Assembly (NCBI GenBank): GCA_020630675.1
Contig: JAHDIR010000020.1
Span: 1 to 45,856 of the forward strand
Direction: 5' to 3'
DNA: 45,856 nt
DNA from: Bdellovibrionales bacterium
GTDB lineage: Bacteria > Bdellovibrionota > Bdellovibrionia > Bdellovibrionales > UBA1609
Below, piece by piece: positions 1-45,856 of this stretch. A program made the translations under genes and the position numbers. The notes under the pieces were generated by a model. That model did no database searches, was not told where the DNA came from, and saw only the letters and a list, made by a program, of their open reading frames with translations. Position 1 is the stretch's first letter; each line of letters begins with the position of its first letter.

Positions 1-29
1 AGTTGATTGAGGAGATCCGATTAATAAAT

Positions 30-104
30 TGGATGGGATGGCAGGGGTCGAACCTGCGAATGACGGGATCAAAACCCGTTGCCTTACCACTTGGCTACAC
101 CCCA
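30..104 (-). tRNA. tRNA-Gln (anticodon TTG)
   Basis: The reverse complement folds as a complete cloverleaf of 75 nt. The acceptor is TGGGGTG with CATCCCA (one G-U pair), the anticodon stem is ACGGG/CCCGT around the loop TTTTGAT, giving anticodon TTG (Gln), and the T arm is GCAGG-TTCGACC-CCTGC. CCA is encoded. The discriminator base is T rather than the G common in tRNA-Gln. A plausible sigma-70 promoter lies just upstream on the same strand. Confidence 0.96.
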
Positions 105-123
105 TCAGGATGCTTGAAGGTGA

Positions 124-152
124 AAGTTATCGACCTTAACCCTCTAAATCAA
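124..152 (-). promoter_or_regulatory. putative sigma-70 promoter of tRNA-Gln
   Basis: On the minus strand TTGATT (147-152) and TAACTT (124-129) are separated by exactly 17 nt. Initiation would fall about 10-15 nt before the mature tRNA 5' end at 104. The -35 is good and the -10 is weak, so this is a position-supported guess. Confidence 0.45.
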
Positions 153-206
153 GAAAAATTGATCATATTAAGAGCGGTGGGGCGTTGCGAAAAATAATTT
201 GGGAAT

Positions 207-232
207 AGTGAAGGCTATGGTTAGCTTTCACT
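207..232 (-). terminator. probable terminator of spoVG
   Basis: The inverted repeat AGTGAAGGCT / AGCTTTCACT (207-216 and 223-232, one mismatch) has the spoVG stop codon in its loop. On the minus strand it is followed by an A/T-rich tract ending in five T. It would separate spoVG from the downstream tRNA-Gln. Confidence 0.5.
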
Positions 233-520
233 ACTGGCTTTTAGGTCATCAAGGCTCTCACCCATAGACTTAATTTCATTCTCATAGGCTTCGAAGATAG
301 CAGTTTCAATTTCAGATCGTGTGTCTTGATCAAGTGGATGAGCGATGTCTTTGAATTGGCCATCTTTTCTCTTTTTACTGGGCATCGCCACAAATAGGCC
401 ATTGTTTCCTCGTATGATTTTTAGATCTCGCACTACAAAGCAGTTTTCTATGGTAATAGTAACATAAGCCTTTAGGCGTTCTTCATTGACGGGATAAATA
501 CTCACTTCGGTGATCTTCAT
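221..520 (-). CDS. spoVG: SpoVG-family nucleic-acid-binding regulator
   Basis: A 99-aa protein beginning MKITEVSIYPV, the classic SpoVG N-terminus, followed by the conserved core containing VRDLKIIRG and FVAMPSKK near residues 30-50, then DIAHPL. SpoVG proteins are small dimeric regulators that bind DNA and RNA; in firmicutes they act in sporulation, division and virulence control, and in this lineage the targets are unknown. The reading frame is open further upstream (to 613), but the start at 520 has an AGGAGA ribosome site eight bases away and gives the full-length family N-terminus. It is monocistronic: htrA ends 178 bp upstream on the same strand and a hairpin overlaps the stop. A sigma-28-like promoter lies 75-100 bp upstream. 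Confidence 0.95.
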   Translation of the reverse strand: MKITEVSIYPVNEERLKAYVTITIENCFVVRDLKIIRGNNGLFVAMPSKKRKDGQFKDIAHPLDQDTRSEIETAIFEAYENEIKSMGESLDDLKASSES

Positions 521-594
521 GTCGTTTCTCCTAGCTGTTGGCTCTTGCTTATGCAATGAGCTTACTGGGTGATTAAATAATGTGCTCACCCCTA

Positions 595-622
595 CTTTCG
601 GCACCTTGACCAAAGTACTTTA
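595..622 (-). promoter_or_regulatory. putative sigma-28 (FliA)-type promoter of spoVG
   Basis: On the minus strand TAAA (619-622) is followed after 16 nt by GCCGAAAG (595-602). The FliA consensus is TAAA-N15-GCCGATAA, so the -10 matches at 6 of 8 positions and the spacer is one base long. It would give a 5' leader of about 65 nt before spoVG. Confidence 0.35.
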
Positions 623-698
623 GTTCTCTAGGAAAAAAATTTGAATGTTATTAATATTGTCAAAATTTTGGGCAATAGCTCAAAAAAAGGGATAAAAA

Positions 699-2111
699 TT
701 AATTTTTTGAAGATAAATACACCAAAGAGATTTCACTGCCCCTTAGTATTTTTAATATATTAATTTTATCTTTCTTGAGCTTGCGTAGAACCTCTTTTGT
801 TTTGTAAACAGGCTTTCGATTGAGGTCTAAAATGATGTCTCCGGGGTAAAGGCCTGACTCACTTGCGGGAGTTCCTGGTTTAACTTCAATAATGACCGGT
901 CGGCCTTTTTGTAAAGGCGCTAAATTAAAGCGACTCATTAGCTTTTGCGAGTAATCTTGTAAATGAAAGCCTAGTTGGTAAGGAGCCTTTTGTCCGCTGT
1001 AGCTACGACGAGTGTTGCGTTTTACTTTTTGGCTATCAGGGTGAGCCCCCAACTTTACACTGAGAGTTTTTTTGCGCCCATTTCTGATAACCACAACTTT
1101 GACTTTTTGTTTGGCAGAAGTGTCGCCCACTTGATTTATAAGGTCTCCGGTAGACTTCACTTTTTTGCCGTTGAATTTAATGATAAAATCGTAGTTTTTA
1201 AGTCCAGCTTTTGAGGCTGGCGAGGCCGGAGAAACTTTAGTGATGAGAGAGCCATTACTGTTGGGGAGCTCTAATTCGACAGCACCACGGTTGGAGACAT
1301 CTTGTAAAGCTACGCCAAGAAACCCTCGTTGTATGCCTCCATCTTTTTCAAGCTGTTTTATAATGGCCTTGACGTTGTCAATAGGGATTGCAAAGCCAAT
1401 CCCTTGAGCTCTAGCGTCAATGGCGGTGTTAACGCCAATAACCTCGCCCCCAGTATTTACAAGAGGCCCTCCAGAGTTTCCGGGGTTAATGCTTGCATCA
1501 GTTTGAATAAATGGAAAACGATTAAGTTCATTGATCTGACGTCCAATAGCAGAGATGATTCCCTTGCTCATTGAGTGAGTGTGGCCAAAGGGGTTACCAA
1601 ATGCCGCGACCCATTCACCGGGTTTAAGGTTAGCGCTGGTTCCAAGTTTAATGGTTGGCAGGTCGTAAGGGGTTTTGATTTTAATAAGGGCAATATCAGT
1701 TCTTGAGTCTTTACCGATAACGATGGCTTCAAACTTTTTGGGGCTTCCAGAAAGTTGAACATTTATAATATCAGCATTTTCAATAACATGGTTGTTGGTA
1801 ATAATGAGTCCATCTTTCCTTATAATAAAACCAGTTCCTAAACCTTGTTGGGGTGGTCTACGGCTTTCGTACCCTTGGTGGCCACCGTTAAGCATTTGGT
1901 CAAAAAGGTCAAAGAATGGGTCCTGGTTATAGCGCCGTCTTTGTTTAATTTTCGTAGCTGTTGAAATGTTCACAACGGTGGGATTAACCGCTTCTGCCAG
2001 CTTCACAAACAAATTTGCTGGAAGGGGTTGGTTTGGATTTAACTTTTCTAGAGAAAAGCTAGGGGTGGAAATAAAAAGAGCTATTAGGCATAAAGAAAAG
2101 TATTTCATCAT
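699..2111 (-). CDS. htrA: periplasmic serine protease HtrA/DegP with two PDZ domains
   Basis: A 470-aa trypsin-like quality-control protease. Residues 1-20 form a Sec signal peptide (hydrophobic core, STPSFS before the mature LEKLN). The protease domain spans about 40-245 with the full triad: His108 in TNNHV, Asp139 in SRTDIAL and Ser213 in GNSGGP. Two PDZ domains follow, about 255-350 (RGFLGVALQDV) and 375-470 (YQLGFHLQDY ... PGTPASESGLYPGDIILDL). The architecture matches DegP/DegQ/MucD and nothing essential is missing. The start follows AGGAGG by ten bases; a second ATG is adjacent. It is the last gene of a minus-strand operon behind the DUF1844 gene (15 bp) and an HtpX-like pseudoprotease, suggesting a joint envelope quality-control role (inference). 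Confidence 0.96.
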   Translation of the reverse strand: MMKYFSLCLIALFISTPSFSLEKLNPNQPLPANLFVKLAEAVNPTVVNISTATKIKQRRRYNQDPFFDLFDQMLNGGHQGYESRRPPQQGLGTGFIIRKDGLIITNNHVIENADIINVQLSGSPKKFEAIVIGKDSRTDIALIKIKTPYDLPTIKLGTSANLKPGEWVAAFGNPFGHTHSMSKGIISAIGRQINELNRFPFIQTDASINPGNSGGPLVNTGGEVIGVNTAIDARAQGIGFAIPIDNVKAIIKQLEKDGGIQRGFLGVALQDVSNRGAVELELPNSNGSLITKVSPASPASKAGLKNYDFIIKFNGKKVKSTGDLINQVGDTSAKQKVKVVVIRNGRKKTLSVKLGAHPDSQKVKRNTRRSYSGQKAPYQLGFHLQDYSQKLMSRFNLAPLQKGRPVIIEVKPGTPASESGLYPGDIILDLNRKPVYKTKEVLRKLKKDKINILKILRGSEISLVYLSSKN

Positions 2112-2126
2112 ACGAGTAAGACCTCC

Positions 2127-2387
2127 TTAGTTTTTTTGTGCACTCACGTATTTCATTTGTAAATCAGAAATAATTTGGTTGAGAAGTTGTTCTTCATCGC
2201 TGGGTAAGTTATTTTTTGTTTTCTCTTTTAGTAGGTTAAGCAAGTCAATATTGTATTCCGCTAAATTCATATTTTTTTCTACTTTTTTTGTTTCAGGGTT
2301 TTCTAATAGACCAAGGCCAATTTGAGCGGAATGACCTATTGAGAGTAGAAATGTAGAGAAAGTAGCTTTAATGTTTTGTTGAGTCAT
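2127..2387 (-). CDS. DUF1844 family small protein
   Basis: An 86-aa soluble protein with no signal peptide. The segments TFSTFLLSIGHSAQIGLGLL near residues 10-29, NLAEYNIDLLNLLKEKT near 41-57 and a helical C-terminus ending in an LLNQIISDLQMKYV-like stretch are typical of DUF1844. The family has no established function that I know of; it is widespread in deltaproteobacteria-like lineages. The start is set by AAGGAT upstream of ATG. It sits 14 bp after the HtpX-like gene and 15 bp before htrA on the same strand, so co-transcription is likely. Confidence 0.85.
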   Translation of the reverse strand: MTQQNIKATFSTFLLSIGHSAQIGLGLLENPETKKVEKNMNLAEYNIDLLNLLKEKTKNNLPSDEEQLLNQIISDLQMKYVSAQKN

Positions 2388-2401
2388 AATTGATATCCTT
2401 T

Positions 2402-3244
2402 TTAAGCGGGGTAATGCCCAGCTAGTTTTTTAGTTCTGTTAATAATATTAGGTTGCCAAACTAAATACCGCCCCCAGCTTTTCGAAGTCAATGGGCTGGT
2501 AATAAATATATGGCAGTATTGAACTGCTGGTGAAGAAGAGCTGTGTAAGGAGTAGGCATGAATTTTGTTGAGAAGACGATGCACAGAGTGAGTGCTTTGA
2601 AGCCAGCGGGACGCCGTTGTGTCTGAGGCGTAAATGAGAGCTCTTTGTTGAAATAAGGCTAAACAAGACTGAAGAAGAGGGGAGATCAAGTGAGTGAAAG
2701 GGTATGATTTTTTTTTATCTTTAGACAGTTTGATTCCAGACAGAAAGCGAAGAAGGCCATCTACAAAAAAACTATAGGCATAAATACCTTCGATGATAAA
2801 TAAGGAGAGGGTTGGACCAATCTGTTGATGGTGATGAGTTTGGGAGAGTAATAAGTGAAGGAGTGTGGAGATTTCGTCTTCATTGAGGCGATTAAGGAGT
2901 TGAGAAAAAATAGCAATTTTAGGTTTACGATATGAGCGACCAAAACAAAAAGCCTGGTCGTAGGGCTGGTCGGAAACATAAACAAGAGGAGGAGTTATAT
3001 TATTTTTTTGTGAAATATGAGCTACTTTTTCATTGAGTTTATACGAGCATGTGCCCATGACTTTTTTGAGTTGAAAAGTTTTTTTTAATTTATGATCAGA
3101 ATAGAAATAGCTATAGGTGATAACGCCAAGCGAAAACACCAGGCCTAGAAAAAAGCCTGTCCAACTGAGTGCTGCAAAACCAGCAATAGCAGTGCAGATG
3201 CTGAAAATAAAAAAACCAAAAAAGACAGTGGGCAACGCTTTCAT
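2402..3244 (-). CDS. HtpX-like (M48) membrane protein lacking the zinc site, probable pseudoprotease
   Basis: A 280-aa protein with two N-terminal membrane segments (about 5-25 and 27-47), followed by a region that aligns by eye with the HtpX/M48 metalloprotease core: PPLVYVSDQPYDQAFCFG (85-102, family pattern P...NAFATG) and IAIFSQLLNRLNEDEISTLL (110-129, family pattern ..T.GLL..L..DE...VL). Where M48 enzymes carry HEXXH, this protein reads LLLSQ (131-135). The downstream zinc-ligand Glu of the E-x-x-AD motif is Ala206 (YASDTTA), and the usual THPP near the C-terminus is TSPL. All three zinc ligands therefore appear lost while the scaffold is kept, and the frame is intact. It is the first gene of the operon with DUF1844 and htrA. 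Assignment is by motif only. Confidence 0.65.
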   Translation of the reverse strand: MKALPTVFFGFFIFSICTAIAGFAALSWTGFFLGLVFSLGVITYSYFYSDHKLKKTFQLKKVMGTCSYKLNEKVAHISQKNNITPPLVYVSDQPYDQAFCFGRSYRKPKIAIFSQLLNRLNEDEISTLLHLLLSQTHHHQQIGPTLSLFIIEGIYAYSFFVDGLLRFLSGIKLSKDKKKSYPFTHLISPLLQSCLALFQQRALIYASDTTASRWLQSTHSVHRLLNKIHAYSLHSSSSPAVQYCHIFITSPLTSKSWGRYLVWQPNIINRTKKLAGHYPA

Positions 3245-3418
3245 AGATTAATTTTGTAACATAACGCTTGTTGAAATTCTAGAGCCATGGGCAACAATTC
3301 GCTGTCAGGTGAAAAAAATTACAGAGGCCCATCTTTTCTTTGAAAAGCTTTACAAATATTTGACATTTCTCGAAGAGAAAAGGCTTTAAAATAGGATTGT
3401 AAAAATACTAAGGAGAGG

Positions 3419-3446
3419 TTGCCTAAATTTAGCAATAACGTAGAAT
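3419..3446 (+). promoter_or_regulatory. putative sigma-70 promoter of the Bat operon
   Basis: TTGCCT (3419-3424), a 16-nt spacer and TAGAAT (3441-3446; 5 of 6 to TATAAT) lie about 75 bp before the moxR start. No other gene is on this strand upstream. Confidence 0.45.
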
Positions 3447-3459
3447 ATATTTTACGTTA
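3436..3459. promoter_or_regulatory. palindrome over the Bat promoter, candidate operator
   Basis: TAACGTA (3436-3442) and TACGTTA (3453-3459) form a perfect 7-bp inverted repeat with a 10-bp centre. It covers the predicted -10 and the likely transcription start, a typical repressor position. A second inverted repeat, TTTCTC-GAA-GAGAAA, lies upstream at 3366-3380. Confidence 0.4.
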
Positions 3460-3525
3460 CTTATGTGACCAAGACTTAATTTTTAAATTCTAAATTTTTA
3501 TTTTTTTATTGGTAGGGAGGAAAAA

Positions 3526-4515
3526 GTGAATATTGACTTAATGGCTTTAAATGAAGCAGTCAAAATAGAAAGCCAGTTTGTTGAACGTACACTCAAAGAG
3601 GTGTCGAAACAAATTGTTGGTCAAAAAGAAATGTTGGAAGGGATTATTATGGGGCTTTTGACAGGCGGACATGTTCTTTTAGAGGGTGTACCTGGTTTGG
3701 CTAAAACAATGACCATTTCGGCAATTTCAAAGTCAATTTCCCTCAATTTCCAACGAATTCAATTTACCCCTGATTTACTTCCGACAGATCTTATTGGTAC
3801 TATGGTATTTAACCCCAAATCGGGTGAGTTTTATCCGAAGAAGGGCCCCATTTTTACTAATATTGTTTTGGCCGATGAAATTAACCGTGCCCCAGCTAAG
3901 GTTCAAAGTGCTCTACTTGAGGCAATGGCTGAGAAACAAGTGACTATCGGTGATGAAACATATCGCTTAGAGAAGCCATTTTTAGTTTTAGCCACTCAAA
4001 ACCCACTTGAGCAAGAGGGAACTTACCCCTTGCCTGAGGCTCAGCTCGACCGATTTATGTTTAAAATTATGGTCAAGTACCCTCAAAAGGCAGAAGAGTT
4101 AGAGATTTTAAATAAAATGTCGGTCGATTCTCTGCCTGAAATTGAAAAAGTAATTTCCACGGAAGAGCTGTTGAAGGTTCGGTCCAGAGTTGATTCTCTG
4201 TATGTGGACGATAAAGTAAAAAATTATGTAGTAGATATTGTTATGGCCACACGTAAACCAGCGGATTATGGTTTGGGCAAGCTTGAAAATTTGTTGAGTG
4301 TTGGTGGCTCTCCTCGGGCCACGATTAACTTAACCAAAGCCGCAAAAGCTCATGCCTTTTTACGTGGGCGAGGTTATGTGACTGCCGATGACGTTAAAGC
4401 CATTGCTTACCATGTATTAAGGCATCGTCTTGTTCTTACTTACGAGGCTGAGGCAGAGAACATTAGCAGTGATGAGCTGGTGAAAGAAATACTAAATGCA
4501 GTTGAGGTTTCTTAG
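3526..4515 (+). CDS. moxR: MoxR-family AAA+ ATPase
   Basis: A 329-aa AAA+ protein with Walker A GVPGLAKT (54-61), Walker B VLADEIN (114-120) followed by RAPAKVQSALLEAM, sensor region LATQNPLEQEGTYPLPEAQL and an arginine-rich lid (GGSPRATINLTKAAKA). This is the MoxR subfamily, whose members act as chaperones with VWA-domain partners encoded beside them. The GTG start follows GGGAGG by six bases. It heads an eight-gene plus-strand operon with spacings from +2 bp to short overlaps, so it most likely remodels or assembles the VWA proteins BatA/BatB encoded downstream. Confidence 0.96.
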   Translation: MNIDLMALNEAVKIESQFVERTLKEVSKQIVGQKEMLEGIIMGLLTGGHVLLEGVPGLAKTMTISAISKSISLNFQRIQFTPDLLPTDLIGTMVFNPKSGEFYPKKGPIFTNIVLADEINRAPAKVQSALLEAMAEKQVTIGDETYRLEKPFLVLATQNPLEQEGTYPLPEAQLDRFMFKIMVKYPQKAEELEILNKMSVDSLPEIEKVISTEELLKVRSRVDSLYVDDKVKNYVVDIVMATRKPADYGLGKLENLLSVGGSPRATINLTKAAKAHAFLRGRGYVTADDVKAIAYHVLRHRLVLTYEAEAENISSDELVKEILNAVEVS

Positions 4516-4517
4516 TA

Positions 4518-5396
4518 TTGTCTTTACCTCCTGAGATTTTAAAAAAAGTAAAGCTTCTTGAAATTGCGACAAGAAAGTTGGTTAATAATACTTTCTCTGG
4601 AGAGTATCACTCTGCTTTTAAAGGGCAAGGAATGACCTTTTCTGAGTTTAGAGAGTATGTTCCGGGAGATGATGTTCGTACCATCTCTTGGCCGGTCACT
4701 GCCAGGACAGGTAAACCTTTTATTAAAAAGTTTGATGAAGAAAGAGAGCTGACCCTAATGCTTTGTGTAGATATTAGTGGCTCTACTGACTTTGGAACGG
4801 GCAATTATTTTAAAGGCGAGGTTATGGCCCATCTCGCGGCATTACTGAGTTTTAGTGCGAGTAAAAATAATGACCCCGTGGGGTTGCTTCTTTTTTCGGA
4901 CCAAGTGGAGCACTTTGTTCCTCCTAAAAAGGGAAGAGGTCACATTTTAAGGCTTTTGCGTGACCTTTACTACTTTGAGCCTAAGTCTAAAAAAACAAAT
5001 ATTGGTTGTGCTGTTGAATACCTTCAAGGGGTTTTGAAAAAGCGCTCTAATGTATTCATCTTTAGTGATTTTATGGGAGACCTTAGCTTTGATAAGCCAC
5101 TGCGTATGATTGGCAAAAAGCATGATACTATTGCTGTTTGTATTAGTGATCCATTCGAAGAAAAAATGCCAGCTCTTGGGCTTATTGAGTTTGAAGATGC
5201 TGAAACAGGTGAGCTTCGTTTGGTGGATACATCTTCTGCTTTTTTTCAGAAGAAAATAAAAGAAATAAAAAGAGCTCATGCCAGTACAAGGAATGATTTG
5301 CTCAAAAAAGCTCAAGTTGATTTTATTGAAGTGAACTCTCAAGAAGATATTGCAGGGCCGCTCATTGGCTTTTTTAAGAGGAGAAATCGCGGGTGA
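4518..5396 (+). CDS. DUF58 domain protein (VWA-like partner of MoxR)
   Basis: A 292-aa protein with the DUF58 core EYVPGDDVRTISWPVTART (47-65) followed by the FIKKFDEERE element, and a VWA-like fold with a MIDAS motif D85-x-S87-x-S89 (DISGS). It has no signal peptide or membrane segment. DUF58 proteins accompany MoxR in almost every MoxR cluster; a biochemical role is not established. The TTG start is two bases after the moxR stop, with the ribosome site lying within moxR, implying translational coupling. The stop overlaps the next start (GTGA). Confidence 0.93.
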   Translation: MSLPPEILKKVKLLEIATRKLVNNTFSGEYHSAFKGQGMTFSEFREYVPGDDVRTISWPVTARTGKPFIKKFDEERELTLMLCVDISGSTDFGTGNYFKGEVMAHLAALLSFSASKNNDPVGLLLFSDQVEHFVPPKKGRGHILRLLRDLYYFEPKSKKTNIGCAVEYLQGVLKKRSNVFIFSDFMGDLSFDKPLRMIGKKHDTIAVCISDPFEEKMPALGLIEFEDAETGELRLVDTSSAFFQKKIKEIKRAHASTRNDLLKKAQVDFIEVNSQEDIAGPLIGFFKRRNRG

Positions 5397-6343
5397 GCGA
5401 CAAAGCATCAGAAACTAAAGAGCTTGTGACATGGACGTGTGAGTTTCCTACTGTTAAAAAGGAAACGAGCTGGACCGTTGGTCAAAAGCATATTCTGAGT
5501 TGCCGAGGTGACTTAATTGAAAAGCTACAAGAGCCCGTGAGTATAGATATAAAGTCTCCCCCTAAAAAAACTCAAGATGGCCAAGAAATTCCTGAAGATC
5601 CAAATAAAAATTATGCATTAAAGGTTCTTGGTGTTAAAAACATTGATAACAAATCAATAGATCTTGTTGTGACCTCCTACAAGCCCGGCCAATATAAAGA
5701 CGTGTCTTTTTCAATAATAGGAAAAGAGGGCCAAGCGATTGAAGTTGAGCCGACCTCTTGGGAGGTGACTTCTTCAATGACCAAAGAAAATAGTAATGGT
5801 TTTGGCCCGACCTCACCTTTGTACCTAAGTTTATCATGGTGGTACTGGGGCAGTATTGTGGGAGCTATAGCTTTAATGGGGTTAATCGTTTTAACTCGTT
5901 TAGTTTTACACCTGCGCTGGAAAGGAATGCTTCGTGAAATGAAGAGCCATGCAACCCCTTTAGGTGCAACCAATCAATTTTACAAAGATGTTCGAACACT
6001 TCAAGGATTGTATGTGCCTGTTAAAGGTGAAAGTATTAGTTCTGAAAAAGTCGTAGAATACTGGCGAGAGTTAGAAAAGGCCTTTCACCTTTATTTGGTC
6101 AGGCAATTTCAGGCCCCAGCTCTACATTGGAGTTCGGCTCGGGTTTTAAAATTAGTCAGCAAAAAGCTCAACCACGTTCATAGCAAAAGAGCTAATAGTA
6201 GTTTGAAAACAGTTTTTTCTGAGTTCAAAAAAGGAAGCACTGTTAGCCAGGGTTTACAAATCAAAGATATTCAGCAAATGGAAAAATTGTGTCAGTCCTA
6301 TATAGAGCTTGTTAAAAAAATTGATCAGAGAGGTGAGAAGTAA
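5393..6343 (+). CDS. Bat-operon membrane protein of unknown function
   Basis: A 316-aa protein with one clear membrane segment at about 149-173 (beginning SWWYWGSIVGAIALMG). The roughly 145-residue N-terminal part is beta-rich, with motifs such as VLGVKNIDNKSIDLVV, but has no recognisable signal peptide. The C-terminal part (175-316) is helical and basic. The TM preceded by aromatic residues and followed by a cytoplasmic helical domain recalls DUF4381-type proteins found at the same place in other Bat operons, but I cannot confirm that. Its start overlaps the DUF58 stop by four bases and its stop overlaps the batA start by one, so it is made together with them. If N-out, residues 1-148 would be periplasmic without a cleavable signal. 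Confidence 0.85.
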   Translation: MSDKASETKELVTWTCEFPTVKKETSWTVGQKHILSCRGDLIEKLQEPVSIDIKSPPKKTQDGQEIPEDPNKNYALKVLGVKNIDNKSIDLVVTSYKPGQYKDVSFSIIGKEGQAIEVEPTSWEVTSSMTKENSNGFGPTSPLYLSLSWWYWGSIVGAIALMGLIVLTRLVLHLRWKGMLREMKSHATPLGATNQFYKDVRTLQGLYVPVKGESISSEKVVEYWRELEKAFHLYLVRQFQAPALHWSSARVLKLVSKKLNHVHSKRANSSLKTVFSEFKKGSTVSQGLQIKDIQQMEKLCQSYIELVKKIDQRGEK

Positions 6344-7347
6344 TGCGCTGGCATTCCACTTGGGCTTTTTTACTTTATATTTTATTAATGCTGGTGGCAG
6401 TGTTTTGTTTCTTACAAAGAAAATCCAAAACAGCAAGTTTAGTTTTTAGTAATATCGATGCTATAAAAAAAATTGGGCGCAGCTTTCGGGTTTACTTATC
6501 TCAACTTCCCACCTTTTTGAAATTTTTATCCCTTGTATTTGCCATTCTTGCCTTAGCTCGTCCTCAAGAGTCTGATACAAAAATAAAAAAAAATGTTGAA
6601 GGTATTGATATAGTCATTGCTCTTGATGTTTCTGACAGTATGTTAATTGAAGATATGAAGCCTAATAACCGATTAGAATCTTCAAAAGAAACCATCAAAA
6701 AATTTATCAATGGTCGAGTGTCAGATAAAATAGGCTTAGTTGTTTTCTCGGGAGAATCCTACACCCGAGTCCCTTTAACTCTGGATTATCAGTTGTTGTT
6801 AAAAAGCTTGTCGGAAGTGCAAACAACTAGAAATATCAAGATGGGAACAGCTATTGGTGTCGCTTTAGCCAATTCAGTGGCTCGAATTAAAGACTCAACG
6901 GCAAAAAGTCGAGTCATTATATTTTTAACGGATGGTGAAAATAACAGCGGAACTATTGATCCGATAACGGCTCTTGATATCGCTAAAGGCTATGGCGTTA
7001 AAATTTACTCCATCGGAATGGGTGTTGATGGTCAAGCTCAGCTACCTTATTACTTAAATGGACCAGGTGGTCGAAAAATTAAACGTTACCGTCCAATGCA
7101 CAGTAAAGTTAATGAAGAGCTTCTCACTCGATTAGCCAATGAGACCGGAGGCAAGTTTTATAGAGCGACAACAAGTAAAGCCTTAGAAGAAGTTTTTTCC
7201 GATATTGATACCCTTGAGAAAACAAAAATTGAAATGAACACTTTTACAAGATATACCGAGCATTTTGAGAAATTTTTATGGATAGCTGCTTTACTCTATT
7301 TACTTGCAACGTTCTTGAACGTTTTTGTAGTTAGGAGGTTTCCGTAA
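6343..7347 (+). CDS. batA: BatA, membrane-anchored VWA-domain protein
   Basis: A 334-aa protein with membrane segments at 6-24 and about 56-72 (FLSLVFAILALARPQ), then a VWA domain starting at IDIVIALDVSDSM with the complete MIDAS motif D95-x-S97-x-S99, a conserved Thr (MGTAIGVAL) and FLTDGENNSG. A C-terminal membrane segment (WIAALLYLLATFLNVFVV) closes it. This is the BatA arrangement of the Bacteroides aerotolerance family. The VWA domain should face the periplasm and bind a metal-dependent partner. The start overlaps the previous stop by one base (TAATG) and the stop overlaps the batB start the same way. Confidence 0.93.
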   Translation: MRWHSTWAFLLYILLMLVAVFCFLQRKSKTASLVFSNIDAIKKIGRSFRVYLSQLPTFLKFLSLVFAILALARPQESDTKIKKNVEGIDIVIALDVSDSMLIEDMKPNNRLESSKETIKKFINGRVSDKIGLVVFSGESYTRVPLTLDYQLLLKSLSEVQTTRNIKMGTAIGVALANSVARIKDSTAKSRVIIFLTDGENNSGTIDPITALDIAKGYGVKIYSIGMGVDGQAQLPYYLNGPGGRKIKRYRPMHSKVNEELLTRLANETGGKFYRATTSKALEEVFSDIDTLEKTKIEMNTFTRYTEHFEKFLWIAALLYLLATFLNVFVVRRFP

Positions 7348-8411
7348 TGGTATTAAAGTTTGCTCACCCTGAAGTTCTTCATTATCTATGGATTCTTGCT
7401 ATTATATTTTTAGGAGCTAGTTTTTTTCTCAAAAGAAAAGTGGAAAAAATTAAAAAAGCTTTGGGTCAAAAAACTTTTTCATTTTTAACTCAAAATATGT
7501 CATCGATGAAAAAAAAGGCAAAACTAATTTTACAGTTTTTAGTTTTAACTTTTTTTGTCATAGCTTTGGCTCGTCCTCAATCAGGAGAAAAAAAGACAGA
7601 TATCACTAACGAAGGAATTGAACTTGTTATTCTCTTTGATGTCTCCAGAAGTATGTTAGCTGAGGACATCCGACCTTCACGCCTTGAGGTCGCAAAAAAA
7701 GAAGTGATGCGCCTTATACAAAAAAGTGGCAGTCATAAAGTTGGTGTTTTAGCATTTGCAGGAAATGGCATTTTACTTTCTCCTATGACCTCAGATAAGT
7801 CGGCAATAAATATGTACTTGGACTCTTTAACCACAGACGCTGTAAGCACCCAAGGTACTGAGTTTAAATCGGCTTTGCTTGCTGCCAAAGAAGCTTTTGA
7901 AAGAGGGGGCGTCGAGGGGGAAAGCAGTGTCACTACACGAGCTATCGTTATTGTTTCTGATGGTGAAGATAATGAGCCCGGGGCCTTAAAAGCTGCAGAA
8001 GAATTAGTTAAACAAGGTGTTCATATTTTTGCCTTAGGCTTCGGAACAGAAGAAGGGGCGAAAATACCATTGCGCGATAGAAACGGAAATAAAAAAGGTT
8101 ACTATAAAAATAAATCCGGTCAGCCTGTGGTAACAAAAACTAAAGGAACTGTGTTAAAAGAGTTAGCAAAAAGTGGTGGTGGTAGCTTTTATCATGTTGA
8201 TTATGGAAGTGACTCTTTGTCACGTTTAGTAAATGACTTGGAAAAACTAGAAAAAACTAAGTTTGAAACAGCCGACCTAACTCAGTATGATGAAAACTTT
8301 CAAATATTTATTATAATAGCTATTTTAATAGCTTTGATCGAATTAATTTTAGGGGACAGAAAAAAAATAGGGCGATTGTGGAGGGGACGTTTTGAAGTTA
8401 GTAAAAACTAG
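7347..8411 (+). CDS. batB: BatB, membrane-anchored VWA-domain protein
   Basis: A 354-aa paralogue of BatA with the same layout: membrane segments at about 11-28 and 60-76 (LVLTFFVIALARPQSG), VWA domain with MIDAS D98-x-S100-x-S102 (DVSRSM followed by LAEDIRPSRLEVAK, a BatB hallmark), threonine in STQGTEF, IVIVSDGEDNE, and a C-terminal membrane helix IFIIIAILIALIELIL. It starts at TAATG overlapping batA, with AGGAGG eight bases before. The 3' end overlaps the batC start by 20 bp. BatA and BatB probably form the periplasmic pair contacted by the TPR protein BatC. Confidence 0.94.
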   Translation: MVLKFAHPEVLHYLWILAIIFLGASFFLKRKVEKIKKALGQKTFSFLTQNMSSMKKKAKLILQFLVLTFFVIALARPQSGEKKTDITNEGIELVILFDVSRSMLAEDIRPSRLEVAKKEVMRLIQKSGSHKVGVLAFAGNGILLSPMTSDKSAINMYLDSLTTDAVSTQGTEFKSALLAAKEAFERGGVEGESSVTTRAIVIVSDGEDNEPGALKAAEELVKQGVHIFALGFGTEEGAKIPLRDRNGNKKGYYKNKSGQPVVTKTKGTVLKELAKSGGGSFYHVDYGSDSLSRLVNDLEKLEKTKFETADLTQYDENFQIFIIIAILIALIELILGDRKKIGRLWRGRFEVSKN

Positions 8412-9288
8412 TTGGGTCCTTTTATTTATTTGTTTGATGCCTTGGCAAGCTGGGGCTCAACAGAGCTCTCACGCTGTTATTCAGAATAATCGCGCGGCGG
8501 ATTTTTTAAAAAGAGCTCTTGAAAAACAAAAACCCAAAGAAGAAAAGTCAGTTTTTGACAATGTTTTAGACTTCTTTTTTAAAAAAGAAGCTGAGCCTTC
8601 AAAAGAGGTTTTGGATGCCCAAAAAGCTCCTCCTGAGCCCGCAAGTCAAGAACATAACGATGAAGGCACTCAAGGCCAATTTCAGCAAGGGCTTTCAAAA
8701 GAAGAAAAGGAAAAATCAGAGATTGATTCTGAGGCCGTTCATCAAGCTTATTTAAGTAGCCTTGATGCCACCCTAGAGGCGGGGGAAAGCCCTGAAGTAC
8801 GGCTTAATCTCGCCTTGGCTTTTGAGCTGAATGGTGACTTGGATAATGCCATCAAGTCTTACAAAATGGCGATTGACTTATCAAAGACCAACCCAGCCAC
8901 TCTCTTTCTTGGCCACTATAACTTAGCAAGGGCCTTGGGTTTAAAGGAAAAAGTTGAGGAGGCTCTGATGTCTTATCAAGCGGCTTTGGATATTTACCCT
9001 GAATCAAAAGAAGTTAAAGTGAACATTGAATTGCTTCTTCAGCAGAAACAAGGTGGCGGCGGTGGCGGCAAAGATAACAAAGATGATGATAAAGAAGGTC
9101 AGGATCAAGAGCCAAAGCCTGATAGTCCAATAAAAGAAAACCCTAAAAACAGTGAATATAAATCACAAAACTTATCCAAAAAAGATGTCGAAAAAATATT
9201 AGAAGAACTTAAAAACCAAGAACAGCAAATTAGAGCCAAAGAGTATGGTAAAGGTGTTAAGGAGAAGCCACGTGATAAAGACTGGTAG
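8392..9288 (+). CDS. batC: BatC-like TPR protein
   Basis: A 298-aa secreted protein. The TTG start at 8392 has GAGGGGA upstream and gives a signal peptide (hydrophobic LLFICLMPWQAGAQ, cleavage near residue 22). Two or three TPR units occupy about 128-215 (VRLNLALAFELNGDLDNAI; HYNLARALGLKEKVEEAL). A Gly6 run is encoded by a GGTGGC/GGC repeat at 9052-9069, then a highly charged KDNKDDDKEGQ tail, ending in KPRDKDW; a C-terminal KDW is usual in BatC proteins. It overlaps batB by 20 bp and batD by 17 bp, so all are translationally coupled. Confidence 0.88.
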   Translation: MKLVKTSWVLLFICLMPWQAGAQQSSHAVIQNNRAADFLKRALEKQKPKEEKSVFDNVLDFFFKKEAEPSKEVLDAQKAPPEPASQEHNDEGTQGQFQQGLSKEEKEKSEIDSEAVHQAYLSSLDATLEAGESPEVRLNLALAFELNGDLDNAIKSYKMAIDLSKTNPATLFLGHYNLARALGLKEKVEEALMSYQAALDIYPESKEVKVNIELLLQQKQGGGGGGKDNKDDDKEGQDQEPKPDSPIKENPKNSEYKSQNLSKKDVEKILEELKNQEQQIRAKEYGKGVKEKPRDKDW

Positions 9289-11227
9289 ATTTTTCATTTT
9301 TTTCTTACTAGGGTTATTTACTTTACCCACGGCAGAAGCTTCTGTGAAGGTTTATGCAGAAGTAGACCGTAATAATATGTATGAAAGCGACACTTTTACT
9401 TATACGGTCACTGTGGAAATGCCGAGTGATGGAGTTAGTGTCGGGGAGCCAAAGCTTCCTAATATTGCAGGTTCTTTTGACTTACTAAATTCTCAAGTCA
9501 TGCGCAGTAGTCAGTCTTCATTGGTTAATGGCGACTTTGAAGTTAAAAAAAGTATTATCTATAATTTTATGATGGCTCCCAAAAAAGTAGGTCAACTTAA
9601 GCTGGGTCCATCAACTGTTTTGGTCGATGGCAAAACTATGAAAACCAAGGATATTTCTGTTCGTGTTCAAAAAGAGACTCAACAAAGGGCACAAAACCAG
9701 GGTCAAGACAGGTATAATCAAAGAAGAAATCGCCAGCGTTCGCAAAATCGTCGCATGGACCCTTTTGAAGATATGGACTCCATGTTTTCGCAGTTACTGA
9801 GACGTCAGCGAGGCGGTTTTATGGGGGGAGGACCTGGAAATGCAGGGCCTCCAATAGACCCCGAAGATTCATTTTTTATAAAAGTTGTGGTGGACAAAGC
9901 AAAAATATATGTGGGAGAGCAGGTGACAGCCACTTGGTATTTGTATACCCGTGGCCAAGTGCGTGACATAGACACTCTTAAGTACCCAAGTTTGAATGGA
10001 TTTTGGAAGGAAGACATCGAAGTGGCCACTCGTTTAAACTTTCAACGAGAGATTGTTAATGGAGTCGCCTATAACCGTGCCCTTTTGGCAAGCTATGCTT
10101 TGTTTCCAATTAAAAGTGGCTCTATAGAAATTGATGCTTACGAAGCTAAATGCAGCATTTTGCTTCCAAGTTTTGGTTTTGGTAAGACTGTTCAGGGCAC
10201 AAAAAAAAGCCAAGTACTGACCTTGAAAGTTGAAGACCTACCTTTGGAGGGTAAGCCTGATAACTTTACCGGTGGAGTGGGTAATTTTACACTAACTCAT
10301 AAACTTGACATTAACAGTGTGCCGGCAAACCAGCCCGTTAAGTTAAATATAAAGTTTGAAGGACAAGGAAACGCAAAGCTTATAAATTTACCGACGATTG
10401 ATTTACCATCCACTATAGAAATGTATGACAAACAATCAACGGCTAAATTTTTTAAAAATGGAAAAAGTTATAAAGATTATGAAATTTTATTAGTACCTAA
10501 AGAAGAAGGTGAAGTTTTAGTTCCAGAAATGTCTTTTAGCGCTTTTGATCCTGAAGCAGAACAGTACTATGAAATTAACCCTGTGCCTGAGCTATTTTTA
10601 AGTGTAACTCGAGCACGAGAGGGAAGTAAAATTAGCGATGTTCCTTTGCAAGATTTAGAGTCGTCAGAAGAAGAACCTGAGCAAGCTTATATTCCTGTTA
10701 TAGCCACAACTTGGGACGGAGCAGGAACTAGTTTTTTACTGCAAAAAAACACTTTGTTTTGGGCTGTGTTGTACTTTTTTATTTTTGCTAGTTTTATTTA
10801 TATCTTCTTAAGAGAACTTGGCTTAACGCAAAGAAAGAAAACTCTGCAAAAGTTAATTCAAGCAAGATTCAAAAAAATTGATCAGCTATCCACTCAATCT
10901 GAAAACTGGAGAGATGTTGGAGCCGAGCTCACAAATATGATGTATCTTTGCCTGGGGGCCGTTAGTGGAGAGGGGGGAGCTAGTCTTGAGTTTGATAAAA
11001 TGATTGAAAATTCTCCCCCAAGTGTAAGGCGTGAGCTTTCTTCAGAAATTTTAAAAAGAGTTAAGGCTTGTGAAACCATTAGCTTTGCGCCGGAAAGTAT
11101 TGTTGGCTCGTTAAAGGATCCAAAAAATATTAAAGAACAAATAAAAGGTATCAATAAATTAGCTATAAAAATGATTGATATGGGCTTTGGGGATAGCAAG
11201 GGCGAATCATTTATTGAAAAATCTTAA
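9272..11227 (+). CDS. batD: BatD, secreted/membrane-anchored Bat protein
   Basis: A 651-aa protein. The frame is open back to 9245, but the GTG at 9272 has AAGGAG seven bases upstream and begins a clean signal peptide (MIKTGRFFIFFLLGLF..PTAEA). The large periplasmic part is made of repeated beta domains typical of BatD (YAEVDRNNMYESDTFTYTV near 25-45; VVVDKAKIYVGEQVTATWYL near 205-225; GNFTLTHKLDINSVPANQP near 337-355). A Q/R/N-rich linker lies at about 135-165 with a Gly/Pro patch after it. One membrane segment follows near 490-510 (FWAVLYFFIFASFIYIFL), then a cytoplasmic helical tail of about 140 residues. The stop lies 14 bp inside the lytic transglycosylase gene. Confidence 0.9.
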   Translation: MIKTGRFFIFFLLGLFTLPTAEASVKVYAEVDRNNMYESDTFTYTVTVEMPSDGVSVGEPKLPNIAGSFDLLNSQVMRSSQSSLVNGDFEVKKSIIYNFMMAPKKVGQLKLGPSTVLVDGKTMKTKDISVRVQKETQQRAQNQGQDRYNQRRNRQRSQNRRMDPFEDMDSMFSQLLRRQRGGFMGGGPGNAGPPIDPEDSFFIKVVVDKAKIYVGEQVTATWYLYTRGQVRDIDTLKYPSLNGFWKEDIEVATRLNFQREIVNGVAYNRALLASYALFPIKSGSIEIDAYEAKCSILLPSFGFGKTVQGTKKSQVLTLKVEDLPLEGKPDNFTGGVGNFTLTHKLDINSVPANQPVKLNIKFEGQGNAKLINLPTIDLPSTIEMYDKQSTAKFFKNGKSYKDYEILLVPKEEGEVLVPEMSFSAFDPEAEQYYEINPVPELFLSVTRAREGSKISDVPLQDLESSEEEPEQAYIPVIATTWDGAGTSFLLQKNTLFWAVLYFFIFASFIYIFLRELGLTQRKKTLQKLIQARFKKIDQLSTQSENWRDVGAELTNMMYLCLGAVSGEGGASLEFDKMIENSPPSVRRELSSEILKRVKACETISFAPESIVGSLKDPKNIKEQIKGINKLAIKMIDMGFGDSKGESFIEKS

Positions 11228-13427
11228 CTTCATCTTTTTTGTTTTAACTCTTTCTGTAGCTCCCATTGTGCTTGGTGCTGTGCCAACTAAAGTATCTACG
11301 AAATTGCAGCTGACTAACCCTAAACCTTGGTTGGGTGGGGCAAAAACTTTGAGTGGCTACAAAAAACATTTTTTTGAATTATATAAAGCTCATGGCGATA
11401 AAAAATATTATTTATGTAAAAAAAATAAAAAATTTCCTTCAGGTGCACCTGAACGTTTGAGGGTTTGGTGGTCTTATTTGCAGTTGCAATGTGCATTTAA
11501 AAGTGACTTTGGTAAAAAAAACTCCAGAGCCTTAAGGGCTACTTTGAATAATCATAGGATAGATTTAACTTCTTATGCCGGGCAATCTGACCAGCTTAAT
11601 AAGTCATTAGTTAAGATTTTAGTTCAACTTTCTGGCGAGAAGTACTACACGCTAAGCTCGTCTGAAATAAGTTTTTTAAATCAACATCAAGGAGAGCTTC
11701 AGGGCAAGGAAAGAGCGAAGTATTATAATTTTTTAGCCCTCAAACATATTGAAAAAAAAGAATGGTCTCCGGCAGCTGAGATGTACTTTCAGGCGTTACA
11801 AATTTCAGGTGAACCTATATACGCGACTCGTTTAAAAACCTTGGTGAATAATAAAGAGCAGCTAAAACCTCAGTTTAGTGAATTTATTCAGTCGATAAAT
11901 ATTAATATGGGTAAGAAAGTAAGCTTTGCAAAATTCTATAAGTATTTTCGAAGAAAACAATATGTCACAGCCTTCAAACTAGCTGTTGAAGGTTTGAATG
12001 CCGATGAATCTATTGACCGAAAGGTTTTATCGAAAATGTTTAAGGTTTTATACAAAAAAAATGATGGGTTGCCTTTGGACAGTCGCATTGAAAAGCAGGC
12101 CTTGAGTTGCCATAGCGTCTGTTTGTTAGAGTTGGGAAAAAAATATTTTAGTAAGCATAAATACTCTGAGAGCCGAGCTTTTGCGGTCAAAAGCCTCGAA
12201 TTAAATAGTGCGCCAAAGGCCATGATGTTGGCGGGCTTTTCTTCTTTACAGCTCGGGGATTATAAAAGCGCTATCCAATTTTATAAAAATAGCATGAAGT
12301 CGGCAAAAGAAAAGTCTACTGAATATTTTGAGTCTGTTTTTCGTCTGGGATTAATTTATTATCGTACAAAAAAGTATAAGCAGGTGGTTCAGTTATTTTC
12401 TAATTTAAAGAAGTATAAAAGCATAAATGACTTTCATCTAATGAGTCATTATTGGTATTGGCGAGCTTTACAGTCGCTCAAAAGTAGTAAAGCCAATAAA
12501 GTAAGAGACCTTTTAATTCAGCAGTACCCTTTAACTTATTACGGGTTAAAAGCCAATCAGGAAAAAAATAAAGGCCAACTTAAACTTCCACAGTCGTTAT
12601 CTCCCATTGAAGTTGACCCCTCTTGGACGAAACAGCAGCAAGTGTCATGGCTTAATTACAAAGAGCTTCTGAGTCTTATGATGACTGACTTAGCACAAAA
12701 AGAACTTAGAGTGCTGTTTGATTTAAGCCATGATGGGCAGACGGCTTTATATTCTTATTTTTCATCTTTAGGTAGTCATCACTTTTCGGCCATTCGAGCC
12801 ATGAACATGATATGGGATAAAGATCCACAAACATATTTTTCGGGTTTAACAGTTAAACTTACTCTCCCGACAGAGTTTGAAATTTTGATAAATGATTACG
12901 CTCAAAAAAATAAAGTAGAGCCTGCCCTGATTCAATCACTCATTAAACAAGAGAGTTCTTTTCGATTGCGAGCCGTGAGTTCATCCAATGCCATGGGATT
13001 GATGCAATTAATTCCCATGACAGCAAAGGACTCCGCACGGTACTTGAAGTTGTCGTCTAGAAATTTACGATCTAGAGTGTTCCAGCCTGAACTTAATATA
13101 CGTTTAGGTACAAGTTATTATGCCCGGCTGCAAAGGGCTTTTCTGGGTAATGTTCCTTTTGCTTTAGCTGCCTACAACGCTGGTATTGGAAATATTCGCC
13201 GTTGGATGAAGCCTCGTAAAAAAGAACTTGGCCCGTTGCCAGAACTTTCAAGCTCCCTCCCAGAAAATGAAATTTGGATAGATGAATTACCATGGGCCGA
13301 AACCAACTTTTATGTAAAAGCCATTTTACGAAATTTGATTCTTTATAGGTTTTATTATCGACAGCAACAGGTTATTCCTGAGCCCTCGTGGCATTATAAA
13401 GTCGGGCAAATCAGTTTGCAAAAATGA
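11214..13427 (+). CDS. slt: soluble lytic murein transglycosylase (Slt type)
   Basis: A periplasmic enzyme that cleaves peptidoglycan to 1,6-anhydro-muropeptides. With the TTG at 11214 it has 737 residues and a good signal peptide (MKNLNFIFFVLTLSVAPIVLG); an earlier TTG at 11175 in the same frame would put charged residues ahead of it. The long N-terminal part is an alpha-helical superhelix with TPR-like repeats (YFSKHKYSESRAFAVKSLEL; GLIYYRTKKYKQVVQLF). The C-terminal SLT domain has catalytic Glu580 in KQESSFR, then SSSNAMGLMQLIP and AYNAG. The overlap with batD makes it part of the Bat operon, an unusual partner tying Bat to wall remodelling. It converges with the next gene after three bases. 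Confidence 0.93.
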   Translation: MKNLNFIFFVLTLSVAPIVLGAVPTKVSTKLQLTNPKPWLGGAKTLSGYKKHFFELYKAHGDKKYYLCKKNKKFPSGAPERLRVWWSYLQLQCAFKSDFGKKNSRALRATLNNHRIDLTSYAGQSDQLNKSLVKILVQLSGEKYYTLSSSEISFLNQHQGELQGKERAKYYNFLALKHIEKKEWSPAAEMYFQALQISGEPIYATRLKTLVNNKEQLKPQFSEFIQSININMGKKVSFAKFYKYFRRKQYVTAFKLAVEGLNADESIDRKVLSKMFKVLYKKNDGLPLDSRIEKQALSCHSVCLLELGKKYFSKHKYSESRAFAVKSLELNSAPKAMMLAGFSSLQLGDYKSAIQFYKNSMKSAKEKSTEYFESVFRLGLIYYRTKKYKQVVQLFSNLKKYKSINDFHLMSHYWYWRALQSLKSSKANKVRDLLIQQYPLTYYGLKANQEKNKGQLKLPQSLSPIEVDPSWTKQQQVSWLNYKELLSLMMTDLAQKELRVLFDLSHDGQTALYSYFSSLGSHHFSAIRAMNMIWDKDPQTYFSGLTVKLTLPTEFEILINDYAQKNKVEPALIQSLIKQESSFRLRAVSSSNAMGLMQLIPMTAKDSARYLKLSSRNLRSRVFQPELNIRLGTSYYARLQRAFLGNVPFALAAYNAGIGNIRRWMKPRKKELGPLPELSSSLPENEIWIDELPWAETNFYVKAILRNLILYRFYYRQQQVIPEPSWHYKVGQISLQK

Positions 13428-13430
13428 GTT

Positions 13431-14180
13431 TTACTGGCTGCCGTCAGAAATGGCTGGTTGCGCTTTTTCTATGGTATTGACTGCTTGAGTTTGATCAACT
13501 TTAAGCCAGTCTCCTAAAATTTTTTGAAAACTGAAATTATTTGTTATGTTGGAGTGATTCCCTTCTTTGACGACACTTTGGTGGGGTTTAAAGTAGTTAT
13601 TGATGAAAACATCATTACATTCATTAGAGAGAGTTTCAAAAAAGTCATGATAGGGCAAATAGAGAATATCATTTTTGTTCTCTTCTTTATTTGTTAGCTC
13701 AACAAAGCTTGATGTTTCTTTGGCGGGAGTACTTATCGAGTTAGATGGTGGGAAATTAGATATTTTTTTATTTACGATATAAAGATTGTATTTGAGTTTG
13801 CAAATACCGAGGTCATGTTCATATTTAACGGCACCACTTGTTTCATTTGTGCTGTTAATTTTTTTTGACACATTCTTGGCAAGAAAGTCCATATTCATTT
13901 GGCATAAGCGCTGTAACTGTCCGTCAGTTTTATCGGCAAAGTTAACTCCACAAAATTGTAATGGGTTGTAGATGTACGCTTTTTTATCTTTGGAAGGAGG
14001 TGTTAATGATGTAGGGGTTTGCGTATTTGTGATGTCAATGTGAATGGGTATTGTCGTAGCACTCGTTCCTTGCTTTTTATCAAGGGCAGATTCAATGCTC
14101 GTACTTGTTTGGCCAAAAGATTGTGAGTAACCCAATATTGATAAAATATAAAATAAATAAAATGTGTGAATAGCTTTCAT
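13431..14180 (-). CDS. secreted protein of unknown function
   Basis: A 249-aa protein with an N-terminal signal peptide (MKAIHTFYLFYILSILGYS, cleavage near SFGQ at about residue 23). The mature part is polar and Thr/Ser/Asn-rich with four or five cysteines (FCGVNF, RLCQMN, LGICKLKYNLYIV, SNECNDVF), suggesting disulfides in the periplasm or outside. I recognise no family. No Shine-Dalgarno precedes the ATG; a sigma-28-like motif ends only nine bases before it, so the mRNA could be leaderless. It converges with slt and is divergent from mltD. Confidence 0.75.
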   Translation of the reverse strand: MKAIHTFYLFYILSILGYSQSFGQTSTSIESALDKKQGTSATTIPIHIDITNTQTPTSLTPPSKDKKAYIYNPLQFCGVNFADKTDGQLQRLCQMNMDFLAKNVSKKINSTNETSGAVKYEHDLGICKLKYNLYIVNKKISNFPPSNSISTPAKETSSFVELTNKEENKNDILYLPYHDFFETLSNECNDVFINNYFKPHQSVVKEGNHSNITNNFSFQKILGDWLKVDQTQAVNTIEKAQPAISDGSQ

Positions 14181-14189
14181 ATATGAGTT

Positions 14190-14217
14190 TTATCGGTTTT
14201 ACTGTGACTAGGCTTTA
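14190..14217 (-). promoter_or_regulatory. putative sigma-28-type promoter of the secreted protein gene
   Basis: Minus strand TAAA (14214-14217), 16 nt, ACCGATAA (14190-14197): seven of eight match the FliA -10 GCCGATAA. The 16-nt spacer equals that of the candidate before spoVG. Transcription would begin practically at the ATG at 14180. Confidence 0.4.
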
Positions 14218-14375
14218 ACATTGGCCTGGTCTCGAAGAATAGCGGCTGTTTTTTACGGTGACATGTGAAAAGGGGCAGGGCTTTATAGGCTTTGGGTTTG
14301 GGGTTTGCACAGAAATAGGGCTAGAACTCAGTGGAAAATTTAGGTATTTTAGTAAAAACAAATATAGACTAAAAT

Positions 14376-14451
14376 AGTGCTGATCATTGAAGCACTTGAG
14401 ATCTCAGGGTAAAACAGTGTGATTAAAAGGACTCGACTTAGGTGCTAAGTC
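14376..14451 (+). promoter_or_regulatory. mltD promoter region with two inverted repeats
   Basis: The 328-bp gap before mltD contains no ORF I can support. It holds a plausible promoter TTGAAG (14387-14392)-N17-TAAAAC (14410-14415). An inverted repeat AGTGCT-N9-AGCACT (14376-14396) overlaps the -35, so it may be an operator. A perfect 7-bp hairpin GACTTAG-GTG-CTAAGTC (14435-14451) would lie in the 5' leader of about 85 nt. Confidence 0.4.
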
Positions 14452-14508
14452 CAATAGCTGTATTGTGGTCATGGCATAAGTTTTATAACATAAGGTATGA
14501 CTATTAAT

Positions 14509-16266
14509 ATGAAAATTCACTCATCCATTGTTATTTTAATCAGTTTAATTCTGTCGGCCTGTGCAACCTCGCCCTCATCAGATAAAAAAGTGGGAGCTTA
14601 TTCCGTTCAACCCTATGAGGTTTTGGCAACGCCAATGACTTCTGAAACAACAGAAGAGTATCTTTCGGCCTCAGACGTTATCGTTCCTAGTAAAGACCTT
14701 CCTGAGCCCGGTCTTAGTGCAGTTTTAAAAAAAGAAGATTTAAGCTCGACTCCGCCTTTGAAGCCATCTCCTTTTGGTGAAATACCTTTAACTATAAATA
14801 AGTATGTGCAAAAGTGGATTAACTTTTATACAGGTAATGGCCGTTCACATATGCAGCGCTATTTATCGCGCTCCAGCCGTTATTTACCAACAATGAAAAA
14901 AATTCTTGCACAAGAGGGATTGCCAGAAGATTTAGTTTACTTGCCAGTGATTGAGTCGGGGTTTCAAAGTAAAGTGAATAGTCATGCTGGGGCCTCTGGG
15001 TACTGGCAATTTATGAAAGGAAGCGCTAAAGACTATGGCTTAACAGTAGGGCGACATGTTGATGAAAGACATGACTTTGTTCGTTCTACAGAAGCTGCTG
15101 CCACTTACTTAAAAAGATTATACACTTTGTTTGGAGATTGGTACTTGGCCCTAGCGGCTTATAACACAGGTGAAAACCGAGTTAAGAGTCAGTTGATGAA
15201 AGCTGAAACCAGAAATTATTGGGTTTTAGTGAAAAGAAAAAAACTTTATAGAGAAACTAGAAACTACGTTCCTAAATTTATTGCAGCCACACTCATTGCA
15301 AAAAACCCAGTTCTTTATGGCTTTACAAATATTCCTTACCAGAAAGAAGTGGCCTATGAATCTATGTATGTTCATCGCCCGGTTAGTTTACAGAAATTAG
15401 CCAAAAAAATTGGCACACCTCTTAAGAAGTTAAAAAAATTAAACCCAAGGTACCGTACTCATTATGTGCCTATTTATAGAGGAAAAAGCTCTCTTGTTAG
15501 AGTGCCTCCTGGAAAATTAGCCTTAGCTCAGAGATCTTTAGCCTCTATACAAGCAAAAAGACCAAGAGTTTATAGCTCAGCAAAGACTTTTACTCACAAA
15601 GTAAGACGGGGCGAAAACTTATCATTAATTGCTAAAAAACACGGGGTGAGCGTTGGACAATTGAGGAGATCAAATTCTTTATCTAGGCGTTCTATTTTGC
15701 GAGTTGGCCAGAGATTAAAGGTGGTTAAGGGAAAAAGTTATAGCACCACTCGAAGGGCCTCGAGATCTTTGGCTAAGGCAAAATACCGCCCAAGTTTCCA
15801 TAGGGTGAAAAAAGGAGAAAACCTTTCTGTTATAGCTAAAAAGTATGGAATGACTTTAGGACAACTTTTATCACTGAATTCTATGGGTAAAAATAAAACC
15901 TTGCGAGTGGGTCAAAAGCTAAGTCTTAAAAGTTCACGTGCCCGATCCTCCCATTTAGCTAAAGTAAAAAAGTACAAAGTGAAAAAGGGAGATAACTTAC
16001 AGAAAATATCAAAGGCTTATGGTTTAAGTGTTTCGAAAATAAAGAAAGTGAATAAGCTAAAGTCGAATAAGATAATGGTCGGACAAAGTTTAAAGCTTAT
16101 GGGTGTGGACTTGAAGGTTCATATTGTTAAGCGTGGGGAGAACTTAATTGGTATTGCCAACAAATATAAAGTGTCTTTGAGCCGCCTCTTAAATATAAAC
16201 AACATAAAAAATAAATCAACTTTACACATTGGACGTAAAATTAAAGTGCCTGTTGCAATGAATTAG
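14509..16266 (+). CDS. mltD: membrane-bound lytic transglycosylase MltD with LysM repeats
   Basis: A 585-aa lipoprotein. The ATG at 14509 (five codons after another ATG at 14497 that sits too close to AAGG) gives signal peptide MKIHSSIVILISLILSAC with lipobox LSAC. The catalytic domain (about 90-260) has Glu149 in LPVIESGFQS, then AGASGYWQFM and LAAYNTGENR, as in family-1D lytic transglycosylases. A degenerate LysM-like segment (VSLQKLAKKIGTPLKKLKKL) is followed by four clear LysM modules (FTHKVRRGENLSLIAKK; FHRVKKGENLSVIAKKYG; YKVKKGDNLQKISKAYG; HIVKRGENLIGIANKY), reaching the end. LysM binds glycan strands. Its 3' end faces the terminator of the c-di-GMP riboswitch RNA, so read-through there would be antisense to it. 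Confidence 0.95.
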   Translation: MKIHSSIVILISLILSACATSPSSDKKVGAYSVQPYEVLATPMTSETTEEYLSASDVIVPSKDLPEPGLSAVLKKEDLSSTPPLKPSPFGEIPLTINKYVQKWINFYTGNGRSHMQRYLSRSSRYLPTMKKILAQEGLPEDLVYLPVIESGFQSKVNSHAGASGYWQFMKGSAKDYGLTVGRHVDERHDFVRSTEAAATYLKRLYTLFGDWYLALAAYNTGENRVKSQLMKAETRNYWVLVKRKKLYRETRNYVPKFIAATLIAKNPVLYGFTNIPYQKEVAYESMYVHRPVSLQKLAKKIGTPLKKLKKLNPRYRTHYVPIYRGKSSLVRVPPGKLALAQRSLASIQAKRPRVYSSAKTFTHKVRRGENLSLIAKKHGVSVGQLRRSNSLSRRSILRVGQRLKVVKGKSYSTTRRASRSLAKAKYRPSFHRVKKGENLSVIAKKYGMTLGQLLSLNSMGKNKTLRVGQKLSLKSSRARSSHLAKVKKYKVKKGDNLQKISKAYGLSVSKIKKVNKLKSNKIMVGQSLKLMGVDLKVHIVKRGENLIGIANKYKVSLSRLLNINNIKNKSTLHIGRKIKVPVAMN

Positions 16267-16304
16267 TTTTTGTCGATTTTTTTGAAATTTATCTAAAAGA
16301 GAAT

Positions 16305-16341
16305 AGAAAGGGGAACCCACCAAGCAAGACTGCTTGGCGGG
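16305..16341 (-). terminator. terminator of the riboswitch RNA, with a competing antiterminator
   Basis: The minus strand reads CCCGCCAAGCA-gtct-TGCTTGGTGGG, an 11-bp stem with one G-U pair, followed by a pyrimidine tract. The same position is an A-C mismatch on the plus strand, so the stem belongs to minus-strand RNA. Its 5' arm overlaps AAGCCCG (16338-16344), which can pair with CGGGCTT (16395-16401) just after the aptamer, giving a possible antiterminator. Confidence 0.75.
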
Positions 16342-16410
16342 CTTATGCGGGGATTTTTTCCCGAGTTACCTGTCCTTAATAGTTCAAGTACCAAAAGCCC
16401 GATTTGCTTA

Positions 16411-16503
16411 CCTTTGGCAGCTGGCTGACATAGGCTCCGAAGAGCCTTTAGTCCCTATAGCTTTGCGTATTACAGTTTCCTGCAGTTTGCCCTGAGACAA
16501 AGG
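16411..16503 (-). promoter_or_regulatory. c-di-GMP-I (GEMM-I) aptamer
   Basis: On the minus strand every signature is present: P1 CCTTTG (16498-16503) with CAAAGG (16411-16416); CAGGGCAAAC; P2 capped by a GAAA tetraloop (CAG-GAAA-CTG); the invariant ACGCAAAGC; and P3 capped by GGCTC-TTCG-GAGCC with the tetraloop-receptor halves CUAA and UAUG; then CAGCCAGCTGCC. The second G of AGGGC corresponds to G20 of the Vibrio Vc2 aptamer; G there is associated with c-di-GMP and A with cGAMP specificity. Ligand is therefore predicted to be c-di-GMP. Confidence 0.95.
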
Positions 16504-16592
16504 ATAGGAATCACTCAGGGAGTGTTATTCCTAAACTATCTTACCTCCTTGATAAGAATTTAGACGTCTTGTCTAAACTTCACGTCCTTGTA

Positions 16593-16621
16593 TATATACT
16601 TTAACGCAATGCGTTTGCTAA
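16593..16621 (-). promoter_or_regulatory. promoter of the riboswitch RNA with palindromic spacer
   Basis: Minus strand TTAGCA (16616-16621), 17-nt spacer, TATATA (16593-16598). The spacer contains a perfect 13-bp palindrome AACGCA-a-TGCGTT (16603-16615), an apt place for a regulator that acts between -35 and -10. Start would be near 16586. Confidence 0.5.
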
Positions 16622-16679
16622 ATAAAGAAAATTTACTGAAGTGGATCAAATAAATATGGGCAGTTATGAGACGTTTAAG

Positions 16680-17471
16680 TTAAGTCAGTTGAGCTTCTGA
16701 AACAAAGCCACCAAGTCTTTGAAAGGCTTTGGCAGCAGGGCTTTCAGGCTTTCCTTGTATAAATGGGATTCCGCTTTCAGAGCAAACAGCTACGTGGGGG
16801 TCGAAGGGAATTTCTGTGATTTTATTGATGTTGTGGGCACTTAAGTAAGTATTGAGTTGGCCTTTGGGAAATAAATCGTAGCTCACTTCACTTCCAGGGG
16901 GAGTGAAGGAGGACATATTTTCAACAACCCCCAAGATAGGGATGTTGATTTTCTTAAACATATCTATGGCTTTTTGAGCGTCAACCAGGGCAATATTTTG
17001 TGGTGTACAAACCACGACGGCTCCAGAAACGGGAACTTTTTGAGCGATGGTTAAGCAAATATCTCCTGTGCCGGGAGGTAGGTCAATCACGAGGTAATCG
17101 AGCTCTTCCCATAAAACATCTTTGAAAAATTGGTCGATGGCTTTAAATAACATAGGGCCTCGCCAAATAACAGCTTGCTGTTCATCGACTAAAAAGCCCA
17201 TGCTCATAACTTTAATGCCATATTTATTTATGGGTATGATTTTTCCGTTTTCGTTCACCGCAGGCTTTTGATTTAAGGCTCCCATCATTCGCGGAACACT
17301 GGGGCCGTAGACATCGGCGTCAAGAAGTCCAACCTTCATTCCTTTTTCTTTAAGCGAGATGGCAAGGTTTATAGAGACTGAGCTTTTACCGACGCCCCCT
17401 TTGCCGGATCCAACAAGAATTACATTTTTAATACCAGGAATGGGGCTTTGGCCACTGAAAGGATTGCTCAT
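16680..17471 (-). CDS. mrp: Mrp/ApbC-type P-loop ATPase lacking the CxxC motif
   Basis: A 263-aa ATPase of the Mrp/NBP35 family with deviant Walker A GSGKGGVGKSS (21-31), VGLLDADVYGPSVPRM (47-62), DLPPGTGD, and VVENMSSF. Mrp proteins carry and transfer Fe-S clusters. The N-terminal DUF59 domain of longer homologues is absent, which is common. Less usual, the region after ENMS, where the family has Cys-x-x-Cys for the bridging cluster, reads FTPPGSEVSYDLF with no cysteine; the three cysteines present are elsewhere. It may therefore not bind a cluster in the known way, or be a related ParA-like carrier. The start follows AGAGG. It is divergent from glyS and upstream of the c-di-GMP RNA on the same strand. 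Confidence 0.9.
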   Translation of the reverse strand: MSNPFSGQSPIPGIKNVILVGSGKGGVGKSSVSINLAISLKEKGMKVGLLDADVYGPSVPRMMGALNQKPAVNENGKIIPINKYGIKVMSMGFLVDEQQAVIWRGPMLFKAIDQFFKDVLWEELDYLVIDLPPGTGDICLTIAQKVPVSGAVVVCTPQNIALVDAQKAIDMFKKINIPILGVVENMSSFTPPGSEVSYDLFPKGQLNTYLSAHNINKITEIPFDPHVAVCSESGIPFIQGKPESPAAKAFQRLGGFVSEAQLT

Positions 17472-17619
17472 GATTAAACCTCTTAATTTATAATTATAAA
17501 GATTATATCTAACATAATTTCTATCGTTGTCATTAAAAACAGGTCAAAGAATTGCTTTACCAAAACCAATGAAGTTGTTACTTTTAGAATCTGTTTAATT
17601 CATAGCAAAAAGGTTATCA

Positions 17620-18966
17620 ATGTCTCCACAAATTCACCCCTTAAAAGATCTCTCTCAACTGGTCTCTCTGAGTAAACGTAGGGGGTTTGTGTTTCAAAGC
17701 AGTGAAATTTATGGGGGTTTAGGTTCGTGCTGGGACTACGGCCCTTTGGGCTCTCAGTTCAAGCTGAATGTAAAAGCAGCTTGGTGGAACGCAATGACTC
17801 GGCGACCGGATGTCGTGGGTTTAGATGCAGCCATTTTGATGCACCCTCAAGTTTGGCAGGCCTCAGGTCATTTAGATACCTTTACTGACCCTTTAGTTGA
17901 CTGTAAAGAATGCAAAAATAGGTTTCGAGAAGACCATGGCACAAAAGACGGTCAGGTGAGCTGTCCTAAGTGTGGTTCTTCTAATGTGACAGAAGCCCGT
18001 AACTTTAACCTCATGTTTAAGACTTTCATGGGGCCGGTCGAAAACGATGGGTCAGTGGTGTATTTAAGGCCTGAAACGGCTCAAGGTATTTTTGTTAATT
18101 TTGAAAATGTACAAACCTCGGCCCGTAAAAAAATTCCATTTGGTATAGCCCAAATAGGTAAGTCTTTTCGAAATGAAATTACTCCTGGTAATTTTATATT
18201 TAGAACAAGAGAGTTTGAGCAAATGGAAATGCAATATTTTGTAAAACCAGAAATGGCTGATGACTTTTATGCTCAGTGGAAGCAAACCCGCTGGAACTTT
18301 CTGTTGCGCTTAGGGTTAAATGAGGGGCGTCTTCGATTTAGTGAGCACGGTAAAGATGAGCTCGCTCACTATGCGAAAGCGGCTGATGATGTAGAGTATC
18401 AGTTTCCTTTTGGTTGGCAGGAGCTAGAAGGTATTCATAACCGAGGTGACTTTGATTTATCTCAGCATCAAAAGTCGAGTGGAAAAAAACTTGAGTACTT
18501 TGATGAGGCCGCAAAAGAAAAGTATGTTCCATATGTGATAGAAACAGCCATAGGTTGTGATCGCTTGTGCTTAGCTCTTTTGTGCGATGCCTACCGCGAA
18601 GAAGTAACTGTGAATGATAACGGAAAAGAAGATCGACGGGTGGTTTTAGGTTTAAAGCCTGAGCTAGCTCCTTACAAAGCGGCTTGTTTGCCTTTGTCTA
18701 AAAAAGAGCCCTTGCAAAATGTGGCTAAGAAAATTCAAGAAGACTTAAGCCAAGACTGGTCTATTGATTATGATGAGGCAGGAAGTATTGGTAAGCGATA
18801 TCGACGACAAGACGAAGTGGGCACGCCTTTTTGCATTACCATCGACTTTGACACTGAATCTGACCAGAAGGTCACAGTCAGACACAGAGACACTATGGAG
18901 CAAGAAAGAGTATCTATCGATCAGCTCAGAAACTACATTGCACAAAAATTTATTTTAAATTGGTAA
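17620..18966 (+). CDS. glyS: glycyl-tRNA synthetase, single-chain (alpha2) type
   Basis: A 448-aa class II aminoacyl-tRNA synthetase that charges tRNA-Gly. The N-terminus [20 protein letters not shown] is the family start (about 13-32). A zinc-binding C-x2-C (CKECKN) paired with CPKCGSSN lies near 106-133. Motif 2 is seen in [21 protein letters not shown], split here as FRNEI and [11 protein letters not shown], and motif 3 in [12 protein letters not shown]. The C-terminal anticodon-binding domain includes [11 protein letters not shown] and [20 protein letters not shown]. The length is usual for bacterial alpha2 enzymes, unlike the alpha2beta2 form of E. coli. It is followed 28 bp later by ppdK on the same strand. 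Confidence 0.97.
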
Positions 18967-18994
18967 ACACAACATCATAGATAAGGGGGAAAGA

Positions 18995-21676
18995 ATGAGT
19001 CTTTCAGATAACACAAGCCGTGTTGAAAACCATAAGGTTTACTTTTTTGGTGAATCTAAAGCTGACGGCAATTCAAAAATGAAAGATATTTTGGGTGGCA
19101 AGGGAGCCAATCTCGCAGAGATGACTTCTTTGGGCTTGCCGGTGCCTCCAGGCTTTACCATTCCAACCTCGATGTGCCTTCAGTTTTACAAAGATGGTGA
19201 AGTTCTTAGTGATGAACTCAAACAAAATGTTTTGGACTGTTTAACTTCGGTCGAAAAAATTATGGACAAAAAATTTGGTAGCCCCGAAAAGCCTTTATTG
19301 GTCAGTGTAAGATCAGGAGCTCGAGTGAGTATGCCTGGCATGATGGATACAGTTTTAAACTTAGGTTTAAATGATCAGACAGTAGAAGCTTTAGGGCGAC
19401 TTTCTGGAAACGAAAGGTTTGCATGGGACTCTTACCGACGTTTTTTACAGATGTATTCTAATGTTGTTATGGGTATGAATATTTCTTTACTAGAAATTAA
19501 GCTTGAAGACCTTAAAGATGCGAAAGAATATAAGGCCGACACAGAGTTAACGGTTGATGATCTGAAAGGTTTGGTCAAAGACTATAAAAATCAAATCAGT
19601 GAAACTTGTGGAAAAGACTTTCCTTCGGATCCATTTGATCAGCTTTGGGAAGCTATTTCTGCTGTATTTAAAAGTTGGAATGTGCCAAGGGCTATTGCTT
19701 ATCGCGAACTTAATAATATTTCCCATGACTGGGGAACCGCTGTGAACGTTCAGTCAATGGTCTTTGGAAATATGGGGGAGAGCTCGGCCACAGGGGTGGC
19801 TTTTACTAGAAACCCCTCGACGGGTGAAAAAAAGTTTTATGGAGAGTTTTTGATTAATGCACAAGGAGAGGATGTTGTTGCGGGTATTCGCACACCACAA
19901 ACTTTGGTTGAAAATACTGGCGGTGAGCCAGGAACCTCTATGCAAGAAATGTTGCCTGATGTTTTTGCTGAGTTAAGTGATATTTATAAAAAACTTGAAA
20001 GTCACTATCGTGATATGCAAGATATTGAGTTTACTGTCGAGCAAGGTCGTTTGTGGATGCTGCAAACAAGAACAGGAAAGCGAACAGCTAAGGCCGCCCT
20101 TAAAATTGCGATGGATATGCTGGACGAGGAGTTGATTTCAAATGATGAGGCTCTTTTGCGCATAGACCCTAAAAGCTTAGATCAATTGTTACACCCCACT
20201 TTAGATCCGAATGCTGAAAAAACATTATTAGCCAAAGGGTTGCCGGCAAGTCCTGGTGGAGCCTCTGGTCGTATTGTTTTTTCTAGTGAAGATGCTGTAG
20301 CCGCCAAAGATAAAGAAGAGAAAGTTATTCTCGTGCGTGTAGAGACATCCCCTGAAGACATTGAAGGGATGGATGCGGCTCAAGGTATTCTCACTTCTCG
20401 AGGAGGGATGACCTCGCATGCAGCTGTTGTAGCCCGAGGAATGGGAAAGTGCTGTGTTGCCGGTTGCGGAGCTATGGAAGTGAACTATCAAGACAAGCAA
20501 ATTATTGTCAGCGGCTATGTTTTAAAAGAAGGAGAAATTATCACCTTAGACGGATCTACTGGTGAGGTATTTCTTGGTGAGGTCAAAACAATTCAGCCAA
20601 AATTAGGTGATAACTTTCAAAGAGTGATGAAGTTATCAGATCAAAAAAGACGATTAAAAATTAGAACAAATGCCGACACGGCCAAAGATGCTGGTTTAGC
20701 TCGTGAGTTTGGTGCCGAAGGAATTGGTCTTTGTCGAACAGAGCATATGTTTTTTGCCAGTGATAGAATTGATGTCATGAGGGAAATGATTTTATCAGAA
20801 ACTACAACCGAAAGAAAAGAGGCCTTAGATCGTTTGCTTCCGATGCAAAGAAAAGACTTTGTTGATTTGTTTGAGGTGATGGAAGGCTTACCGGTAACAA
20901 TTCGTTTGCTTGACCCACCTTTGCATGAGTTTTTACCTCATACTGAGGCTGAAATGAAAGAGCTTGCTGAAAGAATTGGCATGCCTGTCTCGCGGCTGCG
21001 CAGCAAAGTTAAGCCATTGGCGGAGTTTAACCCCATGCTAGGTCATCGTGGATGTCGATTGGCCATAACTTACCCTGAAATTTATGTTATGCAGGCCAGA
21101 GCCATAGCTGAAGCGGCTTCTGAGCTAGTTGCGCGAGGCACGCAGCTGGTTCCAGAAATTATGATTCCGCTTGTGGGTATGTCTAAAGAGTTAGAAATAC
21201 TAAGAAAGCTTGTTTGTGAAGAAGTTGAAGCCGTGCAGAAAGAAAAAGCTGTTGAATTTGATTACCTAGTTGGTACCATGATCGAGCTTCCAAGGTCGGC
21301 ACTCACGGCCAACGAAGTGGCTGAGCATGCTGATTTCTTTAGCTTTGGCACTAACGATTTGACTCAAACTTGCCTTGGGGTTTCCCGAGATGATTCAGGT
21401 CGCTTTTTGTCATCCTATATAGCTGAAGGCATTTTAGAGGCTGATCCTTTTGCCAGCATTGATGTTAAAGGGGTTGGAGGGCTAGTGTCTACGGCTGTGA
21501 AGCTTGGACGTCAGACTAAAAGTCAGTTGAAAATTGGGATTTGCGGAGAGCATGGCGGGGACCCAAAAAGTATTGAGTTTTTTAATAAGACTGAGTTAGA
21601 TTATGTAAGTTGTTCGCCTTATCGGGTGCCTATTGCCCGGTTAGCCGCAGCACAAGCACATATTAAGCAGCAGTAA
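18995..21676 (+). CDS. ppdK: pyruvate, phosphate dikinase
   Basis: An 893-aa enzyme interconverting pyruvate + ATP + Pi and PEP + AMP + PPi. The N-terminal ATP-grasp domain starts at ILGGKGANLAEM and contains SVRSGARVSMPGMMDTVLNL (about 107-126). The swivelling phosphohistidine domain has His475 in GGMTSHAAVVARGMG, preceded by the TSPED element. The C-terminal PEP/pyruvate domain shows GIGLCRTEHMFF, RLLDPPLHEFLP, MLGHRGCRL, FFSFGTNDLTQ and GICGEHGGDP with its catalytic cysteine. Full length, no defects. GGGGGAA precedes the ATG. It lies between glyS and smc, 28 and 11 bp away, so co-transcription is likely although the functions are unrelated. Confidence 0.98.
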   Translation: MSLSDNTSRVENHKVYFFGESKADGNSKMKDILGGKGANLAEMTSLGLPVPPGFTIPTSMCLQFYKDGEVLSDELKQNVLDCLTSVEKIMDKKFGSPEKPLLVSVRSGARVSMPGMMDTVLNLGLNDQTVEALGRLSGNERFAWDSYRRFLQMYSNVVMGMNISLLEIKLEDLKDAKEYKADTELTVDDLKGLVKDYKNQISETCGKDFPSDPFDQLWEAISAVFKSWNVPRAIAYRELNNISHDWGTAVNVQSMVFGNMGESSATGVAFTRNPSTGEKKFYGEFLINAQGEDVVAGIRTPQTLVENTGGEPGTSMQEMLPDVFAELSDIYKKLESHYRDMQDIEFTVEQGRLWMLQTRTGKRTAKAALKIAMDMLDEELISNDEALLRIDPKSLDQLLHPTLDPNAEKTLLAKGLPASPGGASGRIVFSSEDAVAAKDKEEKVILVRVETSPEDIEGMDAAQGILTSRGGMTSHAAVVARGMGKCCVAGCGAMEVNYQDKQIIVSGYVLKEGEIITLDGSTGEVFLGEVKTIQPKLGDNFQRVMKLSDQKRRLKIRTNADTAKDAGLAREFGAEGIGLCRTEHMFFASDRIDVMREMILSETTTERKEALDRLLPMQRKDFVDLFEVMEGLPVTIRLLDPPLHEFLPHTEAEMKELAERIGMPVSRLRSKVKPLAEFNPMLGHRGCRLAITYPEIYVMQARAIAEAASELVARGTQLVPEIMIPLVGMSKELEILRKLVCEEVEAVQKEKAVEFDYLVGTMIELPRSALTANEVAEHADFFSFGTNDLTQTCLGVSRDDSGRFLSSYIAEGILEADPFASIDVKGVGGLVSTAVKLGRQTKSQLKIGICGEHGGDPKSIEFFNKTELDYVSCSPYRVPIARLAAAQAHIKQQ

Positions 21677-21687
21677 AGGATTTTAAA

Positions 21688-24600
21688 TTGAGAATTAAAA
21701 AGTTAGAGTTGTTAGGGTTTAAATCGTTTAAAGACAGAACAGTGATTCACTTTGATGAAGGAATTACCGGAATTGTTGGCCCTAACGGCTGTGGAAAGTC
21801 CAATATTGTTGATGCTCTTGTTTGGGTTATGGGAGAAATGTCAGCCAAGCACTTACGTGGATCAGCGATGACCGATGTTATATTTGCTGGAGCCGAAGGC
21901 TTTGCGCCCTTGGGAATGGCAGAGGTGTCTTTAACTCTAGAAAATGATGGCGGACCTTTTCCGGCTAAATACCTCAAGCATAGTGAAATAATGGTAACGC
22001 GACGTTTGCATCGCTCGGGCGAAACTGAGTATTTAATCAACAAAGAGCCCTCTCGTTTACGTGATATTCAAGAAATTTTTATGGACACCGGGGCCGGCGC
22101 CAAAGGCTTCTCCATTATTGAGCAAGGTCGTATTGGCCAAATTATTACAGCTAAGCCAGAGCAAAGACGAACTCTCATTGAAGAAGTGGCTGGAATTACC
22201 AAATTTAAAGCTAGAAAAAAAGAGTCACAAAGAAAGCTCGTAGCAACAGACCAAAACTTAGTAAGGTTGCAAGATATCATTGGTGAGCAAAAGCGGCAGC
22301 TTGGTAGTCTTGAGCGTCAGGCACAAAGAGCTGAGCGCTATCGTAAAATTAAAACTGAGTTACAAGATAAAGAGATGTGGCTTAACTCTCAAAAATATAA
22401 TGAATATAAAACAGAGCATGATGAAACCTCTAAGTTATTTGATGATGCTAAATCTGTGGAGCTAAGCTCAGACTCTGATATGAGCCAAATTGAAGCAGAG
22501 TTGGAGTCTCTAAAATTAAGCCTTGTCGAAAAAGAAACAGAGCTTAATCAGGCTCAGCAGTCTTTTAGTGAGCAAAAAGATTCTATTTCTAAACAAGAAA
22601 ACCATATTCGTGAGCTTGGTTTTGAAATTGAGCAAGCACGAAGAAACAAAGAAATGGCTGGTTCTGTAGCAGCACAGCACCAAGTGAGAAGTGACTCTTT
22701 ATCTTCGGATAAAGAAAGAATCACTGAAAGTTTATCTGATTTAACAATCTCCAGTGAAATGGTAGAGAGCCAGTACCTAGAAAAGCAGAAGGCTTTTAGT
22801 GAGGTTCAATCAAAAATTAGAAATTCAGATGATGAGTTAACAACAAAAAGACGAGAAATGTTGGCGATATCTCAATCTGTATCTCACCTAGAGGCAAAAG
22901 AGTCGGCTTTAATTGCTCAAAATAAAGAATATATGGACCGTCTTGAAGTTCAAAAAGAAACATTAGTTGAACTTAAAGAAAAGCAAAAAGAGTTTACTGG
23001 CCATAGAAAGAAAGTGTTTGGCGAATTAGAAGAAGAAAAACAGCTTCAGCTTTCCATCATGAAAGATGTAGAAAATTTTGAAGAAAACCTAGAAACAGTG
23101 AAAACAAAATTTCTATCGAACAAAGAGGAGCTTGAAGTTTTTAAAGACCGACATAATGAAATATCGAGTCGCCTTTATGGTCTTGAAAATTTACACACTA
23201 ATTTCGAAGGCTTTCAAGAGGGTGTTAAAAGTGTCATGCTTTGGCAAAAAGAAAAGGTTCAGCATGCAGATGGAAGCTCAAGTTTTCAGCCTGTTTCTGA
23301 AGTGGTGGAGGTTCCTGCCAAGTATGAGCTTTCTATGGAAGCTGCCTTGGGTGAACGATTACAGGTTTTATTAAGTAATGATAGCGAAATGAGTTTGTCT
23401 GCTGTTGACTATTTAAAAGAACAAAAAAATGGTCGTTCTAGTTTTTTAACGGCAAACTCTAAAATAGAGGCCGGTCTGCTTAACTATGATAAAATTTTGG
23501 CCGAAGACAGTGTCGACTCTTTGTTAAAAGATGTAGTTAAAGTTCCTGATCAATATCAAGAGCAAATTGGTTTTGTTTTAAAAGATATTGTGATTGTAAA
23601 TGACTTAAGGTCTGCTTTGCGTCTAAAAGGTCAGTACCCGCAGTTTAGTTTTGTGACCTTAGAAGGGGATACCTTAAGCGCTGATGGTATTTTAACCGGC
23701 GGTTCAAAAGAAAGCGCTGATTCTGGTGTTTTAAAACGTAAAAGAGAAATTAAAGAGCTCTCTGAGCAAAGAGAAGAAGCGTCTGGAAAGCTTTCTTTGG
23801 CAACAGTGACTCTTAAAAAGCTTGAGCAGCAAGTGGCCACTATGGAAGAAGAGCTTGCTCAATCTAAAAAGAAAGAAAGTGAAAAAGAAATTAGAATTAT
23901 TAGTTTACAAAAAGATCTAGAAAGAGCTGAAAATGAATTGGCTGCTGCCGATCGCGCTGTTGAAAAGCAGCAAAAAGAGGTTGAAGATCTTCAGGACCGT
24001 CAAGAAAGGCTAAATGACGACTTAACAACTGTTCAAGAATCTAAAATTGAAAATCAAACTCGAAAAATTGAATTAGAAACAAGAGTAGATGAGCTAAACC
24101 TGCAGCTGTCTCAAGCTAAAGATGGGATTGAAAGTCAGCAAGAAGAAGTCACTCGTTTACAGTTAGAATCTGCTTCTAAAAAACAAGAGCTGCAAAGTTT
24201 AAAAAATGAATTAGAAAAAGTCACTGTGGCTTTAAATGAAGTTTCTTCTCAGTTAGGAGAAATGTCACAAGAAAGCTTGAAAAGTCTTGAATCAATGACT
24301 GAAAACCAAAAACTTTTAGAAGAAAATAAAATTCAATTAGAAAAACTCATTCAAGAAAATAAAGTTCTGGAAGAAGAGCTTCAGGTTTTGAAGAATACTT
24401 ATGAAGTATCTTCGAATGATTCAAAAGAAAAAGAAAGTAAACTTTCTGAACTTTTGAAGTTTAAGAATCAAGAACAAGCAAAATTAAATGAGTATCAAAT
24501 TAAAATTGAAAATTTAAGAATGAAAGAAGCGCTTTTAGTCGAACAAATGCATGAACGATATATGATGGACTTAACACAAGTTTACACTCAGTTTATTGAT

Positions 24601-25281
24601 CAGCCGGGCGATATAAAAACCATTGAAAAAGATGTTGAAGAGTTAAAACGTAAAGTGAGTAAAATTGGTGATGTTAATTTGTCGGCCATTGAAGAGTACG
24701 ATGAGCTTTCTGAAAGATATAAATTTTTAACAGCCCAACATGAAGACTTACTCAATGCCAAAGATCAGCTTCGCAAAGTGATTGATCGTATTAATCGTAT
24801 TTGTTCTCGTCGTTTCAGAGAAACCTTTGAGCAGGTCAACGAGCGATTCATTAAAGTTTTCCCTGTTCTTTTTGGTGGGGGCGAAGCTAAGTTAATGTTG
24901 GTTGAATACCCTGATAAAGACGAACTAGGAGTCGATATTGTAGCTAAGCCGCCAGGTAAGAAGTTACAAAATGTAAGTTTACTATCTGGTGGAGAAAAAG
25001 CCTTAACAGCTGTGAGTTTAATTTTCTCTATTTTTCTTGTTAAGCCGTCTCCATTTTGTCTACTGGATGAGGTTGATGCGCCTCTCGATGATGCCAACGT
25101 TTTCAGGTTTAATGACCTCGTGAGAGAGATGTCTAAGCGAAGCCAAATTATTGTTGTGACCCATAACAAGCACACAATGAAAGTGAATAAAAAAATATTT
25201 GGTGTAACTATGGAAAACAAAGGTGTTTCTAAGCTCGTTTCTGTGAGTTTAGCCGGAGCCACAAAACTCACTCAAGCTTAA
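21688..25281 (+). CDS. smc: chromosome segregation ATPase SMC
   Basis: A 1197-aa condensin subunit. Head: Walker A GPNGCGKS (31-38), ending with signature LLSGGEKALTA and Walker B LLDEVDAPLDD near the C-terminus. Between them are two long coiled coils (about 170-500 and 670-1000, rich in E/K/Q heptads) separated by a hinge of about 150 residues (GFQEGVKSVM to DGILTGGS). All ATPase motifs are intact. The TTG start follows AAAGGA by nine bases and 11 bp after ppdK. No scpA or scpB is adjacent. Downstream lies a hairpin-rich gap before ftsY. Confidence 0.98.
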   Translation: MRIKKLELLGFKSFKDRTVIHFDEGITGIVGPNGCGKSNIVDALVWVMGEMSAKHLRGSAMTDVIFAGAEGFAPLGMAEVSLTLENDGGPFPAKYLKHSEIMVTRRLHRSGETEYLINKEPSRLRDIQEIFMDTGAGAKGFSIIEQGRIGQIITAKPEQRRTLIEEVAGITKFKARKKESQRKLVATDQNLVRLQDIIGEQKRQLGSLERQAQRAERYRKIKTELQDKEMWLNSQKYNEYKTEHDETSKLFDDAKSVELSSDSDMSQIEAELESLKLSLVEKETELNQAQQSFSEQKDSISKQENHIRELGFEIEQARRNKEMAGSVAAQHQVRSDSLSSDKERITESLSDLTISSEMVESQYLEKQKAFSEVQSKIRNSDDELTTKRREMLAISQSVSHLEAKESALIAQNKEYMDRLEVQKETLVELKEKQKEFTGHRKKVFGELEEEKQLQLSIMKDVENFEENLETVKTKFLSNKEELEVFKDRHNEISSRLYGLENLHTNFEGFQEGVKSVMLWQKEKVQHADGSSSFQPVSEVVEVPAKYELSMEAALGERLQVLLSNDSEMSLSAVDYLKEQKNGRSSFLTANSKIEAGLLNYDKILAEDSVDSLLKDVVKVPDQYQEQIGFVLKDIVIVNDLRSALRLKGQYPQFSFVTLEGDTLSADGILTGGSKESADSGVLKRKREIKELSEQREEASGKLSLATVTLKKLEQQVATMEEELAQSKKKESEKEIRIISLQKDLERAENELAAADRAVEKQQKEVEDLQDRQERLNDDLTTVQESKIENQTRKIELETRVDELNLQLSQAKDGIESQQEEVTRLQLESASKKQELQSLKNELEKVTVALNEVSSQLGEMSQESLKSLESMTENQKLLEENKIQLEKLIQENKVLEEELQVLKNTYEVSSNDSKEKESKLSELLKFKNQEQAKLNEYQIKIENLRMKEALLVEQMHERYMMDLTQVYTQFIDQPGDIKTIEKDVEELKRKVSKIGDVNLSAIEEYDELSERYKFLTAQHEDLLNAKDQLRKVIDRINRICSRRFRETFEQVNERFIKVFPVLFGGGEAKLMLVEYPDKDELGVDIVAKPPGKKLQNVSLLSGGEKALTAVSLIFSIFLVKPSPFCLLDEVDAPLDDANVFRFNDLVREMSKRSQIIVVTHNKHTMKVNKKIFGVTMENKGVSKLVSVSLAGATKLTQA

Positions 25282-25353
25282 TGCAAGGCTTTTATTCGCC
25301 GAAGAGAGTGTTCTGTGTTTTTTAAAAAAAAGACAATAAAATCAAAACTTTAA

Positions 25354-25470
25354 GGGTGGCTGACACGCCACCCCTGATTTGTCCTCTGCCTATGTCATAG
25401 GCTTGATTTCCTGTCCAAAGACGACTAAAAATTAGTCTTTCATAGGGGCCTATATCAGGCTCAATTTTTT
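25354..25470 (+). promoter_or_regulatory. hairpin-rich leader between smc and ftsY
   Basis: Four consecutive inverted repeats fill the gap: GGGTGGC-tgacac-GCCACCC (25354-25373), GCCTA-tgtca-TAGGC (25388-25402), AAAGAC-g-ACTAA/TTAGTCTTT (25417-25440) and GCCT-N5-AGGC (25448-25460), the last followed by a T run (25465-25471) shortly before the ftsY ribosome site. CATAGG at 25441 could also pair with CCTATG at 25389, so two folds compete. The first may simply terminate smc; the last resembles an attenuator for ftsY. I match it to no known family. Confidence 0.4.
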
Positions 25471-25491
25471 TCATTTTTTGAGGAGTTTATA

Positions 25492-26628
25492 ATGGGTGAA
25501 ATTTCACAAGATTTATTATTGAGTGGGTGCATAGCCTTTGTTTTATTAGGAGCAGCCATTTTTTATTTGGCTAAAAGTTCCTCTCGTTCAAGACATCAAA
25601 ACGTAAAAAATAAAAATATTGAAAAAGAGGACGTGAAGGTTGTATTACCTGAAAAAACAACAACCTCTGTTGCTGCAGAGCAAGTCACTCCTCAGAAAGA
25701 CCTTAAAGAAGCTTTAGCTAAAACTAAGGCCAATCTTTTTGGTCGTTTAAAAGAAAGCTTAGTGGGTAAAAGTACTCTCTCTGATGATGATATGGAAGTT
25801 TTAGAAGAAGTTTTGTACACCAGCGATATGGGTCCTAAAACTGTTCAGCGTTTGATGGGAGCTGTTGGAGAAAAACTAGAAGCTAGTGAGAAAAGAGAGC
25901 TGTCTTCTGTGCAGAGTGCTATTAAATCTGAAATGGTTTCTATTTTTAGCTCTGTGGTTCAAGGAGAAGTAGCGGTGGAGGACCTGATCACCAGCTTAGG
26001 TTTGGAGTCGGGAAATAAGGGAACAAAAGTATGGATGGTTGTTGGTGTCAACGGAGCGGGAAAAACCACTAGCATTGGTAAGCTTGCTTTTCATGCTGCT
26101 AAGAATGGTTTAAAGGTTCTTGTAGCTGCAGGGGATACCTTTCGAGCAGCGGCCGGAGAACAATTAAAAACCTGGACAGACCGAGCTCAAGTTGAAATAT
26201 TTTTTCCTGAAAATGTGACTGACCCCAGTGCTGTTGCCTTTGATGCTTGCCAAAAGGGAGTGGCTGGTCAGTTTGATTTAGTGATTGTCGATACTGCTGG
26301 GCGATTACACACTCAAGATAATTTAATGGAAGAGCTAAAAAAGATGAAACGTGTGATCCAAAAAGTCCTTCCGGAAGCTCCTCATCAAACCTTAATCGTT
26401 TTAGATGCTAACTCTGGGCAAAATGCACTTATCCAAGCTAAAAACTTTAATCAAGCTTTAGATTTGTCAGGGGCTATTTTAACAAAGTTAGATGGAACAG
26501 CCAAAGGTGGTGTTGCTGTTGGTTTAGCCTGTGAGTTGTCTTTGCCCATTCGAGCCATTGGTGTTGGAGAGGGAATAGAGGATCTTCGTGCTTTTGAGTC
26601 TCAAGAATTTGTCGACTCTATCATATGA
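25492..26628 (+). CDS. ftsY: signal recognition particle receptor FtsY
   Basis: A 378-aa SRP GTPase that receives ribosome-SRP complexes at the membrane. Residues 8-27 form an N-terminal membrane segment, as in FtsY of several non-enteric lineages, followed by a short charged linker (to about 75). The N domain is helical. The G domain has GVNGAGKTTS (from residue 185), DTFRAAA, DTAGR and TKLDGTAKGG, ending with GVGEGIEDLRAF. The ATG follows GAGGAG. It is intact and of typical length. It lies 210 bp after smc behind the structured leader described separately. Confidence 0.97.
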   Translation: MGEISQDLLLSGCIAFVLLGAAIFYLAKSSSRSRHQNVKNKNIEKEDVKVVLPEKTTTSVAAEQVTPQKDLKEALAKTKANLFGRLKESLVGKSTLSDDDMEVLEEVLYTSDMGPKTVQRLMGAVGEKLEASEKRELSSVQSAIKSEMVSIFSSVVQGEVAVEDLITSLGLESGNKGTKVWMVVGVNGAGKTTSIGKLAFHAAKNGLKVLVAAGDTFRAAAGEQLKTWTDRAQVEIFFPENVTDPSAVAFDACQKGVAGQFDLVIVDTAGRLHTQDNLMEELKKMKRVIQKVLPEAPHQTLIVLDANSGQNALIQAKNFNQALDLSGAILTKLDGTAKGGVAVGLACELSLPIRAIGVGEGIEDLRAFESQEFVDSII

Positions 26629-26708
26629 TCAGATCAAATTTTTTATAAATAACATAAATTGTCATACCTCTAGATTTAGTTTAAACTTTTTCTAGGGGAG
26701 ATTCATCA

Positions 26709-28358
26709 TTGTTAGCACATAGTTCAATTTTATTTACTTTAGCGGGAGTTGCATTCTTTATTTTTGGCATGGATATGGCCAGTAAGAATTTGCAAGTGTT
26801 AGCAGCAAATAAGATCAAAGCACTCATTAGTCGCCTTTCTGACAAGCCTTATCTTGGCGTTGGTATTGGCGTATTACTGACAGTTATAATACAAAGCTCT
26901 GGGGCTGTAACCTCAATGCTTGTGGGGTTGGGCTCAGCCGGAGTCGTTTCACTTCCTCAGGTGATGAGTGTTATTTTAGGTTCTGTCATCGGCTCTACCG
27001 TTACTGTTCAGCTTTTAAGTTTAAACGTCGCTCGTTTTGGTTTGCCTTTATTTACCTTAAGTTTTGTTATTTACTTTCTGTCTAAAAAACGCACCGTCAA
27101 GTCGTCGGCTGCGGTGGTTATGGGTTTCGGATTAATTTTTTGGGGCTTAGAGGTTATTACTTTTGGTACGAGTTCATTAAGAGAGTCTAACTTTTTTATT
27201 AACTTTATTGATTACCTGAAACAGTACCCATTGTACGCAGTAATGTTAACGGCTTTATTTACAGCTGTTGTTCACAGTAGTGCAGTAACAATTGGTTTTG
27301 CCATGAGTCTTGCTGCCACAGGAACCATCTCTTTGTATGATGCTATTTTTTGGGTTTATGGGGCTAATATAGGAACAACCGCTACTGCATTGCTGGCCAG
27401 TGCCGGTGGTAACTATATGGGGCGGCAAGTGGCCTGGGCTCATTGCCTATTTAAAATTATGGGCGTGGGGCTTTTCTTCTTTTTTACAAGTAGTTTTGCT
27501 TCTTTGATTGAAACCTCAGCAGTGCCTCGCGATATAGCAAATGCTCATACTATATTTAATGTTGTGGCCGTGCTTTTGTTTTATCCTTTTATAAAACAAG
27601 GAGTAAAAGTTGTTGAGTTGTTATTTCCTCCTGATAAAAAAGAAAGAGACTTTTCTGTTAAGTATCTAAGCCGCAGAGATTTTCAATCTGTGGCTGTGGC
27701 TGTCGCCCACGCTGAAAGAGAAGTTTTACGTATGTCTGATATTGTTTTTAGCATGATTAGAGATTCCATTCGTTTATTTGAAGGCGAAGATCTAGATTTA
27801 AAGGAAAGTATTTTAGATAGAGATAATAAGGTGGACCTTTTAAACAAAGAAATTAGCTTATTCGTGGCCGGCTATATGGAAGAAGCCGACCCCGGAGCTG
27901 AGGTTGATTTCTATCGTTTAATGACCTTTTCTACAGACTTGGAAAGTGTCGGCGATGTAATTGATAATAGCCTATTGAAAATGGCCGAAAAAAAACAAGC
28001 TTTAAAAATTGATTTTAGTGATCAAGGTTGGGAGGAAATCAAGCGAGTGGCCGAAGAAGTCAAGAGAGTATCTTCGCTGTCGATCACATGCTTTCAGCTT
28101 CAAGACAAAGAGTTAGCTGCAAAAATAATTTATGGAAAAAGAAATATAAGACGTATGGAAAAAGACTTTCGCATGCGCCATATGGAACGGCTAATTGCCG
28201 GCCAGCAAGAAACAATTAATACAAGCTCTATTCATTTAGATGTTTTAAGTGAGTACCGAAGAATCGTCGGGTTGATGTCTAATCATGTTTACTCTTTGTT
28301 AAAAGAAGCTGATAAATATTATATTTTACCTCGTGGTAGCGGCGAAGAGCGCGATTAA
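26709..28358 (+). CDS. Na/Pi cotransporter family protein with PhoU-like domain
   Basis: A 549-aa protein. Residues 1-310 contain eight or nine membrane segments with two inverted Na/Pi-cotransporter repeats, each carrying the QSS-type motif (IIQSSGAVTSMLVGLGSAG at about 60-78; VHSSAVTIGF with GANIGTTATAL later). Residues 340-540 are a helical PhoU-like domain typical of the bacterial NptA/YjbB group. Members export or import phosphate with sodium; the PhoU part may sense phosphate state. The TTG start is preceded by AGGGGAG. No pho genes are adjacent. It ends in a strong bidirectional terminator. Confidence 0.92.
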   Translation: MLAHSSILFTLAGVAFFIFGMDMASKNLQVLAANKIKALISRLSDKPYLGVGIGVLLTVIIQSSGAVTSMLVGLGSAGVVSLPQVMSVILGSVIGSTVTVQLLSLNVARFGLPLFTLSFVIYFLSKKRTVKSSAAVVMGFGLIFWGLEVITFGTSSLRESNFFINFIDYLKQYPLYAVMLTALFTAVVHSSAVTIGFAMSLAATGTISLYDAIFWVYGANIGTTATALLASAGGNYMGRQVAWAHCLFKIMGVGLFFFFTSSFASLIETSAVPRDIANAHTIFNVVAVLLFYPFIKQGVKVVELLFPPDKKERDFSVKYLSRRDFQSVAVAVAHAEREVLRMSDIVFSMIRDSIRLFEGEDLDLKESILDRDNKVDLLNKEISLFVAGYMEEADPGAEVDFYRLMTFSTDLESVGDVIDNSLLKMAEKKQALKIDFSDQGWEEIKRVAEEVKRVSSLSITCFQLQDKELAAKIIYGKRNIRRMEKDFRMRHMERLIAGQQETINTSSIHLDVLSEYRRIVGLMSNHVYSLLKEADKYYILPRGSGEERD

Positions 28359-28382
28359 ACTGTTCTTTAAAATCGCCTTTAC

Positions 28383-28422
28383 AAAAAAAAGCAAAGCCTT
28401 CTTCAGTGGCTTTGCTTTTTTT
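28383..28422. terminator. bidirectional rho-independent terminator
   Basis: The perfect stem GCAAAGCC (28391-28398) / GGCTTTGC (28408-28415) has an A8 tract before and a T7 tract after it. It serves the Na/Pi transporter gene on plus and the lipoprotein gene ending at 28456 on minus. Confidence 0.9.
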
Positions 28423-28455
28423 ATAATTTTATATCAATTGGCCATTTTATTATAC

Positions 28456-29316
28456 TTATCTAATAAGAACAGTGTGTACCTTTTTTAATGAGTCGATAAG
28501 GTCTAAGCGCTCTCCTGGAGAAAGATCGAGCTCTTCAATCGTAAAAACTTTTGAAATAGGCGATGGTTCTCCAACGACTGCAGGGCAAGCAATCATCTCA
28601 TCTCGGTTGATGTACTGCCTCAAAACAACACGACCTGTTTTAACTATATATGGAGCAACGAGGCTTTTGCTTCGGTGTGACTCTGTTGTGGGTTTAGTTG
28701 TATGTACTGGGTAACCAGTATCTATGTCGACAATATCCAGAGCTAACTGGCTCTTACCTATGCACAAGTGATGTGTGGCGTTTACAGTAATAGTTTGTTC
28801 ATTAGGGTTGTATGTCACTTGAGTCACACGAGCACTATCAATAAATTCACTTTCATAATTGGGTATGGCAAGAGAAAATCTTTTAGAGGCTCCATTTTCA
28901 TCAAAAACAATGAGCTGATGAATACCGTCGTTAACCAGGTCTTGTACGTCGATTTCAAAAACTTTATCTTTGATAGTTCCCATGGTGTTGGCCATATTTT
29001 GTGTTTCTACAATAATTTGTGTAGAGCAAGCCACATTCCCATTGCTTTCTGTGCACTCCATTTCATCACTTAATCGGGCTCGTGCTCCATTTTTTTCTAG
29101 GTATTCCATCGGAAGCTGAATTTTAGTTTGAGAAAGTAAAGAAAGGCGAGCGATTGTGATTTGAATATGTGAAGAAGGAGTTTCTTCCCATTGGCCAAAG
29201 ACAGTTTCATCGTCTTGGCCTTCAAGATCAGTAACTTCGATTTGATATTTACAAGCAACGATACTATTAAGTAATAGTAAAGACATTATTAATTTAGTCA
29301 TTTTTGATAGTTTCAT
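28456..29316 (-). CDS. lipoprotein of unknown function
   Basis: A 286-aa protein starting at the second of two in-frame ATGs (29316), which has GGGGG five bases upstream. The signal MKLSKMTKLIMSLLLLNSIVAC ends in a lipobox-like SIVAC, so a lipid-anchored protein is predicted. The mature part is beta-rich (QIEVTDLEGQ; TQVTYNPNEQTITVNATHH; IDTGYPVHTTKP) with cysteines in MECTESNGNVACST and MIACPAVVGEP that could pair. No family is recognised; the beta pattern could be one or two immunoglobulin-like domains. It is monocistronic and terminates at the shared hairpin. Confidence 0.8.
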   Translation of the reverse strand: MKLSKMTKLIMSLLLLNSIVACKYQIEVTDLEGQDDETVFGQWEETPSSHIQITIARLSLLSQTKIQLPMEYLEKNGARARLSDEMECTESNGNVACSTQIIVETQNMANTMGTIKDKVFEIDVQDLVNDGIHQLIVFDENGASKRFSLAIPNYESEFIDSARVTQVTYNPNEQTITVNATHHLCIGKSQLALDIVDIDTGYPVHTTKPTTESHRSKSLVAPYIVKTGRVVLRQYINRDEMIACPAVVGEPSPISKVFTIEELDLSPGERLDLIDSLKKVHTVLIR

Positions 29317-29433
29317 TTTTTCCCCCATGTTAGTTAATTTATTTTAGCCAATGGCGGGAAGCTCTAATACTGATAAAAATGTCGCGATAAACAGTAATAA
29401 GTTCAGTGATTTAAGGGTAACAGCTGCAAAATC

Positions 29434-30909
29434 TTATGCGCAAAGCTTGTACTTTGTTTTTCGACCGGTCCCTATTTTAATGGCCTGAGTAGATTGAGTG
29501 AGTTCTTGTAACCAACGATTAGCTGTGCGACTCGAAACTTGGTATTTTAAACTGAGCTCTTTGGCTGAGAAGTTGTTGTGTCCAAATTCTTTTTTCAATT
29601 GATTAACAAAAATCTTTTCCGGTTGGCTCATAAGATGGCTTTCGTCTTTAAAGAGACAGTAGGCAAAGTTGTTAATACTTTCAGGTCGAATGAAGTACAT
29701 GCTGTCGACCTTTTCAATATTATAGTCAAAAGTATTTTTTAATTTTTTATTTAAACGTGATAAAATTTGATAAATTCTATCGGGCGAAGAGAAGGGGTTA
29801 AAGTGTTCGTCAGAAAAAAGTTTGGAATGTATTGAACCAAGAGTCATGGGTTTGTAGCCATCTGAAAGTAAGTGGCAAAAAAGTTGACTGGTGAGTTCAA
29901 AGGTTCTGGGGAGTTCTTGTCCAAAAATTGAAATTAAATTTTTATTATTTTTTTGTGGGTTGTTTTGCCAAGACCATGATTTACTGACCATACTTTGTGG
30001 AATTCTATTTTTAAAACTTGTGTAGGGGGTTTTAAAGAAAACTGCATTCATTAACGAGGCATCATTTGTGATGTGAGCTTGCCAGTAATCTAAATCACGG
30101 AGAGTTTCGTAATCTTTAAAGTAGGAATTTTTTTTTCGAATATATTCAATTTTATCAAATTGGCCATTTAATTTTAAACTCAATAAAGCTTGCCATTTTT
30201 GTGGGTAAAGAAGAGCTTTTTGATTAGAGTTTTTTAAAATAGCTTCACTTTGTAAAAGCTTACTCTGAGCTTTTTGGTACTGACCTTGTAAAAAGTAAAT
30301 TTGTCCAATTTGTTCATATATATAGCCATTAATAATTTGTTTTGGGTTTTGATGAGAAACCTTTTCTAGTTCTGTGAGTATTTTGAGTGCGACTTCATAA
30401 TTTGATAAATTAATATAGGCACTAGCTAGGTTGATCTGACCGACCGTTTTTAAATAAGGTGTGTTTTGCAGGTCTATATATTTTAACAGGTGAGGAATGG
30501 CTTGTGAGTAGTTCCATTCTTTGAAATAGCAAAAAGCTCTTACCAGTAAGAGTTCTGGTTGAGTGTCTGTCGGTAATCCGGTTAAAATCTCAAGGCCTTC
30601 ACTTTGGGCGCCGACCTCAATGAGGGCTTTGGCATACTCAGTTTTTTCTTGATAAGTACCTAAGTCAAAATAATTTCCACGAACATAACTGTGCAAGACT
30701 TTAAGGCAGTAGTGAGAGCCGCCAGCACGATTTAAAAGTGACCCAATTTGAGACAAAAAGTGACGAGGTATAGATTTTATAGGCACTTGCTGTATTGACT
30801 CAAGTACCTGTTTTCCTTTACCTAACTTAATTAGGTTGTCACAGTTTTTGACAAATTCAGAGTTTATTTTTTTCACGACATTTTTATCGGTAGGAGTGCC
30901 TAAATTCAT
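29434..30909 (-). CDS. TPR protein with C-terminal winged-helix domains, probable regulator
   Basis: A 491-aa cytoplasmic protein. Residues about 30-270 are TPR-like helical repeats (YAKALIEVGAQSEGLEILTG; GQINLASAYINLSNYEVALKIL; IGQIYFLQGQYQKAQSKLL). The region about 335-420 looks like a winged helix of the kind in bacterial transcriptional activators (QLFCHLLSDGYKPMTLGSI; YQILSRLNKKLK). A final helix-turn-helix is at about 445-470 (FSAKELSLKYQVSSRTANRW). The order, repeats first and DNA-binding last, is reversed from typical AraC/SARP proteins. Function is not recognised beyond likely transcription control. Its start is 16 bp from the start of a divergent lipoprotein gene, a possible target. 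Confidence 0.75.
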   Translation of the reverse strand: MNLGTPTDKNVVKKINSEFVKNCDNLIKLGKGKQVLESIQQVPIKSIPRHFLSQIGSLLNRAGGSHYCLKVLHSYVRGNYFDLGTYQEKTEYAKALIEVGAQSEGLEILTGLPTDTQPELLLVRAFCYFKEWNYSQAIPHLLKYIDLQNTPYLKTVGQINLASAYINLSNYEVALKILTELEKVSHQNPKQIINGYIYEQIGQIYFLQGQYQKAQSKLLQSEAILKNSNQKALLYPQKWQALLSLKLNGQFDKIEYIRKKNSYFKDYETLRDLDYWQAHITNDASLMNAVFFKTPYTSFKNRIPQSMVSKSWSWQNNPQKNNKNLISIFGQELPRTFELTSQLFCHLLSDGYKPMTLGSIHSKLFSDEHFNPFSSPDRIYQILSRLNKKLKNTFDYNIEKVDSMYFIRPESINNFAYCLFKDESHLMSQPEKIFVNQLKKEFGHNNFSAKELSLKYQVSSRTANRWLQELTQSTQAIKIGTGRKTKYKLCA

Positions 30910-30925
30910 AAGTTATAATCAAAGT

Positions 30926-31453
30926 ATGAAAAATAAAAAATATTTTATAATCTTTTCGATCTTAATTACTCTTGTTTTGTTTCAAAACTGTGGCGATACG
31001 GGCCTAGGGCTATTGCCTGGGGATAACGGTGCTTTTAAAGCCAAAAATAACGGTGGAGGATATACAGGAATAGGAGGAGGTTCATATGCTTCCCCATCTA
31101 TTGATGGTATTAAAAATAACCATCAATGTTATTCTAAGTTAGTGACCTATTCTTTGGTTGGAAGTGCCTGTGAAAATCAATCTGTTCAATTGGAGCAAAT
31201 GCCAGTGAGTGAGTGGTTTGAAATGTTAGAAGCACAGACTTACCTAGTGGATGGACTTTCTGTGAATTTACCGACCACAAGCTATAGTTTGTGCAACCGT
31301 TTAATCCGAGACTACATTTTGGTTGTTAACTTGTGTGAGGCCCAAGTGTCTGTTGTTGAGCAAAACAATGTGCAGCCTGTAGGCTCCCATCAAAACCTTT
31401 TAATTGATGGTGAAATATATGAACAAATAGGTACAAAAGAGATCTTTAGATAA
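30926..31453 (+). CDS. small lipoprotein with FQNC lipobox
   Basis: A 175-aa protein. The frame is open to 30836, but the ATG at 30926 begins the signal MKNKKYFIIFSILITLVLFQNC. The Phe-Gln-Asn-Cys lipobox is one I associate with Bdellovibrio lipoproteins, with Cys22 the likely lipidated residue. A Gly-rich linker (GGGYTGIGGGSYASP) precedes a domain with four cysteines. No family recognised. Its promoter must overlap the start of the divergent regulator gene. No good Shine-Dalgarno precedes the ATG. Confidence 0.75.
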   Translation: MKNKKYFIIFSILITLVLFQNCGDTGLGLLPGDNGAFKAKNNGGGYTGIGGGSYASPSIDGIKNNHQCYSKLVTYSLVGSACENQSVQLEQMPVSEWFEMLEAQTYLVDGLSVNLPTTSYSLCNRLIRDYILVVNLCEAQVSVVEQNNVQPVGSHQNLLIDGEIYEQIGTKEIFR

Positions 31454-31739
31454 CTAAAAAATATGAGATCTGTAAATATGGCGCTTTGGTGACCTTGGCT
31501 AATAGCAGATGCTTTTAGCCATGGCATGTCATTTTGTTGTTGTTGATCAAAAGAATATGTCTAATTTTTCGCCAAAACTAATGTATAGCTGTAGGGGAGT
31601 TCTGTAAAAACAGAGTTTAAAAACTTAGGTGATTTGACGCTAAAAGTATTTATCTATTGGAAATTATTTGGTTTAATAAAAATAAATGAAGTAATAGCCT
31701 TGAGGGCTCAATAGTTCAAGAGAGATTTGATTCAGTTTT
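31454..31739. other. 286-bp gap before zapA, no gene supported
   Basis: The gap holds a hairpin with a 9-bp interrupted stem (GGCTAA-t-AGC / GCT-t-TTAGCC, 31497-31520), a short TCTGT-AAAA-ACAGA stem (31601-31614) and AGCC-N5-GGCT (31696-31708). I looked for 6S RNA, which often sits near zapA and the cyclo-ligase gene, and could not fold a convincing rod. Confidence 0.4.
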
Positions 31740-32045
31740 ATGGAAAAGAAATTATTTAATGTAAACATTGCTGGCTTGCCGATGAAATTAAGGTCTTCGC
31801 ACGATCGTGAGACCGTTGATCAGCTCACCCGACTCGTTGAAGAAAAAGTCGAAGAGGCACTCAGTCGTGGAAAACAAGTTTCCTTTCAAAACGCTTTGTT
31901 GTTGGCGTCTTTGCATATTGCTGAAGAGTTGCTGACTCTAAAAAAATCAATGAATGAAGATCTAAATTTTTTGAAAACCAAATCCAAAACAATTCTCTCT
32001 GAACTAGAGTCTTCCCCTTTATCTAAAATTGGGCTTGAGCAGTAG
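31740..32045 (+). CDS. zapA: cell division protein ZapA
   Basis: A 101-aa protein matching ZapA: N-terminal beta strand segment KLFNVNIAGLPMKLRSSHDR, then VDQLTRLVEEKVEEAL (near 26-41), and a C-terminal coiled coil (ALLLASLHIAEELLTLKKSM). ZapA tetramers bundle FtsZ filaments at midcell. The RBS is GAGAG about eight bases upstream of ATG. It is followed by the cyclo-ligase gene on the same strand, a neighbour pair conserved in many proteobacteria; rny follows. Confidence 0.92.
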   Translation: MEKKLFNVNIAGLPMKLRSSHDRETVDQLTRLVEEKVEEALSRGKQVSFQNALLLASLHIAEELLTLKKSMNEDLNFLKTKSKTILSELESSPLSKIGLEQ

Positions 32046-32109
32046 TTGCCAATTTTATAAATAGTTCACTTTTCTTTACTTCAGTAAAGTGACTTTTGGA
32101 GAAGTTTTG

Positions 32110-32679
32110 TTGTCGTCAGATGTAATGAGCAAATCAGATTGTCGTGCTCATTTAAAAGTGAAAATTTCAAATTTCTTAAATCAAAACAATAAGGCTTTGG
32201 TTGATCAGCAAGTTTGCTCCTACCTTTCTTCTTTTTTGCATCAAATTTATTTACAAAAACCTGTTGTTGGAGCTTCATTTTTACCAATGGTTTCGGAGCC
32301 CGCTGTTAATTCGCTAGACGGTTTTCAATTTGCCTATCCGAAAATAGAGTCTGATAGCAAGATGAACTTTTTAGCTTTTGATGCCAAGTTGGGTTGGCAA
32401 ATAAATGAGTGGGGAATCAAAGAGCCTGTCGGTCAGGACTTTCTAAAGCCAAATGAACTACCTTTTGTTTTAGTTCCGGCACTGGGCTTTTCTCAAGATG
32501 GACATCGCCTAGGTCATGGCAAGGGCTATTATGATTTTGCTCTTAAAGATTATTCTCATTTAAAAATTGGAGTGTGTTACTCCGTTCAAGTTATGAATGA
32601 CACTTGGTTAAGTGAAAGTCATGACGTGAGTATGGATTATATAATTACAGAAAAATTTATTTTAGAGGTGAACCGCTAA
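32110..32679 (+). CDS. ygfA: 5-formyltetrahydrofolate cyclo-ligase
   Basis: About 190 aa. It converts 5-formyl-THF to 5,10-methenyl-THF with ATP. The family motif GHGKGYYD is present near the C-terminus, preceded by FVLVPALGFSQDGHRLG, together with ATP-site residues in the N-terminal KSDCRAHLKVKISNFL region. The start is uncertain: the frame opens at a GTG at 32089, but GGAG at 32098-32101 best serves the TTG at 32110 (or 32107); the ATG at 32125 is also possible. A hairpin CTTTAC-TTCA-GTAAAG lies just before. It sits between zapA and rny, as in many genomes. Confidence 0.9.
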   Translation: MSSDVMSKSDCRAHLKVKISNFLNQNNKALVDQQVCSYLSSFLHQIYLQKPVVGASFLPMVSEPAVNSLDGFQFAYPKIESDSKMNFLAFDAKLGWQINEWGIKEPVGQDFLKPNELPFVLVPALGFSQDGHRLGHGKGYYDFALKDYSHLKIGVCYSVQVMNDTWLSESHDVSMDYIITEKFILEVNR

Positions 32680-32739
32680 TTTATTAGGGTTCTTTAGATA
32701 GCCTTTGTTTGAAGGTGATTGGGAAAAGGAGTTTTTTAA

Positions 32740-34326
32740 GTGGAAACAGTATCATTAGTAGTTATCATAGGCTGCCTATTTGTCGGTATGTTTGTTGGGT
32801 TGATTTCATTTTATTTGTATAAGCAAATGTTAGATGGAAAAAAGAAAAACTCGGCGCAAAAAGAAGCCGATAGAATTATCAACAAGGCTAAGTCGCAAGC
32901 CAGTAAAATTGAAAGAGACTCTAAAAGCAAAGCCAAAGACTTTGAGTCTAGAGCTCGTCGAAATGCGGAAAATGATATTCGTAAGCAAAAGCAAACACTT
33001 TCAAACCAAGAAACAAAAATGAAAGATAAAGAGGCTAAACTCGAGCGAGATTTTATTCGTAAAAAAGAAGAGCTTGAGCATAAAATGAAAGAGCTTGAAA
33101 CTCAGGTGGAAGAGACAACAGAAGGAAAAGAAAGAGTTCGTGAGCTAGAAAAAAAATGTCGTAAGCAAATTGAAGATATTCAGCTACAACTAGAAAAGGT
33201 AGCGCAAATGAGTCGTGAAGAAGCCAAGCAAGAGTTAGTTCAGTCTTTAGAGGACGAAACCAGGGCGGAGTTAACAGAGAAATTAAGCGATATAGAAAGT
33301 GAAATTAAAAAAGAGTCGGATAAAAAAGCAAAAGAAATTTTAGCTACGGCTGTGGCCAGATACGCCAGTGAAGTGTCTACCGAGAGAACTGTGGCTGTTG
33401 TCGCTTTGACCAGTGATGAAATGAAAGGAAAAATTATCGGACGTGAGGGGCGAAATATCAGAGCCTTAGAGGCGGCCTGCGGGGTTGATTTAATTATTGA
33501 TGAAACACCAGAAGCTGTTGTGATTTCTAGTTTTGACCCAGTTAGAAGGGAGATTGCAAAAAACACACTTGAAAAACTAATGGCCGATGGTCGTGTGCAC
33601 CCAGCTAGAATTGAAGAAGCTGTGAGTCAGGTAAAGAAAGATCTTTTTAAAACGATTAAAGAAGATGGCGAAAAAGCCTGCTTTGATTTGGGTGTTCATA
33701 GTTTACATGCCAAAATTATTGAGCAAATTGGCGGCATGAAATATCGACACACTGGAATGCATAACTTGTTTAAGCACAGTATCGAAGTGGCCGAAATTGC
33801 TGGAATGATCGCTTCTGAAATTGGTTCTGATGTGAAGTTGGCTAAAAGAGCAGGCCTTTTACATTCTGTAGGTCGAACAATTGAACACTCCGTCGAGGGC
33901 GATTACGCTAAGGTGGGTGCTGATTTTATAAAACGACATGGTGAAAAACCAGTGGTTGTTCAGGCTGTTCTTAATCATAGCGGCAAAAATGAAAAGGCTA
34001 AGGGTTTGTTGGATCATATTGTTCAGGCTGCTTGCCAATTAGCTGAGGCTCGACCAGGAGCCCGTCGTTCAATGATGGAAACATATATAAAACGTTTAGC
34101 TGATTTAGAGTCTATTGGTAATAGTTTTGATGGTGTAGTGAAAACATATGCGGTTCAAGCTGGTAAAGAAATTCGTGTTGTGGTGGACAGTGGACGAATT
34201 ACTGATGGGCAAGCCCAGATGTTAACACGAGACATTGCTCGCAAAATTGAACGAGAGTTAAACTATCCAGGACAAATAAAAGTGAATGTCATTCGTGAAA
34301 CTCGTATTGTTGAGCATGCAAGGTAA
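32740..34326 (+). CDS. rny: RNase Y homologue with degenerate HD active site
   Basis: A 528-aa protein with the complete RNase Y layout: N-terminal membrane helix (4-26), coiled coil (about 35-200), KH domain (GKIIGREGRNIRALEAACGV, about 230-250) and an HD domain with the family C-terminus (AEARPGARRSMMETYIKRL). RNase Y is a membrane-bound endonuclease that starts mRNA decay. The metal site is damaged: the first His346 (KHSIEV) is kept, but the diagnostic HD dyad (usual LLHDIGK) is His375-Ser376, the usual HHGD reads NHSGK (413-414), and the conserved Asp (usual QAADA) is Cys432. The frame is otherwise intact. The protein may be a non-catalytic scaffold or RNA-binding factor. The GTG start follows AAGGAG by eight bases; tyrS follows 11 bp later. 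Confidence 0.94.
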   Translation: METVSLVVIIGCLFVGMFVGLISFYLYKQMLDGKKKNSAQKEADRIINKAKSQASKIERDSKSKAKDFESRARRNAENDIRKQKQTLSNQETKMKDKEAKLERDFIRKKEELEHKMKELETQVEETTEGKERVRELEKKCRKQIEDIQLQLEKVAQMSREEAKQELVQSLEDETRAELTEKLSDIESEIKKESDKKAKEILATAVARYASEVSTERTVAVVALTSDEMKGKIIGREGRNIRALEAACGVDLIIDETPEAVVISSFDPVRREIAKNTLEKLMADGRVHPARIEEAVSQVKKDLFKTIKEDGEKACFDLGVHSLHAKIIEQIGGMKYRHTGMHNLFKHSIEVAEIAGMIASEIGSDVKLAKRAGLLHSVGRTIEHSVEGDYAKVGADFIKRHGEKPVVVQAVLNHSGKNEKAKGLLDHIVQAACQLAEARPGARRSMMETYIKRLADLESIGNSFDGVVKTYAVQAGKEIRVVVDSGRITDGQAQMLTRDIARKIERELNYPGQIKVNVIRETRIVEHAR

Positions 34327-34337
34327 AGGGTTAAGTT

Positions 34338-35567
34338 TTGAGCTTTAAAGATCCCAAAGAACAACTAAAAGAAATTAAGCGTGGCTTAGCTGACCTCATT
34401 TCTGAAAAAGATTTATTGGCTAAGTTAGAAAAAAGTAAATCAACCAATACACCGTTGGTGATTAAAGCCGGCTTTGATCCTACGCGACCTGATATTCATT
34501 TAGGTCATACTGTTGTAATTAATAAAATGAAACAGTTTCAAAATTTTGGTCATAAAGTTGTTTTTTTAATTGGTGATTTTACGGCCATGATTGGTGACCC
34601 TTCTGGCAAAAATGAAACACGCCCGCCACTCACTTCAGAAGAAATTAAAGTTAATGCACAAACCTATGCTCAACAAGTTTTTAAAATTCTAGACCCAGAT
34701 AAAACAGAAATTGCTTATAATTCAAAATGGTTTAATGATTTTAAACCTGAAGATTTTATTCGATTATCTAGTCAGTACACTGTGGCTAGAATGCTCGAAA
34801 GAGATGATTTTGAAAAGCGCTATAAAAACCACACCCCAATTAGTTTGCATGAGTTTTTATACCCTCTCATTCAAGGTTATGATTCTGTAGCTTTAAAAGC
34901 GGATGTAGAGCTCGGAGGAACAGACCAAATTTTTAATTTACTAGTAGGGAGAGATTTACAAAAATCTCACTCTATGGCCCAGCAAGTGGTTATGACTGTT
35001 CCTATTTTAGAAGGACTTGATGGCGTTCAAAAAATGTCTAAAAGTTTAGACAACTATATCGGTTTAGATGATACACCTAAAGATATGTTTGGCAAATCTA
35101 TGAGGGTTTCTGATGAGTTGATGATTCGATATTATGAGCTCCTCACGGACCTTTCTACTGACGAGATTAACCAACTTAAAGAAGATTTAGCAAGTGGTCA
35201 AAAACACCCTCGAGATGCAAAGGTGGAACTGGCGAAGTTTATAGTGTCTCGATTTTATGACTCGGCCACAGCTGAAAACTGTTTAGAAGAGTTTAATAGA
35301 ATTTTTGTAAAAAAAGGTATTCCAGATAATATGCCTGAGTTTAACAAAGCTCCCTCCGAACAAGTAGGTGTTTGTGGATTTTTAACTGAACTTAAAATGA
35401 CCTCCTCAAACAGTGAAGCCAGAAGAATGATTCAAGGGGGGGCTGTTGAAATTGCCGGTCAAAAAATATCAGACCCTCAGTTAAAAATAGACTTAACCGC
35501 AGGGGATGAGTTTATTGTAAAAGTCGGCAAGAAAAAGTTCTCTAAAGTAAAAGTAGGTAGCGTGTGA
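34338..35567 (+). CDS. tyrS: tyrosyl-tRNA synthetase
   Basis: A 409-aa class I synthetase. The HIGH-like motif HLGH is at 54-57 ([15 protein letters not shown]), the active-site region reads [15 protein letters not shown], and KMSKS is at 232-236. A C-terminal S4 RNA-binding domain ([19 protein letters not shown]) completes it. The sequence resembles the TyrRS group having HLGH and a roughly 400-aa length (TyrRZ type) rather than the E. coli form; that subgrouping is a judgement from motifs. The TTG start has AAAGGG upstream. The stop overlaps the ferredoxin start (GTGTGA). Confidence 0.96.
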
Positions 35568-36256
35568 AAATTAAATTTATTCCTCAAAATGAGGTTGTTG
35601 ATTTAGATCCCAATAAATCAGTGATGCAAATTGCTCACGAAAATAATTTACCGGTAAAGTCAGTTTGTAATGGTTTGCCATCTTGTGCTGAATGCCGAGT
35701 GCAAATTTCAGAAGGGGAGCATAATGTTTTACCTCCGACAGCTGAAGAGTTAGCACTGATAGGCACTGGTTACTTTATTGATCATCGTAGACTTTCTTGT
35801 CAGTTAAAGTGCTATGGTGATGTTGTTATTGACTTGTCTGAGCAAGTAGAAAAAGAAAAACAACAAGGTCACAGAAGGCCGCAGGGCAACTTGAAAAAAG
35901 AATCAACTGAACAATCTTTGGCTGTGACAGGAAATTTACTCGACGCAGATGAAGAGCTTTTAAAAGACTCTGAATTAGAAGTTCGTGAAGACTCTGTCAA
36001 AGTCGATAACCAAGAAGGTGTCAACTTTTCAGGTCGTGGTCACACGAAAAGAAAAAACAGTGGTGGCTCGAAAAAAAGTCATAAAAATAAGCGTCGAGGA
36101 GCGGTTAAGGCCTCTGGTGGTTCTTCTCAAGCTGAGAAAGAAAAGAGTAAAGCATCGTCAGGTCCATCAAATTCTTCAGGTAAAAAAAGGCCTTCACGTC
36201 ATCGTAATCGCAATAAGAATAGACAAAAAAGTAACAAAAGTTCGGGCAACGAGTAG
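35564..36256 (+). CDS. [2Fe-2S] ferredoxin with long basic disordered tail
   Basis: A 230-aa protein. Residues 1-95 form a plant/adrenodoxin-like ferredoxin with the cluster ligands Cys35-x5-Cys41-x2-Cys44 and Cys79 ([10 protein letters not shown] ... RLSC). Residues about 100-230 are unlike any ferredoxin: first an acidic stretch ([18 protein letters not shown]), then a Lys/Arg/Ser/Asn/Gly-rich tail ([37 protein letters not shown]) that resembles disordered nucleic-acid-binding tails. The frame is uninterrupted and codon use looks like its neighbours. It is coupled to tyrS by a 4-bp overlap, so co-expressed with tyrS and rny. What its redox partner is cannot be told. Confidence 0.88.
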
Positions 36257-36274
36257 TTGTAAAATTATAAAGAA

Positions 36275-36601
36275 TTAAACGGCAAAAGAAGATCCGCAAC
36301 CGCATGTTTTGCTGGCATTGGGGTTTGAAAAAATAAATCCAGCCCCATTGAGTCCACCTTCATAGTCTAATGTCATTCCTAAAATGTATAAAATGCTTTT
36401 AGGATCGATAACAACTTTAATACCATCTGACGAAAACTCTTTGTCATCACTATTTAACTCAGAATCAAAATCAAGTTTGTAAGAAAAACCAGAGCAACCA
36501 CCTCTTTTTACTTTAACTCGTAGAAAAGAACCCTCGGGCTGGTTTTCTTCTTGAAGTAAGACTTTAATTTTACTCACGGCATTTTCAGAAACATTAATCA
36601 T
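36275..36601 (-). CDS. A-type Fe-S carrier protein (IscA/ErpA family)
   Basis: A 108-aa HesB/IscA fold protein with the three cluster-binding cysteines: Cys36 in KRGGCSGFSY, Cys100 and Cys102 in KTCGCGSSF. These proteins deliver [4Fe-4S] or [2Fe-2S] clusters to apo-targets. Which subgroup (IscA, ErpA, SufA) cannot be settled by eye; NPNASKTCGCGSSF is closest to ErpA. It lies 183 bp downstream of the cysteine desulfurase on the same strand and converges with the ferredoxin gene 18 bp away. No iscU or hscAB is adjacent. Confidence 0.93.
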   Translation of the reverse strand: MINVSENAVSKIKVLLQEENQPEGSFLRVKVKRGGCSGFSYKLDFDSELNSDDKEFSSDGIKVVIDPKSILYILGMTLDYEGGLNGAGFIFSNPNASKTCGCGSSFAV

Positions 36602-36784
36602 AATTTATCTCGTTAAATAAGTTAATTTTACACTTAATTGTATCATCACTTTCTATAAAATTCTAGTTGTTCTTTGGTCTTAAATTGTTGAGTAATAACA
36701 GCCCTCTAGCCGCTAGGCCAAGGCGTTTGAGGGACACCCCAGGTTTGTTTTAGGGGCCCACAAAGCCCCTCCTTTAGAGCTTAC
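36602..36784 (-). other. structured gap between the cysteine desulfurase and the Fe-S carrier gene
   Basis: The gap holds an inverted repeat AGGGGC-N7-GCCCCT at about 36753-36771 and a GC-rich segment with CCCTC...GAGGG flanks (36703-36734), unusual in an AT-rich region. The first may terminate the desulfurase message, though no T run follows on the minus strand. No IscR-type site or ORF was recognised. Confidence 0.35.
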
Positions 36785-37936
36785 TTATATGTGATTAAAA
36801 AGCCCTTTTATTTTAGAACAACAAAGCTCAATATCTTCTTTTTGAGTAAATCGACCTAAGCCAATTCTTAAGGAAGATTTAGCAAGACTGTCTTCAAGTC
36901 CAATGGCTTTTAAAACATAACTGGAACCTGCACTTTTTGAACTACAAGCAGAACCAGAGCTCACGGCAAGCCCACTTAATCCAAGTGCAAAAAGGTCAGC
37001 AGGCAAGTCTTTGAAAGAAAAATTAACATTGTTGGAAAGTCTTTCGCTCGGGTGACCGTTGAGTTTGGCTTGGGGAATATGAGTGAGCACTTCATGAATT
37101 AAAAAATCACGAAGTTTTTTAGACTTTTCATTTTCTTGCTCAAAGTTTTTTAAGGCCAAGTGAGCAGCCTCTCCAAGGCCGACAATTCCGGGAACATTAA
37201 GTGTACCTGGGCGAAGACCACCTTCTTGGCCACCGCCAAACATAAGAGGTGATAATTTAACGTCAGGATTATCAAGGTTTACATATAAAGCGCCAATGCC
37301 TTTTGGGCCATACATTTTGTGACCTGATAAAGATAATAAATCAATTCCCATCTTTTTTACATCAAGATTAATTTTTCCAGTGGCTTGAGCCGCGTCGGTG
37401 TGAAAAATAATTTTATTTTCACGGCACCACTTTCCAATGGATTCAATGTCATTAAGTGTTCCAATTTCATTATTGGCAGCCATCAAACTAATGAAGGCGG
37501 TGTTTTCTTTTTTTAGCTGTTTGAGGTGGCTTAGTTCAAGTTGACCAAATTCATTGACGGTAGCAATAGTCACCTCAGCTCCGAGTTGTTCACAAAACTT
37601 AAAAACATCCAGCACTGCTTTGTGCTCAGTAGCTGCGGTAATAATATGAGGAGTTTTTTTTCGGCTATAAATTAAGTTTTTAACAATACCCAGTATGGCT
37701 AGGTTATTGCTTTCTGTTGCTCCGCTGGTCCAAAAAACATGTTGGGTGTCGGCACCGATTAACTCAGCCACTTGTTTGCGCGCAGTTTTAACTGCCATTT
37801 CTGCTTCCCAACCATAGCAATGTGATTGGCTGGCGGGGTTGCCATACTCTTCTTCAAAAAAAGGTTTCATTTTTTCAAAGACAAGGGGGTCTAAACGAGT
37901 GGTGGCATTGTTGTCTAAGTAAATCGGTTTTTTCAT
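36785..37936 (-). CDS. iscS: cysteine desulfurase (IscS/NifS class)
   Basis: A 383-aa PLP enzyme that removes sulfur from cysteine for Fe-S clusters and tRNA thiolation. N-terminus MKKPIYLDNNATTRLDP, PLP lysine in SLSGHKMYGPKGIGALY, and active cysteine in VSSGSACSS, typical of the group I enzymes. The SSGSACSS loop and HTDAAQ motif are intact. It begins 17 bp after the acyl-CoA dehydrogenase stop on the same strand, so co-transcription is likely. The usual IscU scaffold is not in the window; the A-type carrier follows after a structured gap. Confidence 0.95.
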   Translation of the reverse strand: MKKPIYLDNNATTRLDPLVFEKMKPFFEEEYGNPASQSHCYGWEAEMAVKTARKQVAELIGADTQHVFWTSGATESNNLAILGIVKNLIYSRKKTPHIITAATEHKAVLDVFKFCEQLGAEVTIATVNEFGQLELSHLKQLKKENTAFISLMAANNEIGTLNDIESIGKWCRENKIIFHTDAAQATGKINLDVKKMGIDLLSLSGHKMYGPKGIGALYVNLDNPDVKLSPLMFGGGQEGGLRPGTLNVPGIVGLGEAAHLALKNFEQENEKSKKLRDFLIHEVLTHIPQAKLNGHPSERLSNNVNFSFKDLPADLFALGLSGLAVSSGSACSSKSAGSSYVLKAIGLEDSLAKSSLRIGLGRFTQKEDIELCCSKIKGLFNHI

Positions 37937-37953
37937 AGTTATAGAGGTCCTTG

Positions 37954-39153
37954 TTAATTCAAATGTTCAATATATTTACATAAGTCTTTTGTAATATTCT
38001 TTTGATGAGCCTCAAGAGTACCTCCGCCAATTTCAATGAGCTTAGCGTCTCGCCATAATCTTTCAACAATATATTCGCTGACATAACCATAACCACCAAG
38101 AACTTGCATGGCGCGATCAGCGACATTTTTAGCCATAGTGGCGGCTACAAGTTTTACTCCGTCAGAGTCTAAGCGATGCTGATGTTGGTTAAGACAGCGA
38201 GCGGTTTCATAGACATAAGCTCGGCTGGCTTGATACTCAGCATAGCTTTCTGAAATGTACTTTTGAATTTGTCCAAAGTGACTTAATGGTTTGCCAAATG
38301 CCTCGCGGTCTTGAGCGTACTTAACCATAATTTGTAAAGATCTTTTTGCCATTCCTAAACTCATGGCAGCTAAGGTCACTCGTTCAATTTCTAAGTTTTT
38401 CATCATGTGAAGCATAGAGTCACCCTCTTTGCCTACTAAATGGGATTTTGGAACTTTACAGTTTTCAAAAACTAACTCTGCCGTATTTGAGGCTCTCATA
38501 CCGGTTTTGTCTTTTATTTTTTGGCCGACCGAGTATCCTTCGAAGCCTTTTTCCACAATAAATGTGGATATCTCGGGGCGACCATTTTTTTCTCCAGTGA
38601 TGGCGTAGACAAGAACACAATCAGCTGGAGTTTTATTTTCATCAATGGTGCCATTGGTGATCCACATTTTTCGACCATTCAAAATATAATGCTCACCTTC
38701 TAATTTTGCCGTTGTTTTCATGCCTAAAACATCGGTGCCAACATGTGGCTCTGACATGGCCATACAACCGACCCATTCACCGGAACAAAGCTTAGGTAAA
38801 ATATTTTGCTTTTGAAAGTCTGAACAGTTTGTTGCTAGGTTGTTTACGCTCAACATAGAGTGAGCCAAATAAGCTAGACAAAAACCAGGGTCGCTGGTGG
38901 AAAGCTCTTCGTGAACAATAACAGCAGCCACGGCATCCATATTTGAGCCTCCGCAATCTTCAGGTGCCGTTACACCAAGAAGACCCAAAGGGCCCAGCTG
39001 CTTAAAAAGAGGGAGGTTAAATTCTTCTTTACGATCAAAATCTTCGGCTTGTTTTTCAACTTCTGTTTGGCAAAAGTCTTTGACCATTTGTCGAAGCATA
39101 AGGTGTTCTTCCGTGGGGTTAAATAAATCAAATTTTTCAAAAGAATTAGACAT
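37954..39153 (-). CDS. acyl-CoA dehydrogenase
   Basis: A 399-aa flavoenzyme of fatty-acid or branched-chain oxidation. Visible motifs: MAMSEPHVGTDVLGMKTTA (FAD/substrate site), WITNGTIDE, REAFGKPLSHFGQIQKYI and VLGGYGYVSEYIVERLWRDA with the downstream IEIGGGTLE. The catalytic glutamate of short-chain enzymes is not pinned down by eye. The substrate is uncertain: isovaleryl-, glutaryl- or medium-chain acyl-CoA types share these motifs. It has its own promoter (39196-39224). No beta-oxidation partners are near. Confidence 0.93.
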   Translation of the reverse strand: MSNSFEKFDLFNPTEEHLMLRQMVKDFCQTEVEKQAEDFDRKEEFNLPLFKQLGPLGLLGVTAPEDCGGSNMDAVAAVIVHEELSTSDPGFCLAYLAHSMLSVNNLATNCSDFQKQNILPKLCSGEWVGCMAMSEPHVGTDVLGMKTTAKLEGEHYILNGRKMWITNGTIDENKTPADCVLVYAITGEKNGRPEISTFIVEKGFEGYSVGQKIKDKTGMRASNTAELVFENCKVPKSHLVGKEGDSMLHMMKNLEIERVTLAAMSLGMAKRSLQIMVKYAQDREAFGKPLSHFGQIQKYISESYAEYQASRAYVYETARCLNQHQHRLDSDGVKLVAATMAKNVADRAMQVLGGYGYVSEYIVERLWRDAKLIEIGGGTLEAHQKNITKDLCKYIEHLN

Positions 39154-39195
39154 AGGTAAACCTTATATTAATGATGAAAAAAAATAACCTTATAA

Positions 39196-39224
39196 TATAT
39201 ACAAACCCTGCAGGTACGATTCAA
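39196..39224 (-). promoter_or_regulatory. promoter of the acyl-CoA dehydrogenase gene
   Basis: On the minus strand TTGAAT (39219-39224), 17 nt and TATATA (39196-39201). Initiation near 39189 gives a leader of about 35 nt to the ATG at 39153. Confidence 0.6.
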
Positions 39225-39257
39225 GGTCAAAATAGGAAGAAAAAAGGAAGCTGTGAC

Positions 39258-40127
39258 CTAGAAATCACGGTTAAACTTAACAAGCTGTATCAACTCCACG
39301 GCATTTGTCACTTCTTTAAGCTTTTTTTGGTGGCCGTACTTTTTAAAACCAGGAATGAGAATTTCAGACTTGTTCAAAATAAAGTTAATCATGGCTTGGC
39401 AATCTTTTGGCCGCTCTCTAAGACTAAGAAAGTCTTTTAAAACAGGAAGTAAGGCCTTTATTCGCCAGTAGTCCATAGCTTTAAATTGAGTAGATAGCTG
39501 GTCACTATGCCCTCCATGCTTGATGATCAATTCTTCATTAATAAGACCGATGGGGTAGTTTCGAGCTATACGTAGCCAAAGTTCGTAATCTTCGCAAACG
39601 GGAAAGTTTTCATTAAACAAGCCAATTTTTTCAAAAATTGCTTTTGCAATAATCACTGTGGAGGGCCCAATAAAGCACTGTTGAATGCAGTCCTGAAATA
39701 CGTCCCCCTCTTTTTTTTGATGAATTTTTTTTCGTTTTATATATCGACCATTGCGCAACCATTTTTCTTCGCTATGAAGCCAAAGAAAGTTTTGGTTTTT
39801 TTGTAAAAAAGAGACTTGTTTTTCTAATTTTTCAGGAAGCCATTCATCATCACTGTCTAAAAATGCAAGCCAAGGGTAACGGGCTGTTTTAATACCTAGG
39901 TTTCGACTGTAGCTCACTCCTTTATGGCTAGATGCGATTATAGTGTATTTTTCTTCTGGTAATAAGCTTTGGCAGTGTTTTTTAAGGGTGACTAACGAAT
40001 GATCAGTAGACCCATCATCAATAATAAGAAGCTCCCAGTTTGTATAAGTTTGTTGGAACACGCTCGTAATAGCGGCCAGAGTTTGCTGGGGGCGGTTGTA
40101 AGTAGGTATAATTACACTCACATTCAT
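39258..40127 (-). CDS. family 2 glycosyltransferase
   Basis: A 289-aa GT-A fold enzyme. The N-terminus VSVIIPTYNRPQQTLAAI, then WELLIIDDGSTDHS and LAFLDSDDEWLPEKL with the DSDD nucleotide-sugar/metal site, are classic GT2 features; CEDYELWLRIARNYPIGL is the acceptor-side motif. No membrane segment is obvious. The sugar and acceptor cannot be predicted, and no polysaccharide or LPS genes are next to it. It is divergent from the symporter gene and 105 bp upstream of the acyl-CoA dehydrogenase. Confidence 0.9.
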   Translation of the reverse strand: MNVSVIIPTYNRPQQTLAAITSVFQQTYTNWELLIIDDGSTDHSLVTLKKHCQSLLPEEKYTIIASSHKGVSYSRNLGIKTARYPWLAFLDSDDEWLPEKLEKQVSFLQKNQNFLWLHSEEKWLRNGRYIKRKKIHQKKEGDVFQDCIQQCFIGPSTVIIAKAIFEKIGLFNENFPVCEDYELWLRIARNYPIGLINEELIIKHGGHSDQLSTQFKAMDYWRIKALLPVLKDFLSLRERPKDCQAMINFILNKSEILIPGFKKYGHQKKLKEVTNAVELIQLVKFNRDF

Positions 40128-40286
40128 AGATGGTAGGTATACTTTATACGTTCGATTTTGGGTAACTAATTCTAATTCATTTCTACTAATGACGAAGGTG
40201 TTTCCTTTTTACGTGCTTATGGAAATGTTATGGACAGCTCCTTGAATTGCTGAAATAAATGAACTTCTTACAAAGGGGATTTCTGA

Positions 40287-41657
40287 GTGCAATTTGTATC
40301 AAAAGCACTATCTTTGATGGTGGATTATATTTGGGGGCTTCCTTTAGTTGTTCTTCTTATGGGAGGTGGAGTTTACCTTCTTTTTGTTTCCCGCTTTTTA
40401 CCTTTGATTGGTTTTAAACACGCCATATTACTTGTATTGGGTAAGTATGAGCACAAAAAAGACCAACAAGCAGAAGGACAAATTTCCCATTTTCAAGGCT
40501 TAACCAACGCTTTAGCTGCAACAGTGGGTTTAGGAAATATAGCTGGCGTAGCTGTGGCTATATCTCAAGGTGGTGCCGGTGCTATTTTTTGGATGTGGGT
40601 GGCAGCATTAGTTGGAATGAATACCAAGTTTTTTGAGTGCAGTTTGGCGGTGATGTACCGTGGAAAAAATTACTTAGGGGAGGTTCAGGGTGGCCCCATG
40701 TATGTGATTGAACAGGCCATGCCCAAAAAATTTCGTCCTTTGGCCATATTATTTGTTGTTTGTGGGCTCATTGGTACAATGGCTTTGTTTCAGACCAATC
40801 AGTTGTCGGCCTACGCTTTTGATCGTTATCAGTTTCCAAAATTATACACCGGTCTCATTAGTGCTACTTTTGTTGGGGTGATTTTGATGGGAGGAATTAA
40901 AAGAATTTCTTCAGTAACGGCCAAACTAGTCCCTCTAATGTGTTTATTATATGTTGTGTGCTGTTTAATTATTATTGCCATTCAATTTGAGCATGTTCCC
41001 TCAATTTTTATGTCGATTTTTACTGAGGCTTTTTCTGGACGTGCAGCCTTTGGCGGGGCTGCAGGGCTTGGAGTTATGCAGGTTTTAAAAATTGGTGTTA
41101 AACGTGCAGGGTTTTCAAATGAAGCTGGGATAGGAACGGCTCCAATGGCTCATAGTAATGTAAAAACATCTGAGCCTGTGAGCGAAGGTTTTGTTGCCAT
41201 GCTTGGTCCTTTTATGGACACCATTGTTGTATGTACAATGACAGCCTTAGTAATTTTAACCAGTCTTTCACCAGAACAAATTTATGACTTAAGAGGGCAA
41301 GGGGTTGTAATGACGGCCAAGGCTTTTGAGGTGTCTTTACCTGGCGTGGGTTCTTACCTTTTGGGCTTGGCGATTTTATTATTTTCTTTTTCAACCATGA
41401 TTGGTATGGCCAATTACAACGAAAAATGTTGGAACTATCTGTTTCGTGGGCGTTGGTTTTGCGACCGTAAAACATTTATTGTTTTCTTTTGTGCGACTCT
41501 TGTTTTTGGTGCCGTCACGGCTCCGGGTGATGTTGTTAACATACTTGATATAGGTTATGGCTTAATGGCTGTTCCTAATATGATTGCAACGATTTATTTG
41601 GCTTATAAAGTAAAAGGTGAATTAGTTAAATATATGGATGACTACTTCAAGACATAA
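40287..41657 (+). CDS. alanine/glycine:cation symporter (AGCS family)
   Basis: A 456-aa transporter with about ten membrane segments. Family signatures: GQISHFQGLTNALAATVGLG (about 63-82), NIAGVAVAISQGGAGAIFWMW and GFSNEAGIGTAPMAHSN. AGCS proteins import alanine or glycine with sodium or protons, useful to a predator living on prey protein (inference). The GTG start follows AAAGGGG. It converges with the HNH nuclease gene. Confidence 0.95.
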   Translation: MQFVSKALSLMVDYIWGLPLVVLLMGGGVYLLFVSRFLPLIGFKHAILLVLGKYEHKKDQQAEGQISHFQGLTNALAATVGLGNIAGVAVAISQGGAGAIFWMWVAALVGMNTKFFECSLAVMYRGKNYLGEVQGGPMYVIEQAMPKKFRPLAILFVVCGLIGTMALFQTNQLSAYAFDRYQFPKLYTGLISATFVGVILMGGIKRISSVTAKLVPLMCLLYVVCCLIIIAIQFEHVPSIFMSIFTEAFSGRAAFGGAAGLGVMQVLKIGVKRAGFSNEAGIGTAPMAHSNVKTSEPVSEGFVAMLGPFMDTIVVCTMTALVILTSLSPEQIYDLRGQGVVMTAKAFEVSLPGVGSYLLGLAILLFSFSTMIGMANYNEKCWNYLFRGRWFCDRKTFIVFFCATLVFGAVTAPGDVVNILDIGYGLMAVPNMIATIYLAYKVKGELVKYMDDYFKT

Positions 41658-41703
41658 CTTTAGTTAATTCATATATGAAAACAAAAAGTTCAAAATGATT
41701 TTT

Positions 41704-42237
41704 TTATATAAATATATAGGGCTTCCATATTTCAGGAAGTTGATCTTTATTTTTCTTACTGATTGGCTTACTGGCTCTTTGTAAAAAAGCTTTGGGCTCT
41801 TTTAATAAAGGCATATTTGCTTCTTGTGGAGTTTTGTTTGCTTTTTTATGATTACAGGCTTTACAAGCGGTGACTATGTTTTCCCAGGTTTTTCCTCCTC
41901 CGCGAGAGTAGGGCATCACATGATCAAGAGTCAATTGAGAGTGGGCGAAGCTTTTATGGCAGTACTGGCAAATATAATCATCTCTTAAAAATACATTGTC
42001 TCTTGAAAAACGAGCTTGCCCGTTGGCCCAAGGTTTTATGTACTTTTTGAGCCTTAATACAGCTGGAAGTGGAAAACTTTCCAAAGCACTTTTTACTTGG
42101 TAAGAGTGAGATTCTAAAATATCGGCTTTATTTTGAAACCACAGAAGCATGGCGTTTTGCCAATTCACAATACGAATGGGCTCGTAGGAGGCATTTAATA
42201 CTAATACTCTTGCACTAGCTAAATGGAAGACCAACAC
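41704..42237 (-). CDS. HNH endonuclease
   Basis: A 177-aa protein. The N-terminal part (VLVLNASYEPIRIVNWQNAM) is the conserved lead of a widespread chromosomal HNH group. The ββα-metal core has CQYCHKSF, LTLDHVMPYSRGGGKTWENI and CKACNHKKAN; the two CxxC pairs should bind structural zinc and HNH residues are complete. No partner such as a methylase, phage gene or toxin is beside it, so it is not evidently a defence system. The GTG start lies close after AGAGG; a TTG one codon later is also possible. Confidence 0.88.
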   Translation of the reverse strand: MLVFHLASARVLVLNASYEPIRIVNWQNAMLLWFQNKADILESHSYQVKSALESFPLPAVLRLKKYIKPWANGQARFSRDNVFLRDDYICQYCHKSFAHSQLTLDHVMPYSRGGGKTWENIVTACKACNHKKANKTPQEANMPLLKEPKAFLQRASKPISKKNKDQLPEIWKPYIFI

Positions 42238-42516
42238 CTCTTCGGTTTAAGGTTATTCACTTACTTATATAGTTTATCATAAAAACCCCGTAAATAGTGG
42301 CTTTGCTGGCCTAATGTCGGGTTTGAAGCTGCCAAAGCTATTTCGAAGAGGCCCTAAAGTGGCTACAAATAATAAATTGGCCCCTTTATAAAGTACCGCT
42401 TTTATTAGAAATTAGTGATTTGTTATCCTTTCTAAGCTTTCTATAATTCTTGATTTTACGATCATTTGAGTATATCTAAACGAGACAAAACAACCCTTTC
42501 ATGTTGAGACAGTGCC

Positions 42517-43449
42517 GTGTTTTTTGAAGGATCTGAAAAAAAATTTGAATTAAGTGTAAACAGTGAAGTGTCTTCTTTGCGTCAGTTGCCAAAGTCTTTT
42601 TGGGCAGAGTGTGTGGCTTTATCCCAAGCTCAAATTATTTCACAAGTTTCTTCAAAGGAGTGTGACGCTTACCTTCTTTCTGAGTCGAGTCTTTTCGTAT
42701 GGAAAGATCGGGTGACAATGATTACCTGTGGAACCACTAACCTGTGCCAAGCGGCTATGTTCTTATTAAATCATTTTGGTGTCGATAAGGTTGGATCATT
42801 TTTTTACGAAAGAAAAAATGAATACTTTCCAAGACATCAAACCTCTGACTTTTTTGATGATATCCAGTGTTTACAAAAAATACTTCCTGGCCAAGCTTAT
42901 CGTTTGGGAGAAGCCAACGAGCACCACCTTTATTTATTTCATCTTGATCGTCCTTACGAAGCACCTCAAACAGATAGAACGATTGAGTTGCTTATGTACG
43001 GCTTAAGTGGTCAAGCTAAAGAGCTATTCACCAAAGAAAACTGCCAGCCCGAGCAAATTAGAAAATTTTTAAATCTTGATAAAATTTTTAAAGATTTTTT
43101 ATTTGATGATTTTGTTTTTTCTCCAGTGGGTTACTCTTGTAATGCGGTTAAGGGGAGTGACTACTACACAATTCATGTCACCCCTCAAGATGTTGGCCCT
43201 TATGTGAGTTTTGAAGCCAATATTAAAAATTTAGACTCTCAATATATAGTAGAGTCGATTGTAAATATTTTTAAACCTAAATCGTTTGATGTTATTCAGT
43301 TTGATTCTCAAGATGTAAAAGATGTCAACTTTGAAGGCTTTAGAAAAATAAATGCAGTGGAAGATCAATTAGGTGGTTATAATGTATTATTTAAAAGTTA
43401 TTACGAGCCTAAAGTGAATTACCAAAAAGCTGAGAAGTTAGAAATTTAA
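42517..43449 (+). CDS. speD: S-adenosylmethionine decarboxylase, eukaryotic type
   Basis: A 310-aa proenzyme of the AMD1/eukaryotic fold, making decarboxylated AdoMet for spermidine synthesis. N-terminus FFEGSEKKFEL carries the two active glutamates (Glu4, Glu7, matching human Glu8 and Glu11). Autocleavage site LSESSLFV: Glu56-Ser57, with Ser57 becoming pyruvoyl. Cys71 in ITCGTT matches human Cys82; SFFYERKN and HQ follow. In the second half VGYSCNAV and TIHVTPQ match human Ser229 and His243 regions, but human Glu247 is Gln here. Most bacteria have the short SpeD form. A weak promoter TCTTGA-N17-TATATC ends at 42476; the 280-bp gap upstream has no ORF. speE follows 24 bp later. Confidence 0.93.
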   Translation: MFFEGSEKKFELSVNSEVSSLRQLPKSFWAECVALSQAQIISQVSSKECDAYLLSESSLFVWKDRVTMITCGTTNLCQAAMFLLNHFGVDKVGSFFYERKNEYFPRHQTSDFFDDIQCLQKILPGQAYRLGEANEHHLYLFHLDRPYEAPQTDRTIELLMYGLSGQAKELFTKENCQPEQIRKFLNLDKIFKDFLFDDFVFSPVGYSCNAVKGSDYYTIHVTPQDVGPYVSFEANIKNLDSQYIVESIVNIFKPKSFDVIQFDSQDVKDVNFEGFRKINAVEDQLGGYNVLFKSYYEPKVNYQKAEKLEI

Positions 43450-43473
43450 AGGTCCTTATTCCTGGAGATAAAT

Positions 43474-44358
43474 GTGGATTTTAAAGAAAAAGAGCTGCCA
43501 ACACAAGAGTTGTGGGTGGAAGAGAATTTTAAAGGTATTAGTAAACAAAGTTACCGAATTAAAGAAACTTTATTTTCTGGTAAAAGTGAATTTCAAACTG
43601 TAGATGTCGTTGATTCTATTGGTCATGGTAAAATTCTGCTCAATGATGGTTTGATGATGCTGTCTGAAAGAGATGAGTTTATTTATCACGATATGATTAG
43701 TCACCTTCCGTTGTACACACACCCCAATCCAAAAAATGTATTGGTTATTGGTGGGGGAGACGGGGGCACAGCTCGAGAAGTTTTACGCCACCCAGGCGTT
43801 GACGTTTGTACTATGGTTGAAATCGATGAAATGGTGGTTGAGGCCTGTCGCAAGCATATCCCGCAAACGTCCGAAGTTTTTAAACACCCTAAGTTTAAGC
43901 TTGTCATTGATGATGCCGTCAAATTTGTCGCACAAACTCAAGAAAAATTTGATGTTATTCTTGTTGATTCCACCGACCCTATTGGGCCAGCTCAGCCTTT
44001 GTTTGGGCCTGAGTTTTATCAAAACGTTTATAATTGTTTAACAGATGATGGTATCGTGGTGTCTCAAGGGGAAAGCCCTTTTTATCAAGCTGAAACCCAG
44101 AAGAGCCTACTTAAAGTTTTGGGGCAGTTTTTTTCAGTTTTAGGCTTGTATAACTTTAGTAATTTAACTTACCCAGGAGGGCTTTGGTCCTTTACTTTTG
44201 CCTCAAAAAAGTATCATCCAGTGCGTGACTTTCAAAATGAGCGTTATGAAAAAGATAGCTTAACTTTTAATTATTACAATAAAGGCCTTCATAAAGCTTG
44301 TTTTTCTCTTCCTGAGTTTATGAATAGAAATTTAGGGCCATTTTTTAAGGGGTTATAA
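43474..44358 (+). CDS. speE: spermidine synthase
   Basis: A 294-aa aminopropyltransferase that moves the aminopropyl group from decarboxylated AdoMet to putrescine. Motifs: LLNDGLMMLSERDEFIYHDM, VLVIGGGDGGTAREVLRHP (nucleotide site), VEIDEMVVEACRK, VIDDAVKF and LVDSTDPIGPAQPLF with the catalytic Asp. These are complete and typical of SpeE. GTG start after GGAGATAA. It is the direct partner of speD upstream; trmH follows after three bases. Confidence 0.96.
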   Translation: MDFKEKELPTQELWVEENFKGISKQSYRIKETLFSGKSEFQTVDVVDSIGHGKILLNDGLMMLSERDEFIYHDMISHLPLYTHPNPKNVLVIGGGDGGTAREVLRHPGVDVCTMVEIDEMVVEACRKHIPQTSEVFKHPKFKLVIDDAVKFVAQTQEKFDVILVDSTDPIGPAQPLFGPEFYQNVYNCLTDDGIVVSQGESPFYQAETQKSLLKVLGQFFSVLGLYNFSNLTYPGGLWSFTFASKKYHPVRDFQNERYEKDSLTFNYYNKGLHKACFSLPEFMNRNLGPFFKGL

Positions 44359-44361
44359 GTA

Positions 44362-45099
44362 GTGTTAGATGAACCTCAGTATTCTTCTCTTCCTTTTCAA
44401 GGGGAGGCTCTGCAGATAGGCTCCTATAAGCTTTCTGCCTCTGAGGTTATTAAAAGCTTAGAGGAAATTATCACAGAGGAGCGTAAGCAAAAAATTGAAC
44501 AGGTTATCAATGCCCGGTCCAATGATTTTATACCTGTTTTAGAAGATATTTATGATCGAGGAAACACCAACGCTGTGATGAGGAGTGCTGAGGCTTTTGG
44601 GTTTTATAATTTTGTGACAATAGATAAAGAGGGCGCTCGTTTTAAAGAGTCTAACAGAATCACGAAAGGAACTCATAAATGGTTAGATGTAAAAAAACAT
44701 ACATCTGTAAAATCTGCTGTCAGTGATCTCAAAAAAAAGGGATTTAAAATTTACTGTACGAGTTTAGAGTCTTCAGTCCCTATTGCCGATATTGATTTTA
44801 CTCAAAAAACAGCTTTGGTGTTTGGAAATGAAAAAGAAGGTGTAAGCTCTGAAATGCAGGAATTGGCTGATGGTAATTGTATCATACCTATGGAGGGTTT
44901 TGCGCAAAGTTTTAACATCTCTGTGGCGGCAGCTATTAGTTTTTATCATGTTTACTTGCAAAGAGTTCAAGCTTTAGGAAAAAATGGTAATTTATCAGAC
45001 GACGAAATGCTCAACTTAAAAGCTAACTACTACATTAAGTCATTTGGAAAAATTGAAAAATTTAAACAGTTAATCATAAAACTAAAAGAGGAAAAATGA
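44362..45099 (+). CDS. trmH: TrmH/SpoU-family tRNA 2'-O-ribose methyltransferase
   Basis: A 245-aa SPOUT enzyme. Motif 1 [15 protein letters not shown] (Asn and catalytic Arg), motif 2 [12 protein letters not shown] and motif 3 [18 protein letters not shown] form the trefoil-knot AdoMet site. Closest to TrmH, which methylates G18 of tRNAs, although an N-terminal extension of about 45 residues and a C-terminal helical tail are also seen; rRNA-directed members cannot be excluded. GTG start after AAGGGG. The stop overlaps the queF start by four bases (ATGA). Confidence 0.88.
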
Positions 45100-45473
45100 G
45101 TGATAAATTATATGGTGAAATAGCCATTGAAAATAACCAGCTAGAAAAATTTGAAAACAGAACTCAAGTGAGAAAATACACCATTGAGTTCACTTGCCCA
45201 GAATTCACATGCTTATGCCCAAGAAGTGGCTTTCCTGATTTTGCGACCATTTTTATTAAGTATGTGCCTGATAAGTACTGCGTGGAGTTGAAGTCTTTAA
45301 AGCTTTATATCAATCAGTTTAGAAACCAAAAAATATTTCATGAAGATGTCACCAATAATATTTTAGATGACCTCGTTAACCTGTTAGACCCCCATGAAAT
45401 TGAAGTGAAGGGTGACTTTACCGTTCGGGGTAATATTCATACCCTAGTGACATCCACTCACACTAAAAAATAG
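45096..45473 (+). CDS. queF: NADPH-dependent preQ0 reductase QueF
   Basis: A 125-aa single-domain (YkvM-type) QueF that reduces preQ0 to preQ1 for queuosine. The nitrile-binding Cys41 and Asp48 are in [29 protein letters not shown] provides the Glu, and FHEDVTNNI the His/Glu pair. Length and motifs are complete. It is translationally coupled to trmH; no other queuosine genes are in the window. A weak AAAAAGC/GCTTTTT repeat follows the stop. Confidence 0.95.
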
Positions 45474-45508
45474 CTAAAAAAGCTTTTTACTGGCTTTATA
45501 AATTTTTG

Positions 45509-45537
45509 TTGGAAAAATGGGTTACACCTTGTACACT
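45509..45537 (+). promoter_or_regulatory. promoter of tRNA-Arg
   Basis: TTGGAA (45509-45514), a 17-nt spacer and TACACT (45532-45537) precede the tRNA by 17 nt. Confidence 0.6.
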
Positions 45538-45554
45538 CATTTTTTCAGTCTTGC

Positions 45555-45631
45555 GCGCTCGTAGCTCAATTGGATAGAGTATCTGACTTCGGATCAGAGG
45601 GTTGGGAGTTCGAGTCTTCCCGGGCGCGCCA
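45555..45631 (+). tRNA. tRNA-Arg (anticodon TCG)
   Basis: A complete cloverleaf of 77 nt. Acceptor GCGCTCG pairs with CGGGCGC, TA at positions 8-9, anticodon stem TCTGA/TCAGA around CTTCGGA gives anticodon TCG (reads CGA), T loop TTCGAGT; discriminator G and CCA encoded. Confidence 0.96.
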
Positions 45632-45652
45632 TCTTAATGAGTTCGATCTAAG

Positions 45653-45679
45653 TCTAGCAAAAAAGCATTATTTGCTAGA
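45653..45679 (+). terminator. probable terminator after tRNA-Arg
   Basis: Perfect 9-bp inverted repeat TCTAGCAAA / TTTGCTAGA with a 9-nt loop, followed by TCTTCTCACTT. The T tract is weak. Confidence 0.5.
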
Positions 45680-45780
45680 TCTTCTCACTTAACCCGTAAA
45701 GAGCAAAACTCTATCCCGTATTTAGACATAAAAGCTATCATTCTTTAAAGCTTCTAGCTATTTATACCGAAAATATTAGA

Positions 45781-45856
45781 ATGAATAGACCTTTTGAAGT
45801 TTTCTTAAAGTTAGTTTTTTTAGCTTTTATTTTTTCATCATGTAGCTATGAAAAAA
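45781..45856 (+). CDS. lipoprotein, N-terminal fragment at window edge
   Basis: An ATG opens a frame that runs off the window end after 25 codons. The visible residues form a lipoprotein signal: basic start (MNRPFEVFLK), hydrophobic LVFLAFIF and lipobox FSSC at Cys21, then SYEK. The function is unknown because the rest lies outside. No strong Shine-Dalgarno is seen. Confidence 0.65.
   Translation, partial: MNRPFEVFLKLVFLAFIFSSCSYEK

Follow-up and report, generated by a model that had tools for sequence, protein, structure and literature searches.

The window, the whole 45,856-nt stretch of DNA analysed here, comes from a predatory-type bacterium and carries on its minus strand a locus for a structured RNA. 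Upstream of the RNA, on the same strand, is a gene for an Mrp/NUBPL-type P-loop ATPase (16680-17471; Pfam); downstream and convergent is a gene for an MltD-like lytic transglycosylase with an SLT domain and four LysM repeats (14497-16266, plus; Pfam). Between them, at 16501-16413 (minus), lies a c-di-GMP-I (GEMM-I) aptamer, which Infernal aligned over its full length (model positions 1-87) with the Rfam covariance model RF01051 at 68 bits (E 2.5e-11), the gathering score being 35 bits. The aptamer has a GAAA tetraloop on P2, a UUCG loop on P3 and a canonical core. An earlier note, made from the letters alone, had described just such an aptamer and proposed an Infernal search as its check; the search confirms the description. 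It is the only RF01051 copy in the 3.1-Mb genome, and the 306-nt minus-strand stretch around it folds to -103 kcal/mol, 5.2 SD below dinucleotide shuffles. In GEMM-I RNAs, G or A at the specificity position tells c-di-GMP from cGAMP. Since this base is G, not A, in the window aptamer and in every other member read, c-di-GMP rather than cGAMP is the predicted ligand.

No gene follows the RNA on its own strand. The first gene reached is the convergent mltD, and the next minus-strand ORF past the RNA is at 13431-14180. Since the first gene is convergent and the transcript has no conserved ORF, the window lacks what defines a cis-acting riboswitch, control of a gene that follows on one and the same RNA. 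The earlier note's claim that no same-strand gene lies downstream holds for the window and for its genus. Two SLT-type lytic transglycosylase genes lie close by, one with TPRs (11175-13427) and the one with LysM repeats; the 249-aa ORF between them (13431-14180, minus) is without any Pfam match.

The same note had assigned the RNA its own promoter and terminator, and these are partly supported. Where the two would be expected, a consensus scan detected neither; a -10-like element and a 3' stem are nevertheless conserved. The putative -10 element GCGTTAAAGTATATA (16593-16607, minus), missed by the scan, is conserved in three congeners, and the putative transcript start is expected near ACAAGG at about 16591 (minus). 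This -10-like GCGTTA element matches a (G)TATTCT element enriched in relatives, TATTCT being present in 29 of their 71 loci (6.5 expected). Farther upstream, TTTGATCCAC (16641-16650, minus) is a possible activator or UP site suggested by motif enrichment in relatives; it occurs exactly in 4 of 71 loci (0.0 expected), and TGAT[AC]CA in 16 of 71 (2.4 expected). The motif TTTGAGA was seen upstream of merRNA in 21 of the relatives' 71 loci (2.2 expected). Palindromes, CTCATTTTGAG among them, also precede the promoter in relatives, and together with the motif they may mark a site for a shared regulator. At the 3' end, the hairpin GCCCGCCAAGC/GCUUGGUGGGU (16315-16343) has a strong, conserved stem and, with the U-tract after it, forms the putative terminator (16299-16343, minus). 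That U-tract, which reads UUCCCCUUUCUAUU in the window, is imperfect; congeners have UCCCCUUUUU(U) there. In the window it is too weak for terminator scans; most relatives have strong terminators.

The position of the RNA points to merRNA of Bdellovibrio bacteriovorus. A 2,657,893-bp single-contig genome, presumably that of strain JSS, has one RF01051 match, and so has a 3,782,950-bp single-contig genome that we take to be B. bacteriovorus HD100. In the latter the sole match is at 1,073,868-1,073,951 (minus), with mrp 460 nt upstream on the same strand. This match falls inside the published interval of HD100 merRNA, 1,073,741-1,074,185 (minus) (PMC3627812). Of the loci that could be tested, 51 of 87 have mrp on the same strand before the RNA, and 50 of 82 have an MltD-LysM gene converging on it from downstream. 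Location within the published coordinates, mrp/mltD synteny and the single copy in each genome support the window RNA as a merRNA orthologue; the earlier note had guessed at this counterpart and suggested comparing the two loci. The window RNA has the orthologous position and is a stand-alone c-di-GMP-I RNA with no coding gene downstream. It lacks, as do its congeners, the flanking micro-ORFs found in HD100, a family trait that we newly propose here and that is outside the published definition. Like merRNA of HD100 (PMC3627812), it has a single c-di-GMP-I aptamer, has mrp upstream on the same strand, stands alone and is followed by no gene of ordinary size. It differs in being shorter, in having hairpins in place of the first ORF in its 5' part and no second ORF in its 3' part, and in adjoining a convergent mltD. 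In attack-phase HD100 cells, merRNA draws about as many reads as all coding sequences together (2,038,479 RPKM, 5006-fold over growth phase), and the published RNA ends at its terminator (PMC3627812). A 2024 study reported merRNA as down-regulated in stator mutants (PMC11323537). The literature searched showed no functional follow-up of merRNA and no description of micro-ORFs in it.

The RNA reaches beyond Bdellovibrio. RF01051 is present, in exactly one copy each, in 91 of the 144 genomes examined from the class and in 89 of the 141 from the order, counts made under stricter filters that may miss weak copies. The 2013 paper found merRNA without conservation outside the Bdellovibrio lineage (PMC3627812), a statement contradicted by the 91 positive class genomes; merRNA occurs throughout the order and is no Bdellovibrio speciality. 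The earlier note was right about the identity of the RNA. GGDEF enzymes and CsrA are present in all 103 good genomes (four GGDEF enzymes in the window's), so neither explains where merRNA is present or absent; both were tried as correlates and set aside as uninformative because they are universal. Many reduced genomes (1.2-2 Mb) of the window's own family, f1, are without merRNA, and most of these keep GGDEF and CsrA. In another order of the class, two loci (L123 and L124) have short ORFs preceded by a Shine-Dalgarno sequence (SD) after RF01051, MISASLAGDYGAMPVKC and MDKHLEATTLIQPTYSG, each with its stop; in L123 the SD of this ORF pairs with pyrimidines 5' of the aptamer.

In most relatives merRNA carries conserved micro-ORFs that flank the aptamer, a feature newly found here. 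ORF1, upstream of the aptamer, is preceded by an SD and is about 9-19 codons long (62 members, 51 distinct peptides). Its peptides end in DPPPK or HDEPPK before the stop; examples are MSKLPKEWLLDPPPK, MKNRIHDHHDEPPK and MRKRIFSHNDKSPK, and that of HD100 is MRTHEHHDDELK. Codons with a single difference were synonymous 2031 times and non-synonymous 1402 times in frame, compared with 528/2788 and 1128/2799 in the other two frames, the sequence pairs in this comparison not being independent. With close Bdellovibrio copies removed, and with a C-terminal pattern that was picked after seeing the data, 43 of 71 loci had ORF1; Markov shuffles gave 0.1 on average, and the reverse strand gave 0. In Bdellovibrionaceae the stretch from aptamer to terminator holds ORF2, which ends in DWFHSP or FHSP and has a stop codon that abuts the terminator. 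ORF2 reads MEGTNTYKDWFHSP in HD100 and MEVESSVTKVTQNYIMDWFHSP in the genome taken as JSS. Of its ATGGAA starts, 47 of 49 are in frame with the end over nine different lengths, and ORF2 was found in 32 of 68 loci (0 in shuffles). By coordinates, both HD100 ORFs should lie within the published merRNA transcript. Family f5 has a PPY/PPP-rich ORF that begins 3' of the aptamer and extends into the terminator. In two f5 loci (L039 and L073) the post-aptamer micro-ORF, beginning MDITPIFRPPYPPPK and MDTMPIFSPPTPPPK, overlaps the terminator, so a terminated RNA would have no stop codon. One locus (L040, genome G044) has three tandem micro-ORFs 5' of a single aptamer, MSIAKFLRLDPPPE, MAKVKIFRLDPPPE and MKLHSKQWNLFPPPI, each with its stop.

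The aptamer is enclosed by a helix between pyrimidines on its immediate 5' side (CCUUCC in most members) and a purine strand on its 3' side. In the window the strands are CCUAUCCUU (16500-16508, minus) and AAGGACAGG (16369-16377, minus). With only the aptamer core as anchor, 59 of 63 loci have a canonical first outward pair in this helix (43.2 expected), made up of 48 C-G, 8 A-U and 3 U-A, and other families have different yet complementary sequences. In ORF2-bearing relatives the purine strand either serves as the SD of ORF2, as GGAAGGA does 6-8 nt before AUG, or includes the first codons of ORF2 (AUGGAAGG); the helix covers the ORF2 SD or start in families f5, f8 and f11 and is present without ORF2 in f1 and f10. 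Energy folding of the window gave the enclosing helix a probability of 0.0 when free and 0.06 with the aptamer forced; since the energy model alone does not form it, the switch model rests on conservation. A competing helix joins the CCAAAG of the aptamer's 3' edge to CUUUUGG (16391-16397, minus) in the minimum-energy fold, and its pairing is kept in four congeners. An upstream AAGGAGG:CCUUCC pairing was considered as the switch and rejected: its mean z was only -1.1, and it does not covary, since CCUUCC changes together with the downstream strand and AAGGAGG does not change. In Bdellovibrionaceae, CCCCUUAG was spotted by eye as a candidate anti-aptamer element.

The window's genus was compared in three alignable congeners, the window included, and one partial one. 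They have in common the aptamer, the enclosing helix (UCCUU/AAGGA in all four), the competing helix, the 5' hairpins and the 3' stem. One 5' hairpin, predicted by folding as UUUAGAC-AAGAC-GUCUAAA (16558-16578, minus) and kept in congeners, is at the place of ORF1 in most relatives. Another (16539-16557, minus) presents the SD-like AAGGAGGU (16543-16550) with no start codon after it. Neither ORF1 nor ORF2 was found in the window or its congeners. Two candidates for ORF1 were rejected in the window: TTTGATCCACTTCAGTAA, as a decayed copy, lies before the promoter element and lines up with TGAT[AC]CA of ORF-less relatives, and GTG AAG TTT AGA CAA GAC GTC TAA (about 16582) has too short an SD spacing and is not kept in congeners. 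Because the window and its congeners share no usable start codon with a plausible conserved ORF, merRNA reads as non-coding in this genus. Other genera of the same family carry ORF1, which makes loss more parsimonious than original absence. The earlier note's orphan RNA with no gene to control is thus what the window and its genus have, whereas in most relatives conserved micro-ORFs flank the aptamer. Its interpretation is supported with two amendments, the order-wide spread and these micro-ORFs.

We give slightly better than even chances to the view that merRNA is a micro-peptide mRNA throughout the order, with a c-di-GMP aptamer between two conserved micro-ORFs, a covarying helix that hides the second start and a second stop that abuts the terminator. 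The window's genus would then be a secondary non-coding derivative in which the sensor RNA has outlived the ORFs.

On balance we consider it probable that the window RNA is its genus's merRNA orthologue, a stand-alone c-di-GMP-I RNA acting at the RNA level, likeliest as a sink or reservoir and possibly with an output in trans, and that in relatives it is also a micro-ORF riboswitch. The RNA would be about 290 nt long; its transcription would start a short way past mrp and stop short of the convergent mltD. Binding of c-di-GMP would stabilize the aptamer with the enclosing helix, and the free RNA would re-pair CCAAAG with CUUUUGG. In ORF2-bearing relatives the ligand would close the ORF2 start region and lower ORF2 translation. 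As no ORF is left in the window's genus, output there would be at the RNA level, most likely from an abundant RNA that holds and releases c-di-GMP; an output in trans through exposed purine-rich loops is a possible addition. Assuming a cell of about 0.05 fl and a few hundred mRNAs, premises of our own, we arrive at a merRNA concentration in HD100 on the order of ten micromolar, which exceeds the usual levels of c-di-GMP. With a nanomolar Kd, an RNA this abundant would have to titrate c-di-GMP whatever its other roles. A pure sink needs the aptamer only, and conservation of the enclosing and competing helices speaks for a switch with an output. The loss of the micro-ORFs in this genus could be a decay of function, though the RNA itself is well conserved.

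If merRNA were instead an ordinary family of cis-acting riboswitches that regulate the micro-ORFs, ORF2 above all, the window copy would be an ORF-less relic or a copy being repurposed. The in-frame ORF2 starts, the excess of ORF1 over shuffles and the helix over the ORF2 SD or start in f5, f8 and f11 are all as this would have it. Yet the window's genus, with no ORF, keeps aptamer, hairpins and enclosing helix in four species, f1 and f10 have the helix without ORF2, and a cis-riboswitch would not be expected to reach the massive expression level that merRNA has in HD100. We regard this explanation as rather unlikely.

Read-through controlled by c-di-GMP, giving an RNA antisense to the convergent mltD transglycosylase gene, is improbable. 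The weak U-tract of the window would permit it, and in several of the 50 loci with a convergent mltD the gene is 115-150 nt away; but in 32 of the 82 testable loci, including the genome taken as HD100, the neighbour is another gene or absent, strong terminators are present in most relatives, and published merRNA stops at its terminator (PMC3627812).

The AAGGAGGU element, AGGAGG-type, is conserved order-wide with no start codon of its own and sits largely unpaired in a hairpin loop in the window's genus, so it might titrate CsrA or 30S subunits under the control of c-di-GMP. We think this quite improbable: in many other groups the element is paired (mean unpaired 0.29 against a background of 0.41 in other families), and CsrA, present in every good genome, is uninformative for being universal. 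That the window RNA is a cGAMP-sensing GEMM-Ib RNA is very improbable given the G at the specificity position in all aptamers read, even though B. bacteriovorus has a Hypr enzyme, Bd0367, that produces cGAMP (PMC9140294).

The window RNA can be compared with further known systems. Geobacter cGAMP GEMM-Ib riboswitches belong to the same Rfam family and fold, but the window RNA has G for A at the specificity base and no regulated gene. With classical c-di-GMP-I riboswitches (Vibrio cholerae Vc1/Vc2, C. difficile, B. thuringiensis Bc1) it shares the aptamer fold, the GAAA tetraloop and the specificity G; unlike them it has no downstream gene and is putatively its own transcription unit, and its relatives have flanking micro-ORFs of 7-22 codons. 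TnaC-type leader-peptide attenuators have Pro-stop or PPP ends. The window's relatives, and not the window itself, are similar to these in having a very short conserved ORF with a C-terminal proline before the stop and an ORF2 stop that abuts the terminator; they differ in that no operon follows.

The micro-ORFs are the surprising part of this analysis. Bdellovibrio merRNA is enormously abundant, and order-wide conservation, two micro-ORFs and a helix that covers a start make its role directly testable. A genus that keeps the RNA and lacks both ORFs offers a natural control for telling a function at the level of the RNA from one at the level of the peptides.
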